Of a DNA stretch of 64,000 nucleotides, positions 1-64,000 are shown one piece after another (the first letter of the stretch is position 1; the number at the start of each line of letters is the position of its first letter). The notes beneath the pieces were generated by a model. The model saw only the letters and a list, made by a program, of their open reading frames with translations. It did not search any database and was not told the DNA's origin. A program made the translations under genes and the position numbers. The stretch spans positions 3,934,501 through 3,998,500 of the forward strand of contig NZ_CP072801.1 of NCBI RefSeq assembly GCF_017901135.1, read 5' to 3'. This DNA comes from Thiothrix litoralis (GTDB lineage: Bacteria; Pseudomonadota; Gammaproteobacteria; Thiotrichales; Thiotrichaceae).

Positions 1-1
1 C

Positions 2-355
2 CTTTTTGCCGAAGGCCAGCGCGAAAGTCTGGAAGCGGCGGGTCTGAAGATCACCACTTACACTGATTTGCCAGCAGTATTACCGGCGCTGGATGTGGTC
101 TACATCAACGCGATTGCGTGGATGGGTGACGACTACGAAACCTTCGGCAACCGCTTCAAGCTGAGCAAGGCGTCACCGCTCAAAGCCGGTGCGATCGTAT
201 TGCACCCGTTGGCGCGAGGGGAAGAATTGTCAACCAACCTCGATGCCACCCCGCACAACTGGTATTTCTCGCAGGCACGCGGGGCAGTATTTGTGCGCAA
301 GGCGCTGCTAACCTACATGGTACAGCGCGGTGAACGGGTCATGGACGTTATCTGA
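2..355 (+). CDS. Aspartate/ornithine carbamoyltransferase family protein, C-terminal part (5' end outside window)
   Basis: An open frame runs in from the window edge and ends in TGA at 353-355. The residues match the C-terminal aspartate-binding half of the carbamoyltransferase family: HPLARGEEL corresponds to the HPLPR motif that contacts the substrate, followed by D.TPHNWYFSQA and a VRKALL helix, where aspartate carbamoyltransferase typically has Yf.QA..GvyvRMALL. The family transfers carbamoyl from carbamoyl phosphate to an amino acid. HPLAR instead of HPLPR and a long insert before it make this a divergent member, so it may not be the housekeeping pyrB. It sits 13 bases before an asparagine synthetase, which suggests co-transcription and perhaps a specialised amino-acid or natural-product pathway (inference). 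Only about 118 residues are visible. Confidence 0.7.
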   Translation, partial: LFAEGQRESLEAAGLKITTYTDLPAVLPALDVVYINAIAWMGDDYETFGNRFKLSKASPLKAGAIVLHPLARGEELSTNLDATPHNWYFSQARGAVFVRKALLTYMVQRGERVMDVI

Positions 356-368
356 GGGGGAAGGCATT

Positions 369-2384
369 ATGTGCGGTATCGGCGGAATTTTTCACAGCAA
401 TCCACAACAGGCAATCGACTCGCAACTGCTGGTTAACATGGCGGCTATCCAGTATCACCGGGGGCCGGATGGTTTCGGCTATCAAGCGCTGGAAGGCAGG
501 GGCGTCGGCTTTTGCCATGCGCGGCTTTCCATCATTGATCTGGATGAAAATCGCGCGCGGCAGCCGTTCGTGTCGCAGGATAAGCAGGTGCTGATGGCGC
601 ACAACGGTGAATTTTACGACTTTCAGGAAATCCGCGCTGAACTGACCGCTCGTGGGGCGCGTTTCACCAGCAAGAGCGATTCCGAAATCCTCCTGCACCT
701 GTATCAGCGCGAAGGGCTGGCAGCAACCTTGCCCAAGCTGCGTGGCGAATTTGCCTTCGCCCTCTACGACAGCGCCGAAGATGCCATGTATTTGGTGCGC
801 GACCGTTTCGGCGTCAAACCGCAGTACTGGACGCTGACCGATGAGGGCGTGGTATTCGGTTCCGAGCTGAAAGTACTGTTTGCGCACCCGGTGGTGAAAC
901 GTCAATTTAGCGCGGAAGGTTTGTACCACCAGTTGATGCAGACCATGGTTCCCGGCACGACTGCATTCGAAGGCATCCATCAGGTCAAACCCGGTTACGT
1001 GGTGAAAATCCAGCGTAACACCGGCACGCTGGCTGTGTCCGAATGGAAGTACTGGGATCTGGATTTCCCGAAAAAAAGTGAACGCCCCACCGAGTGGGAC
1101 GAAAACGAACACATCGACAATATCCGCACTGCGCTGTTGCAGGCAGTGGAAGCACGCATGGTGGCGGATGTACCGGTCGGTTGCTACTTGTCCGGCGGGA
1201 TTGATTCCTGCGCCATCCTCGGGCTGGCCTCTGCCGTCAGCCAGAATCCGGTGAAAGCCTTCACCATCGGTTTTGACGACGCCCGTTACGACGAAACCCC
1301 GATTGCCACCGCAATGGCGGAAGCGACTGATGCACAACAAGATGTGATGCGGCTTTCCGGCAATGAACTCTACGGTTATCTGGAACAAACCCTGTGGCAT
1401 ACCGAGCGCACTGTCTACAACACGTTGGCAGTCGCCAAATACCTGATGAGCCAGCACGTCAACAAAGTGAACTACAAGGTAGTGATGACCGGCGAAGGTT
1501 CGGATGAACTGTTCGGTGGCTACCCCGCTTTCCGCCGCGATATGTTCTTGCACGGTCTGGAAGACATGCGCCCGGAAGACCGCGCCGAATGGGAAGCCTT
1601 GCTGCAACAGAGCAACGAACTGGTGCAGGGTGCAATGTTGGCAAAAGATCAGGTTGACGACGAATATCTGGATGAGGTGGTCGGTTTCACCCCAAGCTGT
1701 CTGCAACCGTGGCTGGCGTGCAGCCCGCTGGTTCCCGCGCTATTGCACCCCGAATACCGCGAAACCCTCAAGGATTACCAGCCGGGCAAAGCCATTGCTG
1801 CTACCCTCGACAAGGAACAACTCGAAGGCCGCCACGCCCTCGACAAAGCACAATACGTGTGGATCAAGACCATGCTGGAAGGCCAAATCCTCACTTGGGG
1901 TGGCGACCGCGTCGACATGGCGAATTCGATGGAAGCCCGCCCGGCATTCCTCGATCATCATCTGGCGGCTGTCGCGGTGCAGGTTCCCCCCGAATTGCGT
2001 ATCAAGGGCAAGATCGAGAAATACGTGCTGCGTGAAGCCATGAAAGGCTTGTTGCCGGAAGTGCTCTACAAACGTGAGAAATTCGCCTTCATGGCTCCAC
2101 CGGCACACACCGACGACACCAAGTGGCAGCAAATGATGAAACTGGCGGATAAGTACCTGTCAGATGAAGCGATTGACGCGGCTGGTTTGCTGGACAAGGC
2201 CGGGGTGCAAGCGCTATTTGCCCGCCACGATCAGCCGGAAACCACGGTGGCCGACAAGGTACAGATGGATGCGATTATCAATCACCTGCTGGGTGTGCAG
2301 ATTTTGCATCATCACTTCGTGGCGACTAATGTGCCGCAACAGGCGGCGGCGCGGGCGGAAGCGTTGGGTTGGCGAGTTTGCTAG
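369..2384 (+). CDS. asnB: Asparagine synthetase (glutamine-hydrolysing)
   Basis: About 671 residues. I chose the ATG at 369 because it places the catalytic cysteine at position 2 (MCGIGGIF), as required for a class II glutamine amidotransferase, and a GAGGGGGAAGG ribosome binding site lies just upstream. The N-terminal half is the glutaminase domain (RGPDG near residue 37, HNGEFYD near 78). The synthetase half has the ATP pyrophosphatase loop SGGIDS at about residue 274 and a TGEGSDELFGGYP segment near 375. The reaction is aspartate + glutamine + ATP to asparagine. It follows a carbamoyltransferase-family gene closely. Members of this family also work as amide-forming enzymes in polysaccharide or natural-product clusters, so the true substrate is not certain. 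Confidence 0.9.
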   Translation: MCGIGGIFHSNPQQAIDSQLLVNMAAIQYHRGPDGFGYQALEGRGVGFCHARLSIIDLDENRARQPFVSQDKQVLMAHNGEFYDFQEIRAELTARGARFTSKSDSEILLHLYQREGLAATLPKLRGEFAFALYDSAEDAMYLVRDRFGVKPQYWTLTDEGVVFGSELKVLFAHPVVKRQFSAEGLYHQLMQTMVPGTTAFEGIHQVKPGYVVKIQRNTGTLAVSEWKYWDLDFPKKSERPTEWDENEHIDNIRTALLQAVEARMVADVPVGCYLSGGIDSCAILGLASAVSQNPVKAFTIGFDDARYDETPIATAMAEATDAQQDVMRLSGNELYGYLEQTLWHTERTVYNTLAVAKYLMSQHVNKVNYKVVMTGEGSDELFGGYPAFRRDMFLHGLEDMRPEDRAEWEALLQQSNELVQGAMLAKDQVDDEYLDEVVGFTPSCLQPWLACSPLVPALLHPEYRETLKDYQPGKAIAATLDKEQLEGRHALDKAQYVWIKTMLEGQILTWGGDRVDMANSMEARPAFLDHHLAAVAVQVPPELRIKGKIEKYVLREAMKGLLPEVLYKREKFAFMAPPAHTDDTKWQQMMKLADKYLSDEAIDAAGLLDKAGVQALFARHDQPETTVADKVQMDAIINHLLGVQILHHHFVATNVPQQAAARAEALGWRVC

Positions 2385-2394
2385 CAATAATTAA

Positions 2395-3294
2395 TCATTC
2401 GCTGGTCTTTTCTACTGTGAATTGAGTACCTTGAACCCAGCATATATGTTCCATGACCAATTGAAAGGTCTCGGAACCTGGGGACATCTCAAATATAAAA
2501 GTTGCAGTACCGCCGGGTGGCACGGTTTGCTCACGGAAAGTGCCAACGCGATTCTGATTTATCCAACTGTGATGGTAACAATGGGATAAACGATCTGAGA
2601 CTACCCCGATTCGCAAGAACGTATCTTTAGTCCATGAGTGGGAGCCTGTATTCTGGACTATTAGATGGCTGCTCGAGCATTCCAGTATTTGCGCAGAGCC
2701 TTTGGCTCTGATGGTCTTTGTGGCGTGGCCAAAATATTGGGATGAATCGGCGTTACTGACCTTTTTAGCTGGGCTTCCGGCAATGGTGATGCCTGCTTCC
2801 AGAAAAGAGGTATTAACGACCGAGTTTGCGCCTATTACGATATTGTCAGCGATCTGGATTTTTCCAAATACGATGGCTCCTGGGGCAATGAATATGTTGT
2901 TCCCCAACGTTGGGCAAGCGTTATCGGAACCGGCTTGTGTTGCCAAATGGACACAGTTGTGAATTCGGCAGTTTTCACCGACCCTGACATTGCCATTAAC
3001 AATGAGTGTTCCGGTATGGGCAATCGAAAGACCTGGCCCAAAAACGTTAGGGTGTATGGAAAATCCAAGCTGCCGCCCCATTCTGTAGAATTTCCATTTA
3101 AGGTATTGGATATAGGATTTCTGAAGTGGTTTGCAGTTCATGTAATATTCTAATTTTCTTAATAATTTTTCAAAATTCCATATTATGTATTTTTCATCAA
3201 TATACCTCTCTGTACTCCAAGATGTCTCTGGAATGTTCAAAGCAACCTTGTCCGATTCCAGGTAAAAATCATAATCATGTTTTGATTGAATCAT
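2395..3294 (-). CDS. Hexapeptide-repeat acyltransferase (serine acetyltransferase-like) with C-terminal Ig-like domain
   Basis: 299 residues. The N-terminal ~75 residues are helical. Residues ~80-180 form a left-handed beta-helix typical of serine acetyltransferase/LbH enzymes (GPGLSIAHTGTLIVNGNVRVG, then IFIAPGAIVFGKIQIADNIVIGANSVV and an AGSPAKKV closing motif). The last ~95 residues (NTGSHSWTKDTFLRIGVV ... TVPPGGTATFIFEM ... QLVMEHICWVQG) resemble the NBR1-type Ig-like beta-sandwich domain. Such enzymes O-acetylate sugars or amino acids, often for surface polysaccharides. The gene is more AT-rich than both neighbours and is convergent with asnB, which suggests horizontal acquisition. The exact acceptor is unknown. 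Confidence 0.72.
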   Translation of the reverse strand: MIQSKHDYDFYLESDKVALNIPETSWSTERYIDEKYIIWNFEKLLRKLEYYMNCKPLQKSYIQYLKWKFYRMGRQLGFSIHPNVFGPGLSIAHTGTLIVNGNVRVGENCRIHNCVHLATQAGSDNACPTLGNNIFIAPGAIVFGKIQIADNIVIGANSVVNTSFLEAGITIAGSPAKKVSNADSSQYFGHATKTIRAKGSAQILECSSSHLIVQNTGSHSWTKDTFLRIGVVSDRLSHCYHHSWINQNRVGTFREQTVPPGGTATFIFEMSPGSETFQLVMEHICWVQGTQFTVEKTSE

Positions 3295-3394
3295 TAAGTG
3301 TCAAGTCCCGATAGAGCAAGGGTTGATAATATGCCTCCAAGGATAACCCGTGCTTTAAACAAAGGGTAGCTGTCATGACCTATGGGACATGACA

Positions 3395-4447
3395 TCAGTA
3401 AGAAACCAGCAAATCCCCGATCTCGTTCACTTCCAGACGGATACGTCGCATCACCGGCAATAGCCCGATAAAAATCTTGAACAGGTTGGGGTCGAGATGC
3501 GAACTTGTCATGCTTTCCATCAAGGTTAGGGCTTCTTGCTCGCACATGGCTTTTTTGTAGACACGCTCGTGTACCAGTGCATCGTAAATATCCACAATCG
3601 CGGTAATACGGGCGGATTCGGGGATTTCTTCACCCACCAAGCCGCGCGGATAGCCGGAGCCGTCCCACTTTTCGTGGTGGCATAGGGCGATGTCGGCGGC
3701 CATGTCGAGTACCGGAATATTGGAGTCTTGCAGCATTTTTGCACCGATTTCGGTGTGGCGCTTCATGATGGCGAATTCGTTTTCGGTGAGTTTGCCTTTT
3801 TTGAGCAGGATGCGGTCGGGAATGCCGATCTTGCCAATGTCGTGCATGGGGGCGGCGATGCGGATGTCGTCAATCTGTTGTGCTTCCCAACCCAGCGCTT
3901 TGCCCATGGCGGCGGCGTACAAGCCAATGCGTTTGACGTGTGCGCCGGTTTCTTCATCGCGATAGCTGGTAAGACTGACCAGTTTGATGGCGATTTCTTC
4001 TTCGCGTTGTTTGATTTTCAGGGTGCGCTTTTGCACTTCGTTTTCGAGTTTTTCCTGAGTGAGCAAGCCTTCGCGCAATTGTTGCAGGTGGCTGACTTCT
4101 TGTCGGTATCTTTCTCCAAGGTTTTGCAACAGCAGGATGGCTTCGCCGTTGACCCAGAGGACGCTGGCTTCGAGCGCCACTTCATTGCCGAGTTCGTCGG
4201 TTTCGATCCACACGCCAGAAGCGAGCGGGGTGGTTTGTTGGGCTTGCCAATGCGCTTCGGCATCTTCCGTGAAGCAGGTAAGGTAGGGGAAGGTGTCGCT
4301 CAGGGAGCAATGCTCGGGTGAGGATTGTCCAAGGAAAAACACCAGCCAGTCAGGTGTGCCGGAGATCAGGTGGAACTGTGTGGTATTTTGCCGCGAAAAT
4401 ACCGCGATGTTCAGGGAGCAGCAAATGCTGGAGAGCAGCTTATCCAT
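3395..4447 (-). CDS. HD-GYP domain protein (putative cyclic-di-GMP phosphodiesterase)
   Basis: About 350 residues from the ATG at 4447, which overlaps the 3' end of the GTPase gene by 8 bases and so is probably translationally coupled to it. The N-terminal ~130 residues could be a PAS-like sensor fold. They are followed by a coiled-coil linker (about 130-165) and then an HD-GYP domain with intact signature residues: HDIGKIGIP near residue 200 and HHEKWDGSGYP near 257. HD-GYP proteins hydrolyse cyclic-di-GMP; activity is expected here because the metal ligands are present. No membrane segment is visible, so the protein should be cytoplasmic. The operon context suggests it works with the Rab-like GTPase and the OmpA-domain protein. 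Confidence 0.85.
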   Translation of the reverse strand: MDKLLSSICCSLNIAVFSRQNTTQFHLISGTPDWLVFFLGQSSPEHCSLSDTFPYLTCFTEDAEAHWQAQQTTPLASGVWIETDELGNEVALEASVLWVNGEAILLLQNLGERYRQEVSHLQQLREGLLTQEKLENEVQKRTLKIKQREEEIAIKLVSLTSYRDEETGAHVKRIGLYAAAMGKALGWEAQQIDDIRIAAPMHDIGKIGIPDRILLKKGKLTENEFAIMKRHTEIGAKMLQDSNIPVLDMAADIALCHHEKWDGSGYPRGLVGEEIPESARITAIVDIYDALVHERVYKKAMCEQEALTLMESMTSSHLDPNLFKIFIGLLPVMRRIRLEVNEIGDLLVSY

Positions 4448-4943
4448 GTGAACGCCCCTCTTGCTGGAGCAATTGCAGGAACAGGGTTTCAACACCTAAG
4501 CCTTGTTTGGCGCTGGTTTCGACCACGGGGTAGCCGAGTTGGTGCAGGTGCTGGTGTTGGGGAATGTCCAGTTGCCATGCCGGTTTCAGATCGGCCTTGT
4601 TGAGGGCAAAGACGGCAGGCAAGATTCCAGCGTTGGTTTTCACCATGTCGTGGATGGACAAGGCGGTTTCGTAGGAATGCGGGCGGGTAGGGTCGATCAC
4701 GATAATGTAACCGGCCATGCCGCGCAGGTAAGCGGTGCGGATGCTGGTAAAGTCATCTTCCCCGGCAATGTCCCACAGCATGAGGGAATATTCCTTGTCA
4801 CCGACTTGCAGGCTTTTTTTGTCGATTTTGACACCGACCGTGGTCAGGTATTTATCACTGAACAGGCTATCAACGTAGCGCCGGATCAGGCTGGTCTTGC
4901 CTACCGAGAAGGAGCCTAGCAGGCATATTTTCTGTTGGATCAT
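4440..4943 (-). CDS. Rab/Ras-like small GTPase
   Basis: 167 residues. All G-box motifs are visible: P-loop GSFSVGKTS (residues 10-18), switch I threonines TTVGVK (34-39), switch II WDIAGED (57-63), NKAD (115-118) and TSAK (143-146). This is the Ras/Rab/Arf pattern rather than the Era/Obg pattern. The residue after DxAG is glutamate rather than the catalytic glutamine of eukaryotic Rab, so hydrolysis may rely on a partner. A GAGAGGG ribosome binding site precedes the ATG. The gene lies between an OmpA-domain membrane protein and an HD-GYP protein. Prokaryotic small GTPases of this class, such as MglA, control polarity and motility. The function here is inferred only from that analogy. Confidence 0.87.
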   Translation of the reverse strand: MIQQKICLLGSFSVGKTSLIRRYVDSLFSDKYLTTVGVKIDKKSLQVGDKEYSLMLWDIAGEDDFTSIRTAYLRGMAGYIIVIDPTRPHSYETALSIHDMVKTNAGILPAVFALNKADLKPAWQLDIPQHQHLHQLGYPVVETSAKQGLGVETLFLQLLQQEGRSHG

Positions 4944-4955
4944 GCGTATCCCTCT

Positions 4956-6407
4956 CTAGTAAAGGCTTACCCGGTAATGGGTGCTGCGTTCATTTTTTTG
5001 GTTGGAGCTGTGGGCTGCCAGCACAAAGGCAGGAATGCCCGCTTGTATGAGGACATTGCGCAAATTATCGGCGCGTTGCTGCGACATTTGCTGGTTGAGG
5101 GTGACGGAGCCGCTACCATCCGCATGACCCAGTATGATGACTTGTAGGGTCTTGTTAGCCTGTTGAGCAGCGTGCAGTAAGGCCAGAATGTCTTTACTGA
5201 GAGTGACAATACCGGGGTGCTTAGGGTCAATATCGGTCTGGGCTTTGTCAAAGGTATGGCTGGCGGCTTCTATCTGTTGGCTCAGAGCCGCAATAGTGGC
5301 GGCGTTGTCAGCCGCTTGTTTGGCCTGTTGCGCGGTTTGTTGCTGCTGTTGATCCAGCAAGGTTTGCAATGATACTTGTAAGGCAGCTTGCTGACTTTGC
5401 TGCTGCTGTAATTGCTGGGTCAGGGTTTGCAGGGCAATTTGTTGTGCCTGTTCAACTTCGGCGGCCTGTTGGATCAGGAGTGCCTGATGTTGCTCATATT
5501 GGTAAACCCACCACGCCAATGCGCCCAAGAGGGTTAGCAACAGGGTATAGGCTAGCCACGGATGGCACTTTTCCTTGGTTTTATGCTTTTTAACCAAGCA
5601 ATCGTTTAACAGGGATTCGATGCCTGTAAACGGGCTGGCATCGCCTTGGTAAGTCTGGAGGGCGTGGTCGTATTGCTGGTGAATGGTTTCGCAGGTTTCC
5701 GCGAGCAAGTGGCGTAATTCACCCGGCACACTGCCACGCACTACCAAGGCCAGCACTGCACGGGGGGCGTGTTCGATCAGTACGGTCAATTTGCCGAGTT
5801 GCAGGGTATCCAGATCGCCATCGCCTTCGGTGGCAAAGGAGTCGTTGATGAAATCCTGAATCGCAGTCAACATGCTGGAGATGATTTCAGGGTCTTTACT
5901 GTGGACGTGTTCCGAGACGAGGTGGTTCAGCAATAATCCGCTTTCCCGATGGATCAGGAATACCTGTTCCACTTGGTAAATCAGGGTGTTGAGCAGGGCA
6001 ATCTGGGCGTAACTTTGCCCGGTACGCCAAGCGTCGAAACGCCAGTGCCATGAGCGCAATGACAGGCTTTGTTCCAGCAACTGGTTGAATGTCGTGAGTG
6101 CCTCGTTCAAGGCTTGCTGGATAGATTTGCGGATGGCGGGACCCATGACCGGGTATAACACATCCGCAAAGCGTTTGGGGTTGCTGCTGATGGCGTGGGT
6201 CAACGAGCGTTCGACCGTGGGCATCAGGGCAGTTGAAATGGCTCCGTCATGCGCTTCACGGCGGGTGATGGCTTCGGCAATAACGCTGGCAATACGGGCG
6301 CTGTATTGCTCGGAATCTTCAAATTGCGCTTTCAAGGCCAGCAGGGCTTCGTAATCCTTGCCAAATAACAGGTTGCGTAGCTGCGCAATATCCGGCGTGC
6401 CTTGCAT
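4956..6407 (-). CDS. Membrane protein with cytoplasmic helical domain, one TM segment and periplasmic OmpA-like domain
   Basis: 483 residues. Residues 1-280 are soluble and mainly helical with no signal peptide. A single hydrophobic span (WLAYTLLLTLLGALAWWVY) lies at about 282-302. Residues ~305-395 form a glutamine-rich coiled coil. The last ~90 residues are an OmpA/MotB-type peptidoglycan-binding domain (VIILGHADGSGS, then QQRADNLRNVLIQAGI). The expected topology is cytoplasmic N-terminus and periplasmic C-terminus bound to peptidoglycan. It starts 3 bases after the stop of the coiled-coil gene and ends 12 bases before the GTPase start. A role as a cell-wall-anchored platform for the GTPase is plausible but inferred. 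The cytoplasmic domain matches no family I recognise. Confidence 0.75.
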   Translation of the reverse strand: MQGTPDIAQLRNLLFGKDYEALLALKAQFEDSEQYSARIASVIAEAITRREAHDGAISTALMPTVERSLTHAISSNPKRFADVLYPVMGPAIRKSIQQALNEALTTFNQLLEQSLSLRSWHWRFDAWRTGQSYAQIALLNTLIYQVEQVFLIHRESGLLLNHLVSEHVHSKDPEIISSMLTAIQDFINDSFATEGDGDLDTLQLGKLTVLIEHAPRAVLALVVRGSVPGELRHLLAETCETIHQQYDHALQTYQGDASPFTGIESLLNDCLVKKHKTKEKCHPWLAYTLLLTLLGALAWWVYQYEQHQALLIQQAAEVEQAQQIALQTLTQQLQQQQSQQAALQVSLQTLLDQQQQQTAQQAKQAADNAATIAALSQQIEAASHTFDKAQTDIDPKHPGIVTLSKDILALLHAAQQANKTLQVIILGHADGSGSVTLNQQMSQQRADNLRNVLIQAGIPAFVLAAHSSNQKNERSTHYRVSLY

Positions 6408-6410
6408 GGC

Positions 6411-6941
6411 TTACGCCTTGTCACCAGCAAGCTGATGGCTAACGTTATCCAGCAGGGCAGCCAGCATTTTGCGGTCTACCTTGTCTTGGCGCAGTTGTTC
6501 TGACGTTTGTTTGATCTGGTTCAGCAGATCTAGGCGTTGTTCTTCCATGATCTGGCTGAGCAGTTTGGTCTCTTCTTCAATGCGCCGGTTCAGGTCGGTT
6601 GCACTGGTCTGCCATTGGCGTTGCAGGTTTTCGATGCCTTTGCTGTTTTGCTCGAAATGCTTGCGGAAGGTGGCACCATCACCCATGCGGGCTTTGGCTT
6701 CCTGATCCAGCAAGTCTTGCAGCATGTGGATTTCGTGGTTGAGGCTGTCCATGTTCTTGCGCATTTCATCACGCACCGAATTGGTCCAGACTTTGACGAA
6801 ACGTTCCAGATTCGCCAGTCGCTTTTCGTTTTCACGCGCTTGTTCGCCGAACAGAATATTGCGCACCATGTCGAGGTTTTTGTCTGGCACGGGCGGGGCG
6901 AATTCAAGCTCTGCTTCTGTGGTGGTCATGGTTGTGGTCAT
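6411..6941 (-). CDS. Coiled-coil protein, first gene of the GTPase operon
   Basis: About 176 residues from the ATG at 6941 (MTTTMTTTEAELEF); a second in-frame ATG at 6929 is also possible, and neither has a clear ribosome binding site. Nearly the whole protein from residue ~30 is charged heptad-like helix (NEKRLANLERFVKVW, RRIEEETKLLSQIMEEQR), with no membrane segment. A short conserved-looking segment, LDMVRNILFGEQ, resembles the LRNLLFGKD stretch at the start of the downstream OmpA-domain protein, so the two may share a docking motif. It is separated by only 3 bases from that gene. Likely a cytoplasmic scaffold or effector of the module. Function unknown. Confidence 0.65.
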   Translation of the reverse strand: MTTTMTTTEAELEFAPPVPDKNLDMVRNILFGEQARENEKRLANLERFVKVWTNSVRDEMRKNMDSLNHEIHMLQDLLDQEAKARMGDGATFRKHFEQNSKGIENLQRQWQTSATDLNRRIEEETKLLSQIMEEQRLDLLNQIKQTSEQLRQDKVDRKMLAALLDNVSHQLAGDKA

Positions 6942-7105
6942 GGTTTTAGCCGCTATTATTTTTATTAGGAATGGGCAAGACGTTACCATTGCACGCTGTT
7001 GTCTGCCAGTTTTCCTGATGTGTGGTTATTGGCAATACCCGTACAACTCTTGTAACTGTTATGATCACACGTTCTGATGCCATCAACCACAGGAGTATGT
7101 CATAA

Positions 7106-7942
7106 GTGGAGAATACCGCTAACTCAGGCAATACCGCCCTTATTCACGATCCGTCGACTTATCTTATTGAGAAAGAGCCTTACTATGTCCCCGTGGGGAA
7201 TGAGATTACCTTGTTTGAGGCTGCTTACGACAATCATCTGCCCTTGTTGTTGAAGGGGCCGACGGGCTGCGGCAAAACCCGTTTCATGGAATACATGGCG
7301 TGGCGGCTGCAACGCCCGATGGTGACGGTATCTTGCCACGATGATTTGACGACTTCCGATCTGGTAGGGCGTTATCTGGTCAAGCAGGGCGAAACGGTGT
7401 GGGTGGATGGCCCGTTGACCCGTGCCGTGCGCACCGGCGGCATTTGCTATCTGGATGAAATCGTTGAAGCGCGTAAGGATACGATGGTGGTGATTCACCC
7501 CTTGGCAGACGACCGCCGCATTATGCCGATTGATAAGTTGGGGCAGTTGCTGGAAGCACCGGATAGCTTTTGTCTGGCGATTTCCTACAACCCCGGCTAT
7601 CAGAGCGTGTTGAAAGAGTTGAAGCAATCCACCCGCCAGCGTTTTGTGGCAATCGAATTTGATTACCCGAAACCGTCGCTGGAACGCCAGATCATCATTC
7701 ACGAAACCGGACTGGATGAGGCCATTACCGACAAGTTGCTGAAGCTGGCGGATATGACCCGCAACCTCAAAGGCAATGGTCTGGAAGAGGGCGCGTCGAC
7801 TCGGTTGCTGGTACACGCGGGCAAACTCATTGCCAAAGGTGTTGAACCACGGGCAGCGTGCCAAGGGGCGATTGCGCTGGCTTTGACCGATGACAGCGAC
7901 ATGATTGCTGCCATTAATGAGCTGATCGGCGCACTGTTCTAG
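7106..7942 (+). CDS. cbbQ: CbbQ-type MoxR AAA+ ATPase (RuBisCO activase subunit)
   Basis: 278 residues from a GTG start with AGGAG ten bases upstream. Walker A is GPTGCGKT (51-58) and Walker B is ICYLDEIVEAR (about 113-123). The CbbQ/NorQ signature segments EPYYVPVGNE, DLVGRYL, VVIHPLADDRRI and SYNPGYQS are all present, and the overall match is closer to CbbQ than NorQ. CbbQ forms hexamers that, with the von Willebrand adaptor CbbO, remodel inhibited RuBisCO in an ATP-dependent way. The next gene is cbbO, 9 bases downstream. No cbbL/cbbS or cbbM is in the window, so the RuBisCO partner must lie elsewhere. It is divergent from the GTPase operon, with a shared ~160 bp promoter region. Confidence 0.87.
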   Translation: MENTANSGNTALIHDPSTYLIEKEPYYVPVGNEITLFEAAYDNHLPLLLKGPTGCGKTRFMEYMAWRLQRPMVTVSCHDDLTTSDLVGRYLVKQGETVWVDGPLTRAVRTGGICYLDEIVEARKDTMVVIHPLADDRRIMPIDKLGQLLEAPDSFCLAISYNPGYQSVLKELKQSTRQRFVAIEFDYPKPSLERQIIIHETGLDEAITDKLLKLADMTRNLKGNGLEEGASTRLLVHAGKLIAKGVEPRAACQGAIALALTDDSDMIAAINELIGALF

Positions 7943-7951
7943 GAGGCGGGT

Positions 7952-10132
7952 TTGAAAGCATCTGTACAACCCTATTCCCAGGAAATCTTACTGGAACGGC
8001 TTGAAGAGCTGTACGAGGTTGAATTCACTTGGTTGAAAGTTGATCCGCTGGTAGCAGTGTTGGTCAACCTTGATCGGAATACGCAAGACTTCATCCTTGG
8101 TTGGGCGATGCGTTTGTTGACGACCAATGTCTACATTAGCCACGAATTCATTATCCGCGTGGTCGAAGCGCTGGATCGGTTGGAACGCCGTGTCATTGAG
8201 GCGTGGGCAGTCCATGCGGCGGATACCTTTGACCAGCAAGGTTTACGCCCGGCGTTATTGGTGATTCAGCAGGTCGATGCCTTTCTGGAACATGCCCATG
8301 CCCATGCGGAAGGCATTACCTTTGCGGAGGTGGAGTCTATCCTGTCGACTTTCGTGTGTGGCCTGTCGGGGCGGCGTTTGAAACTGGCGCAGGGTGATAC
8401 GGTTTACACCGACAGCGAAACGTTGTTTTTGCCGAATATTACTGCGAAATTGGTTAAGTCCAAGGATAACTTCCTGCTGTGCAAGGCGCAGGTGGCGTTT
8501 ATGTGGGCGCAAACGCGCTTTGGCAGTTTTCGGGTGGATTTTACCACGGCGTTTACGGATTACCCGGATAAGGAGCAGGCGTTGGCGGCGTTTCATGCGC
8601 TCGATACCCTGCGGCTGGAGGCGTATATGGAGCGCGAGTTGCCGGGGTTGTGGCGTGATATGCAGCGGATTGAACAATTGCGCTTGGATGAGGTGCGGGA
8701 GGAAGAGGGCGTATGCAATACGCCCCTACAGGGGATTTGGGCGACGTGTAGGGGCGTATTGCATACGCCCTCGGCTACCGTTGATGATGTGTTGGCATTG
8801 GTGCCGCAGGTGCTGGGTTTGCCCATTCCACAGCCAGTTTATCAAACCCAGTTAAACCCTGAAGCCGTTACTGCCTGTCGGTTGGCGCGGATGGAGCGGG
8901 AAAAAATCCTGTTGCGGGTGAAGTTGTCGGAGTTGGCGAAAGAGATGCGGGGGGAGGAAGAAGGGGAGAGGGAAGATAATAAAGAGAAGAAAGAAGAGGA
9001 AGAGAAGAAGGAGGTTGCGCCGCCGGAGTTTGAGTTGCGGGAAGTGCCTGAAGGTCAGGGCATGGAGTTGGTGCTGGATGATAAGCCGATTGCGCCGCCC
9101 GAAGAGGTGAAACAGCTTATTACCTCCATCATGCTCGACTGGGGTGATGTGCCGCCGGAAATGTTGGTGGCAGCAGGCCCCGGCGAATACGACCCCTCTT
9201 TGTACCAAAAAGAAGAAAAAGATATTGAGGATGTCTGGAAAGGCATCTACCACGAAGATGGCGCATTTCTGTACCGTGAGTGGGATTTCGCCCGCCAGCA
9301 TTACCGCAAGAATTGGTGCGTGTTGCGCGAGCTGGAGATCAGCCCCGGCGACCCGGTGTTTGTGGATAAGGTGCTGGACAAGTATCAGGGCATGATCAAG
9401 CATTTACGGCGTACCTTCGAGGCGATGCGCGACGAAAACCGCTTGCTGAAACGCCAGTCGCAGGGCGATGACGTGGATATTGATGCGCTGGTGGAAGCCT
9501 TGGCCGATAGCCGTGATGGGCGCGAAATGAGTGATAAGTTGTTCCAGCACATGCACCGTGCGGATCGCAGCATGGCGGTGATGTTCATGGTGGACATGAG
9601 CGGCAGCACCAAGGGCTGGATTAACGATGCGGAGCGCGAAGCACTGGTAATGTTGTGCGAAGTGCTGGAAAAGCTGGGCGACCGTTACGCGATTTACGGC
9701 TTTTCGGGGATTGGGCGCAAGCGTTGCGAGATTTACCGCATCAAGAGTTTTGACGACCCTTACAACGCGCAAACTAAGGCGCGGATCGCGGGGATTACAC
9801 CGAAAGATTACACCCGGCTGGGCGTGGCTATCCGCCATTTGACCGAAAAATTGAATGGGGTGGATGCCAAAACCCGTTTGCTGATTACGCTCTCGGATGG
9901 CAAGCCGGAAGATTATTTCGACATCTACAATACGCAGTATGGGATTGAGGATACGCGCCAAGCCTTGTTTGAAGCGCGGCGTACCGGGATTCACCCGTTT
10001 TGCATCACCATCGACCAGCGCGGCAAGGATTATTTGCCGCACATGTACGGTCACGCTAATTGGGTGGAAATTGATGATGTGAAGAAATTGCCGTTGAAGG
10101 TGGCGGATATTTATCGCAGGTTAACGACCTGA
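7952..10132 (+). CDS. cbbO: CbbO-type von Willebrand factor A protein (RuBisCO activase adaptor) carrying an in-frame palindromic repeat
   Basis: 726 residues from a TTG start with a perfect AGGAGG six bases before it, overlapping the stop codon of cbbQ. The C-terminal third is a VWA domain with the metal-ion-dependent adhesion motif DMSGS at residues 548-552 and the later TLSDG motif. The middle contains a very acidic and lysine-rich stretch (residues ~328-350). Residues ~252-274 are encoded by a palindromic repeat (see repeat at 8705-8772) that reads GVCNTPL...RGVLHTPS and is not expected in the family. CbbO binds RuBisCO through the MIDAS site and stimulates CbbQ. NorD is the alternative family, but the length and N-terminal region favour CbbO. 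Confidence 0.83.
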   Translation: MKASVQPYSQEILLERLEELYEVEFTWLKVDPLVAVLVNLDRNTQDFILGWAMRLLTTNVYISHEFIIRVVEALDRLERRVIEAWAVHAADTFDQQGLRPALLVIQQVDAFLEHAHAHAEGITFAEVESILSTFVCGLSGRRLKLAQGDTVYTDSETLFLPNITAKLVKSKDNFLLCKAQVAFMWAQTRFGSFRVDFTTAFTDYPDKEQALAAFHALDTLRLEAYMERELPGLWRDMQRIEQLRLDEVREEEGVCNTPLQGIWATCRGVLHTPSATVDDVLALVPQVLGLPIPQPVYQTQLNPEAVTACRLARMEREKILLRVKLSELAKEMRGEEEGEREDNKEKKEEEEKKEVAPPEFELREVPEGQGMELVLDDKPIAPPEEVKQLITSIMLDWGDVPPEMLVAAGPGEYDPSLYQKEEKDIEDVWKGIYHEDGAFLYREWDFARQHYRKNWCVLRELEISPGDPVFVDKVLDKYQGMIKHLRRTFEAMRDENRLLKRQSQGDDVDIDALVEALADSRDGREMSDKLFQHMHRADRSMAVMFMVDMSGSTKGWINDAEREALVMLCEVLEKLGDRYAIYGFSGIGRKRCEIYRIKSFDDPYNAQTKARIAGITPKDYTRLGVAIRHLTEKLNGVDAKTRLLITLSDGKPEDYFDIYNTQYGIEDTRQALFEARRTGIHPFCITIDQRGKDYLPHMYGHANWVEIDDVKKLPLKVADIYRRLTT
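8705..8772. repeat. REP/BIME-like palindromic pair inside cbbO
   Basis: Two 25-base units in inverted orientation (8705-8729 and 8748-8772) are separated by 18 bases. The right unit begins GTAG followed by the hairpin GGGCGTATTGCATACGCCC; the left unit is its exact reverse complement. A GTAG tetranucleotide at the foot of an imperfect hairpin is the hallmark of REP sequences mobilised by RAYT (TnpA-REP) transposases. The reading frame of cbbO passes through without a stop. Confidence 0.85.
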
Positions 10133-10507
10133 CCTGACGTAGAGAGAGACTGTAAAGAATTCTGTGTAACTGCATTTTGATTGTTTTTCAGATAATCCAG
10201 TGTATCACTCGTCAGGGGCTGCTCAAAAATACGGTAAAACGGCGGCAATGGTTGCCGGAGAACTTCGTTCATTTTCAATGTGCCGATTTCAACAATGGCA
10301 ATGCGCCCCGCCAGCGAATCACTGGCGTTTTGTAACAATTCAGGGTAGTTGGAGCCGGTCAGGATGAAACGCCCTTTTTCATGCCGTTTGGCATCAATCA
10401 CACCGCGTAGGTGACGGAACAATTCAGGGGCTTCTTGGGCTTCATCAATGATGATATGGCGTGGGTATTCACGGAAAAAGAAATCGTAGTCGCGGCTGAT
10501 ATTTACG
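10133..10507 (-). pseudogene. Fragment of an AAA_14/DUF4143-type ATPase
   Basis: The minus strand encodes a run (YPRHIIIDEAQEAPELF, then GRFILTGSNYPELL and LAGRIAIVEIG) that matches the Walker B and sensor region of the AAA_14 ATPase family, whose full proteins are ~380-400 residues with a DUF4143 C-terminus. The Walker A N-terminus and the DUF4143 part are missing: the fragment is cut off by the 3' end of opgH on one side and runs out near the end of cbbO on the other. It is most likely a dead remnant between two housekeeping blocks. It fills the cbbO-opgH gap, where I see nothing else. Confidence 0.6.
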
Positions 10508-12535
10508 CTACAACTTCGACATCCAATGCTCATGAAATTGCGTTTCCGGCAATTGCCAAACTTGTGTGTGCAACTGGCACAACATCTCGGAATCTTCCAG
10601 AATCACTAGCCGTTCGCTATTGGAAATCGAGCCGGGGCCTTTTTCCAGCAGGCGTTTGACCAGTTCTTCGCGTTGCTGACGGGTGCCTTCCGGTACGTTG
10701 GAACGTTGCGGGATGTAGGTCATGTGCTGGCGGAAGGCGAGTGGGTCAACCAGTACACGGATGAACAGGTCGCGGGTGGACATACACGGGTTGGCGAGCA
10801 TTTCCGCGTAGTTCTTGTCAAAGGCTTGCAGGATAAAGTCGGGTGCAACCTCATCCGGGGTGCGGAATAGGTTGGTTTTTAAGCTGGTTTGCAGGCTGGT
10901 CAGCATTCCCAAGGGTACAGACAATACTAGCCCGGCGATCACAGGCGACATCCACAGGAAGGTCATCGGGTTGAAGGTGAGTAGCACCAAACCCCAAACG
11001 GCTCCGGTCAGGCTGACCCAGCGGTATTCCTGCACGGCATCTGCCCACGCCAGCCCGCCGCCCGTGCGTTGCTGGGTTCCCCACACGGCGCGTTTGCCTT
11101 GCAGGATTTGCACCACGAATTTGCTGTAATACATCATGCGTACTGGCGCGGTCAGCATGGAGAGGAAGGTTTCCATGAGGATGCTGCCGCTTAGCCCCAA
11201 TATTCCACCAAAACGTTTCACCGTACCTTTGCGGATGGCTTGTGCTATCCCAAAGGTTTTGTAGAAAAATAGCAGGATGAGCGTCAGGCTTAACAGCGCG
11301 GTATTGCCTGCTGTCAGGGGAATAAGGGTCAGTTTGGGGTAAAAGATTGCAATGGCGGTCAGCACCGCGAGCCAACTCAGCCAGATCAGTGAGCTGATGT
11401 AGGACATGATCCCACCCAGCAGCAGGAAGCGATGTAAATTGGGGATGCCATGTGCCCAAATGATCAGCCAATGTTGCAGATTACCCTGACACCAGCGCCG
11501 GTCACGTTTGAGTGAATCCATCAGCGTTGGTGGTGGGCGCTCGAAACTGCCTTCCATGTCGTAGGCCAGCCAGGTTTCCCACCCCGCACGGTTTAGCAGG
11601 GCAGCTTCGACGAAATCGTGGCTGAGAATTTCCCCGCCCAATGCGCCGCCTTCGGGGAGTTTGGGCAGGTGGCAATGTCCCATGAAAGCTTGGGTGCGGA
11701 TAATGACATTGTGCCCCCAGTACTGGCTTTCACCCAGCCACCACCAATGCAACCCGGCGAAGAAAATGGGGCCGTAGATGCGGTTGACGAATTGCTGCCC
11801 GCGAGCGTAGAGCGTATCCAGCCCGATGGTGTACAGCGGGGTCTGGATCAGGCCGACCCGCTCGTTACGATCCATCGCATCGACCAGCCGCACCAGCGCG
11901 TCGCCGGTCATCAGGCTATCAGCGTCCAGCACCACCATATACGGGTGGCGCTTGCCCCAGCGGCGGCAAAAGTCCATGACATTGCCGCTTTTCTTTTTGG
12001 TGCGGTGTTTGCGGCGGCGGTAGTGAATGCGCTCGGTGGAACCGACGGTGCGGCACAGTGCTGACCATGCGGCTTCTTCGCGCAGCCAGTTACTGGCGTC
12101 GTCCGAATCGGAGAGGATGTAAAACTCGAAATGTTCCAGTTGCCCGGTCTTTTCCAGTGACTGATAAATGCTTTGTAGCCCAGCGTAAACGTAGGCAATG
12201 TCTTCGTTGTAAATGGGTAGCAAAATTGCGGTGGTTTCCAGCGTTTGCAATTGGGGCAAGGGCGAGCTGGGCGCACTGGCAATGCGGTTTTGCCCACCGA
12301 AATTCAATACCCATAAGCCCGCTATCGCGGTCATGAAACCCAATGCCAGCCACAAAAAGAGCACGGCAAAAGGAAGCAGCACCAGCACTTGCCAGATAAG
12401 TGCCAGTTCACTGGGCAGGTTGGTTCCCAGCCAAAAGGTTGCTAACCCGGTTAACAAACCAATGGCTGAGAAAAAGGCCACTCGCCGCCGCTTGGCCGTT
12501 TCCTGCCAAGTGACTTGACCGCTGTGCTGGCTCAT
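10508..12535 (-). CDS. opgH: Glucans biosynthesis glucosyltransferase H
   Basis: 675 residues. This inner-membrane GT2-family enzyme makes the beta-1,2-glucan backbone of osmoregulated periplasmic glucans from UDP-glucose. Two N-terminal membrane helices (residues ~22-80) are followed by a cytoplasmic catalytic domain with ILLPIYNED, the DAD metal motif in VVLDADSLMTGD and the RRWCQGNLQHW acceptor motif. Several further membrane spans lie in the C-terminal half. It is shorter than E. coli OpgH (847 residues) because it lacks the long cytoplasmic N-terminal extension. The start overlaps the stop of the upstream small gene (ATGA), and opgG lies just beyond. Confidence 0.93.
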   Translation of the reverse strand: MSQHSGQVTWQETAKRRRVAFFSAIGLLTGLATFWLGTNLPSELALIWQVLVLLPFAVLFLWLALGFMTAIAGLWVLNFGGQNRIASAPSSPLPQLQTLETTAILLPIYNEDIAYVYAGLQSIYQSLEKTGQLEHFEFYILSDSDDASNWLREEAAWSALCRTVGSTERIHYRRRKHRTKKKSGNVMDFCRRWGKRHPYMVVLDADSLMTGDALVRLVDAMDRNERVGLIQTPLYTIGLDTLYARGQQFVNRIYGPIFFAGLHWWWLGESQYWGHNVIIRTQAFMGHCHLPKLPEGGALGGEILSHDFVEAALLNRAGWETWLAYDMEGSFERPPPTLMDSLKRDRRWCQGNLQHWLIIWAHGIPNLHRFLLLGGIMSYISSLIWLSWLAVLTAIAIFYPKLTLIPLTAGNTALLSLTLILLFFYKTFGIAQAIRKGTVKRFGGILGLSGSILMETFLSMLTAPVRMMYYSKFVVQILQGKRAVWGTQQRTGGGLAWADAVQEYRWVSLTGAVWGLVLLTFNPMTFLWMSPVIAGLVLSVPLGMLTSLQTSLKTNLFRTPDEVAPDFILQAFDKNYAEMLANPCMSTRDLFIRVLVDPLAFRQHMTYIPQRSNVPEGTRQQREELVKRLLEKGPGSISNSERLVILEDSEMLCQLHTQVWQLPETQFHEHWMSKL

Positions 12536-12975
12536 TTAGTGCCGAAACGTTGGCGCGATGTGGGTAGCAGGGTAATCGCTTGCAGGGGCGCTACGCGGAT
12601 GCTGCTGCGTTCAAAGCGCGGGCCGGTCTGGGTGCGGTCGGTTTTGGCATCCTGTTCTTCCGGGACAGTGCTGGCTGATTCGCTGGGCTTTTTACCTTGG
12701 CAGCAAGCTGCATCTTTGGCGTCGCTTTGCATCAGGGCGAGTTCTTCCTGTGCGGTGCTGATGAACAATTGGATGAGTTCTTGCTCGCTAAACAACCCGG
12801 CGCGTGCCAGTTTGTTGGTGATGCGAGCCAGCATGTGTTCGCGTTCTGCTTCGGGTAGACGGTGCAGTTTCAGGTAGTCGTTGGCGCGTTTTTTTGCCAA
12901 TACCCACGTGTTGTTGGAAGCTGCCGAGTCTGGCGTTGTCAGGCTGGATGGGGTTTGTGCTAGTTGTTCAGTCAT
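12532..12975 (-). CDS. Small protein between opgG and opgH, unknown function
   Basis: 147 residues from the ATG at 12975 (MTEQLAQTPSS). The stop overlaps the opgH start codon as ATGA, so translation is probably coupled. The sequence is soluble, with a helical middle (KKRANDYLKLHRLPEAEREHMLARI) and a polar, disordered-looking C-terminus with a CC pair. There is no signal peptide or membrane span. I do not recognise a family. One idea is that it replaces the regulatory cytoplasmic N-terminal domain missing from this short OpgH; that is inference from position only. Confidence 0.65.
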   Translation of the reverse strand: MTEQLAQTPSSLTTPDSAASNNTWVLAKKRANDYLKLHRLPEAEREHMLARITNKLARAGLFSEQELIQLFISTAQEELALMQSDAKDAACCQGKKPSESASTVPEEQDAKTDRTQTGPRFERSSIRVAPLQAITLLPTSRQRFGTK

Positions 12976-13045
12976 TTGTGTCTCAATCCTCGTGAGGGTT
13001 GTTAACGTCAATATGTTTTGTGTTGTTGTTATTGAACTGCCTGGG

Positions 13046-14572
13046 TCACTGTGCATTGCACAATGACTCGGGAATAGGGTAAGACCATGTTTCACTCACA
13101 GAGTTTCCTCCGTCTGTCAGGCGGATGGTTGCCATCATGGGCTTGTCACACGTTTCCGGGAACACGGCGGCAATCACCCGCCAGCCTTGTACATAGGGGT
13201 TTTCCTGTACGACGGCAGGTTTGGTCTGAACCTCTCCGTTTAATATTACCTCTGCTACCGGGGGTTTTGCCAGCTTTGGTAAATCATTGAAATCGACAAT
13301 AAAGCGGATGCGGCCTTGGTGACCGGGCAAACTATCCACGGCTTTGTTGGTGGCACGCGTGGCAACCACTTTGCCTAGGGTGTGGGCGGGTGGTTCATCC
13401 GAGCGCCATGACAAGCGGTAGCGGAAATGCCGGAGAGCTTGTCCTGCATCACTTTTCCAGTATGCCACGATATTGTCAACAATGTCGGATTCGGTGTGCA
13501 AGCGCAGCAACTGGACGCTGCCTTTGCCCCAATCATCCAGTGGCTCAATCCACACGCTAGGGCGGGCATGATACCACGCTTCCAGATCCTGATAATGGTC
13601 GAAGTCGCGGTCGCGTTGTATCAGGCCAAACCCTGAGAGTTTGTCGACCGGGGTGGACTGGAAGTTGAAATAAGGCACTTCCACCAGCGGTTGCCAGGTC
13701 CAGTCTTTGTCTTGCTGGATCATCAGGCCGTCTGAATCATGCACTTCCGGGCGGTAGTCGCCGTAGTGTTGCTGGGAGTTTTCGCCGTGGAAGAACATGC
13801 TGGTCAAGGGGGCAATGCCGATTTCGCTGATGTCCTTGCGTGGGTAAAGCTGGGTGTCGAGTTCCATCGCGGTGGTTTTGCCGGGCGTTAGCACAAACCG
13901 GGTTGCACCTGTGGTGGAAGGTGAATCCAGCAAGGCGCAGAACACCAGTTGGGTGGCATCCTTGGCGGGTTTTTCTAGCCAGAATTGGGTGTAATCGGGG
14001 AATTCTTCCTGCCCTTCCTGCGAGGTATTGATAGCAAGACCTCGGGCGGAAAGACCGTATTTCTGATCCAGCCCCAAAGCACGGAAGTAACTGGCTCCCT
14101 GAAAGACTAATGTCTCGGTATAGCTCGAATCTTTCCCGCCCAGTTTTGCTAAAATACGGAAGCCAGTGAAACCCATTTTGTCTTCATCCTGTTCTAGATG
14201 TAAGTCTTTGACTTCGGTGTAATCGTAATACTTGCTGGAAAACTTGATGGGGGTGGCTGCGCCATTTTCCCATGCAGACAGGTCGATAGGACGAATGTAG
14301 TGCATTCCAGGGTGCATGAATTCAAGCTGGAATGGCAACATTTCATCACGCCAAAAAGTCTGATTCCCTTTGAACTTGATGTGCTGGTAATGGTCGTAAG
14401 TGATGCGTCCGGTATCGACCTGCATCATCGGCATTTGCACGAAAGGTTTGCTGGATAATTGTTCCGCCACTTGTTTGGCGTGTGCGAAACAGCCGTCGTC
14501 GGCACGCACGGACAGGCTGACCAGCATTAGCAGTGCAACAAACAGGAGCCAGACAGGGAGGTTGAATTTCAT
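13046..14572 (-). CDS. opgG: Periplasmic glucans biosynthesis protein G
   Basis: About 508 residues from the ATG at 14572, which gives a standard signal peptide (MKFNLPVWLLFVALLMLVSLSVRA) with cleavage near residue 24. The mature protein matches OpgG/MdoG: F.Q.P...D.GRITYDHYQHIKFK near the N-terminus, ARGLAI and FFHGEN segments in the middle, and a C-terminal Ig-like domain. OpgG acts in the periplasm on the branching/processing of the glucan backbone exported by OpgH. The order opgG-small gene-opgH on one strand, with opgC divergent, forms a compact glucan locus. It ends about 70 bases before the small gene start. Confidence 0.92.
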   Translation of the reverse strand: MKFNLPVWLLFVALLMLVSLSVRADDGCFAHAKQVAEQLSSKPFVQMPMMQVDTGRITYDHYQHIKFKGNQTFWRDEMLPFQLEFMHPGMHYIRPIDLSAWENGAATPIKFSSKYYDYTEVKDLHLEQDEDKMGFTGFRILAKLGGKDSSYTETLVFQGASYFRALGLDQKYGLSARGLAINTSQEGQEEFPDYTQFWLEKPAKDATQLVFCALLDSPSTTGATRFVLTPGKTTAMELDTQLYPRKDISEIGIAPLTSMFFHGENSQQHYGDYRPEVHDSDGLMIQQDKDWTWQPLVEVPYFNFQSTPVDKLSGFGLIQRDRDFDHYQDLEAWYHARPSVWIEPLDDWGKGSVQLLRLHTESDIVDNIVAYWKSDAGQALRHFRYRLSWRSDEPPAHTLGKVVATRATNKAVDSLPGHQGRIRFIVDFNDLPKLAKPPVAEVILNGEVQTKPAVVQENPYVQGWRVIAAVFPETCDKPMMATIRLTDGGNSVSETWSYPIPESLCNAQ

Positions 14573-14759
14573 GATGGTGAGATACCGAGGAACGCTATGT
14601 GCTGAGTGGATTGCCAAGAGTGATCAAGGGACTTGGGAAAGAAATTCTAGTGCAGAATACAGGTTGCGTCCAGCGGTATATTGTTGGCATATCCGTCACT
14701 TGGTCGTATAGTTCGACCCGAAATAACAAGCAGCCCGCAAGGCGAGGACATAGCATTAC

Positions 14760-15947
14760 ATGAACCGTGACGTTTCGCTGGATATACTCCGAGGCTTGAT
14801 GCTGATTATTATGGCATCCGACCATTTTGGCGAGCCAGTTTTTCAGCATCTGTATGAATTTGCCGGTTATGTGAGCGCGGCAGAGGGCTTTGTGTTCCTG
14901 TCCGGGATGCTGATCGCCTTGGTCTACAGCCGTTACTACACAGTTGGCGGGCAGGTGCTGGAACAGCGCATCTGGCAGCGTGCTGGCACGATTTACCTCT
15001 ACCATTTGCTTGTATTGTTGGCGGTGTTTGTGTTCACGGTAGCGACGCAATGGTCGGGGGCGTATTGGACGAGTTTCGCCAAGGAGATGCAGGCGGAACC
15101 TGCGCGGGGTTTACTGTCCGGCCTGTTATTGGTGTATCAGCCACCGATGTTAGATGTGTTACCCATGTATGTTGCCTTCATGTTGGCAGCCCCCTTTGCG
15201 TTACGCTTGATGCTGCAATACCAGCTTATTGGGGTGGCCATGGTGTTGCTGGGAAGCGTTAGTTTCTGGCTGGCGGCGCAATATGGTTGGGGGCGTGATT
15301 TGCTGACGTTGTTGCCCAAGGTCATTATGGTCAGGGTTGGCGCATTTGACTTCATGGCGTGGCAACTGATATTTGTACTGGGTATGGTGCTTGGTTTCCT
15401 ACGCTTTAGTAGCAAGAGTACCGGTAATGGCTCGTGGTTGCGGGTGAATGCTTGGATGTGGTCGGTCAGTTTTGCAGTCGTGGTGGTGCTGTATGGGCAA
15501 CGCCATGGTCATATTCCTCATGACCTGTCGCCTGTGGCAGCGTGGTTTCAGGAATACCGCCACATTGCGCGTGACAATTTGGCATGGTTACGGTTGGTGA
15601 ATTTCCTAGCGTTTGTGGTGGTGATTGCGGGCATAATCAGCCTGCACCAGCGTTACAATGTGTTTAAATGGCTGGCATTGCCGGGGCGTTGGCTGGCGTT
15701 TTTGGGGCAACATTCCTTACAGGTGTTTGCTTACCATTTGGTGGTGTTGTATTGCTACATTCCGTTCCGTTGGGGCGCGTGGGCATTGACTGATAACCAA
15801 AAATGGGTGGTTCTGGTGTTTTTCCTTGCCAGTTTAAGCCTGCCTGCGCTGTGGCATAAAGCCTATTTGCAGCGCAAGAAACAGGCGAAGGCTCAGAATT
15901 TGAAGCCTTTGTGCAACGCTACGATACCGCCGGTCATATTGGTATAG
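14760..15947 (+). CDS. opgC: OpgC-type membrane acyl/succinyltransferase for periplasmic glucans
   Basis: 395 residues with about ten hydrophobic spans. The N-terminus ([22 protein letters not shown]) carries the conserved R/D..RG segment of the OpgC family (relatives of acyltransferase 3), which decorates periplasmic glucans with succinyl groups. It is divergent from opgG, sharing a ~190 bp intergenic region, so the locus could be co-regulated. The 3' end is odd: the last ~18 codons overlap the 3' end of ubiE on the opposite strand by 55 bases. Confidence 0.82.
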
Positions 15948-16645
15948 GTGACACGCTCGAACCCGGCGACTTCCATCATGCCCTTGAGGGTGGCCTGATC
16001 CGGGTGCATACGGATGGATTCTGCCAGATAGCGGTAACTTTCCGCATCGTTGGCAATCAGCTTGCCCATCATCGGCAGAAATTTGAACGAATACTGGTCG
16101 TAAAGCGGTGACAGGCCGGGAAGTACCGGCTTGGAAAATTCCAACACCAACAACCGCCCGCCCGGTTTCAATACACGGTACATGGAGCGTAGAGCCTTAT
16201 CCTTATCCGTCACATTGCGTAGCCCAAATGCTATCGTAATAATGTCGAAATGGTTGTCGGCAAACGGCAGGCATTCGGCATTCGCCTGCACGTAACGCAC
16301 ATTGCCACCAATCCCTTTGTCCGTGAGGCGTTCCCGCCCATGTTCCAGCATCGAGGCATTGATGTCGGACAGGATCACTTCACCGTCTTCCCCGACGATC
16401 CGCGCAAACTTCGCGGCCAGATCGCCCGTGCCGCCTGCCAGATCCAGTACGCGGTTACCACGCTTCGCCCCCGCTGCATCAATCGTGTAACGTTTCCATA
16501 GCCGATGGACGCCGAATGACATTACGTCGTTCATTACGTCGTACTTATCGGCTACTGAATGAAATACCCCGGCAACCCGACTAGCTTTCTCTTCAACGGG
16601 TACTTGTTGAAAACCGAAATGGGTGGTTTGTTCCTGTTCTGCCAT
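15893..16645 (-). CDS. ubiE: Ubiquinone/menaquinone biosynthesis C-methyltransferase
   Basis: 250 residues from the ATG at 16645 with a GGAAG ribosome binding site, the same length as E. coli UbiE (251). SAM-binding motif I is [12 protein letters not shown]; the UbiE signature FGLRNVTD and the [15 protein letters not shown] segment follow. It methylates 2-polyprenyl-6-methoxy-1,4-benzoquinol (ubiquinone) and demethylmenaquinol (menaquinone). It ends [12 protein letters not shown] as usual, so the C-terminus is complete even though it overlaps opgC. Confidence 0.95.
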
Positions 16646-16719
16646 GCGACATGCTTCCGTGTGATTCAAGTTTCCAGGCATTGTAACAGGCAAACGCCAT
16701 TTCTACATGGAGTCAGTTT

Positions 16720-17142
16720 ATGAAAAAGTTGATAGCGGGTTTGGGGTTGACGATTTTAGCGGTTCCATCCGCCCAAGCGTGGACAGGTGGTATCGACGAT
16801 ATGCGCACCATGCGGGCGAATGAAAGCCGACCGATTGTGCGTATTCAGCGTTATCACGTTGAAGTTGAAAAAGCGTCCTGTGGGCAGCAATGTCCGTTGA
16901 ACTACCAGCGTGGTCGCCATCAGGCAAATCAGGCCAGTGGCTGGCAACGTTCGGCGCGGGTCGTGCCGCACAGCTTCCAGCGGCGAGCACCGCTAAAGCG
17001 TACCCCTTTAGTGCGTGCGCCCGCCCGTCCGGTGCAAATGTATGCCTATTACGTACCGCAACGCCATGCGGTGGCACAACATCCGCCGCGCATCCACCGT
17101 ATTGTGGGGCAAGCGCCGCCGATGTGCCGTTACATCCGCTAA
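16720..17142 (+). CDS. Secreted basic small protein, unknown
   Basis: 140 residues with a clear signal peptide (MKKLIAGLGLTILAVPSAQA, cleavage near residue 20). The mature part is arginine-, proline- and glutamine-rich with four cysteines (CGQQC, a third near the C-terminus at PPMCRYIR) and low complexity. A GGAG ribosome binding site lies upstream. I do not recognise a family. It sits between ubiE (divergent) and pilD (convergent). Expected location is periplasmic or extracellular. Confidence 0.6.
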   Translation: MKKLIAGLGLTILAVPSAQAWTGGIDDMRTMRANESRPIVRIQRYHVEVEKASCGQQCPLNYQRGRHQANQASGWQRSARVVPHSFQRRAPLKRTPLVRAPARPVQMYAYYVPQRHAVAQHPPRIHRIVGQAPPMCRYIR

Positions 17143-17154
17143 CTGCGCGTGATG

Positions 17155-18027
17155 TTAGTTGGGCATGAAGATAGGCGTCATCCACGCCAATATTTCCGTG
17201 CGCCAAACGATTGCCACGAAGCCTGCCATTGCCAGCCATGGACCAAACGGCATCGGCAGGCTTTCGCTGTTGCGTTTAACCAGCATCCACAAAATGCCAA
17301 ACACTGCGCCAAACGCGGATGAGGCGAAAATGACGAAAGGCAATATTTGCCAGCCCCCCCATGCACCGAGTGCCGCCAGCAATTTGAAGTCACCGTAACC
17401 CATGCCTTCCTTGCCGGTAATCAGACGGAACAGGTGAAACACTGACCACAACGCCAGATAACCGAAGGCAGCACCCAATACCGCATCAGGCAGCGGCACA
17501 ATCATGCCATTCAGATTGAGCAGCAACCCTGCCCATAACAGCGGGTAGGTCAGGCTGTCGGGTAACAGCATGGTTTGGGCGTCGATCATGAACAATGCCA
17601 CCAATACCCAAGTGAAACCCAATAAGGCCAGCAGTTCAAAACTGTAGCCTACCCGCCATGCCACCAACATGGAGAGTACCGCAGTCGCCATTTCCACCAG
17701 CGGGTACTGGATGGAGATTGGGGTTTTACAACCGCGACATTTGCCCCGCAGGAACAGGTAGCTCAGTACCGGGATATTTTCCAGTGCAGTAATCTTGTGA
17801 CCGCAAGTAGGGCATTGTGAACGTGGCACGACTAGGTTGAAATCCCCGGTATCCTCACCTGCTTGTTTTTCCAACCATTCGTTGCAGTCACTTTTCCATT
17901 GGCGTTCCAGAATAATCGGCAGGCGGTAAATCACCACATTCAGGAAACTGCCCACCAGCAGTGAAAACAGCCCAACCACGCTGACCAGCCAGACCTGGCT
18001 GGTGTTGAGTAAATAAATGAGTTCCAT
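17155..18027 (-). CDS. pilD: Type IV prepilin peptidase / N-methyltransferase
   Basis: 290 residues, polytopic. The N-terminal cytoplasmic loop contains the paired zinc cysteines CPTCGH and CRGCKTP. Catalytic aspartates are in MIDAQTMLLPD and in the GYGDFKLLAALG (GxGDxK) motif. It cleaves the positively charged leader of class III prepilins at G^F and methylates the new N-terminus; its substrates include the two pilins at 29.6-30.6 kb. An AGGA ribosome binding site lies 7 bases before the ATG. It is the last gene of the pilB-pilC-pilD block. Confidence 0.95.
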   Translation of the reverse strand: MELIYLLNTSQVWLVSVVGLFSLLVGSFLNVVIYRLPIILERQWKSDCNEWLEKQAGEDTGDFNLVVPRSQCPTCGHKITALENIPVLSYLFLRGKCRGCKTPISIQYPLVEMATAVLSMLVAWRVGYSFELLALLGFTWVLVALFMIDAQTMLLPDSLTYPLLWAGLLLNLNGMIVPLPDAVLGAAFGYLALWSVFHLFRLITGKEGMGYGDFKLLAALGAWGGWQILPFVIFASSAFGAVFGILWMLVKRNSESLPMPFGPWLAMAGFVAIVWRTEILAWMTPIFMPN

Positions 18028-18035
18028 GTGTTTTC

Positions 18036-19295
18036 CTAAACGACCGAACCAAGTTTAAAGATGGGCAGGTACATGGCGATTACCAGGCTGCCGACAATAC
18101 CGCCCAGTACCGCCATGATCAGCGGTTCAATCTGTTTGGCAAGGGTATCCACCAAGGCGTCTACCTGTGCTTCGTAATAATCGGCGACTTTCGCCAGCAT
18201 TTCTTCCAACCGCCCGGACTCTTCACCAATGCGGGTCATTTGTACCATCATATTGGGGAATAACTGGGTGGTCATCATGGCAGTATTGAGCTGTACGCCG
18301 CGTGCGGTATCGTCCTGAATGCGGCGCGAGGCTTCTTCATACAGGGCGTTGCCGGTGGCACCGGCTACCGAGTCCATCGCTTCCACCAGTGGTACACCTG
18401 CCGCAAACATGGTGGCCAGGGTACGGGCAAAACGTGCCACGGCGGACAGGTTGAGGATATTACCCATGATGGGTATTTTTAACGAGGCTTTATCCACAAA
18501 GCGGTCGAATGCCGGGGATCGTTGTCGTGCTTGGCTAAAACTGGTGCCAATAGCCACAAAGGCAACGATCGGCATCCACCAGTTGGCAACCAGCCAGTCC
18601 GAGAAGGAAATGACCAACAGGGTGAACGCGGGCAGGTCAGCACCAAAACCACTGAAGACTTCCTTGAACTGCGGAATAACCCAGATCAGCAGGATAGCCG
18701 ATACCACGGTTGCGGCCACCACAACGATGATAGGGTACATCATGGCGCTTTTGACCTTGGCTTTGAGGGCTTCACTTTTTTCTTTATAGGTAGCCACTTT
18801 TTCCAGCATAGTTTCCAGTGTACCCGCTTGTTCACCGGCCTTGATCAGATTCACAAACAGTTTGTCGAAATATTTGGGGTGACGTGACAAAGCTGTTCCC
18901 AAGCTGGCGCCGCCTTCGATGTCAGCGGTTAGTTTTTTTACAAGGTCACGCACCGAAGGATTGTCACCACCGGAAGCCATCAATTCGAGTGACTGCACCA
19001 TCGGGACACCAGAGCGCATCATGGTGGTAAGCTGGCGGGCAAACTGGGCAATATCCGCTGGTTTGATCGCCGGTTTGAATAAGGGTTTGGGTTTTTTGTA
19101 AATGCGCCCCGGATTAATGCCTTTGCGACGTAGTTCCGCGCGTAACCAGTTGGGGTTTACCGCCTGGGTTTCCCCGCGCATCTTGACGCCGTTGCGGTTG
19201 ACGCCTTCCCAACTGTAGACCGCTTGCGGCGCACTGGGTGTTGCCTTGGTCTGCGTTGACTTGTTCAAGGTTCTGCTTTGGGTTTTGCTCTGCAT
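18036..19295 (-). CDS. pilC: Type IV pilus inner-membrane platform protein
   Basis: 419 residues. It has two copies of the T2SS-F domain (residues ~85-210 and ~290-410), each ending in membrane helices, and the typical N-terminal segment YSWEGVNRNGVKMRGE. PilC forms the platform on which the PilB and PilT motors act. It ends with the usual KLGSVV tail 8 bases before pilD. The first ~25 residues are polar and low-complexity, so the true start might be slightly downstream. Confidence 0.94.
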   Translation of the reverse strand: MQSKTQSRTLNKSTQTKATPSAPQAVYSWEGVNRNGVKMRGETQAVNPNWLRAELRRKGINPGRIYKKPKPLFKPAIKPADIAQFARQLTTMMRSGVPMVQSLELMASGGDNPSVRDLVKKLTADIEGGASLGTALSRHPKYFDKLFVNLIKAGEQAGTLETMLEKVATYKEKSEALKAKVKSAMMYPIIVVVAATVVSAILLIWVIPQFKEVFSGFGADLPAFTLLVISFSDWLVANWWMPIVAFVAIGTSFSQARQRSPAFDRFVDKASLKIPIMGNILNLSAVARFARTLATMFAAGVPLVEAMDSVAGATGNALYEEASRRIQDDTARGVQLNTAMMTTQLFPNMMVQMTRIGEESGRLEEMLAKVADYYEAQVDALVDTLAKQIEPLIMAVLGGIVGSLVIAMYLPIFKLGSVV

Positions 19296-19402
19296 GTCGA
19301 TGACTCTGCGTTATTTTTATAATAGGGGCAAGTCTAACACAGGAAAGCGCTGGAAAGACTGCCCTATGGATAATCGGCTATCAGTGTCTGCCTCCAGCAT
19401 TG

Positions 19403-21124
19403 TTAGTCTGAGGTGACACGCTCCAGTTCTGCCAGCGAGGTAATGCCTTGGCGTACTTTATTCAAGGCCGATTGGCGCAAGTCCAGAATGCCTTCTTTGA
19501 GTGCTTGTTCGGCGATTTCCATCGAGTTGCTGCCGTTCATGATCATGCGCCCCATATCCCCTGAAATTGGCATGACTTGATAAATCCCCACCCGGCCTTT
19601 GTAACCGCGTGAACATTCCGAGCAACCGACGGGTTCATACAATTTTAGGTTGGATAATTCTTCAGACTTGAAGCCCATTTGCAATAAGACCTCGTTGGGT
19701 ACATCAGATGTTTTTTTGCATTTCTCACACAAGCGTCGGGCAAGGCGTTGGGCAATGATCAGGTGTACCGAAGAGGCGATATTGAAGGGTGGTACGCCCA
19801 TGTTCATCAAACGGGTGAGGGTTTCCGGGGCACTGTTGGTGTGGAGGGTGGATAATACCAAGTGCCCGGTTTGTGCCGCCTTTATGGAAATTTCAGCCGT
19901 TTCCAGGTCACGGATTTCCCCTACCATGATAATGTCTGGGTCTTGACGCAGGAAGGAGCGCAAGGCTTCGGCAAAGGTCAGGCCGACTTTGGCGTTGACG
20001 TTGACTTGGTTAACGCCGGGCATATTGATTTCAGCCGGGTCTTCGGCGGTAGAAATATTTTTTTCCGGGGTATTGAGGATGCCGAGGCCGGTATACAGGG
20101 TGACGGTTTTACCACTACCGGTCGGGCCTGTTACCAGAATCATGCCGTCGGGTTTTTCCAGCGCCTTCATGAAATCGTGTTTTTGTTTAGGGTCGAACCC
20201 CAGCTTTTCCACGCCTAGCGTGGCGTTGGAGGAGTCGAGTATCCGCATGACCACCTTTTCGCCGAAGAGAGTGGGCAGTGTGTTGACCCGGAAGTCGATC
20301 TTTTTCTGGTCACTGACGGTGAAGCGGATACGCCCGTCTTGCGGCACGCGCCGTTCGGAAATATTCATTCGCGACAGTACCTTAATACGTGAAATCAGTT
20401 GTTGCGCGGAGTCGTTGGGCGGGGTAGCGACAACTTGCAGGATGCCGTCTATCCGGTAGCGGATGCGCATGTTTTTTTCAAAAACTTCGATGTGGATGTC
20501 CGAGGCTTTGGATTTGATACCGTGTGCCAACAGCTTGTCGACGAATTCAATGATGGCGGGGTCTTCATCGTCCTTGGTTTTAAGGTCGCGGACATCGAGG
20601 GAAATTTCTTTGGCAGCAGGAGCGTTAGCCGCTGAGGATGATGTTTTGCCGGAGGTGGGGGCGTTGGCGCTCCCCATCATGCCATCATCAACGTTTAGGA
20701 AGCGGTGCAGTTTGTCGAATTCCACAAACACAGGTTCGGGAATCAGCCCTGTGGCGAATTTAACATCATCCAGATTGGTCAGGTAGGTGGGGTCTGCCAG
20801 ACCCACGATCAGATTTTTGCCGCGTTGGAACAGGGGGATCAGATTGAGTTTGCGCATCTGATCCTGACTTAGCAGGGTGTTGACTAGGGATGTGATATTG
20901 ACCTGATCGAGATCGACCATGCTTAAGCCATATTCCAAGCTAGCGGCATAAGCAACGTCTTGAGTGGAAACCACGCGGGAACGGATGAGCCATTCGACCA
21001 GCGACACTTTTTCTACCCGTGCTTTTTGCACAGCTTGGGCAGCCAGTTCCTTGTCGAGCAAGTCTTGCACGACCAATTGTCTGGCTAGCCCCGGCAAGGG
21101 GATGGAGGATGTCATGGGAATCAT
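19403..21124 (-). CDS. pilB: Type IV pilus assembly ATPase
   Basis: 573 residues from the ATG at 21124; an ATG at 21115 is an alternative. An MshEN-type N-terminal domain is followed by a GspE ATPase core with Walker A GPTGSGKT near residue 335, an aspartate box and Walker B around DPDIIMVGEIRD. A C-terminal tetracysteine zinc site (CEKC, CSEC) is present. It powers pilus extension together with PilC; no pilT retraction gene is in the window. It lies about 110 bases upstream of pilC. Confidence 0.95.
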   Translation of the reverse strand: MIPMTSSIPLPGLARQLVVQDLLDKELAAQAVQKARVEKVSLVEWLIRSRVVSTQDVAYAASLEYGLSMVDLDQVNITSLVNTLLSQDQMRKLNLIPLFQRGKNLIVGLADPTYLTNLDDVKFATGLIPEPVFVEFDKLHRFLNVDDGMMGSANAPTSGKTSSSAANAPAAKEISLDVRDLKTKDDEDPAIIEFVDKLLAHGIKSKASDIHIEVFEKNMRIRYRIDGILQVVATPPNDSAQQLISRIKVLSRMNISERRVPQDGRIRFTVSDQKKIDFRVNTLPTLFGEKVVMRILDSSNATLGVEKLGFDPKQKHDFMKALEKPDGMILVTGPTGSGKTVTLYTGLGILNTPEKNISTAEDPAEINMPGVNQVNVNAKVGLTFAEALRSFLRQDPDIIMVGEIRDLETAEISIKAAQTGHLVLSTLHTNSAPETLTRLMNMGVPPFNIASSVHLIIAQRLARRLCEKCKKTSDVPNEVLLQMGFKSEELSNLKLYEPVGCSECSRGYKGRVGIYQVMPISGDMGRMIMNGSNSMEIAEQALKEGILDLRQSALNKVRQGITSLAELERVTSD

Positions 21125-21215
21125 GGATCAGCTTTATGGTATCGTTATTAAACCTGTAATCAGCATGATAGCGCGTCGAAAGCGTCTATAAAATGAATTT
21201 ATTCATTAAGTGTGT

Positions 21216-22757
21216 TCAGGCACTTTCTGTTAGCCAGTCATTCACGGTTTTGGTTTTACTGCTGAAGTTGATGCCTAACAGCATTTTGGGGCGCGGATCA
21301 GTGCGGTACGCGCCTGCGTAATCCCTGTCTTTTATTTGCTTGAGTGCGGCTTTGGCACTTTTATTGAGTTTGAACTCGATAATGTAGATATGTGTCGGTG
21401 TCTTCACCACGCAATCAATACGCCCGGTGCTGTCATTAACTTCCGCTTCGGTGTACTGCCCAAGGTAAAAAAACACCAAATAAATCAGGCTATGGTAATA
21501 GGCTTCGGCTTCTTTGAGGAAAATCTGTGAGGGGATTTTCTTGAAGATGCTTTTGATGATGTCGATGACCGTGGGTAAGTCATTGTTCAGGAAACTTTTG
21601 TGTAGTTTTACCACCAGTGGCGTGGTGTTGGCTGGCTCTTCGTGCGCCCATTCCGCTAGCAAGTACATCGACATGGAGGCTTGTACTTCGCGGTTGGGGT
21701 AGTCAAGGTGGTAGAGGCCGTACTCGTCGCGGCTTTTCAGGGTGAGATACCCTGTTTGGAACAGTACCGGGGCAAGTTGTAAGCGTTCAATGTCATAGTT
21801 GCCGAGTGCTAGTTCATCGACTTCCATTTCGCTCACTTGGTATACCCCGTCACGGCGCATCAGTTTGGGCAAGAACGTGGGCGTGCCGGATTCAAACCAA
21901 AAGTTGCGAAATGCATTGGCACTGAAAAAACTGAGGATGGAATAGGGGTTGTAAACAAAGTGTTCTGTATCCCACGAGTAGCCGTTGTACCAGTGGCGTA
22001 AGCTCGCCAGCAATTCGTCATGGCTGAGTTTTAGGCGTTGTTCAGCGGCGGGGAAGTAGGGGGTGAAATAATGTTCCAGTTCGGCTTGGGTGTAGCCGGT
22101 CAGGGTGGCAGCTTTATGGTCTAGGGTCAGGTCGTAGAGGTTGTTCAGGTCGGAAAAGACCGAGACTTTGCTGAACTTGGATACGCCCGTGATCAGGAAG
22201 AATTCCAGATAGGGGTCGCTGTCCTTGATCACCGAGTAAAAGGTTTTCATCACCTGCTGGTTGGCCTTGGCTTGTGGAATGTCGTCAAGGTAGTCAATCA
22301 GCGGCTTGTCGTATTCGTCGATGAGCAGCACGACATTGCCCGATTTTTCTGCCAATGCTTTCAATAGGTTGGAAAATACGTCCTTGAGCATCATATCGGG
22401 GGGGAGGGGTATACCGTGTTCTGTGGCTAAGTCCAGTAAGGCTTGGCGTAACACTTCCTCCAAACCCCGCCCTTGGTAGTTCAGCTTATTCATGGAGAGG
22501 TGAATAACGGGGTGAATGTCACTCCAGTCCCGCTGATTTTCAATCCACAAACCTTTGAATAGGTCGCGTTTGCCGCTGAAAATGGCGTTGAGAGTAGAGA
22601 GTGTGAGTGATTTTCCAAAGCGGCGCGGGCGGGAAAGGAAGTAATATTTGCCACTCATGATCAAGCGGTGAATGGCTTCAGTTTTGTCGATGTACAAGTA
22701 GTCCTTGCCGATGATTTCCTCAAAGGTTTGGATGCCGACGGGGAGTTTTTGCAACAT
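21216..22757 (-). CDS. AAA-ATPase-like / PD-(D/E)XK nuclease protein
   Basis: 513 residues. The N-terminus (GIQTFEEII..DYLYIDKTE, then RPRRFGKSLTLSTL as the P-loop, Walker B VVLLIDEYDKPL) is the AAA-ATPase_like domain. The C-terminal ~100 residues hold a PDDEXK_9 nuclease-like fold with E..GRIDCVVKT...YIIEFKLNKSA, in which D, E and K catalytic residues are visible. Such proteins are widespread, often in multicopy, in accessory regions; their biological role is not established. A role in defence or DNA turnover is possible. It is divergent from the Schlafen-type gene that follows. Confidence 0.82.
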   Translation of the reverse strand: MLQKLPVGIQTFEEIIGKDYLYIDKTEAIHRLIMSGKYYFLSRPRRFGKSLTLSTLNAIFSGKRDLFKGLWIENQRDWSDIHPVIHLSMNKLNYQGRGLEEVLRQALLDLATEHGIPLPPDMMLKDVFSNLLKALAEKSGNVVLLIDEYDKPLIDYLDDIPQAKANQQVMKTFYSVIKDSDPYLEFFLITGVSKFSKVSVFSDLNNLYDLTLDHKAATLTGYTQAELEHYFTPYFPAAEQRLKLSHDELLASLRHWYNGYSWDTEHFVYNPYSILSFFSANAFRNFWFESGTPTFLPKLMRRDGVYQVSEMEVDELALGNYDIERLQLAPVLFQTGYLTLKSRDEYGLYHLDYPNREVQASMSMYLLAEWAHEEPANTTPLVVKLHKSFLNNDLPTVIDIIKSIFKKIPSQIFLKEAEAYYHSLIYLVFFYLGQYTEAEVNDSTGRIDCVVKTPTHIYIIEFKLNKSAKAALKQIKDRDYAGAYRTDPRPKMLLGINFSSKTKTVNDWLTESA

Positions 22758-22846
22758 GGTGGATCCGCTCTACAGGGTGCATGGGGACAGGATAGCACAG
22801 TTGGGCTAGACTGGACGGTATCGGTGGGAATGGGAACAGGAAGACA

Positions 22847-24079
22847 ATGCGGCAAGATGAGCTATTGGAGTTATTAGCCAACGGTGAAAATTCCGGGGTG
22901 GAGTTCAAGCGGGATGACATTCGCCCAGAGCAATTGGCACGGGAGGTGGTGGCTTTGGCGAATTTTCAGGGTGGGCGCATTCTACTGGGGGTCGAGGATG
23001 ATGGCTCGGTGTCTGGAATCCAGCGGGCAGGGTTGGAAGAGTGGGTGATGAATGTTTTCCGGGATAAAATCCACCCGATGATGCTGCCATTTTATGAGGA
23101 AATCAGTCTGCAAGGTGGTAAGCGGGTCGCGGTGATCAGTTTTACCCAAGGAATTTCTAAGCCTTATGTCGTGCGTCATTCGGGACGGGAGGATATTTAC
23201 CTACGGGTTGGCAGCACTTCGCAACTGGCGACGCGGGAACAGCAGGCGCGGCTTTATGCCTTGGGTGGGATGTTGCATACCGAAGTGATGCCTGTGCCGG
23301 GAACCTCCATGGAAACGTTGGATCAGGCAAAATTGCAAAACTACATCCAAACCGTGATCAATGACCCTGATGTACCACAGTCACGCGCCGATTGGCAGGA
23401 ACGTTTATTGGGCTTGGGGTTTTTGGTGCAGGCATCGACGGGTGAGGTGATGTGTACCATTGCGGGCTTGGTGTTGTTTGGTATCAAGCCGCGTCGTTAT
23501 CTGCGGCAGGCGGGTATTCGGGTGATGGTGTTTGATGGGGTGGAAAAGACGTATCAGGCGCGTTTGGATGAAACATTGGATGTGGCATTGCTGGGGCGTA
23601 TTCAATACGACAAGGCAGGCAATCGCACCATTATTGAGGATGGCTTGGTTGAAAAACTGTTGTCGGTGCTGCGGCCTTTCATCTTTTACGAAAGTGATGT
23701 GTTGGATGCGAATAGTTTGCGGCGTGATCGGGGGTGGATGTACCCGTTGAATGCGTTGCGGGAGTTGGTCATTAACGCTTGCGCCCACCGTGACTGGACA
23801 CGCTTTGTGGATATTGAGGTTGGGGTGTATGCCGACCGGCTTGAAATCATTAGCCCTGGTGCGTTGCAGAATTCCATGACTATCGAGAAGATGAAGGCGG
23901 GGCAACGTTCACCACGTAACCCGATCATTGTGGAAGTGTTGCGGGATTATGGGTATGTGGATGCGCGGGGGATGGGCATCCGTACCAAGGTGATTCCGCA
24001 GATGCGGGCGTTCAATGGTACGGAGCCGGGGTTTGAGGCGACAGAGGATTATTTGAAGACGACGTTGTGGCGATCATGA
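22847..24079 (+). CDS. Schlafen AlbA_2 / GHKL ATP-binding protein
   Basis: 410 residues. The N-terminal AlbA_2 (AAA_4) domain has E.KRDDIRPEQLAREVVALAN and GGRILLGVEDDG. A C-terminal HATPase_c_4 domain carries ELVINACAHRDW, close to the GHKL N-box (E...NA..HRDY). Proteins of this architecture are often annotated as transcriptional regulators or putative DNA-binding helicase-like proteins and are frequent in genomic islands. A 94-base copy of its 3' end lies at 28109-28202, so a paralogue once existed nearby. Confidence 0.8.
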   Translation: MRQDELLELLANGENSGVEFKRDDIRPEQLAREVVALANFQGGRILLGVEDDGSVSGIQRAGLEEWVMNVFRDKIHPMMLPFYEEISLQGGKRVAVISFTQGISKPYVVRHSGREDIYLRVGSTSQLATREQQARLYALGGMLHTEVMPVPGTSMETLDQAKLQNYIQTVINDPDVPQSRADWQERLLGLGFLVQASTGEVMCTIAGLVLFGIKPRRYLRQAGIRVMVFDGVEKTYQARLDETLDVALLGRIQYDKAGNRTIIEDGLVEKLLSVLRPFIFYESDVLDANSLRRDRGWMYPLNALRELVINACAHRDWTRFVDIEVGVYADRLEIISPGALQNSMTIEKMKAGQRSPRNPIIVEVLRDYGYVDARGMGIRTKVIPQMRAFNGTEPGFEATEDYLKTTLWRS

Positions 24080-24173
24080 GCTATTCGAGTGCATGAGGGA
24101 CGTACCGTTCTTACGGTATGGTTTTGGGTGGTCTGCTACACTTGCCTTATCGTCATCATTCGTGGTCGTTGTT

Positions 24174-25022
24174 ATGCAGGATAAGTACGTCAATCCCTTC
24201 ACCGATTTTGGCTTTAAGAAGCTGTTTGGGGAGGAGCCGCACAAGGAGCTGTTGATCAGTTTTCTCAATACCTTGTTGCCTGAGAAACACCAGATTCAGG
24301 ATTTGCAGTACACCCGTAATGAACAGCAAGGGGCGAGCATCCTTGACCGTAAGGCTATCTTTGATTTGAGCTGCGTTAGCCTGACGGGTGAACGCTTCAT
24401 TGTCGAATTGCAGAAGGCCAAGCAGAATTATTTCAAAGACCGTAGCTTGTATTACGCCACGTTCCCGATTCAGGAGCAGGCGCAGCGGGGTGATTGGGAT
24501 TACAAGCTGGCGGCGGTGTATACTGTTGGCATCCTTGATTTCACGTTTGAGGAAGATCGGGAGGCAGCGGAAAAGCAGGTCATGCATTTTATTCAGCTCA
24601 AGAATCAAAGCGGGCATGTTTTTTACGACAAACTCACCTTTATTTACCTGACGCTGCCGTATTTCGAGAAAACGTTAGCAGAGTTGCAGACGGATCAGGA
24701 CAAGTGGTTTTATATCTTCAAGCACTTGCATGAATTGCAGGAAATTCCGCCTGTATTGCAAGGGGAAATCTTTCTCAAGTTGTTTGAGGCGGCGCAGATT
24801 GCCTGTTTCAATCCGGCGGAACGTCAAGCTTACGAAGACAGTTTGAAGTATTACCGTGATTTGAAGAATGTGATCGACACCACACTGGATGAAGGTATCA
24901 ATCTTGAGCGGCAGCGTTCCATTTCGGCGATTGCTGGCAATGGTTTTGATGCTGAGTTCATTGCCAAGAACCTGGTTTTGCCGCTGGATGTTGTGAAAAA
25001 GATAATCGAAAGTGCAAGGTGA
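24174..25022 (+). CDS. Rpn-family PD-(D/E)XK nuclease / putative transposase
   Basis: 282 residues from the ATG at 24174; the upstream extension in the same frame is not family-like. The start QDKYVNPFTDFGFKKLFGEE and the later segment DLSCVSLTGERFIVELQKAKQNYFKDR match the Rpn / PDDEXK_2 family. The core D...E.Q nuclease motif is intact. Rpn proteins of E. coli are DNA endonucleases that promote RecA-independent recombination. The C-terminal tail (YRDLKNVIDTTLDEG ... FIAKNLVLPLDVVKKI) has a damaged paralogue directly downstream at 25027-26876. Confidence 0.85.
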   Translation: MQDKYVNPFTDFGFKKLFGEEPHKELLISFLNTLLPEKHQIQDLQYTRNEQQGASILDRKAIFDLSCVSLTGERFIVELQKAKQNYFKDRSLYYATFPIQEQAQRGDWDYKLAAVYTVGILDFTFEEDREAAEKQVMHFIQLKNQSGHVFYDKLTFIYLTLPYFEKTLAELQTDQDKWFYIFKHLHELQEIPPVLQGEIFLKLFEAAQIACFNPAERQAYEDSLKYYRDLKNVIDTTLDEGINLERQRSISAIAGNGFDAEFIAKNLVLPLDVVKKIIESAR

Positions 25023-25275
25023 ACAGATGGATATACAAGCCTACAAGGAGCAGTCTGCCAAGCGCACAATGGAGTTGCTGAGAACCTTGACCGACTTTGA
25101 GATTCAGGATGATGCTGTGGTTGACCAATTCAGTCCAGCGGAGCGGTACGTCTACGAAAGTAATTTACCAAAATTCGCGTAATGCCCCTGCCTTTAGGCA
25201 TGGGGATATAAGCGTCTTATGCTAAAAACAAAATACGTGCCGCACTAGATAGCTTAAGCCTGTATAATATTGCAC

Positions 25276-25536
25276 ATGGAAAAAAATGGTAACATCGCTT
25301 TCGACTGTAAGTACCACGTTGTATGGTGTACTAAGTATCGCCGCAGGGTACTGTCATCAGAAATTGAGGTGGCTCTCAAGCAAATAGTGAGTGACGTTTG
25401 TGAAGAACGCAACGCCACCATCCTTGAGATGGAAGGGGACGGCGATCACTTCCATCTCTTGGTTGCGGTTGACCCTCAATACAGGATTCACCGATTGGTG
25501 AAACAGATCAAGGGCAGAAGCATAGTTGGAAGCTGA
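25276..25536 (+). pseudogene. tnpA: Truncated IS200-type TnpA (Y1 HUH transposase)
   Basis: About 86 residues (MEKNGNIAFDCKYHVVWCTKYRRRVLS...). The HUH motif is visible as DHFHLLVAV, but the frame ends shortly after KQIKGRSIV, so the C-terminal helix with the catalytic tyrosine, found near residue 125-130 in the family, is missing. The tnpB start follows immediately in another frame, as if a deletion had fused the two genes. The element cannot mobilise itself with this protein. Confidence 0.8.
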
Positions 25537-26626
25537 CGCCACCATCCTGAAAACACTCAAAGTCCGCGTCAAGGACAAGCACGCTGCTGTCCTAAAGCAG
25601 TGGGCATTCGAGTGTAACCAAGTTTGGAATGAAGCTAATGCAACCACCGCAGACTACAGCTATGTTCCTGTTCCGGGTGTTGGTTGGATTCGTAACCACT
25701 TCACGGCATTCGATCTGCAAAAGGTCATGAAGGGTTTCAATGGCGAACGGGGCTTCACATTGCACTCGCAAACCATTCAAGAAGTCATTGCCACCCACGC
25801 TAAAGCCCGCAAGCAATTCAAGACGGACAAGCTACGCTGGCGTGTGTCTGGCGGTAGCCGTCGTTCACTGGGCTGGATTCCTTTCAAATCAGGTGCTGCT
25901 GTGTGGAAGGACGGACAAGTCCGTTACAACAAACATTTTTTCAAAGTGTGGGACAGTTACGGCTTGTCACAATACGCTTTCAGGTCTGGCTCTTTCACCG
26001 AGGATTCCCGTGGACGTTGGTATTTCAATGTCGTGGTGCAAGTTCCCGTTGTTGAAGTCGCAGGGCGCGGTGAAGTCGGGATTGATCTTGGTCTGAAAGA
26101 CACTGCCACTTGTAGCAACGGTTTAAAACTGGAATCAAAGCCGTTCTACCGCAACGCTGAAAAGCAACTGGCAGTAGCTCAACGCGCTAACAAAAAGAAG
26201 CGCGTCAAGGCTATTCACGCTAAGGTTAAAAACCGCAGGGCTGACCACCTGCACAAGTTCACCACCAAGCTGGTGCGTGAAAATTCATTAATCGTTGTCG
26301 GCAACGTCAGCAGCAAGGCACTCGTCAAAACCAATATGGCTAAGTCTGTATTGGATGCCGGGTGGTCAATGCTGAAAACACAACTTGATGCAAAATCGAA
26401 AGCGATGCAAGGCGTGTTTCTCGAAGTCAACGAAGCGTACAGTACCCAAGCCTGTTCGTGTTGCGGAAGCATTTCCGTCAACAGTCCGAAAGGTAGAGCA
26501 GGACTTGGAATAAGAGAATGGACATGCCCCGACTGTGGGGAGCTGCACGACAGAGATGTCAATGCAGCCCGGAACATTCTCACGGCAGGACATTGCCGTC
26601 TCGCAGGAGGAATCCCCCGGCTTTAG
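25526..26626 (+). CDS. tnpB: TnpB RNA-guided nuclease-family protein lacking the canonical RuvC-II glutamate
   Basis: 366 residues; the TTG at 25526 is a forced start because of the deletion with tnpA. RuvC-I is intact (GIDLGLKDTAT), as are the zinc finger (CSCCG...CPDCG) and RuvC-III (DRDVNAARNIL). At RuvC-II, where TnpB normally has V.E.L.V, this protein reads IVVGNVSS, so glycine replaces the catalytic glutamate. A glutamate in LEVNEAYST just before the zinc finger could substitute, as catalytic rearrangements are known in TnpB families; otherwise the protein would be nuclease-dead. The 3' end of the gene and the right hairpin would encode the omegaRNA. Confidence 0.8.
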   Translation: MEADATILKTLKVRVKDKHAAVLKQWAFECNQVWNEANATTADYSYVPVPGVGWIRNHFTAFDLQKVMKGFNGERGFTLHSQTIQEVIATHAKARKQFKTDKLRWRVSGGSRRSLGWIPFKSGAAVWKDGQVRYNKHFFKVWDSYGLSQYAFRSGSFTEDSRGRWYFNVVVQVPVVEVAGRGEVGIDLGLKDTATCSNGLKLESKPFYRNAEKQLAVAQRANKKKRVKAIHAKVKNRRADHLHKFTTKLVRENSLIVVGNVSSKALVKTNMAKSVLDAGWSMLKTQLDAKSKAMQGVFLEVNEAYSTQACSCCGSISVNSPKGRAGLGIREWTCPDCGELHDRDVNAARNILTAGHCRLAGGIPRL

Positions 26627-26887
26627 CCGTGGGGAGGATGTCAAGAAACTACCGAGACCTGAAAAACATGATTGAAGCGGCGGGAGAAGAAGGCTACAGG
26701 CAAGGTTTGCGGCAAGCGAAAGAAGAACCGATTGGATAAATTTGTACTGAATGGAGCAACGCAAGGTCATTCTTGCCTTGTCTGACAAAGGCTTGGATGC
26801 GGCGTTTATCGCCGATACCCTGAACCTATCCGTTGATAGTCAGCTTGAGCTTGCGGGTATTTCATGTATGGTATAGACTGCCATACA

Positions 26888-27181
26888 ATGAGTAAAGCGA
26901 AACTGATTTTACAACGTAAAGCCCGCTACGACGATGGTGCAATTCGTGAAATGGTGATATGGGAGTTGCCTAAGCCAGTGTTGGGGAGTGAGCATTCCTA
27001 TAAATACCGTTTTTTCTATGGGAAAAATAGTCAGAGGATAGTCGGTTACGATAATGAACGGCCTAAGGGCGACCATAAGCACATTGGCGGAATTGAGTAT
27101 CCTTATTCATTTACAGGTATTCGGCAGCTAGTCAGTGATTTTTACGCTGATATTCAAGAGGTACGACAAGATGCTAAATAA
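26888..27181 (+). CDS. TumE/DUF6516-family toxin
   Basis: 97 residues from the ATG at 26888 (MSKAKLILQRKARYDDG). The sequence (VIWELPKPVLGSEHSYKYRFFYG, then VGYDNERPKGDHKHIGG) matches the small TumE toxin family of type II toxin-antitoxin systems. Its stop overlaps the start of the next gene by 11 bases. A related pair on the minus strand at 57.4-59.4 kb has its toxin split by an insertion element. The ribosome binding site is weak. Confidence 0.72.
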   Translation: MSKAKLILQRKARYDDGAIREMVIWELPKPVLGSEHSYKYRFFYGKNSQRIVGYDNERPKGDHKHIGGIEYPYSFTGIRQLVSDFYADIQEVRQDAK

Positions 27182-27524
27182 CACACTCTTTATCAGCATC
27201 GGCAATATCGACGATGATTTTGTGGATGTCATTGAGGCATGGGAAAGTGGTAAATCTGCACAGCCGGTCAATAAACTGACGTTTGAGTCAATGGCAGGTT
27301 TTTTGAGTTATCTGACGCCCAAGCGTTGGGAATTGTTGACGGTGTTGCGCCAACAAGGCCACCAAAGCATCAAAAAGCTGTCGGAAATCTTGAAGCGTGA
27401 TTACAAAAATACGCATACGGATGTGAAGGCATTGATGGAGTGTGGCCTTATCGGGAAGGATGAAGAGGGGCGGGTTTGTGTACCTTGGGATAGCATTGAA
27501 ACCCACCTGCAACTAGCTGCTTGA
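27171..27524 (+). CDS. Winged-HTH antitoxin partner of the TumE-like toxin
   Basis: 117 residues from the ATG at 27171, which has GAGG nine bases upstream and overlaps the toxin 3' end. The middle (FLSYLTPKRWELLTVLRQQG, then SIKKLSEILKRDYKNTHTDVKALMECGLI) is a winged helix-turn-helix that would bind the operator. It ends with a short dimer or toxin-binding tail. The antitoxin-second gene order is the same as in the copy at 57.4 kb. Autoregulation is expected from the family, not seen directly. Confidence 0.72.
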   Translation: MLNNTLFISIGNIDDDFVDVIEAWESGKSAQPVNKLTFESMAGFLSYLTPKRWELLTVLRQQGHQSIKKLSEILKRDYKNTHTDVKALMECGLIGKDEEGRVCVPWDSIETHLQLAA

Positions 27525-27973
27525 ATACTTTTTCTGCCATCAGTGCAGCTTGAGCTTGCTGACTTCTTCCTCCGGTAAGCCGGTTTTTTCGGCAATGGTT
27601 TTGTCGTCTCGAAACCGCGTTCGTCTTCATATAACAGGAATTTCAGGCGTCCGCAATGTGATTTTACGTATGTCTGGTTGCGCCTCGGCATTATTCCCCC
27701 CGTTGGTGTTGGATTTTGAGCAGTTCCACGCTTTTCGGGTCAATGTCGAGCTTGAGCAGCGGGTTGGCGAGGTCTGCTGCCATGCGTTTGAGGAGCTGTT
27801 TGCTGGTGATGTCTTTGGTTTGCATGGGGTGAGTGTAGCGGCAATGCTATGGACTCTGTTTGAACAACGGACAAAACACCCTTTTTAGGTGATTGCCCGT
27901 GTTGGTCATATTCGGTCTTCACTCATCATGCGGCTGACATTCTGCCAGAAATGCGAATGAACGTGTGACTTTT
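27525..27973 (-). pseudogene. Degenerate region with small open-frame fragments
   Basis: On the minus strand a 44-codon frame (27691-27825, starting MQTKDITSKQLLKRMAADL) is followed by an out-of-frame run. One frame gives LKFLLYEDERGF and, after a shift near 27605, another gives DDKTIAEKTGLPEEEVSKLKLH and a stop. The last segment resembles the C-terminal tail of Rpn/PD-(D/E)XK proteins (IAxxTGLxxEEV). I take this as frameshifted remnants; I could not identify an intact gene between the antitoxin and the ligase. Confidence 0.4.
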
Positions 27974-28035
27974 GAGGGCGTGATGAATCACGCCCCTACC
28001 GGGAAATACCGTAGGGGTGCGATTTATCGCGCCCT
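27974..28035. repeat. REP/BIME-like palindromic pair, variant stem, intergenic
   Basis: Left unit 27974-27999 and right unit 28011-28035 are inverted with an 11-base spacer. The GAGGGCG...CGCCCCTAC / GTAGGGG...CGCCCT frame is the same as in the other copies, but the hairpin core reads TGATGAATCA / TGCGATTTATCGC instead of TATGCAATA. It is the only full copy of this family found outside a gene in the window. Confidence 0.78.
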
Positions 28036-28108
28036 GAACGATCCCCCAATTCCTTTTTTCTACAACCCGCCGAATTGCTTGCGCACAGCTTCCGCCGTCT
28101 GGTTTTAG

Positions 28109-28202
28109 GGTGATTCCGCAGATGCGGGCGTTCAATGGTACGGAGCCGGGGTTTGAGGCGACGGAGGATTACCTTAAAACCACGTTGTGGCGTTTTGTTT
28201 GA
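28109..28202 (+). pseudogene. Duplicated 3' end of the Schlafen-type gene
   Basis: This stretch is nearly identical to 23989-24079, the last ~30 codons of the AlbA_2/GHKL gene (over 50 identical bases, then a few third-position differences), and ends in its own TGA. The upstream part of the copy is missing. The end overlaps the 3' end of the ligase gene on the other strand. Confidence 0.8.
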
Positions 28203-29605
28203 GTTGGATTGAGAAATTCATTATCTTGGCTGATTTTTCCATTCAGCCAAAAGCGTGGTGTAAATGCAGAGCTAAGTCCTTGATTCGATTGTGCGATATT
28301 GATCCACTGGATTGTTGTGATGATAGCCAATGAAAGGACGGGTATAAGCAATAAACTGCTTAGTTCTATTGGGAGTCTGAAGCGCTGTACTTGGGGAGTC
28401 CATGCTCGCCAAAGGGCTGCTCCAAAACCGAATATGATTGTCATATAAAGTAAGCTGACTGGCATAACCATTACCCCGTCAACTAGTCCGGCAGCAATGG
28501 CGGAGCTGATAGCTGCGGTAACGGGTAATGCCAAAATCTCTCTTTCAGCAGGATTTTCAGAAATCAGTTTTCGCCATTTAAGTGATAAATAAATGGTCAA
28601 GGCCATGAAGCCAACAGTAAATGGAATACCCCATTCAGCCATCAATTGCAGCAAAAAATTATGTGGATGGGCGACTTTACCTAAAATACCTTCCATGGCT
28701 GTCATCATTGGGCCTATTCCCGTATAGGGATGGCTCATTGCAACATTGAGTGTATCAATCCAGATTCTTATTCTGCCACTTGAGTTAGTAAAATCTCGAT
28801 CAATGGTACTGTTAAGCGCGGCGTTATTATCTAATCCAAAGACGTTAGGTAATATAAGTACGAGCATTATGTATCCTATGATACCTGCTAGCCCTGTCAA
28901 CAATGTCCATGTTGCATAACGCCTCCATAGATTTGGCGTTATAATGAAAACAGATAATAGACTAAACGTCATTCCTAAGATAAAAGCTCTGGTGCCGCTC
29001 ACCAAGGCAAGTGTCCAGCTTAATATTATAATAGCTGTGATGAATTTTTGGAAATTTGGTTTTTCTTGAGTGGACACAAAGCCAATAAGAAAAGGCAGCG
29101 TCCAGCTTAGGAATTGTGCATAGAATCGAATGTTCGAGAATCCATCAATGATCTCCCATACATTAAGTTTTTCACTGATTGCTAGGGTCAATGCGTAGTT
29201 GATGTAATCTGCTACTATGTAGACAAGCTGTATGGCTGTAAATATTAATGCTAGCTTTGTTAGTAGCCAAAGACTGGGGGTTTTAAAAATCACTAGAATT
29301 GTCAAAGAGACACTGAAAAATAAAGAAACTTCGACAAGTGACCATTCATAAGCAAGTGATTGGGTGCTGACATATGCTCCCCATGCCAAGATGGTGAAAA
29401 TAAATCGCAGTGTTTCTTTTGAGAAGATTGTATCCGCAACTAGACGAATAATTAAGATGATAGTGATAACTAATGTTGCAATAAGCCTTTGTGAGTCATG
29501 AAATGATGTCGCCATTGAAAATGGTGCTAGACTGGTTATCAATAACAAGAAAAACAAGGCTATGGATTTTTTATTATTATCAATGTCTATGCTATTGATT
29601 TTCAT
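28169..29605 (-). CDS. O-antigen ligase / Wzy_C family membrane protein, probable pilin O-oligosaccharide ligase
   Basis: 478 residues with about twelve hydrophobic spans. A large periplasmic loop contains SGRIRIWIDTLNVAMSHPYTGIG and HPHNFLLQLMAEWG, the Wzy_C signature with the conserved HPHN. It lies 16 bases downstream of two pilin genes on the same strand, which is the classical place for pilin glycosyl ligases such as TfpO/PilO or PglL. It would transfer a lipid-linked glycan to pilin in the periplasm (inference from position). The gene is clearly more AT-rich than the flanking core genes, as is common for glycan genes. Confidence 0.8.
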   Translation of the reverse strand: MKINSIDIDNNKKSIALFFLLLITSLAPFSMATSFHDSQRLIATLVITIILIIRLVADTIFSKETLRFIFTILAWGAYVSTQSLAYEWSLVEVSLFFSVSLTILVIFKTPSLWLLTKLALIFTAIQLVYIVADYINYALTLAISEKLNVWEIIDGFSNIRFYAQFLSWTLPFLIGFVSTQEKPNFQKFITAIIILSWTLALVSGTRAFILGMTFSLLSVFIITPNLWRRYATWTLLTGLAGIIGYIMLVLILPNVFGLDNNAALNSTIDRDFTNSSGRIRIWIDTLNVAMSHPYTGIGPMMTAMEGILGKVAHPHNFLLQLMAEWGIPFTVGFMALTIYLSLKWRKLISENPAEREILALPVTAAISSAIAAGLVDGVMVMPVSLLYMTIIFGFGAALWRAWTPQVQRFRLPIELSSLLLIPVLSLAIITTIQWINIAQSNQGLSSAFTPRFWLNGKISQDNEFLNPTQTKRHNVVLR

Positions 29606-29621
29606 AATTATTATTTTTTAG

Positions 29622-30086
29622 CTACGAGCCAGTTGGGGCTGGGTTTTGGTCAGCAATACAGGCTTTCGGTGAAAAACCAGTTGCCAAGTTGGTTTTGCAC
29701 GACCAGTCTCCATCTATGTTGCGACTGTACCAAATAGACTTATTCTTAATATCCTCATTGGCTCCAGAATTTTTGAACAAATATACAATGTCACCAATCG
29801 CATTATCCTCAACAGTATTTGCAGTTCCCGTTATGTTTCCATAACTTCCATTCGTTTGAGTGTTGAGGTTAGTAAGTCCAGTCTTATCAGAAGGAAATGA
29901 CCCAGTAATTTCAATATTGTCTTCTGTGTTGAGTCGAGCTGCATCTAACAGAACGATAGCTTCTGTTATTTGTGCGCGTGCAATGAATGTTTGATAGGTC
30001 GGTAAGGCAATGGCGGCAAGAATCCCGATGATAGCTACAACGATCATCAGTTCTATCAGAGTGAAGCCTTGTTGTATTTTTATCAT
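29622..30086 (-). CDS. Type IV pilin (second copy)
   Basis: 154 residues. The short leader MIKIQQG^[24 protein letters not shown] is a class III prepilin signal cleaved by PilD before phenylalanine, with Glu5 of the mature protein. A C-terminal disulfide loop is likely ([14 protein letters not shown]). GGAG lies 8 bases before the ATG. It is a divergent paralogue of the upstream pilin, and its AT-rich composition matches the ligase rather than the upstream pilin. Confidence 0.9.
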
Positions 30087-30148
30087 GTGGGTTCTCCATG
30101 CGAGAAGGGCTCCTGTGAGCCCTTCCGGTTGCTCAAATTAAGCAAGCA

Positions 30149-30601
30149 TTAGCTTCCTGCTGTGCAACCTTTTGGAGCATATTGTGTTGTCAAACTAGTA
30201 GCGCAAGACCATGTGCCGTCAGCAGCACGAGTATAAGTAACGGTCGCATCTTTCAGTTTGTCATTGATGCCCTCAGACTTGAATGTGTAAACAACATCGC
30301 CATTACTAGCAGTGGCGTTTCCAGCACTGGTAATGTCGCCGTATTTACCTGCTAAGTTAGAACCAGCCGCAGTAAGGCCATCGGTGTCGATAAAGATACC
30401 TTTGGAAACCGCTTCATCTTCGATAGATGTACGTGCGCCATCCAACAAAACCACGGATTCAGAAGCCTGTGAACGTGCCATGAAGTTTTGGTATTGTGGC
30501 AGTGCAATCGCAGCCAAGATACCGATGATGGCAACCACGATCATTAATTCGATCAGGGTGAAACCCGCTTGTGCCTTAGATTTCATTGTTTTCATACTCA
30601 T
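30149..30601 (-). CDS. pilA: Type IV major pilin
   Basis: 150 residues from the ATG at 30601, chosen because AAGGA lies 9 bases upstream, whereas the ATG at 30610 is too close to it. The leader ends KAQAG^[24 protein letters not shown]. The C-terminal cysteine pair ([14 protein letters not shown]) fits the pilin D-region. A sigma-54 promoter lies about 60 bases upstream. Likely the main pilus subunit, with the second pilin downstream. Confidence 0.92.
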
Positions 30602-30663
30602 TTTTATCATTCCTTATTGTTAGGATTAGTTAGGATATTTAATGTCTTGAGACGCCAGTAGAT

Positions 30664-30682
30664 GATGCAGGAGGCGTGCCAA
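30664..30682 (-). promoter_or_regulatory. Sigma-54 promoter of pilA
   Basis: On the minus strand the sequence TTGGCACGCCTCCTGCATC has GG and GC elements exactly 12 bases apart, matching the -24/-12 consensus TGGCACG-N4-TTGCA. pilA genes are commonly sigma-54/PilR dependent. Confidence 0.82.
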
Positions 30683-30753
30683 CTGCGAACTGAATGTGGA
30701 CGGTTGATTTTGGGGGATAGGCGGTGGTTTTTGGTGTAAGCGGAGCGGTGACG

Positions 30754-30800
30754 TGTCAGAAGTGTGTCAGAAAGTGACAGTGATGTGTGATAGTTGTCAG
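30754..30800. promoter_or_regulatory. TGTCAG repeats, candidate upstream activator sites for pilA
   Basis: TGTCAG occurs at 30754, 30765 and 30795, with TGACAG at 30775, 70-120 bases upstream of the -24 element. The position fits an enhancer for a sigma-54 activator such as PilR, whose sites contain GTGTC. No gene is seen in 30611-31006 otherwise; a short palindrome GGGGTCAGACCCC lies at 30964-30976. Confidence 0.45.
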
Positions 30801-31006
30801 GGCGGGTTAGGTATTAGGGCTTGGCATGACGGGCTACTCCTGTAGCGTGAGGAATATCTTTGGGTACATCCATTTGAGTATGGTCAATAGGGTCTGTTGA
30901 TGCCCATATTCAGTCGCCGGACAGTGGGCGCGGCTACAATCACTCAGCCTATGGTTGAGTAATGGGGGTCAGACCCCTGATTAAAAAATAATAACAGGAG
31001 GCGGGT

Positions 31007-31189
31007 ATGGTTTTGAGCCCAATAAGACTGTTCGTGTACGCGCTGGCGTTCCGGTTTTCGTCGGGACGCGGGCGTTGTTTTAGCCCCGGTATCAAGGCGA
31101 TGCTAGTCTGGTATGGCGCTCGCTTGCGTTTGTTGTTGCTGGATCGTTCGGCAGCAAAATGGTGGCGCGGGTGGTTTGAAGCGGGATGA
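31007..31189 (+). CDS. Small basic protein translationally coupled to a glycosyltransferase
   Basis: 60 residues. A perfect AGGAGG precedes the ATG by five bases, and the TGA stop overlaps the next start as ATGA, so the frame is probably translated. The sequence is hydrophobic and arginine-rich (VLSPIRLFVYALAFRF, RLRLLLLDRSAAKWW), with no family I recognise. It could be a small membrane-associated subunit or merely a leader that couples translation to the glycosyltransferase. Confidence 0.55.
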   Translation: MVLSPIRLFVYALAFRFSSGRGRCFSPGIKAMLVWYGARLRLLLLDRSAAKWWRGWFEAG

Positions 31190-32091
31190 TGGATACCTCG
31201 CGGGTACAAATCCTGTTGTCCACTTGGAACGGCGAGCGCTGGTTGCCTGAGTTATTGGCATCGTTGGAACAGCAGACGTTTCAGGATTGGCAGTTGCTGA
31301 TCCGGGATGATGGTTCCACCGATCAGACTTTGCGGCTCTTGCTGAAATGGCAGGCGGAACACCCCGAAAAACTGGCGGGATTGCTGCTGGATGGCAAGCA
31401 TTTGGGGAGTAAGTTGAGCTTCAGTCGGTTGGTGGAAGCGAGTACTGCGCCGTGCCTGATGTTTTGTGATCAGGATGATGTGTGGTTCCCGGAAAAAGTG
31501 GCGTTGCAATACACCGCGTTACGCCGGATGGAGGCGCAATACGGTGAGGATGTGCCGTTACTGGTGCATTCCGACTTGGCGGTGGTGGATGAGGCTAGGG
31601 CATTGCTGGCGGTGTCGTTTTGGGACTACCGTAACTTTGATGTGGAGCAGCGCAAGCAGGCGTATTTGTTGAACAATGTGGTGACGGGGTGCGCCACGGC
31701 TTTCAATCGCACGGCTGCGACGCTGGCGTTTCCGCTGCCGCTGTATGCGATGGAGCATGACCGTTGGCTGGCGTTGGTGTGTGCGTGGTTTGGGCAGATT
31801 TTATCCTTGCCGCACCCGCTGCTGTTGTATCGCCAACACGACAATAATCTGATTGGGGCAGCCCCTGCGCAACTGCATGGCTTGAGTGCGCGGGTAGAGG
31901 CGTGGAGCCAGCAAGCGGAAGTTTTTCTGCACCGCTTCGGTGAGCGTTTGGAAGTACAGGATTATAAGCTGGTGGAGGCGTTAGCCGGGTTGCGTTATTT
32001 GCAAGGCTGGCGGCGGCGGCAACATATTTTACACCATCGGCTATTCAAGCAGGGCGTCCTGACTAATTTGGCGTTGCTGCTTTTTGCGTAA
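31186..32091 (+). CDS. GT2-family glycosyltransferase (rhamnosyltransferase-like)
   Basis: 301 residues. The GT-A fold start VQILLSTWNGERWLPELLASLEQQ is followed by DDGSTD and by the metal-binding FCDQDDVW, the typical DQDD motif of rhamnosyl/galactosyl transferases for O-antigen. No membrane span. Start ATG at 31186 overlaps the upstream small gene. It probably builds surface polysaccharide or the pilin glycan with the next gene, which follows after 14 bases. Confidence 0.85.
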   Translation: MMDTSRVQILLSTWNGERWLPELLASLEQQTFQDWQLLIRDDGSTDQTLRLLLKWQAEHPEKLAGLLLDGKHLGSKLSFSRLVEASTAPCLMFCDQDDVWFPEKVALQYTALRRMEAQYGEDVPLLVHSDLAVVDEARALLAVSFWDYRNFDVEQRKQAYLLNNVVTGCATAFNRTAATLAFPLPLYAMEHDRWLALVCAWFGQILSLPHPLLLYRQHDNNLIGAAPAQLHGLSARVEAWSQQAEVFLHRFGERLEVQDYKLVEALAGLRYLQGWRRRQHILHHRLFKQGVLTNLALLLFA

Positions 32092-32105
32092 ACAGGGGTA
32101 TAACC

Positions 32106-33200
32106 ATGACAACTATAATCCAGCGCCCTGATGTGGCCGTTATTGTTTTGACCCGCAATGCCGGGCGTTTGTGGCCGGAATGGATCAAGGCACTTCGGCA
32201 GCAGACCGTGCAGGCGGGGCGCTATCTGGTGATTGATTCGCTTTCAGAAGACCATACGGCGGAACTGGCAGTCGCGGCGGGGCTGGAGGTGCAGCGCATC
32301 CACCCGCGTGATTTCAGCCACGGCGGGACGCGCCAACTGGCGACAGAGTTGTGCCCTGATGCTGAATTCCTGGTGTACCTGACGCAGGATGCCATCCTCA
32401 AACAGGCTGATTCGCTGGAAACCCTGTTACAGCATAGCGATGCAGATAGCCATGTGGGGATGGTGTACGGGCGGCATTTGCCGCGTGCCGGGGCTGATTT
32501 GCTGGAATGTCATGCGCGGGGTTTTACGTATCCGGCAACGTCTTCCGTGCGTGATCGTGAAAGTTTCAAAACCATGGGCTACCGAGCGGCGTTTGCATCG
32601 GATGTGTACGCGGTGTATCGCGCCAGTGCCTTGCGCAGTATCGGCGGGTTCCCGCAGCATATCATTGTCAGTGAAGACAGTTACGTGGCGGCGCGGTTGC
32701 TGTTGGCAGGCTGGAAGACGGTGTATTCAGCGGAAAGTACCGTGGAGCATTCGCACCGTTACACTTTATTACAGATGTTCAGGCGTTACTTTGATGTTGG
32801 GGTGTTTCATGCCTCTGAAGAGCCTTTGATGAAGGCGGTCGGTGCGCCAGATCGGGAAGCATGGGTCTACGTGCGCTCACTGATCCGTTATTTGTATGAG
32901 CGTAAGGCTTGGCTGTTGCCATTGGCTGCTTTGCAAACCCTGGTAAAGCTGATTGGTTTCCGGCTGGGTAAGCGTTATCAGAAGTTGCCCTTGGCCGTTT
33001 GCCGGGTGATTAGTGTGCAGCAAGCGTATTGGTTGGAAGATTTTGGATGCAAAGAGGGTGTATGCAATACGCCCCTACGCCCGGTCATTGGTAGGGGCGT
33101 ATTGCATACGCCCTCTTTGGGTGCGCCCATGCACCACCAATATGAAAAATATGCGACAAATTTGTTACAGGATGTTGACAAAGAAAGATTGGAATATTAG
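32106..33200 (+). CDS. GT2-family glycosyltransferase with an in-frame palindromic repeat near its C-terminus
   Basis: 364 residues. The catalytic domain spans about 1-240 (VAVIVLTRNAGRLWPEWI, DSLSEDHT, LTQDAIL, SEDSYVAARLL), a pattern of rhamnosyltransferases. Residues ~317-338 are encoded by a REP/BIME-like element and read GVCNTPLRPVIGRGVLHTPS; the following 26 residues are polar and end at TAG... in AT-rich sequence. The element lies beyond the catalytic domain and may have replaced the native C-terminus. It follows the preceding glycosyltransferase in the same operon. Confidence 0.83.
   Translation: MTTIIQRPDVAVIVLTRNAGRLWPEWIKALRQQTVQAGRYLVIDSLSEDHTAELAVAAGLEVQRIHPRDFSHGGTRQLATELCPDAEFLVYLTQDAILKQADSLETLLQHSDADSHVGMVYGRHLPRAGADLLECHARGFTYPATSSVRDRESFKTMGYRAAFASDVYAVYRASALRSIGGFPQHIIVSEDSYVAARLLLAGWKTVYSAESTVEHSHRYTLLQMFRRYFDVGVFHASEEPLMKAVGAPDREAWVYVRSLIRYLYERKAWLLPLAALQTLVKLIGFRLGKRYQKLPLAVCRVISVQQAYWLEDFGCKEGVCNTPLRPVIGRGVLHTPSLGAPMHHQYEKYATNLLQDVDKERLEY
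33054..33115. repeat. REP/BIME-like palindromic pair inside the glycosyltransferase gene
   Basis: Left unit 33054-33078 and right unit 33091-33115 are inverted around a 12-base spacer. Only one base differs from the cbbO copy (GGGTG for GGGCG in the left unit). The right unit begins GTAG. The phase relative to the host frame is the same as in cbbO. Confidence 0.85.
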
Positions 33201-33261
33201 TATATTCGTATATTGTTTATTACCGATTTAACACTCCTCCATCCTCCTTTGGTGGTAATTG

Positions 33262-33288
33262 CGCGGCTCATCTGAGCCGCGTTTTTTT
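33262..33288 (+). terminator. Rho-independent terminator
   Basis: Stem CGCGGCTCA / TGAGCCGCG followed by a run of seven T. It terminates the glycosyltransferase operon. A weaker stem, TGCCTC / GAGGCA plus seven T, lies at 33359-33388. Confidence 0.85.
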
Positions 33289-33410
33289 ATTGCTTTTTTC
33301 TTTGAGGTGGATGCCCTGCGAGTCGCTCGTTTTTTCATGTGTTTGTCTCTTTGATACTTGCCTCCCGTTGTGCGTGAGGCATTTTTTTGTCGGTGGCAGT
33401 GCGTTAACAC

Positions 33411-33439
33411 TTGAGAAGTAGCCGCGATTCCCCTAAAAT
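33411..33439 (+). promoter_or_regulatory. Sigma-70 promoter of rplM-rpsI
   Basis: TTGAGA at 33411-33416 and TAAAAT at 33434-33439 with a 17-base spacer, about 80 bases before the rplM start codon. Confidence 0.65.
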
Positions 33440-33518
33440 GCCGCGTTTCTTCGTTCCCCCACCTTCTCAAGGTTTGGGGCGGATCGGCAAAACAGATTTA
33501 AGAAGTGGATTGAGCAAG

Positions 33519-33947
33519 ATGAAAACATTCAGTGCAAAGCCGGCTGAGGTAAAACGCGATTGGTTCGTCGTTGATGCCGAAGGTAAGGCGCTAGGCCGTT
33601 TGGCCTCCGAAGTTGCCCGGCGTTTGCGTGGCAAGCACAAGCCAGAGTACACCCCGCACGTTGATACTGGCGATTACATCGTCATCATCAATGCTGACAA
33701 GGTTGGTATCACGGGTAACAAATTCAAAGACAAGACCTATTATCACCATACCGGCTATATCGGTAACATGCGTGCTTTTACCTTTGAAAAAATGCAACAA
33801 CGTGCGCCAGGCCGAGTGATTGAACTCGCTGTCAAAGGCATGTTGCCAAAAAATCCATTGGGTCGCGCCATGTACCGTAAAATGAAAGTTTACGCTGGCA
33901 CAGAACATAACCACCAAGCACAGCAGCCGCAAGCGCTGGACTTTTGA
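33519..33947 (+). CDS. rplM: 50S ribosomal protein L13
   Basis: 142 residues from the ATG at 33519 ([22 protein letters not shown]), the same length as E. coli L13. The conserved [17 protein letters not shown] and MLPKNPLGR segments are present. It assembles early into the large subunit. rpsI follows after 17 bases, the standard bacterial arrangement. Confidence 0.98.
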
Positions 33948-33964
33948 TCGGGTAGGAATTAGAA

Positions 33965-34357
33965 ATGGCTGAAACACAATATTACGGAACCGGTCGTCGC
34001 AAATCTTCATCTGCCCGCGTATTCATGCGCGCAGGTAGCGGTACGATCACTGTTAACGGCAAAGCACTGGGTGATTTCTTCGGTCGCGAAACAGCAAGCA
34101 TGGTTGTTCGCCAGCCGTTGCATACTGTTAAAATGGCTGAAAAATTTGACATCAAAGTCACGGTTGCGGGTGGTGGTATTACAGGTCAATCCGGCGCTAT
34201 CCGCCTCGGTATTGCCCGCGCACTGTTGCAATATGATGAAACCCTGCGTGCCGAGCTGAAGTCTGAAGGCTTCCTGACGCGTGACGCTCGTAAGGTTGAA
34301 CGGAAGAAAGTCGGTTTACACAAAGCACGTCGCGCTACCCAGTTCTCCAAGCGTTAA
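33965..34357 (+). CDS. rpsI: 30S ribosomal protein S9
   Basis: 130 residues, standard length. It starts [19 protein letters not shown] and ends in the canonical [11 protein letters not shown] tail that reaches the P-site tRNA. Second gene of the rplM operon, followed by a terminator. Confidence 0.98.
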
Positions 34358-34403
34358 TCTCAACGCATTTTCCGGTTATCCGGGAAGCAATTGGGTACAT
34401 ATC

Positions 34404-34440
34404 AATAAAGCCACAGCTAATAATACGCTGTGGCTTTATT
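34404..34440 (+). terminator. Terminator after rpsI
   Basis: AATAAAGCCACAGC pairs with GCTGTGGCTTTATT across a 9-base loop. The T-rich 3' arm gives a bidirectional look. Confidence 0.8.
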
Positions 34441-34564
34441 GCATCTAAGGTCTTGAAATTACAAATACTACCGCTTGTCAGTATCCTGCCGTTTTAGCTT
34501 GCAAAACCTGTGGCATTTTTGCAACATTTACTCTAAACTTTGTAGCGTATTTGCAAAAAAGCTG

Positions 34565-34593
34565 TTGCAAGACGCTGGCAAGGGATGTATAAA
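34565..34593 (+). promoter_or_regulatory. Sigma-70 promoter of the porin gene
   Basis: TTGCAA (34565-34570) and TATAAA (34588-34593), 17-base spacer, 74 bases before the porin start. A strong AGGAG ribosome binding site follows at about 34655. This explains most of the 309-base gap after rpsI. Confidence 0.65.
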
Positions 34594-34666
34594 TACTCCC
34601 GTCAGATTGAACAAATCGAAATTAAATCTTAATTGACAGGACAAACCTTCTAATAGGAGTCGACTC

Positions 34667-35653
34667 ATGAAAAAATTACTCGTAATCGCAGTTGCTACTG
34701 CACTGATCGCCCCTGCTGTTGCAATGGCTGATACCACCCTGTATGGCAAACTGCACGCTACTGTTGGTACATTGGATACTGGTGCTGATACCGACGCCGA
34801 CGTTGTTGTTGAAAGCAACACTTCACGTTTCGGTATCAAAGGTTCAACTGAGCTGGATAACGGCTTGGCTGCTACTTATGGCTTAGAAATGGGCGTGGAC
34901 ATTGACGGTGATGCTGCAAGCAACTTGAGCTCACGTAACCAATTCGTTGGCTTGAAAGGCGGCTTCGGTGAAGTTCGCGTTGGTAAGCATGACACCCCAG
35001 CTAAACTGGCTACCGCTGGTTTGGATGCATTTGCTGACAACAATCAAGCTGAAATGTTTCGTATCATTGCGGCTGACAGCCATCGTGTAAACAACGCTGT
35101 TGCTTATATCAACAAGTTTGGCCCTGTTGGTTTTGCTGTAGCTCACAGCACTGACGTTCTGGGTGAAGACACAGATAACGCGGGTGCAGCAGCAAACAAC
35201 CCTGCTAACACCGCTATGGTTAACTACAGCAATGGCCCTATTTATGCTGGTTTAGGCTACACTGCTGTTGATAACGTTGGTACTGATGTCAACGTTGGCC
35301 TTGGCTATAAGCACGAAGCTGGTCACTTTGCTAACGTTGTTTATGAGCAAGTTGAAGGCGACGGTGTAGGCGCTCCAGCAGTTGCTGGCTTCCCAGGTGG
35401 CGTTTCTACTGATACCAACATTTATGTTGCTGGTGGTTTCAAAACTGGTGCTGCAACCTTGAAAGCTGGCTACGGTTCAAGCGATCGTGACACTGGTGGT
35501 GAAGAGACCAATACCACTGTTGGTGTTGATTATGCTCTGGGTAAAAAGACCTCTACTTACCTGCTGTGGAATGAGCGTGAAAACGAAGCTCATGCTGTTG
35601 ATGGTACTGCCAAGATCACTGCTACTCAAATCGGCTTGGTTACTGAATTCTAA
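34667..35653 (+). CDS. Gram-negative porin
   Basis: 328 residues. A signal peptide (MKKLLVIAVATALIAPAVAMA) is cleaved near residue 21-22; the mature protein starts DTTLYGKLHATVG and alternates polar and hydrophobic strands in a 16-strand porin pattern (SRFGIKGSTELDNGLAATY, NQFVGLKGGFGEVRVGKHDT). It ends in F, as required for outer-membrane assembly. Codon use is that of a highly expressed gene (GCT, GGT, GTT preferred), unlike its neighbours, which fits an abundant outer-membrane trimer. Confidence 0.93.
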   Translation: MKKLLVIAVATALIAPAVAMADTTLYGKLHATVGTLDTGADTDADVVVESNTSRFGIKGSTELDNGLAATYGLEMGVDIDGDAASNLSSRNQFVGLKGGFGEVRVGKHDTPAKLATAGLDAFADNNQAEMFRIIAADSHRVNNAVAYINKFGPVGFAVAHSTDVLGEDTDNAGAAANNPANTAMVNYSNGPIYAGLGYTAVDNVGTDVNVGLGYKHEAGHFANVVYEQVEGDGVGAPAVAGFPGGVSTDTNIYVAGGFKTGAATLKAGYGSSDRDTGGEETNTTVGVDYALGKKTSTYLLWNERENEAHAVDGTAKITATQIGLVTEF

Positions 35654-35683
35654 GATCCTTCTGGACTTTAGCTGGCAGTTAAA

Positions 35684-35709
35684 GAAAAGGCTCCTTCGGG
35701 AGCCTTTTC
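35684..35709 (+). terminator. Terminator after the porin gene
   Basis: GAAAAGGCTCC and GGAGCCTTTTC form an 11-base stem with a stable TTCG tetraloop. Confidence 0.9.
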
Positions 35710-35725
35710 TCGTTAAGATTAGCGC

Positions 35726-36220
35726 ATGAAAAAGTTATCAAACCGCGAATGCCAGCCCTGTACCGCCTGTTGTGACGGTTGGGTACAAATGAACATCAAG
35801 GGTACGGCTGTCTACCCCGGTTGCCCTTGCCCGCACAGTACGGGTAAAGGTTGTAACGATTACGCCAATCGCCCGCTCGATCCTTGCGACAACTTCAACT
35901 GTGGCTGGATCATTCCCAATAGCCCGTTGCCTGACTGGATGAAGCCCGGCGAAGCCAAAGTCATGGTGCTGTTCAACAAATTCCAGTGGCGTGGATTGCC
36001 GGTCGATGTGGCGCTTCCTGTCGGCAAACGTATTCCACCCCGCGCCTTGAACTGGTTGAAACAATTCGCCGAACAACACGGTCGACCCTTGGTCTATCTG
36101 GAGCAGGAAGTTGTCGATGGCACGTTCCAGAAAGATCAACAAGCCGTTGCGTATGGCCCGCCTGACTTCCAGCAGGAGGTTGCTGCTAAAATTGCCCAAG
36201 GCCAGCGTTTGTGGCGTTAA
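35726..36220 (+). CDS. Cysteine-rich protein, possibly YkgJ-like metal-cluster protein
   Basis: 164 residues with nine cysteines in the first ~60 residues (RECQPCTACCDGW, GCPCPHSTGKGCNDY, DPCDNFNCGW), a pattern like the YkgJ/zinc- or iron-chelating cysteine cluster family. The C-terminal 90 residues have no cysteines. No signal peptide. Monocistronic, between the porin and the large oxidoreductase. Function unknown. Confidence 0.65.
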   Translation: MKKLSNRECQPCTACCDGWVQMNIKGTAVYPGCPCPHSTGKGCNDYANRPLDPCDNFNCGWIIPNSPLPDWMKPGEAKVMVLFNKFQWRGLPVDVALPVGKRIPPRALNWLKQFAEQHGRPLVYLEQEVVDGTFQKDQQAVAYGPPDFQQEVAAKIAQGQRLWR

Positions 36221-36305
36221 ATAATCTCCTTTGTTATAACGGGTTTTTTTCAATGGTGCAGCGCGTTACACTAGGCATCTTTGTACAAGAGCACGCGTAA
36301 ACGTC

Positions 36306-39300
36306 ATGACAGCTAGCCATCCTATCCGGGAAATTCCTTACAACTACACTTCATTCTCCGACAAGGAAATCGTGCAACGTTTGTTGGGCGACCGCGCTTG
36401 GGAAATTCTGCAAGCTTTGCGCGAAAAGCGCGAGACGGGGCTTTCCTCGCACATGTTGTTGGAAATCCTTGGTGATATGTGGGTAGTGCAGCGTAACCCT
36501 TACATCCACGACGATTTGCTGGAAACCCGTGAACGTCGCCAATCCTTGATGGATACCCTCAACGGGCGGGTCGAAAAGATCGAGGAACGCGCCAATGGCA
36601 ATGTCCTGACGCTGGAGTTGATGCAGATTGCCCGCACCGCGCTGACGCAGTTTGCTGAAACCTTCCGTGACGAATATGACTTGCGTGAAAAAGCCCGCAA
36701 GCGTCTGCAAAAACTGACCCGTAAGGACAATATCCAGTTCGATGGCCTCGCCCGCGTCTCCCACGTCACCGATGCAACCGACTGGCGCGTAGAACTGCCC
36801 TTCGTGGTGTTGACCCCGGATACTGAAGAAGAAATGGCTGGTTTGGTAGGTGAATGCATTGCGCTGGGGCTGACCGTCATTCCGCGTGGGGGCGGCACAG
36901 GTTACACTGGCGGCGCTGTACCGTTGGATGCACGCAGCGCGGTGATCAATACCGAAAAGCTCGAATTCCTCAGTGAAGTCCAACACCGCACTAATTTACC
37001 GGGTGTGGATAAAAGCGTGGCCATAGTACGTGCCGGGGCAGGGGTGATTACCCGCCGTTTGTCTGATTTGGCAGGCAAGCACGGCTTGGTTTTTGCCGTT
37101 GACCCAACCTCGCAGGATGCTTCCACCATTGGCGGCAATATCGCCATGAATGCCGGTGGTAAGAAAGCCGTGCTGTGGGGAACCGCACTCGACAACCTGC
37201 TGTCTTGGCGCATGGTCACGCCGGATGCGGACTGGTTGGAAGTGACACGCTTGAACCACAATCTTGGCAAAATCCACGATCAGCAGACGGTGCAGTTTTC
37301 CGTACAACGTTTCCAGCCGGACGGCAAAACCCTCAAGGGTGAGCCGCAGATTCTCACGTTTGAAGGGCGCTATTTCCGTAAGGAAGGGCTGGGCAAAGAT
37401 GTCACCAACAAGTTCCTCGGCGGCTTGCCCGGTATCCAGAAGGAAGGCTGCGATGGCCTGATCACCTCCGGCGAGTTCATTCTGCACCGGATGCCAGATC
37501 AAATTCGTACCGTTTGTCTGGAATTCTACGGCACGGATTTGCACGAAGCCGTCCCCGCGATTGTGGAAGTGAAAGATTACCTCGACGGGCGTAACGATGT
37601 GCTGCTTTCCGGCCTCGAACACCTCGATGAACGCTACGTCAAAGCGGTGAAATACACCCCGAAAGGCGCACGCGGCATGTTGCCGAAAATGGTGCTGATT
37701 GCGGACATTGTAGGCGACGATGAAAAAGCCGTGGCTGAATCGGCTGCCGAAGTGGTGCGGTTGGCGAATGCGCGGAATGCAGAAGGTTTCACAGCAGTCA
37801 GCCCGGAAGCGCGTCGCCAGTTTTGGGCTGATCGTTCACGCACGGCGGCGATTGCGGCACACACCAACGCCTTTAAGATCAACGAAGACGTGGTGATTCC
37901 GCTGCGCAACCTGGCGCGTTATACCGAAGGCATCGAAACCATCAATATCCGCCAGTCGATGCAAAACAAGCTGCGCATGATTGACGGTTTGCTGGAACAC
38001 CTTGCCGGTGATTTGCCAGAATTGCGCACCGTGGCGGACTACGAGGCTAGCGCCGAACGCACGTCGATCTGGGCGAACAAACTCACTCATGCCGTGGATT
38101 ACCTTCAGCAGCGTAAAACCCGTTGGGAAAAGATTCTGGCGAGTTTCGATGAGCCTGCGGCGAATCATCAGGCGTTGCTGGATAGCACGGCACTTGCAGC
38201 ACAGCGCCCGCAAGACCGGGTGATTGATTTGCTGTTGCGGCGTGAATTGCGGATTTCTTACCGCAAGGAAATTATTCGCCCCTTGCAGGAAATGTTTGCC
38301 GGGCGTGAGCTGGAGCCGTTGATGCAAGCGATGGAAAAAATCCACCGCAAGATTCGCACCAGCCGCTTGTTCGTGGCGCTGCACATGCACGCGGGCGATG
38401 GCAATGTACACACCAATATTCCAGTGAACTCCAACGATTATGGCATGTTGCACGAAGCCGAGCGCATGGTGGATGCCATCATGGTGTTGGCGCGTGAGCT
38501 GGATGGGGTGATTTCCGGCGAACACGGCATCGGCATTACCAAGTTCCAGTATCTGGAAGAGCGCGAAATCCGCGAATTTGCCGAGTATAAGCAGGACATC
38601 GACCCGCACGGACACTTCAACAAGGGCAAGTTATTGCAGGGTTCTGGTTTGCAGAATGCCTACACGCCATCGTTACGTTTGGTGGAACGTGAAGCCTTGC
38701 TGCTGGAGCACAATGAGCTGGGTGCGCTGAACAATGACATCAAGGATTGCTTGCGCTGCGGCAAGTGCAAGCCGGTGTGCAATACGCATATTCCACGCGC
38801 CAACTTGCTGTATTCGCCGCGTAACAAGATTCTGGCGACGGGGCTGATGATTGAGGCGTTCCTGTATGAGGAACAAACCCGGCGCGGGGTTTCGATTCGC
38901 CATTTCGATGAAATGAATGATGTGGCTGACCATTGTACGGTGTGTCACAAGTGCCTCAACCCTTGCCCGGTAAATATCGACTTTGGTGAAGTCAGCGTGC
39001 GGATGCGCAGTATTTTGCGTGATCTTGGCAAGAAAAAGACCAGCCCGGTGACGTGGGCGTCCATGCAATTTCTGAACATGAAAGACCCGACACAGATTAG
39101 CCTGATGCGTACCGGGATGATCAAGTTTGGTTACAAGGCGCAGCGTTTTGCTTACACCTTGGCGAAAAATACGGGGTTGCTGGGTGGGGACAAGCCGCCC
39201 GCCGCGACCTTGGGCAAGCCTGCTATCAAGGAACAGGTGATTCAGTTCATCAAAAAGCCGCTGCCGAAGGGGCTTCCGGCGAAAACCACCCGCGCGATGT

Positions 39301-40160
39301 TGGGGCTGGAAGATGATAGCGTGATCCCGATTTTGCGTGATCCGCTGAAAACGGCGGACAAGCGTGGCGATGCGGTGTTCTATTTTCCCGGTTGCGGTTC
39401 GGAGCGCTTGTTCAGTCAGGTGGGTTTGGCAACGCTGGCGATGCTGTATGAAACCGGTGCTACCACGGTATTACCACCGGGTTATTTGTGCTGTGGTTAT
39501 CCGCAAAATGCCGGTGGTGATTTGAAGAAAGGCACGCAGATTTCCACCGAAAACCGCGTGTTGTTCCACCGGGTGGCGAATGCCTTGAGTTACCTTGACA
39601 TCAAGACGGTGCTGGTTTCCTGCGGGACGTGTATGGATCAGTTGTTGAAGTATGAATTCGACAAAATTTTCCCCGGTTGCCGCCTGCTCGACATCCACGA
39701 ATACCTGCTGGAAAAGGGTGTGAAAATGGAAGGTGTCAGTGGTATCCAATACGTTTACCACGACCCGTGCCACACGCCAATGAAGCAGCTTAACCCGCTG
39801 AAAGTGACGCAAGCCCTGACAGGTTCCAACGTGGTATTGAGCGACCGTTGTTGCGGAGAAGCGGGGACATTTGCCATCAGCCGCCCGGATATTGCCAGCC
39901 AGTTACGCTTCCGCAAGGCTGAAAGCCTCAAAGAGGGTATTAAGGAATTGACCGGTAGTGACATGGCACAAAATGGCAATGTGAAAATCCTCACTTCCTG
40001 CCCAGCCTGCCAGCAAGGTTTGTCACGCTACGCCGATGATACCGGGATGGAAACCGATTATATCGTGGTGGAAATGGCTCACTACTTGCTGGGTAAGGAT
40101 TGGCAGCAAGGCTTTGTGGGCAAAGCCGTGCAGGGCGGGATCGAGAAAGTACTGCTGTAA
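36306..40160 (+). CDS. FAD-linked oxidase / Fe-S oxidoreductase fusion (DUF3683, D-lactate dehydrogenase-like)
   Basis: 1284 residues in one chain. After an N-terminal DUF3683 region come an FAD-binding type 4 domain ([16 protein letters not shown] near residue 198, [13 protein letters not shown] near 280) and a C-terminal FAD-oxidase domain ending in [10 protein letters not shown] and SGEHGIG. Two 4Fe-4S motifs ([11 protein letters not shown] near 814 and [12 protein letters not shown] near 880) and two CCG cysteine-rich domains ([25 protein letters not shown]) follow, as in GlcF/heterodisulfide reductase. It likely oxidises a 2-hydroxy acid such as D-lactate or glycolate and passes electrons to quinone. 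The substrate cannot be read from sequence. Confidence 0.87.
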
Positions 40161-40161
40161 A

Positions 40162-40590
40162 TCACGGTACTTCAAGCGGTGAATGATGTGATTTTTGACG
40201 AATCCAGTTCACCGCTTGGAGTACACCTTTACGCGAGATGAGCCATTTTTCCAATGCAAATTTGCCGGGGAAACTCATGATGCCCAGCGCGATCATGATG
40301 GTCAGGATGCCTTGCCCCGGTAGTACCAACATGGCAATGCCCGCCAACAGCACGGGCAACCCGAGTAGATTACGTAGCAAGGCACGTGGTTGCAACAGCA
40401 CCTGCCACGGGTCTGAATCACGCGGACGGGTGAAATAATCTGTTGGAATCCGTGCAATAAACCACGGTAGCAGCAGCAGGGATAAGACAAAGGTCACGGC
40501 AGAGAATATGCCTAACCCGATCAGGATATTTTCCAACAAAAAACCCCAAAGTGATGAACAATGGGGTTGATTGTAAGTCAGTTCCTGCAC
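40162..40590 (-). CDS. PGPGW-type small membrane protein
   Basis: 142 residues with hydrophobic spans at about 20-45 and 75-110. The segment LPVLLAGIAMLVLPGQGILTIMIALG resembles the PGPGW family, with PGQG in place of PGPGW. The polar C-terminus (LEKWLISRKGVLQAVNWIR) should face the cytoplasm. It is convergent with the oxidoreductase and directly downstream of amt. Function unknown. Confidence 0.65.
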   Translation of the reverse strand: MQELTYNQPHCSSLWGFLLENILIGLGIFSAVTFVLSLLLLPWFIARIPTDYFTRPRDSDPWQVLLQPRALLRNLLGLPVLLAGIAMLVLPGQGILTIMIALGIMSFPGKFALEKWLISRKGVLQAVNWIRQKSHHSPLEVP

Positions 40591-40606
40591 CTTATGTGCA
40601 TAATCT

Positions 40607-41800
40607 TTAGGTATCCGGGTTGGCTTTGATTCTGTGAATACTCAGGTCAGCGCCGTTATATTCCTCTTCCTGCGAGAGGCGGATGCCCAACGTCACCTTG
40701 AGAATGCCGTAAACCACAAAACCACCCACGGTGGCGATGCTAATCCCGATCAGCGTGCCGGTCACTTGTGCCCAGAAACTAACGCCGCCGATACCACCCA
40801 AGGCTTCCAGCCCAAAGATGCCCGCTGCGATACCGCCCCATGCGCCACAGATGCCATGCAAAGGCCAGACACCCAGCACGTCATCCACTTTCAGCTTGTT
40901 TTGCGCCAGAGTAAATGCCCAGACGAACAAGGCACCGGCTACGCCGCCGACAAATAACGCGCCCAGTGGATGCATCAAGTCAGAACCCGCGCATACCGCC
41001 ACCAAGCCAGCCAAGGGGCCATTGTGAACGAAACCGGGGTCATTCTTGCCTGCAATCAGGGCAGCCAGAATACCGCCAACCATCGCCATCAAGGAGTTGA
41101 TGGCGACCAGCCCGCTGATGCCACCGATTTTTTGCGCTGACATGACGTTAAAGCCAAACCAGCCAACAGCCAGAATCCACGCACCAATCGCGAGGAAGGG
41201 GATGCTGGAAGGCGGATGTGCCGACATCGGCTTGCCATCTTTGGTGTAACGTCCGTGCCGATGCCCCAGCAGAATGACTGCGCCTAAAGCTAACCAGCCA
41301 CCCATCGCGTGAACCACCACAGAACCGGCAAAGTCGTGGAAAGCGTAGCCAAACATGCCTTTGATCCAGTCCTGTACGCCATACAGGTTGTTCCAGATCA
41401 TGCCTTCGTAAAAGGGGTAGATCAGTGCGACAATCAGGAACGTGGCAATCAGTTGTGGGTAGAATTTTGCCCGTTCCGCAATACCACCCGAAATAATCGC
41501 TGGAATCGCCGCAGCAAAGGTCAGCAGGAAGAAGAACTTGACCAGTTCATAACCATTTTTTTCAGCCAGAATGCTGGCGCTTTCAAAGAAACCAGCCTGA
41601 TAGGCAACGTAGTAACCGATAAAGAAGTAAGCGATGGTGGAAACTGCAAAGTCCACAATGATTTTAACCAGTGCATTGACCTGATTTTTGTGGCGGACAG
41701 TGCCGACCTCCAGAAAGGCGAAACCGGCGTGCATGGCGAGCACCATGACAGCACCCATTAATACGAACAGGGTATCCAACGCGGAAACAAGTTGCTCCAT
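40607..41800 (-). CDS. amt: Ammonium transporter
   Basis: About 397 residues from the ATG at 41800 (MEQLVSALDTLFVLMGAVMVLAMHAGFAFLE), with GAGG nine bases upstream. Eleven membrane spans and the family signatures DFAGSVVVHAMGGWLALGAVILLGHRHGRY and CGAWGGIAAGIFG are visible; the conserved pore histidines are present. It imports ammonium as a trimer. glnK, often next to amt, is absent; the two P-II-like genes in the window lie at 55 kb with another membrane protein. Confidence 0.94.
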   Translation of the reverse strand: MEQLVSALDTLFVLMGAVMVLAMHAGFAFLEVGTVRHKNQVNALVKIIVDFAVSTIAYFFIGYYVAYQAGFFESASILAEKNGYELVKFFFLLTFAAAIPAIISGGIAERAKFYPQLIATFLIVALIYPFYEGMIWNNLYGVQDWIKGMFGYAFHDFAGSVVVHAMGGWLALGAVILLGHRHGRYTKDGKPMSAHPPSSIPFLAIGAWILAVGWFGFNVMSAQKIGGISGLVAINSLMAMVGGILAALIAGKNDPGFVHNGPLAGLVAVCAGSDLMHPLGALFVGGVAGALFVWAFTLAQNKLKVDDVLGVWPLHGICGAWGGIAAGIFGLEALGGIGGVSFWAQVTGTLIGISIATVGGFVVYGILKVTLGIRLSQEEEYNGADLSIHRIKANPDT

Positions 41801-42104
41801 ACCAAGTAACCTCGACGACTTGAGCCAATAAAAGATGCACAATCATAACCACTTGTTAATCAATGACTAGAGTAGAATGCACAAAATTGGGGATAGTTAA
41901 GTAGTTTTTTGATTTGAAGCTGTTTTTTTGGGGAAAAAGTCACTATGAGCGTGCAATTTTATCCTTAAGCACCAAAAAAGTGCTTTCGATGCACTGTTAT
42001 TGAAGGTGGTAAAGGTGAGGTGCGTATAGCCTTTGACCAAGCGTTTCGCCACCGGTGTATTTGAGTATATGATTGTCAGGCATAGATACTTTTAGGAACA
42101 CAGA

Positions 42105-42542
42105 ATGCATACAGTGTCACACATGATCAAACTGGATTGGCTGTCAGCGCCTGCCCTCAGCTTGTTTTTCGGGGGGTTGTTGTGGGTGGTTTCCCTCACT
42201 CAAGTTGCTTTTTATACTGATCAAGGCGCCGTGATGGGCTATTGGGTCGGTGCGACCGGTTGGCTAGGGTTTGCGATGTTCCAGTTTGCGTGGTATGCGA
42301 ATTTGCTGGAATTACTCGGTGTCTTGCTGATGGCGCGTTACCCGAACCGGGCGATGCTGTTGGCGGTGATGGGGGTGATTGTTGCCGGTCATGCTTTCTG
42401 GTTTACCGATATTCCGGGGCATGAGATCAAGATGCATATTGTCGGTCTGGGGGCGGGCTTCTGGTTATGGTATGCGAGTATGGTGCTGATAACCTTGGGG
42501 GTGATTTTCGGTTCTGGTCAGCCCGAACAGCCTGATGAGTAA
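42105..42542 (+). CDS. Four-helix membrane protein, unknown
   Basis: 145 residues with four hydrophobic spans (about 15-40, 50-72, 78-100, 112-135). There are no recognised motifs; histidines lie near GHAFWFTDIPGHEIKMH. A weak AGGA site precedes the ATG. It stands alone between amt (divergent) and a DUF302 gene (convergent). The 300-base gap before it (41801-42104) has no gene. Confidence 0.6.
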   Translation: MHTVSHMIKLDWLSAPALSLFFGGLLWVVSLTQVAFYTDQGAVMGYWVGATGWLGFAMFQFAWYANLLELLGVLLMARYPNRAMLLAVMGVIVAGHAFWFTDIPGHEIKMHIVGLGAGFWLWYASMVLITLGVIFGSGQPEQPDE

Positions 42543-42546
42543 GGGT

Positions 42547-42578
42547 CAGGTTCGCCGGGATCAGAACCGGCGAACCTG
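42547..42578. terminator. Hairpin between convergent genes
   Basis: CAGGTTCGCCGG and CCGGCGAACCTG form a perfect 12-base stem with an 8-base loop. It has no T run, but its position between two convergent stops suggests a shared transcription end. Confidence 0.6.
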
Positions 42579-42593
42579 AAAACAGTCTGGAAG

Positions 42594-43220
42594 TTAGAAT
42601 TCTTCCCCGGTTGAACCTTGTTCCATGATGGATGTAATAATGGTCTGAACGCCTTTGGCTTCTTCCAGCAATTCAGGTGGCAGGGTTTTACCGCCGTAGA
42701 TCATCATGTCCATATTGAGCGAGTACAGGTTCAATTTGCCCTGTTTGTCTTGGATCAGGGAAATCCGGCAAGGCAGGTAAGCGGAGAATGCATCGCTATA
42801 GTCGACCATACGCATGGCTGTTTGCGGGTTGCAGAACTGGTAAATCTTGAGGAAGCGTTGGTCTTTGCCCGTTTCCAATTTGACCTGCTCAGACAGTGGC
42901 AACTCGCCCACACCTTTGATATTCAGTTCGTTGGCTTTGAATTTCATGGCCGCTTCGACTTGCTCGGTGGTGACACCCTCTTTTACCGGGTAGGTAACGA
43001 CGGTAGCATCAGCCGAGTTGCCGGTTTCTTTCAGCTTTTTCCACATATCCATGTAAACCTCTTTGGCTTTGGGGTCGAAGCTGTCGAGTGCTGCTTTTTC
43101 AGCGCCGATGTCCATGTCACCCATTTGGCTCATCATGGGGGCAAATTTAGTGTAAGCGAATGCGCCGCCAACAATGGCGACCAAGCCGATCAGGGCCAAG
43201 ATATTACGGATAAAGTTCAT
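42594..43220 (-). CDS. DUF302-family protein, membrane-anchored
   Basis: 208 residues from the ATG at 43220. One N-terminal hydrophobic span (NILALIGLVAIVGGAFAYT) is a membrane anchor or signal. The DUF302 core is around FLKIYQFCNPQTAMRMVDYSDAFSAYLPC, with the typical late cysteine. DUF302 proteins are common in sulfur oxidisers, and some bind sulfur intermediates; no function can be fixed here. It follows the SCP2 gene, with a terminator-like hairpin between. Confidence 0.75.
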   Translation of the reverse strand: MNFIRNILALIGLVAIVGGAFAYTKFAPMMSQMGDMDIGAEKAALDSFDPKAKEVYMDMWKKLKETGNSADATVVTYPVKEGVTTEQVEAAMKFKANELNIKGVGELPLSEQVKLETGKDQRFLKIYQFCNPQTAMRMVDYSDAFSAYLPCRISLIQDKQGKLNLYSLNMDMMIYGGKTLPPELLEEAKGVQTIITSIMEQGSTGEEF

Positions 43221-43245
43221 GTGATGTCTCCTCAGCGGGTATAAA

Positions 43246-43273
43246 AGAAAAGCCATCTAGTGATGGCTTTTCT
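43246..43273 (-). terminator. Terminator between SCP2 and DUF302 genes
   Basis: AGAAAAGCCATC pairs with GATGGCTTTTCT around TAGT; on the minus strand the 3' arm ends in T-rich sequence. It may reduce read-through into the DUF302 gene. Confidence 0.75.
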
Positions 43274-43301
43274 TCGCAAATTATTCCATAAATATAGGGT
43301 G

Positions 43302-43706
43302 TTATTGCGTGTCGATCTTAGCCATCAGGGCGAAAGATTTGACGAAGGGGCCAGCCATCGCCGGGTTCTTCAGCATTGCGCCGTAATCACCTGACAGGAA
43401 TTTCAGTTTACCGAAGGTGTAAGCGGTTCCCAGACCGACCATACCCATGGGTTCTTTGGTCCATTTCAGCCAGTCTTTGCGGGCGGCTCGCATATCCCAA
43501 TCCGGGGTTTCGCCTGCGTAATCGCCAGCACGGACACATTCGCCGTTTTCGACCACAAATACACCTATTGGCTTGTCTTCACCTTTCAGGCCACAGGCGA
43601 TGATGGAATTAAAGTTGATAGCGGCCAGTTTGTCTTTGACTTCAGGATCGCCGTTCCAGAGATCCTTGAGTTCGTTCATCCAGTCAGCCGAAAAAAGTTG
43701 TGGCAT
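43302..43706 (-). CDS. SCP-2 sterol-transfer family protein
   Basis: 134 residues. The pattern LFSADWMNELKDLWN...L..INF..IIACG, then GVFVVENGECVRAGDYAG and a C-terminal GMVGLGTAYTFGKLKFLSGDYGAM, fits the SCP2 lipid-binding fold. No signal peptide, so cytoplasmic. It probably binds a lipid or acyl-CoA; the ligand is unknown. It lies upstream of the DUF302 gene on the same strand. Confidence 0.72.
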   Translation of the reverse strand: MPQLFSADWMNELKDLWNGDPEVKDKLAAINFNSIIACGLKGEDKPIGVFVVENGECVRAGDYAGETPDWDMRAARKDWLKWTKEPMGMVGLGTAYTFGKLKFLSGDYGAMLKNPAMAGPFVKSFALMAKIDTQ

Positions 43707-43809
43707 GGTTCCTCTCCTAGTGCGCGTTGATAATAACTGTTGTTTCCTTTAGGTGGAGTGTACCAGCAATTTTGGCGTGTTTGAACGGGTTACAGGATTC
43801 ATGTCGGAT

Positions 43810-44394
43810 TCAACGGCAATTCATCCCTGCTGCCTTATTGCGAAGTTTGGCGGCTTCCTTGAACAAGCTGACGGAGCGCTGCCGATTATTCTGTTTGGAG
43901 GCGACCACCGCCTGACTTTCTAGTGCACTCGCCTGACTGAAGAAAGTTTGGCAATTGCCAACAACCCGGTTGGGTTGTGCAAGGGGAGCCACCCGGACAG
44001 TGGCGCGTGGTGCAGGTCTGGCGACTACGGGTGCGGCACGTGCTGGCACTGGTGTAGCCCGCTGTGGCACTGGCGCAGCAACCACCACTCGCTGTGGTGG
44101 AGTAACTCGCGGTGGTGCGGGTGTAGTAGCCCTTTGTGGCGCAGGTGTAGCGGCTGGTCTGGCAATGCGGGGGGTGATGGGGGTGCTATTGCGCATGGCA
44201 ATCTGTGCTTGCCGCCGTTGTTGGACGACCCGCTGGTTAGGCGGTGGAATCGGTGGTGGGCGTGTGGCTACCCGAACAACAGTGTTAGCTGTGTTGCCGT
44301 AGCAATAAAACGAGGAGGTACATTCAGCAGCAAAAGCCGCTGTGCTACCCACGCCCATCATGAGAGTGAGCAACAGGTGGGGTATGATTTTCAT
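43810..44394 (-). CDS. Secreted proline/arginine/alanine-rich repetitive protein
   Basis: 194 residues from the ATG at 44394, with signal peptide MKIIPHLLLTLMMGVGSTAAFA. After a short cysteine-bearing segment (ECTSSFYCYGN) the middle is low-complexity (repeats of the type PAPQRATTPAPPRV). A C-terminal helical part has a pair of cysteines (GNCQTFF, AAGMNCR). Likely periplasmic or surface-associated. The start in the same frame further upstream lacks a signal-like N-terminus. Family not recognised. Confidence 0.6.
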   Translation of the reverse strand: MKIIPHLLLTLMMGVGSTAAFAAECTSSFYCYGNTANTVVRVATRPPPIPPPNQRVVQQRRQAQIAMRNSTPITPRIARPAATPAPQRATTPAPPRVTPPQRVVVAAPVPQRATPVPARAAPVVARPAPRATVRVAPLAQPNRVVGNCQTFFSQASALESQAVVASKQNNRQRSVSLFKEAAKLRNKAAGMNCR

Positions 44395-44490
44395 GATCAG
44401 TTCCTGATAGTGCATCAGACTGAGTGTAGTCAAGGGGGAATGGGTTTGCTGGTATATGATTGATTTTTATGCTTAAGCATTGAGCGGAAG

Positions 44491-44535
44491 CCCAACCTAC
44501 AGATCATTGTGTAGGTCGGACTTTAGTCCGACAAC
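44491..44535. repeat. Second REP class: GTAG plus GTCGGAC hairpin
   Basis: GTAG at 44511 is followed by GTCGGACTTTAGTCCGAC, a perfect GTCGGACT/AGTCCGAC hairpin. Just upstream lies CCCAACCTAC, the reversed foot of a related unit. It has the same GTAG-hairpin design as the other family but a different stem. It lies between tpx and the secreted-protein gene. Confidence 0.7.
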
Positions 44536-44540
44536 GGCTG

Positions 44541-45035
44541 TTACGCTGCTGCCAATGCCGCGTCGTAATCAGGTTCTTGGGCAATTTCAGGCACTTGTTC
44601 TGTGTAAGTTACTTTGCCATCCTTGACGATGACGACCGCGCGGGACATCAGGCCAGCCAAGGGGCCAGTAGTGATAGTAACGCCGTAGTTACCACCAAAA
44701 TCAGCGTTGCGGAAGGTGGAAAGGGAAACCACATTTTCCAGACCTTCAGCGCCACAGAAACGGCTGTGCGCAAACGGCAGGTCGGCAGAAATGCACAGTA
44801 CGACAACGTTGGCGTTGCTGCTGGCGACTTCGTTGAACTTGCGGGTGGAAGCCGCACAGATGCCGGTGTCAACACTGGGGTAAATGTTGAGGATAACGGT
44901 TTTACCCGCGAAGTCTTGCAGGCTAACTTCAGACAGGTCGGTTTTGGTCAGGGTGAAGGCTGGGGCATTGCTGCCAACGGCTGGCAGTTCGCCGACGGTT
45001 TCAATCGGGTTGCCTTGCAGGGTAATCGTTGCCAT
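44541..45035 (-). CDS. tpx: Thiol peroxidase
   Basis: 164 residues. Peroxidatic and resolving cysteines are both present ([11 protein letters not shown] near residue 60 and RFCGAEG near 94), as in E. coli Tpx. It reduces hydroperoxides with thioredoxin. It lies 51 bases downstream of metY on the same strand. Confidence 0.95.
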
Positions 45036-45086
45036 GTAAATCTCCTTGGTTGGTAAGGTAAATCGTTAGTTTTCGTTAGTCAGGCA

Positions 45087-46358
45087 TCAAACCACTGCGA
45101 ATGCCTGTTCGAGGTCAGCAATGATGTCGTCAATGTGTTCAATACCAACGCTCAGGCGGATGCTTTCCGGCCTGACGCCCGCTCGCAATTGCTCGGCTTC
45201 GGTCAACTGGCGGTGGGTGGTGGAAGCCGGGTGGCACGCCAGCGATTTCGCATCGCCGATGTTCACCAAGCGCTTGATGATCTGCAATTGGTCGTAGAAC
45301 TTCACGCCAGCATCAAAGCCGCCTTTGATGCCGAAGGTCATCAGCGAGGCAGGTTTGCCGTCGAAATATTTCAACGCTAAAGCATGATACGGGTCATCTG
45401 CCAGCGCCGCAAAATTCACCCACTCAACTTTGGGATGATCTTTCAGGTAATGGGCAACCGCAATGGCGTTGTCGCAATGGCGTTCCATGCGCAAGGCCAG
45501 CGTTTCCAGCCCTTGCAGGATCAGGAATGCATTGAACGGTGATAGTGCCGAACCCGTGTTGCGCAAAGGCACGGTACGCGCCCGCCCGATGTAGGCCGCC
45601 GCTCCAAAGGCTTCGGTATACACCACACCGTGATAGGAAGGTTCTGGGCTGTTGATGGCTGCGTAGCGCTCTTTGTTTTCCGTCCACGGGAATTTGCCAG
45701 AATCCACAATGATGCCGCCCAGTGAATTGCCGTGCCCGCCGATGTATTTGGTCAGGGCGTGCACCACAATGTCCGCACCGTAATCAATCGGGGTACACAG
45801 GATGGGGGTAGCAACGGTGTTGTCCACGATGACCGCGACGCCATGTTTGTGGGCGGCAGTGGCAATCGCTTCAATGTCGACGATATTGCCCGCCGGGTTG
45901 CCGATGGTTTCGCAGAAAACAGCCTTGGTTTTGGCGTCGATCAGCTTTTCGATGGCTTCCGCACTGTCATTTTCAGCAAAGCGCACTTCAATGCCCAATT
46001 TGGGGAGCATGTGCGCAAACAGGGTGTAAGTGCCGCCGTACAATTGCGGGGTGGCGATGATGTTATCGCCCACTTCCGCAATATTGATAATGGCGTAATG
46101 GATAGCGGACATGCCGGAGCTAACCACCAGCCCTGCGATACCGCCTTCGAGTGCTGCCACGCGCTGTTCCAGTACGTCATTGGTGGGGTTCATCAGGCGC
46201 GTGTAGATATTGCCGGGCACGGCCAGATTGAACAAATCAGCACCGTGCTGGGCATCATCAAATTCGTAGGCCACGGTCTGATAGATAGGCACGACAACCG
46301 ATTTGGTGGTCGGGTCGGTCGTGTAGCCAGCGTGAAGAGATAGGGTTTCTTTTTTCAT
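45087..46358 (-). CDS. metY: O-acetylhomoserine aminocarboxypropyltransferase (sulfhydrylase), separated from its ribosome binding site
   Basis: 423 residues. The Cys/Met-metabolism PLP enzyme signature is clear: THRQL and SVGIEHIDDIIADLEQAF at the end, and the PLP lysine in VVHALTKYIGGHGNSLGG. It makes homocysteine from O-acetylhomoserine and sulfide. The coding sequence is intact, but TnpB element B begins directly after its start codon on the plus strand. The native GGAGG site, six bases from the ATG in the restored sequence, now lies at 47700-47704. The sequence now upstream of the ATG (element left end) has no good ribosome binding site, so expression is probably impaired. Confidence 0.92.
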   Translation of the reverse strand: MKKETLSLHAGYTTDPTTKSVVVPIYQTVAYEFDDAQHGADLFNLAVPGNIYTRLMNPTNDVLEQRVAALEGGIAGLVVSSGMSAIHYAIINIAEVGDNIIATPQLYGGTYTLFAHMLPKLGIEVRFAENDSAEAIEKLIDAKTKAVFCETIGNPAGNIVDIEAIATAAHKHGVAVIVDNTVATPILCTPIDYGADIVVHALTKYIGGHGNSLGGIIVDSGKFPWTENKERYAAINSPEPSYHGVVYTEAFGAAAYIGRARTVPLRNTGSALSPFNAFLILQGLETLALRMERHCDNAIAVAHYLKDHPKVEWVNFAALADDPYHALALKYFDGKPASLMTFGIKGGFDAGVKFYDQLQIIKRLVNIGDAKSLACHPASTTHRQLTEAEQLRAGVRPESIRLSVGIEHIDDIIADLEQAFAVV

Positions 46359-47693
46359 CCATCTTGCGCGAGATACCCCGTCCTTCAGGGCGGGGAGGGA
46401 TAGCGCGTCGGCGTTAGCCGACCCTCTTCTCGCTCCTCTTTTTGGTTAAGCTATCTTGATTAAACACATAGAAATCACACGGTATGAACTATACTGTAAG
46501 TTATGCTGGCAAAACGCGCCTACCAATTCCGGTTTTACCCAGACCCGCAACAAGAAAAATTGCTGGCGCAGACGTTTGGTTGTGTGCGTTACGTGTACAA
46601 CAGCATCTTGCGTTACCGCACGGATGCTTACGATCAGGCTCAGGAAAAGGTCAGTTATCTGGGTGCTAATGCGCGGTTGACAGCCATCAAGAAGCAGCCC
46701 GAACGGCTTTTTCTGAACGACGTTTCCAGTGTTCCGCTGCAACAATGCTTGCGGAACCAACAAACCGCGTTCAAGAACTTTTTTGAGGGCCGGGCAAAAT
46801 ACCCTGTCTTCAAATCCAAAAAGCACCGACAGTCGGCAGAATTTACTTACCGTGCTTTTACATTCCGCAACGGTGAGTTGAAGCTGGCGAAGTGCGCTGC
46901 GCCGCTGGACATTCGATGGAGCCAGCCACTTCCTGCTGCCCCGACCACTGTCACCGTGTCCAAAGATCAGGCCGGACGCTATTTCGTGTCTTGCTTGTGT
47001 GAATTTGAACCCACGCTGTTGCCCGTCACCGACAAAAAGGCTGGCATTGACGTGGGCATCAAGGATTTGTTCGTCACCTCTGACGGTTTTAAGTCCGGCA
47101 ATCCCCGCCATACCGCCCAACACGCGGCTAAACTGGCGAAGTACCAACGCCGTCTTGCCAAGAAGAAATTCGGCAGCAAGAATCGGCTGAAAGCTAAACG
47201 CAACGTTGCCCGTGTTCACGCGAAGATTTCCGATTGCCGGTCGGACAACTTGCACAAGCTGTCCCGCAAACTGATTAACGAGAACCAAGTCGTTTGCGCT
47301 GAAAACCTCGCCGTGAAGAACATGATTAAGAACCCGACACTGGCCAAGCACATTGCGGATGCAAGTTGGGGGGAATTTACCCGCCAACTGGCGTACAAAG
47401 CCCACTGGGCAGGCAGGACGTATGTCGAGATCGACCGTTTCTTTCCTTCCAGCAAACGCTGTAACGGCTGCGGGTTCGTGAAAGCAAACATGCCGCTGGA
47501 CGTGCGGTCTTGGGAATGCCTGGAATGTGGCGCAACCCACGACCGTGACGTGAATGCAGCACGTAACATTTTAGCCGCCGGACTGGCGGTGCTAGCCTTT
47601 GGAGAGAATGTTAGTGGTGATGGCATTTCGGTGTCGTTGTCCTGTTCTCGATGAATTAGGAATCCCCTTCCTTTAGGGAGGGGAGGAAGTCAA
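46359..47693 (+). mobile_element. IS200/IS605-type element B (TCAT target), tnpB only
   Basis: 1335 bp. The left end follows TCAT (46355-46358, the complement of the metY start region) and includes the hairpin CCCCGTCCTTCAGGGCGGGG and a second hairpin GTCGGCGTTAGCCGAC. The right end has CCCCTTCCTTTAGGGAGGGG and ends TCAA at 47690-47693. Excision restores GGAGGATCACC directly before the metY ATG. There is no tnpA, so the element is not autonomous. It is about the same length as element C. Confidence 0.88.
46503..47654 (+). CDS. tnpB: TnpB RNA-guided nuclease-family protein (element B)
   Basis: 383 residues. The HTH_OrfB N-terminus (KRAYQFRFYPDPQQEKLLAQTFGCVRYVYN) is present. RuvC catalytic residues are all in place: D in GIDVGIKDLFV, E in VVCAENLAVKNM, D in DRDVNAARNIL. 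The zinc finger is C..C...C..C (CNGCG, CLECG). It cuts DNA at a TAM plus guide match, using an omegaRNA from the element's right end; the predicted TAM is TCAT. Closely related to the element C protein (differences are scattered). Confidence 0.92.
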   Translation: MLAKRAYQFRFYPDPQQEKLLAQTFGCVRYVYNSILRYRTDAYDQAQEKVSYLGANARLTAIKKQPERLFLNDVSSVPLQQCLRNQQTAFKNFFEGRAKYPVFKSKKHRQSAEFTYRAFTFRNGELKLAKCAAPLDIRWSQPLPAAPTTVTVSKDQAGRYFVSCLCEFEPTLLPVTDKKAGIDVGIKDLFVTSDGFKSGNPRHTAQHAAKLAKYQRRLAKKKFGSKNRLKAKRNVARVHAKISDCRSDNLHKLSRKLINENQVVCAENLAVKNMIKNPTLAKHIADASWGEFTRQLAYKAHWAGRTYVEIDRFFPSSKRCNGCGFVKANMPLDVRSWECLECGATHDRDVNAARNILAAGLAVLAFGENVSGDGISVSLSCSR

Positions 47694-47764
47694 GGTGATC
47701 CTCCGTGTTAGAGGCAGAAGGTATAACATAGCCCCCATGAGCTTGACTATAGAAAGGATGCACG

Positions 47765-48577
47765 ATGCCTGAATTGCCAGAAGTGGAAACCACCCGCCGG
47801 GGAATCGAGCCGTGGTTGAAGGGGCACACTGTTGCCAAGGTCAATATTCGCCAGCCTAAATTGCGCTGGCCTGTGCCGGACACGATTACCGCGCTGGAAG
47901 GGCAGGTGGTGCATGAGTTGACCCGGCGCGGCAAATACATTCTGCTGCATACCGATGCCGGTGTCGGGCTGATCCATTTGGGAATGTCTGGCAGTTTGCG
48001 GATTGTGGAGGTAGATTTAGAGCCGCGTAAACATGACCATTTCGATTTGGTGCTGGCAAGCGGTAAGGCGGTGCGTTACCACGACCCGCGACGGTTTGGG
48101 GCGTTCCTGTGGGTGCAAGGTGATCCGTTGCAGCATCCCTTGCTATGTGATTTGGGGCCGGAACCGCTGAGTGATGGTTTTGATGGTGATTACCTGTTTG
48201 CGCAATCCCGCAACCGCACGGTCAGTGTGAAGGTATTCATTATGAATGCGCATATTGTCGTTGGCGTAGGTAATATCTACGCCAACGAAGCGCTGTTTCT
48301 AGCCGGGATAGACCCACGCTGTGCGGCGGGGAGCGTATCCCGCGAACGTTACCTTCAACTGGTGCAAGCTATCCGCCAGATTTTGGCCTATGCCATTGAA
48401 TGCGGGGGAACAACCTTGCGCGATTTTGTACGGGAAGATGGGACGCCGGGGTATTTCCAGCTTGAGCTGAAGGTTTACGATCGAACTGGGCAGGCGTGCG
48501 CGGTCTGCCAAAATCCGATTGTCCAGATCACTCAAGGGCAGCGTTCCACTTGGTTCTGCCCCCTCTGCCAGCATTAA
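47765..48577 (+). CDS. mutM: Formamidopyrimidine-DNA glycosylase
   Basis: 270 residues. It starts with catalytic Pro1-Glu2 after Met removal (MPELPEVETTRRGI), has the H2TH region (GVGNIYANEALF) and a C-terminal zinc finger (CAVC...CPLCQH). It removes 8-oxoguanine and cleaves the AP site. An AGGA site lies 7 bases before the ATG. Confidence 0.97.
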   Translation: MPELPEVETTRRGIEPWLKGHTVAKVNIRQPKLRWPVPDTITALEGQVVHELTRRGKYILLHTDAGVGLIHLGMSGSLRIVEVDLEPRKHDHFDLVLASGKAVRYHDPRRFGAFLWVQGDPLQHPLLCDLGPEPLSDGFDGDYLFAQSRNRTVSVKVFIMNAHIVVGVGNIYANEALFLAGIDPRCAAGSVSRERYLQLVQAIRQILAYAIECGGTTLRDFVREDGTPGYFQLELKVYDRTGQACAVCQNPIVQITQGQRSTWFCPLCQH

Positions 48578-48588
48578 TTCATCCCGGT

Positions 48589-48640
48589 CACTGAGCATAG
48601 TCGAAGTGCTGCTCTCTTGGTTGCTGAGTGCAGCCGAAGC
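48589..48640. repeat. CACTGAGC-type dispersed repeat, two units
   Basis: CACTGAGCATAGTCGAAGTGC (48589-48609; stem CACT/AGTG) and GCTGAGTGCAGCCGAAGC (48623-48640) lie between mutM and the small gene. A related CCCTGAGCGAAGCCAAAGGG segment occurs inside the SEFIR-STAND gene at about 62041. Confidence 0.6.
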
Positions 48641-48664
48641 ATCGCCTTGCGGCTTGCCGCTGAG

Positions 48665-48859
48665 TCAGTTGCGTCGCGTCCCCCGAATGCTCATATCGGC
48701 TTCTTCGAGAATGCCATTTGCCATCAGTTCGCGCACCAATTGACGGCGGATGCCTTTATTTACCCCAATATCCAGACCGATGCGGTAGAAAAGGAAGGAT
48801 GGAATCCCGATAATGGCTAGCCCAGCCATAAAGTACATAACGATTTCTGTATCCAACAT
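48665..48859 (-). CDS. Small single-span membrane protein, unknown
   Basis: 64 residues. AGGGGG lies five bases before the ATG. One hydrophobic span (EIVMYFMAGLAIIGIPSFLFYRIG) is followed by a basic, helical cytoplasmic tail (NKGIRRQLVRELMANGILEEAD). No family recognised. Divergent from dusA. Confidence 0.6.
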   Translation of the reverse strand: MLDTEIVMYFMAGLAIIGIPSFLFYRIGLDIGVNKGIRRQLVRELMANGILEEADMSIRGTRRN

Positions 48860-48945
48860 AAAAGCCCCCTACTGATGTGCTGTTTATTTTTTGAGATTGT
48901 TTTTTAAGCGAAATAATGTGGATTACTTCAAGATAAGAATATTAT

Positions 48946-49914
48946 ATGACTAAGCTGAACAGGAAATTTACCGTAGCGCCGATGTTGGATTGGACTGACC
49001 GTCATTGCCGTTATTTTCACAGGTTGCTGACAAAAGAAGCAGTTTTGTACACCGAAATGGTGACAACAGGCGCATTATTGCACGGCGACCCTGAACGCCA
49101 TCTGCGTTTCAATCAGGAAGAACACCCCGTCGCTTTACAGTTGGGCGGTAGTGAGCCGCCGGAAATGGCGGAATGCGCCCGTTTGGCGGAACGTTACGGT
49201 TACGACGAAGTGAACATCAATGTCGGTTGTCCCAGCGAACGGGTGCAAAAAGGCGCGTTTGGTGCGTGCCTGATGGCAGAGCCGCAACTCATCGCTGACT
49301 GTGTTGCCGCGATGCAGGCCGCCGTGAACATTCCTGTCACCGTAAAAAACCGTATCGGCATTGATGATCAGGATGACTACGCTGGTTTGCTCGCATTCAT
49401 CAGCACGGTATCGCAGGCGGGTTGTGAGACCTTCATCATCCATGCCCGCAAAGCGTGGTTGAAAGGGCTTAGCCCGAAAGAGAACCGCGACCTTCCGCCG
49501 TTGCGCTATGACCTGGTTTATCAGATCAAGCAGGAATTCCCGCAGCTTGAAATCATTATCAACGGCGGCATTACCACGCTGGAACAATGCCAGCAGCATT
49601 TGCAACACGTCGACGGGGTGATGGTGGGGCGCGAGGCTTACCATAACCCGTGGTTACTGGCGCAGGTTGACCCGCTGATTTATGGGGTGGATGCGCCGTT
49701 TCTGGAACGTAAAGCGGCATTTGAGGCATTTCTGGATTATGTGCAAGCGCAGCAGACGGCGGGGGTGGCGCTGAACCATATGAGCCGCCATATCCTCGGT
49801 TTGTTTCAGGGAATGCCCGGCGCCCGCGCCTTCCGACGGCTGATTAGCGAGAATGCGCATAAGAAAAATGCTGGAATTGCATTATTACGTGAATCACTTG
49901 AAAAAATAGCTTGA
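48946..49914 (+). CDS. dusA: tRNA-dihydrouridine synthase A
   Basis: 322 residues. The FMN TIM barrel starts KFTVAPMLDWTDRHCRYFHRLL, with the catalytic cysteine region NINVGCPSERVQKGAFGACLM and TVKNRIGIDD. DusA makes dihydrouridine at tRNA positions 20/20a. It ends 41 bases before tRNA-Asn on the same strand. Confidence 0.96.
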   Translation: MTKLNRKFTVAPMLDWTDRHCRYFHRLLTKEAVLYTEMVTTGALLHGDPERHLRFNQEEHPVALQLGGSEPPEMAECARLAERYGYDEVNINVGCPSERVQKGAFGACLMAEPQLIADCVAAMQAAVNIPVTVKNRIGIDDQDDYAGLLAFISTVSQAGCETFIIHARKAWLKGLSPKENRDLPPLRYDLVYQIKQEFPQLEIIINGGITTLEQCQQHLQHVDGVMVGREAYHNPWLLAQVDPLIYGVDAPFLERKAAFEAFLDYVQAQQTAGVALNHMSRHILGLFQGMPGARAFRRLISENAHKKNAGIALLRESLEKIA

Positions 49915-49955
49915 CCTCGCCAATGGAATTTAGCAGAATACGCGCCTTCAACAGT

Positions 49956-50031
49956 TCCCCGATAGCTCAGTCGGTAGAGCAAATGACTGTTAATCATTGG
50001 GTCGGCGGTTCGAGTCCGTCTCGGGGAGCCA
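49956..50031 (+). tRNA. tRNA-Asn (GTT)
   Basis: The acceptor arms TCCCCGA and TCGGGGA pair, the D arm is GCTCAGTCGGTAGAGC, the anticodon GTT is at 49989-49991 and the T arm is GGCGGTTCGAGTCCGTC; CCA is encoded. It borders the accessory region with restriction-system relics, so it may be an integration point. Confidence 0.97.
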
Positions 50032-50042
50032 ATACATTTAAG

Positions 50043-50074
50043 GGGTTGCATCCATTCAGGTGCAGCCCTTTTTT
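50043..50074 (+). terminator. Terminator after tRNA-Asn
   Basis: GGGTTGCA pairs with TGCAGCCC (one G-U) followed by six T. Confidence 0.8.
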
Positions 50075-50125
50075 GTTTTCGCTACTTTTTGCCGTTGTGG
50101 AGTCCATCAGGGAGTCCAACTTTCT

Positions 50126-50277
50126 CTAACCCCTGTACTTCTTGATGTTCTCCGCCTGCGAAAAAATTTCCTTGTAAATTTCATCCCGGTCAACGGATGG
50201 ATAGCCGTATTCCGCTAGCAGCATAATCAGATCGACTTTTAGTTCGGCCTTGATGTCTTTCTTGCTCCCTTGCGATA
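50126..50277 (-). pseudogene. HsdR (type I restriction endonuclease) C-terminal remnant
   Basis: The minus strand reads SKKDIKAELKVDLIMLLA, then EYGYPSVDRDEIYKEIF and QAENIKKYRG before TAG at 50126. This matches the extreme C-terminus of HsdR subunits. The rest of the ~1000-residue gene is missing; the Uma2 gene abuts it. Together with the HsdM-like fragment at 50916-50992 it marks a lost type I system. Confidence 0.65.
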
Positions 50278-50859
50278 TTAACCTTGGTCATCATTCAAAA
50301 ACGCCCAGTCAATACTCAGTTCTGGGAATAAGCCAACGGTCGCCGGTTCATCCAGCCCAAACAGTTGGAATTGCCCGTATTTGCCGTCTTCGCCCAAGGT
50401 ATACACCATCAGCCAGCGGTCAGTTGGGTGAACAATCCAGTATGCTTTGACCCCATGCCGTTCGTAAAGCTTGCGCTTTTTTTCCATGTCCATAATGGCG
50501 GAGGAGGGCGAAACGACTTCAATGATCCAGTCCGGCGCACCGCGACAGCCTTTATCATCCAGTTTGCTACGGTCACAGATGACCGCAATATCAGGTTGGA
50601 CGGTGGTATCCACTTTGTCGTCGGCTTCCTGTTGGCGTGGCAGACGGACATCAAACGGGGCAACATAAGGGCGACAAGGTTTACCGCGTAAATGTTGCAA
50701 AATTTGCGAACCTAATTCCAATACCACATCCTGATGTTGCCGTGACGGTGCAGCCATTGCATACGCCACGCCGTCAATTAGCTCCCAATGTTCACCTTCT
50801 GGCCATTTTGCGTAATCGGCGTAGGTGTAGCGTTCCTGTAACTGTTCTGCTGCACTCAT
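50278..50859 (-). CDS. Uma2-family PD-(D/E)XK protein
   Basis: 193 residues from the ATG at 50859 (MSAAEQLQERYTYADYAKWP). The Uma2 pattern is clear: WELIDGVAYAMAAPS, then VDTTVQPDIAVICD and PDWIIEVVSPSS...D...K...Y...GVKAYWIV. The nuclease-like residues E, D and E.K are retained. The family is abundant in cyanobacteria and filamentous bacteria and its function is unsettled. It sits between two fragments of a type I restriction system. Confidence 0.85.
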   Translation of the reverse strand: MSAAEQLQERYTYADYAKWPEGEHWELIDGVAYAMAAPSRQHQDVVLELGSQILQHLRGKPCRPYVAPFDVRLPRQQEADDKVDTTVQPDIAVICDRSKLDDKGCRGAPDWIIEVVSPSSAIMDMEKKRKLYERHGVKAYWIVHPTDRWLMVYTLGEDGKYGQFQLFGLDEPATVGLFPELSIDWAFLNDDQG

Positions 50860-50915
50860 TTTTCCGGTTCCCCGTGTGGTTGTGTTAGCCTCAAACATAG
50901 CACAAAAGCAGGCGA

Positions 50916-50992
50916 TTATTCCCCATAGCCCAACACCGCCAGATTCTTGCGGATCACTGTATCCAGCCGTTCCGCTTCCTGCATCTGCTTAT
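50916..50992 (-). pseudogene. HsdM-like C-terminal remnant truncated by element D
   Basis: The frame reads KQMQEAERLDTVIRKNLAVL then GYGE and TAA at 50916, resembling the C-terminal helix of type I modification methylases. It is cut at 50992 by the left end of element D. Identification is tentative because only ~24 residues remain. Confidence 0.4.
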
Positions 50993-51949
50993 CAGTAATC
51001 GCGTAAAACCTCGTCCTTCAGGGCGAGGATATAAGCGTCTTCGGCTTTCTCTGATGAAGTATCGTTCATCCAGTAGTTTTTTGACATAATACCGCTACAC
51101 TCTACCCCATGAATCCAGCCACAACCACCTTGAAAACGCTCCAAGTCCGCATCCGTGACAAACACGCGCCGGTGTTGCGTCAGTGGGCGTTTGAGTGCAA
51201 TCAGGTGTGGAATTTCGCCAATGCTTACACGGCAGAATACAGCAACATTCCCATTCCCGGGGTAGGTTGGGTGCGCAGTAACATCACCGCCTTCGACTTA
51301 GCCAAACAGCAGGCAGCGTACAAAAAAGAGCGCGGCTTCACCCTGCATTCGCAAACCGTGCAAGAAGTCACTGAAGCCCACGCGAAAGCCCGAAAACAGT
51401 TCAAAAAAGACAAATTGCGCTGGCGGATTTCCGGTGGCTCCCAACGTTCGCTGGGCTGGATTCCCTTCAAGTCGGGTGCGGCGGTTTGGAAGGAAGGACA
51501 AGTTCGCTATAACAAGCATTTTTTCAAGGTGTGGGACAGTCACGGTTTGTCACAATACGCCTTCCGTTCCGGTTCTTTTTCCGAAGATGCGCGGGGTCGT
51601 TGGTATTTCAATGTGGTGGTGCAAGTTGAGGTCGCCACCCATGAAAGCCAAACCGCGATTGGTATTGACCTTGGCTTAAAAACCACGGCCACCTGTAGCG
51701 ATGGCACGGTGCTGGAACGCCAGCAGCGTTACCGCAACCTTGAGGTGAAACTCGGCAAAGCCCAACGCGCCCATCAAAAACGGCGCGTCAAGGCTATTCA
51801 TGCCAAGATCAAACATCAACGCAAGAACGACACCCACAAATTCACCACCGCACTGGTGCAACAGCACGGTGTCATATTCGTTGGCAACGTCAGCAGTGCT
51901 GGCCTCGCAAAAACCACGATGGCTAAAAGCGTCTTGGATGCAGGCTGGT
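50993..51949 (+). mobile_element. IS200/IS605-type element D (TTAT target), 3' truncated
   Basis: The left end follows TTAT (50989-50992) and resembles that of element A (shared ATCGCGTAA/TTCGCGTAA, ATATAAGCGTC and the hairpin CCTCGTCCTTCAGGGCGAGG). The element breaks off inside tnpB at about 51949, where homology to element A stops and antitoxin-like sequence begins on the other strand. The right end is missing. Confidence 0.8.
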
Positions 51950-51969
51950 TCATCCAGCGCAGCACCTAG
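51109..51969 (+). pseudogene. tnpB: Truncated tnpB (element D)
   Basis: Residues 1-280 match the element A TnpB (TLKTLQVRIRDKHAPVLRQW...), including GIDLGLKTTAT and VGNVSSAGLAKT, so it shares the missing RuvC-II glutamate. After MAKSVLDAGW the frame runs into unrelated sequence and stops at 51967-51969. Zinc finger and RuvC-III are lost, so no nuclease function remains. Confidence 0.88.
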
Positions 51970-52077
51970 CACCAAGGCTGTTAGCGTACTACCGTTGATT
52001 TCTGCGGCTTTTGCCAGCATGTTTTTAGTGCTGGCAGGCAAGCGGATGTCAAACCGTTCTAACGTCCTGGCTAGGGT
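51950..52077 (-). pseudogene. DUF1778-type antitoxin remnant
   Basis: The minus-strand frame reads LERFDIRLPASTKNMLAKAA, then EINGSTLTALVLGAALDEPA, the ribbon-helix-helix core of DUF1778 (TacA-like) antitoxins. It is interrupted upstream by the DDE insertion sequence at 52078 and downstream by the truncated element D. No matching GNAT toxin is present. Confidence 0.7.
52069..52077. repeat. Left 9-bp target duplication of the DDE insertion sequence
   Basis: GGCTAGGGT at 52069-52077 is repeated at 53543-53551 immediately outside the inverted repeats. Confidence 0.9.
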
Positions 52078-53542
52078 CAGCAATTCTCATTTTGCCCCTC
52101 ACCCAATAAAATGGCGTAAACTAAACCTATCCCATTGAGATCTGTTCCGGGAGGTGAAGTCGATGAGCTACCCAACCGTTACTGCTGCTGCGCTAACCGC
52201 ACCGCTCACTTTTGCGGGTATCGTGGAGCAATTGCGCGATACATTCCGCGCCTTCCCCGACTGCCGCAAACCCGGCAATAATACCCGCTATACCTTGGAG
52301 GATACGGGTTTGAGTGCTTTTTCGGTGTTTTTCATGCAGTGTGCGTCCTTTCTGGAATACCAGCGGCGCATGGTGGAGAACCAAGAGCGGAGTAATGCAC
52401 AGACGTTGTTCGGTGTTCATGCCATTCCCTGCGACAATCAAATTCGCCATTTGCTGGATAGCGTGCCGCCGTCAGCCGTTGCGCCTGCTTACCGTTATCT
52501 TTTCAATGGGTTGCAACAGAATGGTTATTTGGATAAGTGGCGGGTGCATGACTACGGTTATTTGTTGGCACTGGATGGGACACAGCATTTTTCGTCATCC
52601 CACATCCATTGTGAGCAGTGTTTGACGAAGACGCATCACAACGGGACAGTCACCTACTCACACCAAGTGCTGACCCCGATTTTAACAGCACCCGATAAAC
52701 CGCAGGTGATCCCGTTACCGCCAGAGTTCATCAGCCGCCAAGATGGGCAAACCAAGCAAGATTGTGAAATCAACGCCGCTAAACGCTGGCTGGCTCAGTG
52801 GGGCGCGGATTACATCCCGCTGGGCATCACGTTTCTGGGGGATGATTTGTATTGTCACCAGCCCTTTTGCCAAGCAGTCCTGGACGCTGGCGCACAGTTC
52901 ATTTTCAACTGCAAACCCACGTCCCACACGACCTTATATGAAGAGTTGGAAGGGCTAGAGAAAATCGGCGCGATACGCACCCATCTTGTACAGCGGCGGA
53001 TGGGAAAGCATTCTGTCACGGATACCTACCGTTTTGCGACGCAGATGCCCTTACGTGATGGGGACGATGCCCTGCGTGTCAACTGGTTCAGTCTCACGAG
53101 TGTGCGTGATGATGGTAAGTGCTTATACCATAAAGATTTCGCCACCTCTCACCCTATCACCACCGGCAAGGTCGTCGATCTTGTGAAGGCTGGGAGGTGT
53201 CGCTGGAAGATTGAGAACGAAAACAACAACACCCTGAAAACCAAAGGCTACCACTTTGAACACAACTTCGGGCATGGGCAGCAACACCTCGCCAACTTGT
53301 TGGCCGCATTAGTGTTATTGGCTTATCTCGTCCATACCGTGATTGACTTGATGGATGAGCGTTTCCGAACTTTACTTCAGAAAATGGGGTCACGCGAACG
53401 CTTGTTCGATGACATCAATACGCTCACGACCTTTTTGTGCTTCAAAAGTTGGACGGCTCTGCTGGATTTTATGCTCGTCGGCTTAGAGCGGCGGCATCAA
53501 GCGGATGAGATTGAGCAGTGGGTGGTAAAATGAGAATTGCTG
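52078..53542 (+). mobile_element. DDE insertion sequence (IS4-like or ISNCY), 1465 bp
   Basis: Perfect 16-base terminal inverted repeats CAGCAATTCTCATTTT (52078-52093) and AAAATGAGAATTGCTG (53527-53542) flank one transposase gene. A 9-bp target duplication GGCTAGGGT borders both sides. The perfect ends, duplication and intact transposase indicate a recent insertion, here into a DUF1778 antitoxin gene. Confidence 0.92.
52163..53533 (+). CDS. DDE transposase
   Basis: 456 residues from the ATG at 52163 with GGGAGG eight bases upstream. Probable catalytic residues are D in LALDGTQHFS, D in TFLGDDLYCHQPF and E in RWKIENENNNTLKTKGY. The C-terminal region has the EHNFGHG motif found in these families. 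The stop lies inside the right inverted repeat. The exact ISfinder family (IS4-like versus ISNCY) cannot be decided by eye. Confidence 0.88.
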   Translation: MSYPTVTAAALTAPLTFAGIVEQLRDTFRAFPDCRKPGNNTRYTLEDTGLSAFSVFFMQCASFLEYQRRMVENQERSNAQTLFGVHAIPCDNQIRHLLDSVPPSAVAPAYRYLFNGLQQNGYLDKWRVHDYGYLLALDGTQHFSSSHIHCEQCLTKTHHNGTVTYSHQVLTPILTAPDKPQVIPLPPEFISRQDGQTKQDCEINAAKRWLAQWGADYIPLGITFLGDDLYCHQPFCQAVLDAGAQFIFNCKPTSHTTLYEELEGLEKIGAIRTHLVQRRMGKHSVTDTYRFATQMPLRDGDDALRVNWFSLTSVRDDGKCLYHKDFATSHPITTGKVVDLVKAGRCRWKIENENNNTLKTKGYHFEHNFGHGQQHLANLLAALVLLAYLVHTVIDLMDERFRTLLQKMGSRERLFDDINTLTTFLCFKSWTALLDFMLVGLERRHQADEIEQWVVK

Positions 53543-53551
53543 GGCTAGGGT
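53543..53551. repeat. Right 9-bp target duplication
   Basis: GGCTAGGGT, identical to 52069-52077. Confidence 0.9.
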
Positions 53552-53691
53552 AGGGCAACATTGCGCAACATGAGACGGCGTGTATAATGCCAACCCCAGT
53601 AATCCCGTGCTTTCCGAGGTTTTCACTTGCTTCATGCCTATCAGTGTAAGTCATTGAAATTTAAAACCCTATTGATTGTTAATCATTTAAT

Positions 53692-54714
53692 TTGAACGAC
53701 GCAACACCACACCACAACTTGCCACCTTTTACTGTCACGATGTTGCCGGACGCTGATGTCATCGCAGCAGGTCAGGGGCAGAACGTGCTGGCAGCTATCG
53801 GTTTCGCTGAGAAAGCGGCGATTCTGGATGCGCAACGCCCCATCTTTAGCGTCGGTTTGCCCTTGCTGGCAGGTACTTCCCGCACGGAACGCTGGCTTAG
53901 CTCTACACCTGTCCGCTACGGCAAGCACGCCAGTATTACTTACAGCGAAAACGGCACAGTGCTGTTTGGGCATTTGTTGCTGGAAGAAGCGGATTTCCCC
54001 GATTTCCGCATTGCCAGCCAGACGGCTTACCAGCATGTGTTTGAATTGTTGCAGCACGCGGGCTACCCGTGTTTGTTGCGCATGTGGAATTATTTCCCCG
54101 CCATCGTCTCGCAACAGGGCGAATTCAACCGCTACCAGACGTTTTGCTTGGGTCGGCAGGATGCGCTGGATGTGTGGGGCAATTTCGATTACGCCCCGCC
54201 CGCTGCGACGGCGATTGGTACACAACAGTCAGGCTTGCAACTGTATTTCATCGCTGCAAAAAGTGCGGGGATGCAGTTGGAAAATCCGCGCCAGACCAGC
54301 GCATTCCTGTATCCGCGTCAGTATGGCCCCGTCAGCCCGGCTTTTTCGCGAGCGACGGTGAAAGATTGGGGGCAGGGTAAGCACCTGTATATTTCCGGCA
54401 CGACCAGTATCGTCGGGCATGAAACCTTGCACATCGGCAACCCGGTGGCGCAACTGGAAGAAACCTTACGCAATCTGGAAGCGCTGCTGGGGCATGGCGA
54501 TACCACCTTGGGTTTGCCGGTCGGTGCGGTGCGCGAGTTGACACAATTGAAGGTTTACCTGCATGATCCGGCGATTTTGCCGCCGGTTCAGGCGGTACTG
54601 ACGGATTATTTGGCTTCGACTACGCTCAGCCAACGTCCGGTGGAAGTGCTCTACTTGCAAGGCGATGTGTGCCGCGCTGATTTGATGGTGGAAGTAGAAG
54701 GCATTTTCGCCTGA
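53692..54714 (+). CDS. Chorismatase (XanB2/FkbO/Hyg5 family)
   Basis: 340 residues from the earliest possible start, TTG at 53692; no clear ribosome binding site, and the ATG at 53740 is an alternative. The family pattern is clear: RMWNYFPAI near residue 130, RYQTFCLGR, AATAIGT, ENPRQTSAFLYPRQYGPVSPAFSRA and SGTTSIVGHETLHIG. Chorismatases hydrolyse chorismate to pyruvate plus a hydroxybenzoate or dihydrodiol. In Xanthomonas XanB2 this supplies 3- and 4-hydroxybenzoate for pigment and ubiquinone. No pigment or polyketide genes are nearby, so the use here is open. Confidence 0.83.
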   Translation: MNDATPHHNLPPFTVTMLPDADVIAAGQGQNVLAAIGFAEKAAILDAQRPIFSVGLPLLAGTSRTERWLSSTPVRYGKHASITYSENGTVLFGHLLLEEADFPDFRIASQTAYQHVFELLQHAGYPCLLRMWNYFPAIVSQQGEFNRYQTFCLGRQDALDVWGNFDYAPPAATAIGTQQSGLQLYFIAAKSAGMQLENPRQTSAFLYPRQYGPVSPAFSRATVKDWGQGKHLYISGTTSIVGHETLHIGNPVAQLEETLRNLEALLGHGDTTLGLPVGAVRELTQLKVYLHDPAILPPVQAVLTDYLASTTLSQRPVEVLYLQGDVCRADLMVEVEGIFA

Positions 54715-54722
54715 CCCCGGCC

Positions 54723-55079
54723 TTAATCCTGCTCTTCGGGTAAATCAGGCAAGACGTGGCGGGTGGCTTGCAGTAACGCGTGCATGTACATCAGCCCGCC
54801 ATGCGGTTGGTTGATTTCAGCGAACTCATAGATGTATTCAAACAGCTCGTCGGCTTGCGTGGCAGGCACGGCGACGGTCAGCACTTCTTTTTCCGAGGTT
54901 TCGCCGATGCCGCGATAGCGTAGCGGGGTCAGGCGTCCGTTGCCGCGTGCGTAATGCACATCGACTGCCGTTAGGCCGCGTTCTTTGGTCAGGGCTTGCA
55001 TCAGGTGCATTGCCCGGCCTTTGGGCAGGATGCAGGTAATGACTTTGTGGGGTTCCAGTGGCGGTATGATGGATGGCAT
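54723..55079 (-). CDS. P-II-like signal protein, second of a pair
   Basis: 118 residues with the P-II ferredoxin-like fold pattern: VITCILPKGRAMHLMQAL (beta1-alpha1), GLTAVDVHYARGNG (start of T-loop region), LTVAVPATQADELFEYIYEFAEI. The GlnB uridylylation tyrosine motif is absent, so it belongs to the PII-like group. It lies 13 bases downstream of another P-II-like gene and a DUF1538 membrane protein. Likely binds a nucleotide and regulates that transporter (inference). Confidence 0.75.
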   Translation of the reverse strand: MPSIIPPLEPHKVITCILPKGRAMHLMQALTKERGLTAVDVHYARGNGRLTPLRYRGIGETSEKEVLTVAVPATQADELFEYIYEFAEINQPHGGLMYMHALLQATRHVLPDLPEEQD

Positions 55080-55092
55080 GGGGAAGCGGCTC

Positions 55093-55467
55093 CTAGTCCT
55101 GCGTTTTGCGTTGGGTCAAGCGCTCGACGATTTCCGGGGGAATGAAAGTGGCAGCCTTTTCTAGTGGTGTGACCCACATGAAGCCCATGCCGGGGGTATC
55201 CATATTGCCTGCCAAATACATTTTTTCAAATACCCGGTCAAGCTGGTCGGTGGAAACCACGATATTGATGGTTTCCTTTTCGGCTTCAATCGCTAGACCC
55301 ATGATACCCAAGCGTTCGCGTACCCCGCGCCCACGGGCGTAATGGATGCTGGCACCTTGCGCCCCGGCTTCCTGCGCGGCTTTGACGATTTCGTCCGCCG
55401 TGCCGCGCTGGACGATGGCGGTGATCAGGGCGACATCGGTGAGGACGACGATTTCACGTTTGCTCAT
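55093..55467 (-). CDS. P-II-like signal protein, first of a pair
   Basis: 124 residues: IVVLTDVALITAIVQRGTADEIVKAAQEAGAQGASIHYARGRG, then INIVVSTDQLDRVFEKMYLAGNMDTPGMGF. It shares the P-II fold and the HYARG.G segment with the next gene but is clearly diverged. Its ATG overlaps the DUF1538 stop by 4 bases (55464-55467), so translation is coupled. The two proteins could form a heterotrimer. Confidence 0.77.
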   Translation of the reverse strand: MSKREIVVLTDVALITAIVQRGTADEIVKAAQEAGAQGASIHYARGRGVRERLGIMGLAIEAEKETINIVVSTDQLDRVFEKMYLAGNMDTPGMGFMWVTPLEKAATFIPPEIVERLTQRKTQD

Positions 55468-57236
55468 GCAGGGTTTACCTTGGCTGCGGTGGGGGGTTTG
55501 CTATAGTAGCGTTGCTTGCGGCTGACTTTCCAGCGTATCCACAAACCGGTGGTCATCACCGAGAGGATAGGGCAGATCGACGCCATCGCGAGGATGCCGA
55601 AACCTTCAATTGCTTCCACCGCTTTACCGAAGCCCAAACCCATTGCCAAAACCAGCGGAACCGTGACGGGGCCGGTGGTGACGCCTGCGCTGTCCCACGC
55701 GATATTCACAAATTCTTCGCTGGAAAAATACGTCAGGATAATCGCCAGCCAGTAGCCGGGAACCAGCAGCCACACGATGCTGAAGCCGAACACGATTTTG
55801 GTGACACCGAGGGCAATGCCAAACGCTACCCCAAAGGAGACCGCATACATCAGCACGGCTTTGCGGAAAGCCCCGTTGGTAAGGGTTTCTACCGTTTGCC
55901 CCAGTGCATTGAGGGCAGGTTCTGCCAGCGTTGCACCAAAGCCCAGCAGCCACGCGAACGCCAGCGCCAGTGACAGCCCCAGAGCCGCTGCGTAGAGCGG
56001 GCTGTGTGTCACCGCCTCTATGCCCATGAAGGCCGCCGGAATCAGCCCGCCGGACTGCCCGCCGAGTTTCGCCAACCCATAGCTCAAACCCAGATTGAAC
56101 ATGACCATGCCAATGACGGCGAGGGTAATACCGTAGGTGATTTTCGCCCGTTCCTGAAGGGGTTCTTTCAGCACGACCCACATGACCAGTAGCAGAAACA
56201 GCACCAGTGGCACAATGGCACGCACCCCACTGATGATTTCCAGCCAAGGTGTTTGCGCGTACCAGGCGGGGTCAGGGGCGATGCGCTGGGCATGGTGGGC
56301 GGCAGCGATAATGTCAGCAGGCGTGGTGGTGAAATCGAGGTAGAGCGCCAGCAGTTGCACACTGAGGATCGGAAACAGCGACGCAAGGGTGACAATGCCG
56401 AAACCCGATAGCGACGATTGCCCTTTACCGGCGGCGGCGGCAATGCCAATGCCCAGCGCCAGCACCAGCGGTACGGTGACAGGGCCGGTGGTAACAGCGC
56501 CGCTATCCCACGCCAGCCCGAGGGTTTTGCTGAGTTCGGGGTCAAGCTGCATGTACAGGGTCAGACTGAGGATGGGAAGCAGGGACAGGTAGATCAGCGG
56601 TTTCAGGCTCCAGCCGTTGAGCAAGCGCAAGGTTCCCAGCACGGCGGCAGCGCCGACACCGATGCCAATACCCAGCACCAGCATGTCCGCCCAGTCATTC
56701 AGCAGGGCGTAAAGGTAGGGGGCGGATTCGACCTGTACGGTTTGCCCGGCGGCTTCCAATGCGCCGATGGCCGGTTCGGCAAAGGTGACACCTATACCCA
56801 GCATGAAGGCAATGATTAGCACCACCGGCAGGGTGGCTTTGGCGGGCAGGGTATTGCCGATGGTTTCGCCGAAAGGCATCAGGCCGACTTTCAGCCCTTC
56901 CATGAAAAACATCAGGCCGATAATGACCGCAACCAACCCGCCGGTGATAATGCCCGCGTCGGCAACGGCTTGCTGGAGGATGAAGACCTGAAACAGCATC
57001 AGGTACGCGGCAAGTGGCACAACCGCTTTCACCTGTTCCAGCAAGCGGGCGCTGATATAGGGCTGGATCAAGCGGTAAGCATCCACCCAACGCAAGCGAA
57101 TTTTGGGGGCGTGATAGGGGATTTCAGCGCCGTCGGCATCATGCCACACCTTGGGGGTGAGGTTATTGTAGGAAATGCGTTCTTGCTGGAGCGTAATTTC
57201 GCGCACAAATGCGCCAAAGCGGATTTCGGTCGGCAT
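55464..57236 (-). CDS. DUF1538 membrane protein (putative transporter) with internal duplication
   Basis: 590 residues with about twelve or more hydrophobic spans. Two repeats of the DUF1538 unit are visible: GLKVGLMPFGETIG...GIGVTFAEPAIGALEAAGQTV in the first half and LGFGATLAEPALNALGQTVETLT in the second; both are followed by a WDS(A/G)(G/V)TTGPVTVPLVLA.G motif. The repeated AEPA and TTGPVTVP motifs suggest a two-fold transporter pore. The coupled P-II-like genes suggest nucleotide-gated transport. The substrate is unknown. Confidence 0.8.
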   Translation of the reverse strand: MPTEIRFGAFVREITLQQERISYNNLTPKVWHDADGAEIPYHAPKIRLRWVDAYRLIQPYISARLLEQVKAVVPLAAYLMLFQVFILQQAVADAGIITGGLVAVIIGLMFFMEGLKVGLMPFGETIGNTLPAKATLPVVLIIAFMLGIGVTFAEPAIGALEAAGQTVQVESAPYLYALLNDWADMLVLGIGIGVGAAAVLGTLRLLNGWSLKPLIYLSLLPILSLTLYMQLDPELSKTLGLAWDSGAVTTGPVTVPLVLALGIGIAAAAGKGQSSLSGFGIVTLASLFPILSVQLLALYLDFTTTPADIIAAAHHAQRIAPDPAWYAQTPWLEIISGVRAIVPLVLFLLLVMWVVLKEPLQERAKITYGITLAVIGMVMFNLGLSYGLAKLGGQSGGLIPAAFMGIEAVTHSPLYAAALGLSLALAFAWLLGFGATLAEPALNALGQTVETLTNGAFRKAVLMYAVSFGVAFGIALGVTKIVFGFSIVWLLVPGYWLAIILTYFSSEEFVNIAWDSAGVTTGPVTVPLVLAMGLGFGKAVEAIEGFGILAMASICPILSVMTTGLWIRWKVSRKQRYYSKPPTAAKVNPA

Positions 57237-57436
57237 ATGGTTCCCTGCTGCTTAGCCGTCTGCCCTGACAATACCATAAAAAATAGGTTATTGAGCAATA
57301 GTGAAAATTAATCTGTTGGAGTGTCTAATTGCGCAACACCACTGCGAGGCTTGCGCCAAGGGACATTGCGCCCATCAGGCAGAGGGCGAGGAGGGAAAGC
57401 CAGGTGGTGAAGGTCATGGTTTACAGCGTATTTGGC

Positions 57437-57796
57437 TTAAGCCGCTACACTGCTCAAGGTGAAATCAGTATGAATTTTCTGGTAGGGGATACTGATGCCC
57501 TTATCATCCTGCTCCACTATACCCAGTGCTTTCAAGGAATTAACGTCATCGTAAATGCGGTGAACATCCCGCTGGGTTTGTCGCGCCAATTCCCGCAGGC
57601 TGACTTTCCCCAACCCTTGCAGCTTGCTGATCAGTTCCCAGCGTTTAGGCGTGATGGCGCGGAACAGCGCGGCAGGTGATTCAAATGTCAGGAATTCGCC
57701 TGCATATTCGCCACTCTCCCAAGTATTGATAAAACGCTGCTGCATATCCTGTATGGCAGCAGCTTCATCCAGAATGCGGATAGTCAGTGTTTTCAT
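57437..57796 (-). CDS. Winged-HTH antitoxin paired with a disrupted TumE-like toxin
   Basis: 119 residues. FESPAALFRAITPKRWELISKLQGLGKVSLRELARQTQRDVHRIYDDVNSLKALGI is the same winged HTH as the antitoxin at 27171-27524. The start overlaps the toxin stop (57793-57796, ATGA). With its toxin broken, this antitoxin is now an orphan, although it could still act on the intact system at 27 kb. Confidence 0.72.
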   Translation of the reverse strand: MKTLTIRILDEAAAIQDMQQRFINTWESGEYAGEFLTFESPAALFRAITPKRWELISKLQGLGKVSLRELARQTQRDVHRIYDDVNSLKALGIVEQDDKGISIPYQKIHTDFTLSSVAA

Positions 57797-58035
57797 GCTT
57801 GTCTCCTGATACGTTGTACGTCCGCGAAAAAATCAGCCATCAGTTGTTCCACCGTTGTGAAAACGTAGGCTTCTTCATGCTCGCCATAATGCCGATGGTC
57901 GCCTTTGGGACGTTCGTTGTCGTAGCCTATTACGCGTTTATGTTCCGCATTACCGTAAAAGAGCCGATATTTGTAATGATGCTGACTGCCCAATACGGGT
58001 TGGGGGACTTACCATACCACCACTTCGATAATCAT

Positions 58036-59367
58036 CAGTCGTGCGCGAGATACCCCTGCCTTTAGGCATGGGGAGGGATAGCGCGTCGGCGACAGCCGAC
58101 CCTCTTCTCGCTCCTCCGTTTGGTTTGCTATCTTCGGTTGTTGACTCTTCACGAAATATACGATATTTTGTGAATAATGAAAACTAAACGCGCCTACCAA
58201 TTCCGATTCTACCCAGACCCACAACAAGAAACGTTGCTGGCTCAGACGTTCGGTTGTGTGCGCTACGTTTACAACAGCATCTTGCGTTACCGCACGGATG
58301 CCTACTATCAGGCTCAGGAAAAAGTTGGGTACACGAAAGCGAGTTCCCAACTGACTGCCATCAAAAAACTGCCTGAAGCTACTTTCCTGAACGACGTTTC
58401 CAGTGTTCCGCTGCAACAATGCTTGAGGAATCAGCAAACGGCGTTCAAAAACTTCTTTGAAGGTCGGGCAAAATACCCTGTCTTCAAATCTAAAAAGCAC
58501 CGCCAATCGGCTGAATTCACGTACCGCGCGTTCAGCTACCGTGACGGTGAATTGAAACTGGCGAAGTGCGATAAACCGCTGAATATCAAGTGGAGTCAGG
58601 CACTTCCGGCTGACCCCACCACGGTTACTGTTTCCAAAGATCAGGCCGGACGCTATTTTGTGTCTTGCTTGTGTGAATTTGAACCCACGCTGTTGCCCGT
58701 CACCGATAAAAAGGCAGGCATTGACGTGGGCATCAAGGATTTGTTCGTTACCTCTGACGGTTTTAAATCCGGTAATCCCCGCCACACCGCACAACACGCG
58801 GCTAAACTCGCGAAGTACCAACGCCGTCTTGCCAAGAAGACACTCGGCAGCAAGAACCGGTTGAAAGCTAAACGCAAGGTCGCCCGTGTTCACGCGAAAA
58901 TTTCCGATGACCGTTCGGACAACTTGCACAAGTTGTCCCGCAAACTGATTAACGAGAACCAAGTGGTTTGTGCTGAAAACCTCGCCGTGAAGAACATGAT
59001 TAAGAACCCAACGTTAGCCAAGCACATTGCGGATGCAAGTTGGGGTGAGTTCACTCGCCAGCTTGCGTACAAAGCTGGCTGGTACGGGAGGACATACGTT
59101 GAGATAGGGAGATTCTTCCCGTCCACTAAACGCTGTTCCTGCTGTGGGTTCGTGAAAGAAAACATGCCGCTGGACGTGCGATCGTGGGAGTGCCCCGAAT
59201 GCGGCACAACCCACGACCGTGACGTGAATGCAGCACGTAACATTTTAGCCGCCGGGCTGGCGGTGTTAGCCTTTGGAGAGAATGTTAGTGGCGATGGCAT
59301 TTCGGTGTCGTCGTCCTGTTCTCGGTGAATTAGGAATCCCCCGGCTTTAGCCGTGGGGAGTAGTCAA
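58036..59367 (+). mobile_element. IS200/IS605-type element C (TCAT target), tnpB only
   Basis: 1332 bp. It follows TCAT (58032-58035) and ends TCAA (59364-59367). The left end has hairpins CCCCTGCCTTTAGGCATGGGG and GTCGGCGACAGCCGAC; the right end has CCCCCGGCTTTAGCCGTGGGG. The boundaries are fixed by reconstruction of the toxin gene. The left end is colinear with element B (GCGCGAGATACCCC, AGGGATAGCGCGTCGGCG). Confidence 0.9.
58177..59328 (+). CDS. tnpB: TnpB RNA-guided nuclease-family protein (element C)
   Basis: 383 residues, the same length as and closely similar to the element B protein. RuvC residues D (GIDVGIKDLFV), E (CAENLAVKNM) and D (DRDVNAARNIL) and both zinc-finger pairs (CSCCG, CPECG) are present, so it is probably active. 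The N-terminus starts MKTKRAYQFRFYPDPQQE. Predicted TAM is TCAT; the natural guide would be read from 59368 onwards. Confidence 0.92.
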   Translation: MKTKRAYQFRFYPDPQQETLLAQTFGCVRYVYNSILRYRTDAYYQAQEKVGYTKASSQLTAIKKLPEATFLNDVSSVPLQQCLRNQQTAFKNFFEGRAKYPVFKSKKHRQSAEFTYRAFSYRDGELKLAKCDKPLNIKWSQALPADPTTVTVSKDQAGRYFVSCLCEFEPTLLPVTDKKAGIDVGIKDLFVTSDGFKSGNPRHTAQHAAKLAKYQRRLAKKTLGSKNRLKAKRKVARVHAKISDDRSDNLHKLSRKLINENQVVCAENLAVKNMIKNPTLAKHIADASWGEFTRQLAYKAGWYGRTYVEIGRFFPSTKRCSCCGFVKENMPLDVRSWECPECGTTHDRDVNAARNILAAGLAVLAFGENVSGDGISVSSSCSR

Positions 59368-59522
59368 ACCGTCATTGTAATCAAATCGGTCTTTGTACAG
59401 TTGTGTTGCGCTCATGTTGTCATGTATAGCAACAAATAATGGGGTGGTCAATTTGGTGGAAGAAAATCCCCCCGATAAACGCTATGATCAAGCCTGCATC
59501 AACGTGAACAGGGCTTGCTCAC

Positions 59523-62462
59523 ATGTCGGAACTTCCAAAGACCAAGGTTTTCATCAGTTACAGCCACGATTCGTCGGAACACAGCGCGGACGTATTGGCG
59601 TTTTCCGATCGTTTGAATAAAAACGGTGTTGATTGCGATATTGACCAATATCTGAATGGTTCACCGGAAGAAGGTTGGCCGCTGTGGATGGAACAGATGC
59701 TAAACGAAGCGTCTTATGTGCTTGTCATCTGCACCGAAACCTATTGGAACCGGGTACAACGCAAGGAAAAACCGGGGGTTGGCAAGGGTGTGAAGTGGGA
59801 ATCATTGCTGACTTATCAAGACATCTACGATAACGACAGTTTGAACAAGAAATTCATTCCGATAGTTTTCACCAGTACCAACCTCGAATTTATTCCTAAA
59901 CCCTTGCGGGCAGGTTCACATTACGACCTGGGTCGTGCGGAGACTTACGAAAAACTGTTGCGCCTCCTGAGCGGGCAACCCTTGGCAATCAAACCAATGT
60001 CGGGGCAGACACAGCATCTGCCGCCTGTCAATGCAAGTTCTGCGGCTCCACACATCCACTCCGACCGCCTCCCCACCGTCAAAGGCGGTTTCTTCGGACG
60101 TGAAGCTGAGTTGCAAATGCTGAATGACGCTTGGTATGGCGAAGAGAACCCTCACCCCAACCCCTCTCCCAGAGGTAGAGGGGCTAAAGAAACACGCATC
60201 ATCCAGTTCATCGCTCCTGGCGGTACGGGTAAAACCAAACTGTTGCGCCACTGGCTCGACCACACTGACGGTATTGACGCGCTGATCGCGTGGTCGTTCT
60301 ATTCGCAAGGTGCAAGCGAAGACAAACAAACCTCCGCCACTCCGTTTTTCAGCCATGCCTTTGAAAAACTCGGCTCAACCCGCGAGCGGTTCGTAACGGA
60401 GGAAGACAAGGGCGAACACCTCGCCGACCTGCTGCGCCGCCAGCGTTGTGTGTTGGTGCTGGATGGTTTGGAGCCGCTGCAACATGCCGGGAACGGGATG
60501 CGCGGCGAACTCAAAGACCGCGCCATCCGCCAACTGCTGAAAAATCTGGCGGGGCACAGTAACGGCCTGTGCATTATCACCACGCGGATTGCGGTGTATG
60601 AGCTGGCTGACCGTGCCGCCGTGGTTTCCCATGATCTGCAAAATCTCGCCCCTGTGGATGGGGTAAAACTGCTGCAATCGCTCGGTGTGCAGGGCAAGCC
60701 AACCGAACTGAGCAAAACCGTGCGCGAATATGGCTGTCATGCCCTCGCCCTCACCCTGCTGGGTAATGTGTTGCGGCTGCGCTATCAGGGCGATGTGCAA
60801 AAGCGCGACACTCTCAAAGCATTGGTCAAATCCACGGGCAGTAAGGAAAGCCGCCACGCCTTCAAGGTCATGCAAGCCTACGAAGACTGGTTTGCTGATC
60901 AACCGGAACTGGCTTTGCTGCATTTACTGGGCTTGTTCGACCACTCCATTGAACAGGCCGTGCTGCAAGTCCTGTGGGATGCACAGATTCCGCACCTGAC
61001 CGCAGGCATTGATGAAGACGACTGGCTGGAAGCCATTGCCGGGTTGCGCGAAGAACATCACCTGTTGTCACAGCATGACGGCGGCGGCGACCTCGATTGC
61101 CATCCACTGATCCGCGAATACTTCGGCAAACAACTGCAAACCCAGCACCCCGACGTATGGCAACAGGCACATGCACGGCTGTACGACTACTACAAAGCCC
61201 TGCCGGAGAAGGAACTGCCCGATACGCTGGAAGAAATGCAGCCGCTGTTCAGTGCGGTGGCGCATGGGTGTGCGGCGGGGTTGCATCAGCAGGCATTTGA
61301 TGAGGTTTACTGGCCTCGTATCCAGCGCGAGGATGAGTTTTATAATGTCAAAAAACTCGGGGCATTCAGCGATGACCTTGCTACCGTGGCGCATTTCTTC
61401 ACCACACCGTGGCAGACACCCGCTGCGGGCTTGGCTGATGCTGACAAAGCTTTAATGCTAAATTTTGTGGGAGCGGTGTTACGTGCACTAGGGCGGCTGC
61501 GTGAGGGGATGGAGTCGATGCAGGCAAACGTGGAAATGTCGGTTCAGCAGGAGAACTGGAAAGAAGCAGCCAAAGGAGCCAGTAACCTCAGCGAACTGCA
61601 ACTCACCCTCGGCGATCTCACTGAGGCACTCAGCAGTGCTGCGCAGAGTGTGGCGTATGCTGATAAATCCGGGGAACTATTCCATCGTATGTCAAAATGC
61701 ACCACCCACGCAGATGTCCTGCATCAGGTCGGGCAGGTAGCGCAAGCTCGTGAACTATTTCAGGTGGCCGAAGCCTTGCAGCAGGAACGCCAGTCTGGCT
61801 ATCCACGTTTGTATTCGCTGGGAGGTTTCCGCTACTGCGATCTGCTGCTGGTGCAGGGGGAAACGGCTGCGGTATTGGAGCGGTCGGAGTCTGCTCTTGA
61901 AGTTGCGAAGCGAAATGGCTGGTTGCTGGGTATTGCACTGGATCAACTCTCACTCGGACGGGCGCATTTGCAGCAAGCCGTCGAAGAAACCCCTCCCAGC
62001 CTCCCCTTATCAGGGGAGGAGCAAGAGCACGCTGCCCGCTCCCTGAGCGAAGCCAAAGGGTGGCTGGAGCAGGCGGTGGCGGGTTTGAGGGCAGCGGGAG
62101 CGCAACATCATTTACCACGCGGTCTGCTCGCCCGCGCTGCCTTTTTCCGCTACGCGCACGACGTTGCCCGCGCCCGGCAGGACTTGCAGGAAGTCTTCGA
62201 GATCGCCGAACCCAGCGGGATGCGGCTGTTTTTGACGGATTATCATTTGGAGATGGCGCGGTTGATGCTGGCGGAGCAGGAAGAGGGCGTATGCAATACG
62301 CCCCTACAGGGGACGGACGTAGGGGAGTATTGTATACGCCCTCTTGCTCTTCACGAACACATCGCCACAGCCGAACGTCTGATTACCGCCACCGGCTACC
62401 ACCGCCGCGACCCTGAACTCGCCGAACTCCAACAACACCTTGCTACCGGAGCCACCCCATGA
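59523..62462 (+). CDS. SEFIR-STAND NTPase-TPR protein, candidate anti-phage/immune protein, with three in-frame repeats
   Basis: 979 residues. The N-terminal SEFIR (TIR-like) domain spans ~1-140 (KVFISYSHDSSEHS, GWPLWMEQMLNEASYVLVICTETYW). A STAND/NB-ARC-type NTPase follows: GREAELQMLNDAW, P-loop APGGTGKTKLL near 232 and Walker B CVLVLDGLEPL near 311. From ~600 the protein is helical with TPR-like repeats (sensor). Three segments come from genomic repeats: HPNPSPRGRG (residues ~210-221), PPSLPLSGEE (~823-835) and GVCNTPLQGTDVGEYCIRPL (~921-941). The layout resembles bacterial NLR-like defence proteins (Avs-type). Activity is unproven. Confidence 0.82.
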   Translation: MSELPKTKVFISYSHDSSEHSADVLAFSDRLNKNGVDCDIDQYLNGSPEEGWPLWMEQMLNEASYVLVICTETYWNRVQRKEKPGVGKGVKWESLLTYQDIYDNDSLNKKFIPIVFTSTNLEFIPKPLRAGSHYDLGRAETYEKLLRLLSGQPLAIKPMSGQTQHLPPVNASSAAPHIHSDRLPTVKGGFFGREAELQMLNDAWYGEENPHPNPSPRGRGAKETRIIQFIAPGGTGKTKLLRHWLDHTDGIDALIAWSFYSQGASEDKQTSATPFFSHAFEKLGSTRERFVTEEDKGEHLADLLRRQRCVLVLDGLEPLQHAGNGMRGELKDRAIRQLLKNLAGHSNGLCIITTRIAVYELADRAAVVSHDLQNLAPVDGVKLLQSLGVQGKPTELSKTVREYGCHALALTLLGNVLRLRYQGDVQKRDTLKALVKSTGSKESRHAFKVMQAYEDWFADQPELALLHLLGLFDHSIEQAVLQVLWDAQIPHLTAGIDEDDWLEAIAGLREEHHLLSQHDGGGDLDCHPLIREYFGKQLQTQHPDVWQQAHARLYDYYKALPEKELPDTLEEMQPLFSAVAHGCAAGLHQQAFDEVYWPRIQREDEFYNVKKLGAFSDDLATVAHFFTTPWQTPAAGLADADKALMLNFVGAVLRALGRLREGMESMQANVEMSVQQENWKEAAKGASNLSELQLTLGDLTEALSSAAQSVAYADKSGELFHRMSKCTTHADVLHQVGQVAQARELFQVAEALQQERQSGYPRLYSLGGFRYCDLLLVQGETAAVLERSESALEVAKRNGWLLGIALDQLSLGRAHLQQAVEETPPSLPLSGEEQEHAARSLSEAKGWLEQAVAGLRAAGAQHHLPRGLLARAAFFRYAHDVARARQDLQEVFEIAEPSGMRLFLTDYHLEMARLMLAEQEEGVCNTPLQGTDVGEYCIRPLALHEHIATAERLITATGYHRRDPELAELQQHLATGATP
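60149..60185. repeat. In-frame CCCCTCTCCC repeat in the SEFIR-STAND gene
   Basis: CCCTCACCCCAACCCC followed by the imperfect hairpin CCCCTCT...AGAGGGG (60161-60183). This C-rich repeat type is dispersed in many proteobacterial genomes; here it encodes PHPNPSPRGRG in the linker between SEFIR and NTPase. Confidence 0.7.
61988..62022. repeat. In-frame CCTCCCCT hairpin repeat in the SEFIR-STAND gene
   Basis: CCTCCCCTTATCAGGGGAGG (62000-62019) is a perfect 8-base stem; the flanks ACCCCTCCCAG and AGC match a common dispersed repeat type. It lies in the TPR region and is translated as PPSLPLSGEE. A CTGAGCGAAGCCAAAGGG segment of another repeat class follows at about 62043. Confidence 0.65.
62283..62343. 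repeat. REP/BIME-like palindromic pair inside the SEFIR-STAND gene
   Basis: Left unit 62283-62307 is identical to the cbbO unit; right unit 62319-62343 begins GTAG but has drifted (GGGAGTATTGTATACGCC). Spacer 11 bases. The left half is in the same phase as in cbbO, while the right half is read in another frame (EYCIRPL). Confidence 0.85.
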
Positions 62463-62854
62463 CCACCGACAACACCCACCCACGCGGAACCCTGATCCTG
62501 CGCACCCTCGCGATGCCCAAGGACACCAACCCCAACGGCGACATCTTCGGCGGCTGGATCATGGCGCAAATGGACATCGCAGGCGGCATCCTTTCCAAAG
62601 AAGTCGCTAAAGGCCGGGTGGTAACGGTGGCGGTCAATAGCATGAAATTCATCCGCCCCGTCAACGTGGGCGACGTAGTGTGCTGCTACGGTGACGTGCT
62701 GAAAATCGGCACAACCTCCATCACCCTGCACCTGCAAGTGTGGGTCAAACCGCTGTGGCACGGCAGCGATACCGAACTGCGCTGGCAAGTGACCGAAGCC
62801 GATTTCACCTACGTCGCCATCGACGAAAATGGCCACAAACGTCCGCTAGCGTAG
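62459..62854 (+). CDS. yciA: YciA-type acyl-CoA thioesterase
   Basis: 131 residues, hot-dog fold: PRGTLILRTLAMPKDTNPNGDIFGGWIMAQMDIAGG is the YciA signature with the catalytic Asp, then VAVNSMKFIRPVNVGD. YciA hydrolyses a broad range of acyl-CoAs. The ATG overlaps the stop of the SEFIR-STAND gene (ATGA, 62459-62462). Such coupling with a defence gene is unusual and may only reflect insertion of the defence gene upstream. Confidence 0.9.
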   Translation: MTTDNTHPRGTLILRTLAMPKDTNPNGDIFGGWIMAQMDIAGGILSKEVAKGRVVTVAVNSMKFIRPVNVGDVVCCYGDVLKIGTTSITLHLQVWVKPLWHGSDTELRWQVTEADFTYVAIDENGHKRPLA

Positions 62855-62857
62855 GCA

Positions 62858-63595
62858 TCACGCCCCATTCACCCACCCCGGCAAGCGCCCCATCGCCCCT
62901 TTCATCGCGGCATGAATCGCTTCGTAACCCGGCGAAAACTGCGTTACCAGTGCCCAGAACCGCTTGGAATGGTTCATCTCCACCGTATGGCACAGCTCGT
63001 GGATCAGCGTATAGCGCACCCATTCTGGCGGCAGCAGCATCAGCTTGTAATTCAGGTTGATATTGCCGCTGGAGGAACAGCTTCCCCAGCGGGTTTGCTG
63101 CCCCTTGACGCTGCAACGGGTGTAACGCAGCCCGGTTTCTTCCGCGAGTTGCTGTAACTGCTTGCCCAGATGGAGCTGCGCATAGCCGCGTAACCAATGG
63201 CGCAACGCAAATTGGCAATGTTCCGGGTCACTGATCGCCCCGGAAAGGGTCAGGGTGTGGTGTGCCACGTAATCCAGCCCAATATTCTTGCGGGCAGTCG
63301 GCGTATAAATAACCCGCAGACTTTCCCCGCTTGCCAGCAATTCTAGCCGTTCGGGCAAGGGGGAATCGGTAGTCGCGGGGGGCGTTTCGCGCTCGATTTT
63401 GCTCAGGGTAGTCGCCACCCACGCCAGTTGGCTGTTGACCCAATCGTGTACTTGGCGCGACCCGATGCCTGCTGGTTGCGTCACCACCAGACCCTTGTTG
63501 GGGTGCAATTGCATCCGTAAATACTTCGCCCGCGCCGATTGCCGTACCGTGTAATTCAGGGTGCGTCCGTCCGGCAAGGTCAGTGCTTTCATCAT
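62858..63595 (-). CDS. YgjP-like M48-type metallopeptidase (SprT-like, DUF45)
   Basis: About 245 residues from the ATG at 63595 (MMKALTLPDGRTLNYTVRQSARAKYLRMQ); the ATG at 63592 is equally possible. The zinc motif HELCH is in RYTLIHELCHTVEMNHSKRFW, with the preceding TRWGSCSSSGNINLNYKL signature of the DUF45/YgjP family. Predicted cytoplasmic protein. Convergent with yciA and divergent from argS. Confidence 0.88.
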   Translation of the reverse strand: MMKALTLPDGRTLNYTVRQSARAKYLRMQLHPNKGLVVTQPAGIGSRQVHDWVNSQLAWVATTLSKIERETPPATTDSPLPERLELLASGESLRVIYTPTARKNIGLDYVAHHTLTLSGAISDPEHCQFALRHWLRGYAQLHLGKQLQQLAEETGLRYTRCSVKGQQTRWGSCSSSGNINLNYKLMLLPPEWVRYTLIHELCHTVEMNHSKRFWALVTQFSPGYEAIHAAMKGAMGRLPGWVNGA

Positions 63596-63693
63596 GCGAA
63601 TCCCATAATCCTGCAAATCAAGGTTCAGAATATTGGATTCTACAAGGCAAGCCGCCTAAAATCCCCCTTTTGCCCAAACCTGAAAAGAGCCTG

Positions 63694-64000
63694 ATGAATA
63701 TTCGCCAACTGCTTGATGACCGCATGACCGCCGCGCTGCACACCCTCGGCGCACCGGCTACCGTAACTGCCATTGTGAAACCTTCCGCCCGCCCCGAATT
63801 CGGCGATTATCAGGCCAACGGCGTGATGGCGGCCGCCAAGCAGTTGAAAGCCAACCCGCGTGAACTTGCCACCCGCTTGCTGGAAACGCTGGATTTGTCT
63901 GACCTCGCCGACAAGCTCGAAGTCGCGGGGCCGGGCTTTATCAATATCCACCTGAAAAACGAGTGGTTGAGTGGGGCGTTGGGGGGAGGGCGTATGCAAT
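63694..64000 (+). CDS. argS: Arginyl-tRNA synthetase, N-terminal part (runs off the window)
   Basis: Starts MNIRQLLDDRMTAALHTLGAP; the N-terminal additional domain of ArgS is clear from PEFGDYQANGVMAAAKQL and VAGPGFINIHL. The ATG at 63694 corresponds to the usual ArgS start. Residues from about 98 are encoded by the beginning of a REP/BIME-like unit, read here in a different phase (GGGRMQ). Confidence 0.92.
   Translation, partial: MNIRQLLDDRMTAALHTLGAPATVTAIVKPSARPEFGDYQANGVMAAAKQLKANPRELATRLLETLDLSDLADKLEVAGPGFINIHLKNEWLSGALGGGRMQ
63986..64000. repeat. Partial REP/BIME-like unit in argS at the window edge
   Basis: GAGGGCGTATGCAAT is identical to the first 15 bases of the left units at 8705 and 62283. 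The rest lies outside the window. Confidence 0.7.

Follow-up and report, generated by a model that had tools for sequence, protein, structure and literature searches.

The question raised by this locus is how a palindromic repeat comes to be read as protein within a gene for a CbbO-like protein, and what the encoded residues do there. The window analysed is a stretch of 64,000 nucleotides of the Thiothrix litoralis genome (NZ_CP072801.1, positions 3,934,501 to 3,998,500). The host gene is a cbbO-like ORF of 726 aa on the plus strand (7952-10132, with a TTG start as listed), and a cbbQ-like AAA+ gene (7106-7942, plus strand; PF07728 and PF08406, CbbQ_C) lies upstream of it. The cbbO product had no Pfam or NCBIfam match, and 80 relatives were fetched. 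A VWA-type DxSxS motif together with an adjoining cbbQ is what we take to mark CbbO. In the 73-row CbbO alignment D548-S552 (DMSGS) was invariant, and cbbQ adjoins the ORF, identifying its product as CbbO. The nearest named relatives were those of Thiothrix, the CbbO of T. lacustris DSM 21227 being 98% identical. A second variable linker of cbbO was seen at 8950-9020, which is Lys/Glu-rich in the window and holds PPDLPLSGEE- or TPSPLGGEG-type segments in relatives.

Positions 8705-8772 form a perfect inverted pair, with two arms of 26 nt (8705-8730 and 8747-8772) that are 100% complementary and 16 nt apart. The ORF is open in frame through these 68 bases, which correspond to residues 252-274, so that the inverted pair of GTAG hairpins that an earlier note had placed in frame in cbbO was recovered at exactly its coordinates. 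The left arm holds a 23-nt unit on the minus strand (8707-8729) and is read EGVCNTPLQ, and the right arm holds the unit on the plus strand (8748-8770) and is read CRGVLHTPS. The spacer between the arms (8731-8746, plus strand), which measures 18 nt when counted between the 23-nt units, codes for a Trp.

With up to 3 mismatches, the unit GTAGGGGCGTATTGCATACGCCC matched the window 6 times, where 100 shuffles averaged 0.00, and had 50 matches in the 4.28-Mb genome, 34 of them exact, while the reversed-pattern control gave 0. In the unit of this family, family A, GTAG precedes a 9-bp stem whose loop has 3 nt, and at many sites the unit extends outward with GAAGA/TCTTC to about 28 nt. Five of the six frames of the 28-nt unit are stop-free against about 3.9 of six expected by chance from simple arithmetic, which is not clearly unusual and does not bear out the idea that the unit is unusually tolerated in genes. 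The 50 matches resolved into 34 sites, comprising 14 tail-to-tail (TT) dimers with 8-18 nt between the units, one HH dimer with 27 nt (in mfd), 3 self-overlapping palindromes and 16 single units. Among 40 dimers in the fetched loci of several species, 38 distinct spacers were found. Further copies in the window are a second TT dimer (33056-33113), which lies in the C-terminal portion of an ORF resembling glycosyltransferases (L086:2068-3201), a third TT dimer (62285-62341), whose right arm has 2 mismatches, close to the C-terminus of a SEFIR/TIR-domain ORF (L087:309-3263), and the start of a single unit in argS (63988-64000, minus strand), which extends beyond the window to genome position 3998510. 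The dimer at 33056-33113 is kept or changed in relatives, and the SEFIR/TIR ORF elsewhere holds HPNPSPRGRG- and PPSLPLSGEE-type segments like those in other genes.

A GTAG tail with a stem, dispersed copies, and TT and HH dimers place family A among the GTAG-type REPs. Extragenic location, which is part of the original REP name, does not describe it, since 19 of the 34 sites lie inside ORFs. This no longer excludes REP membership because published GTAG families include intragenic copies, and the definition of REPs as extragenic, from which the earlier note had started, is superseded by REPs in genes already reported in the available portions of one paper (PMC3733652). Positions 8705-8772 are therefore a genuine in-frame tail-to-tail dimer of a GTAG-type REP, read as protein as had been claimed, and with 19 of 34 sites intragenic it is not a lone accident.

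To place the element within the protein, the interval from P of PGLW to D of DVL was compared. It comprised 49 residues in the window against 35-42 (median 39) in 73 non-Thiothrix CbbO, and 30-49 in seven same-genus CbbO rows, with the same-genus row L238 left out of the measurement for its undetermined bases. The element-encoded residues were absent from all 73 non-Thiothrix CbbO sequences (0/73 from unrelated genera with the same residues at this place). Of the proposal that the element adds some 23 residues foreign to the family, the absence thus stands and the length does not, the aligned sequences putting the net gain at about 10 residues, not 23. The spacer Trp aligns with a Trp in 59 of the 73 outgroup CbbO, and its distance to the P column is identical in 58 of 73; therefore, the net gain lies on the left side. 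All seven family-A CbbO share the 18-nt spacer with the Trp codon at the same place, and the Trp is missing from four same-genus CbbO without family A (L234, L235, L237 and L239). In a structure model of CbbO (mean pLDDT 80.7, pTM 0.53), residues 251-260 had a mean pLDDT of 57, with a low-confidence loop (253-261) corresponding to the left arm, and residues 261-270 had a mean pLDDT of 92, with a helix (262-270) running from the spacer into the right arm. Since the right arm coincides with the ancestral length, it was perhaps written over host codons, and the Trp alignment, the length and the modelled helix together suggest such an overwriting.

Across 14 same-genus CbbO, the one in the window included, the site held family A in seven (its presence in L047 CbbO was confirmed separately), a PSPDKGRLGG-type segment in three, a PSPLAGEG-type segment in one, and no recognised repeat in three. 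The arms of the seven family-A copies differ at 0 to 3 of 25 positions, and the frame is still open.

A substantial share of the family-A copies lies in other genes of the same genome. Counting ORFs that reach 120 aa and show codon use like that of coding DNA, 22 of the 34 sites fall in ORFs. Three (L088, L095 and L100) were removed for having the element in an N-terminal extension, and 19 were retained as in-gene, in 18 genes. Copies are thus not overwhelmingly intergenic. The weak members of the 19 are L094, which is near the ORF start and has a Pfam match below its cut-off, and L075 and L086, which lie in C-terminal tails. A Pfam match at E ≤0.001 was obtained for 17 of the 18 host genes, that of L094 being below its cut-off, and the remaining gene is cbbO. 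The hosts include genes encoding SEFIR/TIR ATPases (two), a CobB/CobQ-like protein, an FGGY kinase, Mfd, a family-2 glycosidase, NuoG, NAD synthase with an amidase domain (nadE), TmcA (two sites), a glycosyltransferase, ArgS, a nitroreductase, a DUF5682 protein, a DEAD-type ORF (below cut-off), a VWA protein, Maf, and DabA. For ArgS, Maf and Mfd, solved structures align over nearly the whole protein. For the 17 elements in proteins with domains over the cut-off, the midpoint fell outside those Pfam domains in 14 against 6.5 expected, a contrast that may be inflated because Pfam matches can stop at an insertion; the three elements with the midpoint inside a domain were those of DUF5682, Maf and DabA. 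Two repeat sites of the genome, L073 and L081 (883492 and 3186653), have a common IS-like flank, and one of them contains the other's spacer in inverted form.

To display the changes at these sites among related species, 110 orthologous segments from ten relatives were compared at 16 in-gene sites besides cbbO, with L075 and the second SEFIR gene (L087) left out. The family-A unit (≤2 mismatches) was present in 14 of 16 same-genus genomes. Matches to repeats in non-orthologous loci were found for 76 of the 110 linker segments against 18 of 251 equal-length flank controls, a match being E ≤0.01 in a small, repeat-rich pool of fetched loci and the control matches being the noise of this measure. 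By core, 41 of the 110 segments were family A, 11 belonged to a GACCGG-type GTAG family and 58 had neither core, of which 28 still matched other repeated DNA. At least two different repeat families were observed at 11 of the 16 sites, which together with cbbO gives 12 of the 17 in-gene sites compared. The other families at these shared sites were in some cases GTAG units with other cores and in others unlike GTAG units. Genome G009 had no family-A unit, and all of its seven segments were without a match, and in G005, also without a family-A unit, two of ten segments matched. G005 carries thirteen equal-scoring Y1 transposase copies, yet no family-A unit.

Differences of this kind were also found between genes, and in the orientation of the repeats. 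The intergenic locus L071 holds family A in the T. litoralis genome, a GACCGG-type dimer in G010 and other repeats in G008 and G013, and is empty in T. lacustris. Among the 8 of 15 intergenic pieces searched for empty sites, the eighth in part, none gave a clean empty site flanked by a target duplication; the one that came close, the empty L071 place of T. lacustris, has differing flanks as well. The TmcA spacers of G010 and G001 match at 13 of 14 positions as reverse complements and at 6 directly, and their SEFIR-gene spacers at 8 of 8 as reverse complements and at 0 directly; with several copies of the SEFIR family in each genome, this pair (L231 and L232) could be paralogous. The second TmcA site carries its unit on opposite strands in T. 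litoralis and T. lacustris. Different repeats at the same joints in related species therefore indicate that small mobile DNA appears to keep rewriting these linkers.

A possible mover was found in the genus. In T. lacustris, five exact family-A units lie outside the ORF of a RAYT (HUH tyrosine transposase; L318), and the ORF itself contains another in frame. Each of seven further related RAYT loci in the genus is accompanied by GTAG palindromes of its own, and an intact unit of the locus's own core lies within the RAYT match in five of the eight loci (L318, L324, L325, L331 and L332), in about the same linker. The family-A unit was found at L318 only among the 24 transposase loci scanned. A search for a cognate RAYT in the genome of the window returned none, the one match being of 32 aa at E 6.6e-4. 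The RAYT gene that the earlier note had advised looking for in this genome was thus not found there as a cognate, and was found in T. lacustris. The association of RAYT and repeat is borne out for the genus, in T. lacustris, and not for the window's own genome. Y1-type transposases of that genome were rejected as the mover, L031-L035 and L101-L108 being without the unit. The genome also has an RAYT-family gene of another type (L315, 1455893-1457671), in two pieces about 1.3 kb apart with no family-A unit nearby, and a Y1-type transposase fragment with a stop codon inside the match lies in the window at 25300-25563 (L033).

We consider it highly probable that the 68 bases are a TT dimer of a GTAG-type REP, that is a non-autonomous mobile palindrome, likeliest spread by RAYT, and that the peptide it encodes is likeliest a tolerated linker. 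RAYT would most likely spread the palindrome, whose units would land widely; in genes, presumably only in-frame, stop-free copies at loops and interdomain linkers survive, and the few permissive sites would be used again, pass to other families, at times be flipped, and erode. For cbbO, entry of the left arm into a loop that follows a long helix is probable, adding about 11 residues, and the right arm may have overwritten host codons by fold-back template switching or conversion, leaving the host Trp in the spacer. The fold-back idea comes from one protein and is weakened by the four same-genus CbbO without family A, which lack the Trp, and by a comparison of dimer arms, itself a weak test of fold-back copying: the arms differ in 10 of 40 dimers and are identical in only 5 of the 15 that have a non-canonical arm. 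More tentatively, with the balance of our judgement against it in this broad form, the RAYT/REP families of Thiothrix could be a standing source of linker change, in which a restricted number of interdomain sites of core proteins, together with the linker of the RAYT itself, would be repeatedly occupied, replaced and inverted in frame by the active families of each species, so that these linkers would be largely mobile DNA, and the TT dimer may arise in two steps, one unit being inserted and the second arm being copied by fold-back over host codons.

Other explanations were weighed against this reading. A single old insertion in an ancestral Thiothrix cbbO, vertically inherited and diverged without any reuse of the site, would account for the spacer length and Trp codon position common to all seven family-A CbbO, and the same alternative was raised for RPE-4, -6 and -7 by the authors of the R. 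japonica study, in its available portions (PMC3767692). It is unlikely for the site as a whole, as the PSPDKGRLGG-type (3/14) and PSPLAGEG-type (1/14) DNA is unlike family A and recurs at other loci, and inheritance of the element within the seven family-A CbbO may nevertheless be vertical.

That the peptide was recruited, the linker tuning the contact of CbbO with CbbQ or Rubisco, is improbable. In its favour, the model gives the right-arm segment a confident helix, and the Trp-to-P-column length equals that of 58 of the 73 outgroup proteins; against it, the sequence of the segment is not conserved between repeat families, and sister species lack it. A tolerated linker, rather than a new function, is the likeliest reading of the encoded peptide. 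Retention of the palindrome for a function in cbbO at the RNA or DNA level, such as an mRNA hairpin that pauses ribosomes or sets the amount of CbbO, is very improbable; the hairpin predicted for the RNA of 8705-8772 reaches -55.2 kcal/mol and a dimer is present in 7 of 14 same-genus CbbO, against which three of the seven family-A CbbO have arms that disagree at 3 of 25 positions, and three of the 14 have no recognised repeat and four another family. A chance hairpin or an ordinary gene-specific insertion is already refuted by the 34 exact copies in the genome against 0 for the control and by the 0.00 matches expected in the window, and nothing was found in its favour.

Intragenic invertons are inverted repeats in genes that bracket coding DNA able to invert; the Thiothrix dimers resemble them in this arrangement and differ in that only spacers of 8 and 14 nt are inverted, between two species. 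The closest known systems are repeats in genes reported from other bacteria. In the available portions of their paper, Di Nocera et al. (2013) described GTAG repeats in genes, with dimers of 20-30 codons, proposed that these lie in linkers or loops, found that two Xanthomonas species have different REPs at nearly one place in recB, and equated RPE-4 and RPE-6 with CGTC-type intragenic repeats (PMC3733652). The GTAG-type REPs treated there resemble those of Thiothrix in having a GTAG tail and a self-complementary stem, in numbering tens of copies, in forming TT dimers whose spacers vary, and in their association with RAYTs, and differ in being mostly intergenic, against 19 of 34 sites in genes here; Thiothrix goes beyond the same portions of that paper in many sites common to different families across a genus, spacers that are inverted from one species to another, and RAYT ORFs that contain a unit of their own. 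Inverted REP pairs linked to RAYTs, as in Thiothrix, are also the substance of REPINs in what was available of two papers (PMC3116915 and PMC8049555); a REPIN moves as one unit, which the 38 distinct spacers of 40 in Thiothrix do not suggest, though spacers may drift fast.

The Rickettsia palindromic elements (RPE) of the R. japonica paper, as its available portions have it, are palindromes in conserved genes that preserve the frame, and the likeness in principle that had been drawn to them is supported (PMC3767692). They are elements of 100-150 bp in Rickettsia, whereas the present unit is about 28 nt, GTAG-tagged, accompanied by RAYTs in the genus and found in relatives within Thiothrix, and is not itself an RPE. 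The same portions report orthologues with different RPE groups near one place and leave as a question whether this reflects a hotspot or one diverged insertion (PMC3767692). Thiothrix has 0 occurrences in the available text of PMC3733652, and no earlier report of such repeats for the genus was found in the literature searched, which lay mostly outside subscription journals. The phenomenon of intragenic repeats is thus known in kind, since it is reported in the available portions of PMC3733652 and PMC3767692, and what appears to be additional here is the in-gene share, the number of sites with different families, the inversion of spacers between species, and the RAYT ORFs with their own unit.

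Intragenic REPs were known before as scattered cases. Several families at one Thiothrix site do not resemble each other, which bears on the hotspot question as put in the available portions of PMC3767692. A practical warning follows, in that the linkers of such genomes are unfit for phylogeny or for reading as conserved function. With the same linker holding one repeat, another repeat or nothing according to species, the passage of mobile DNA into protein and the rate of its replacement can be asked about directly, and Thiothrix, a genus with many sequenced species, lets one ask whether the transposase picks its landing sites or selection alone sorts them afterwards.
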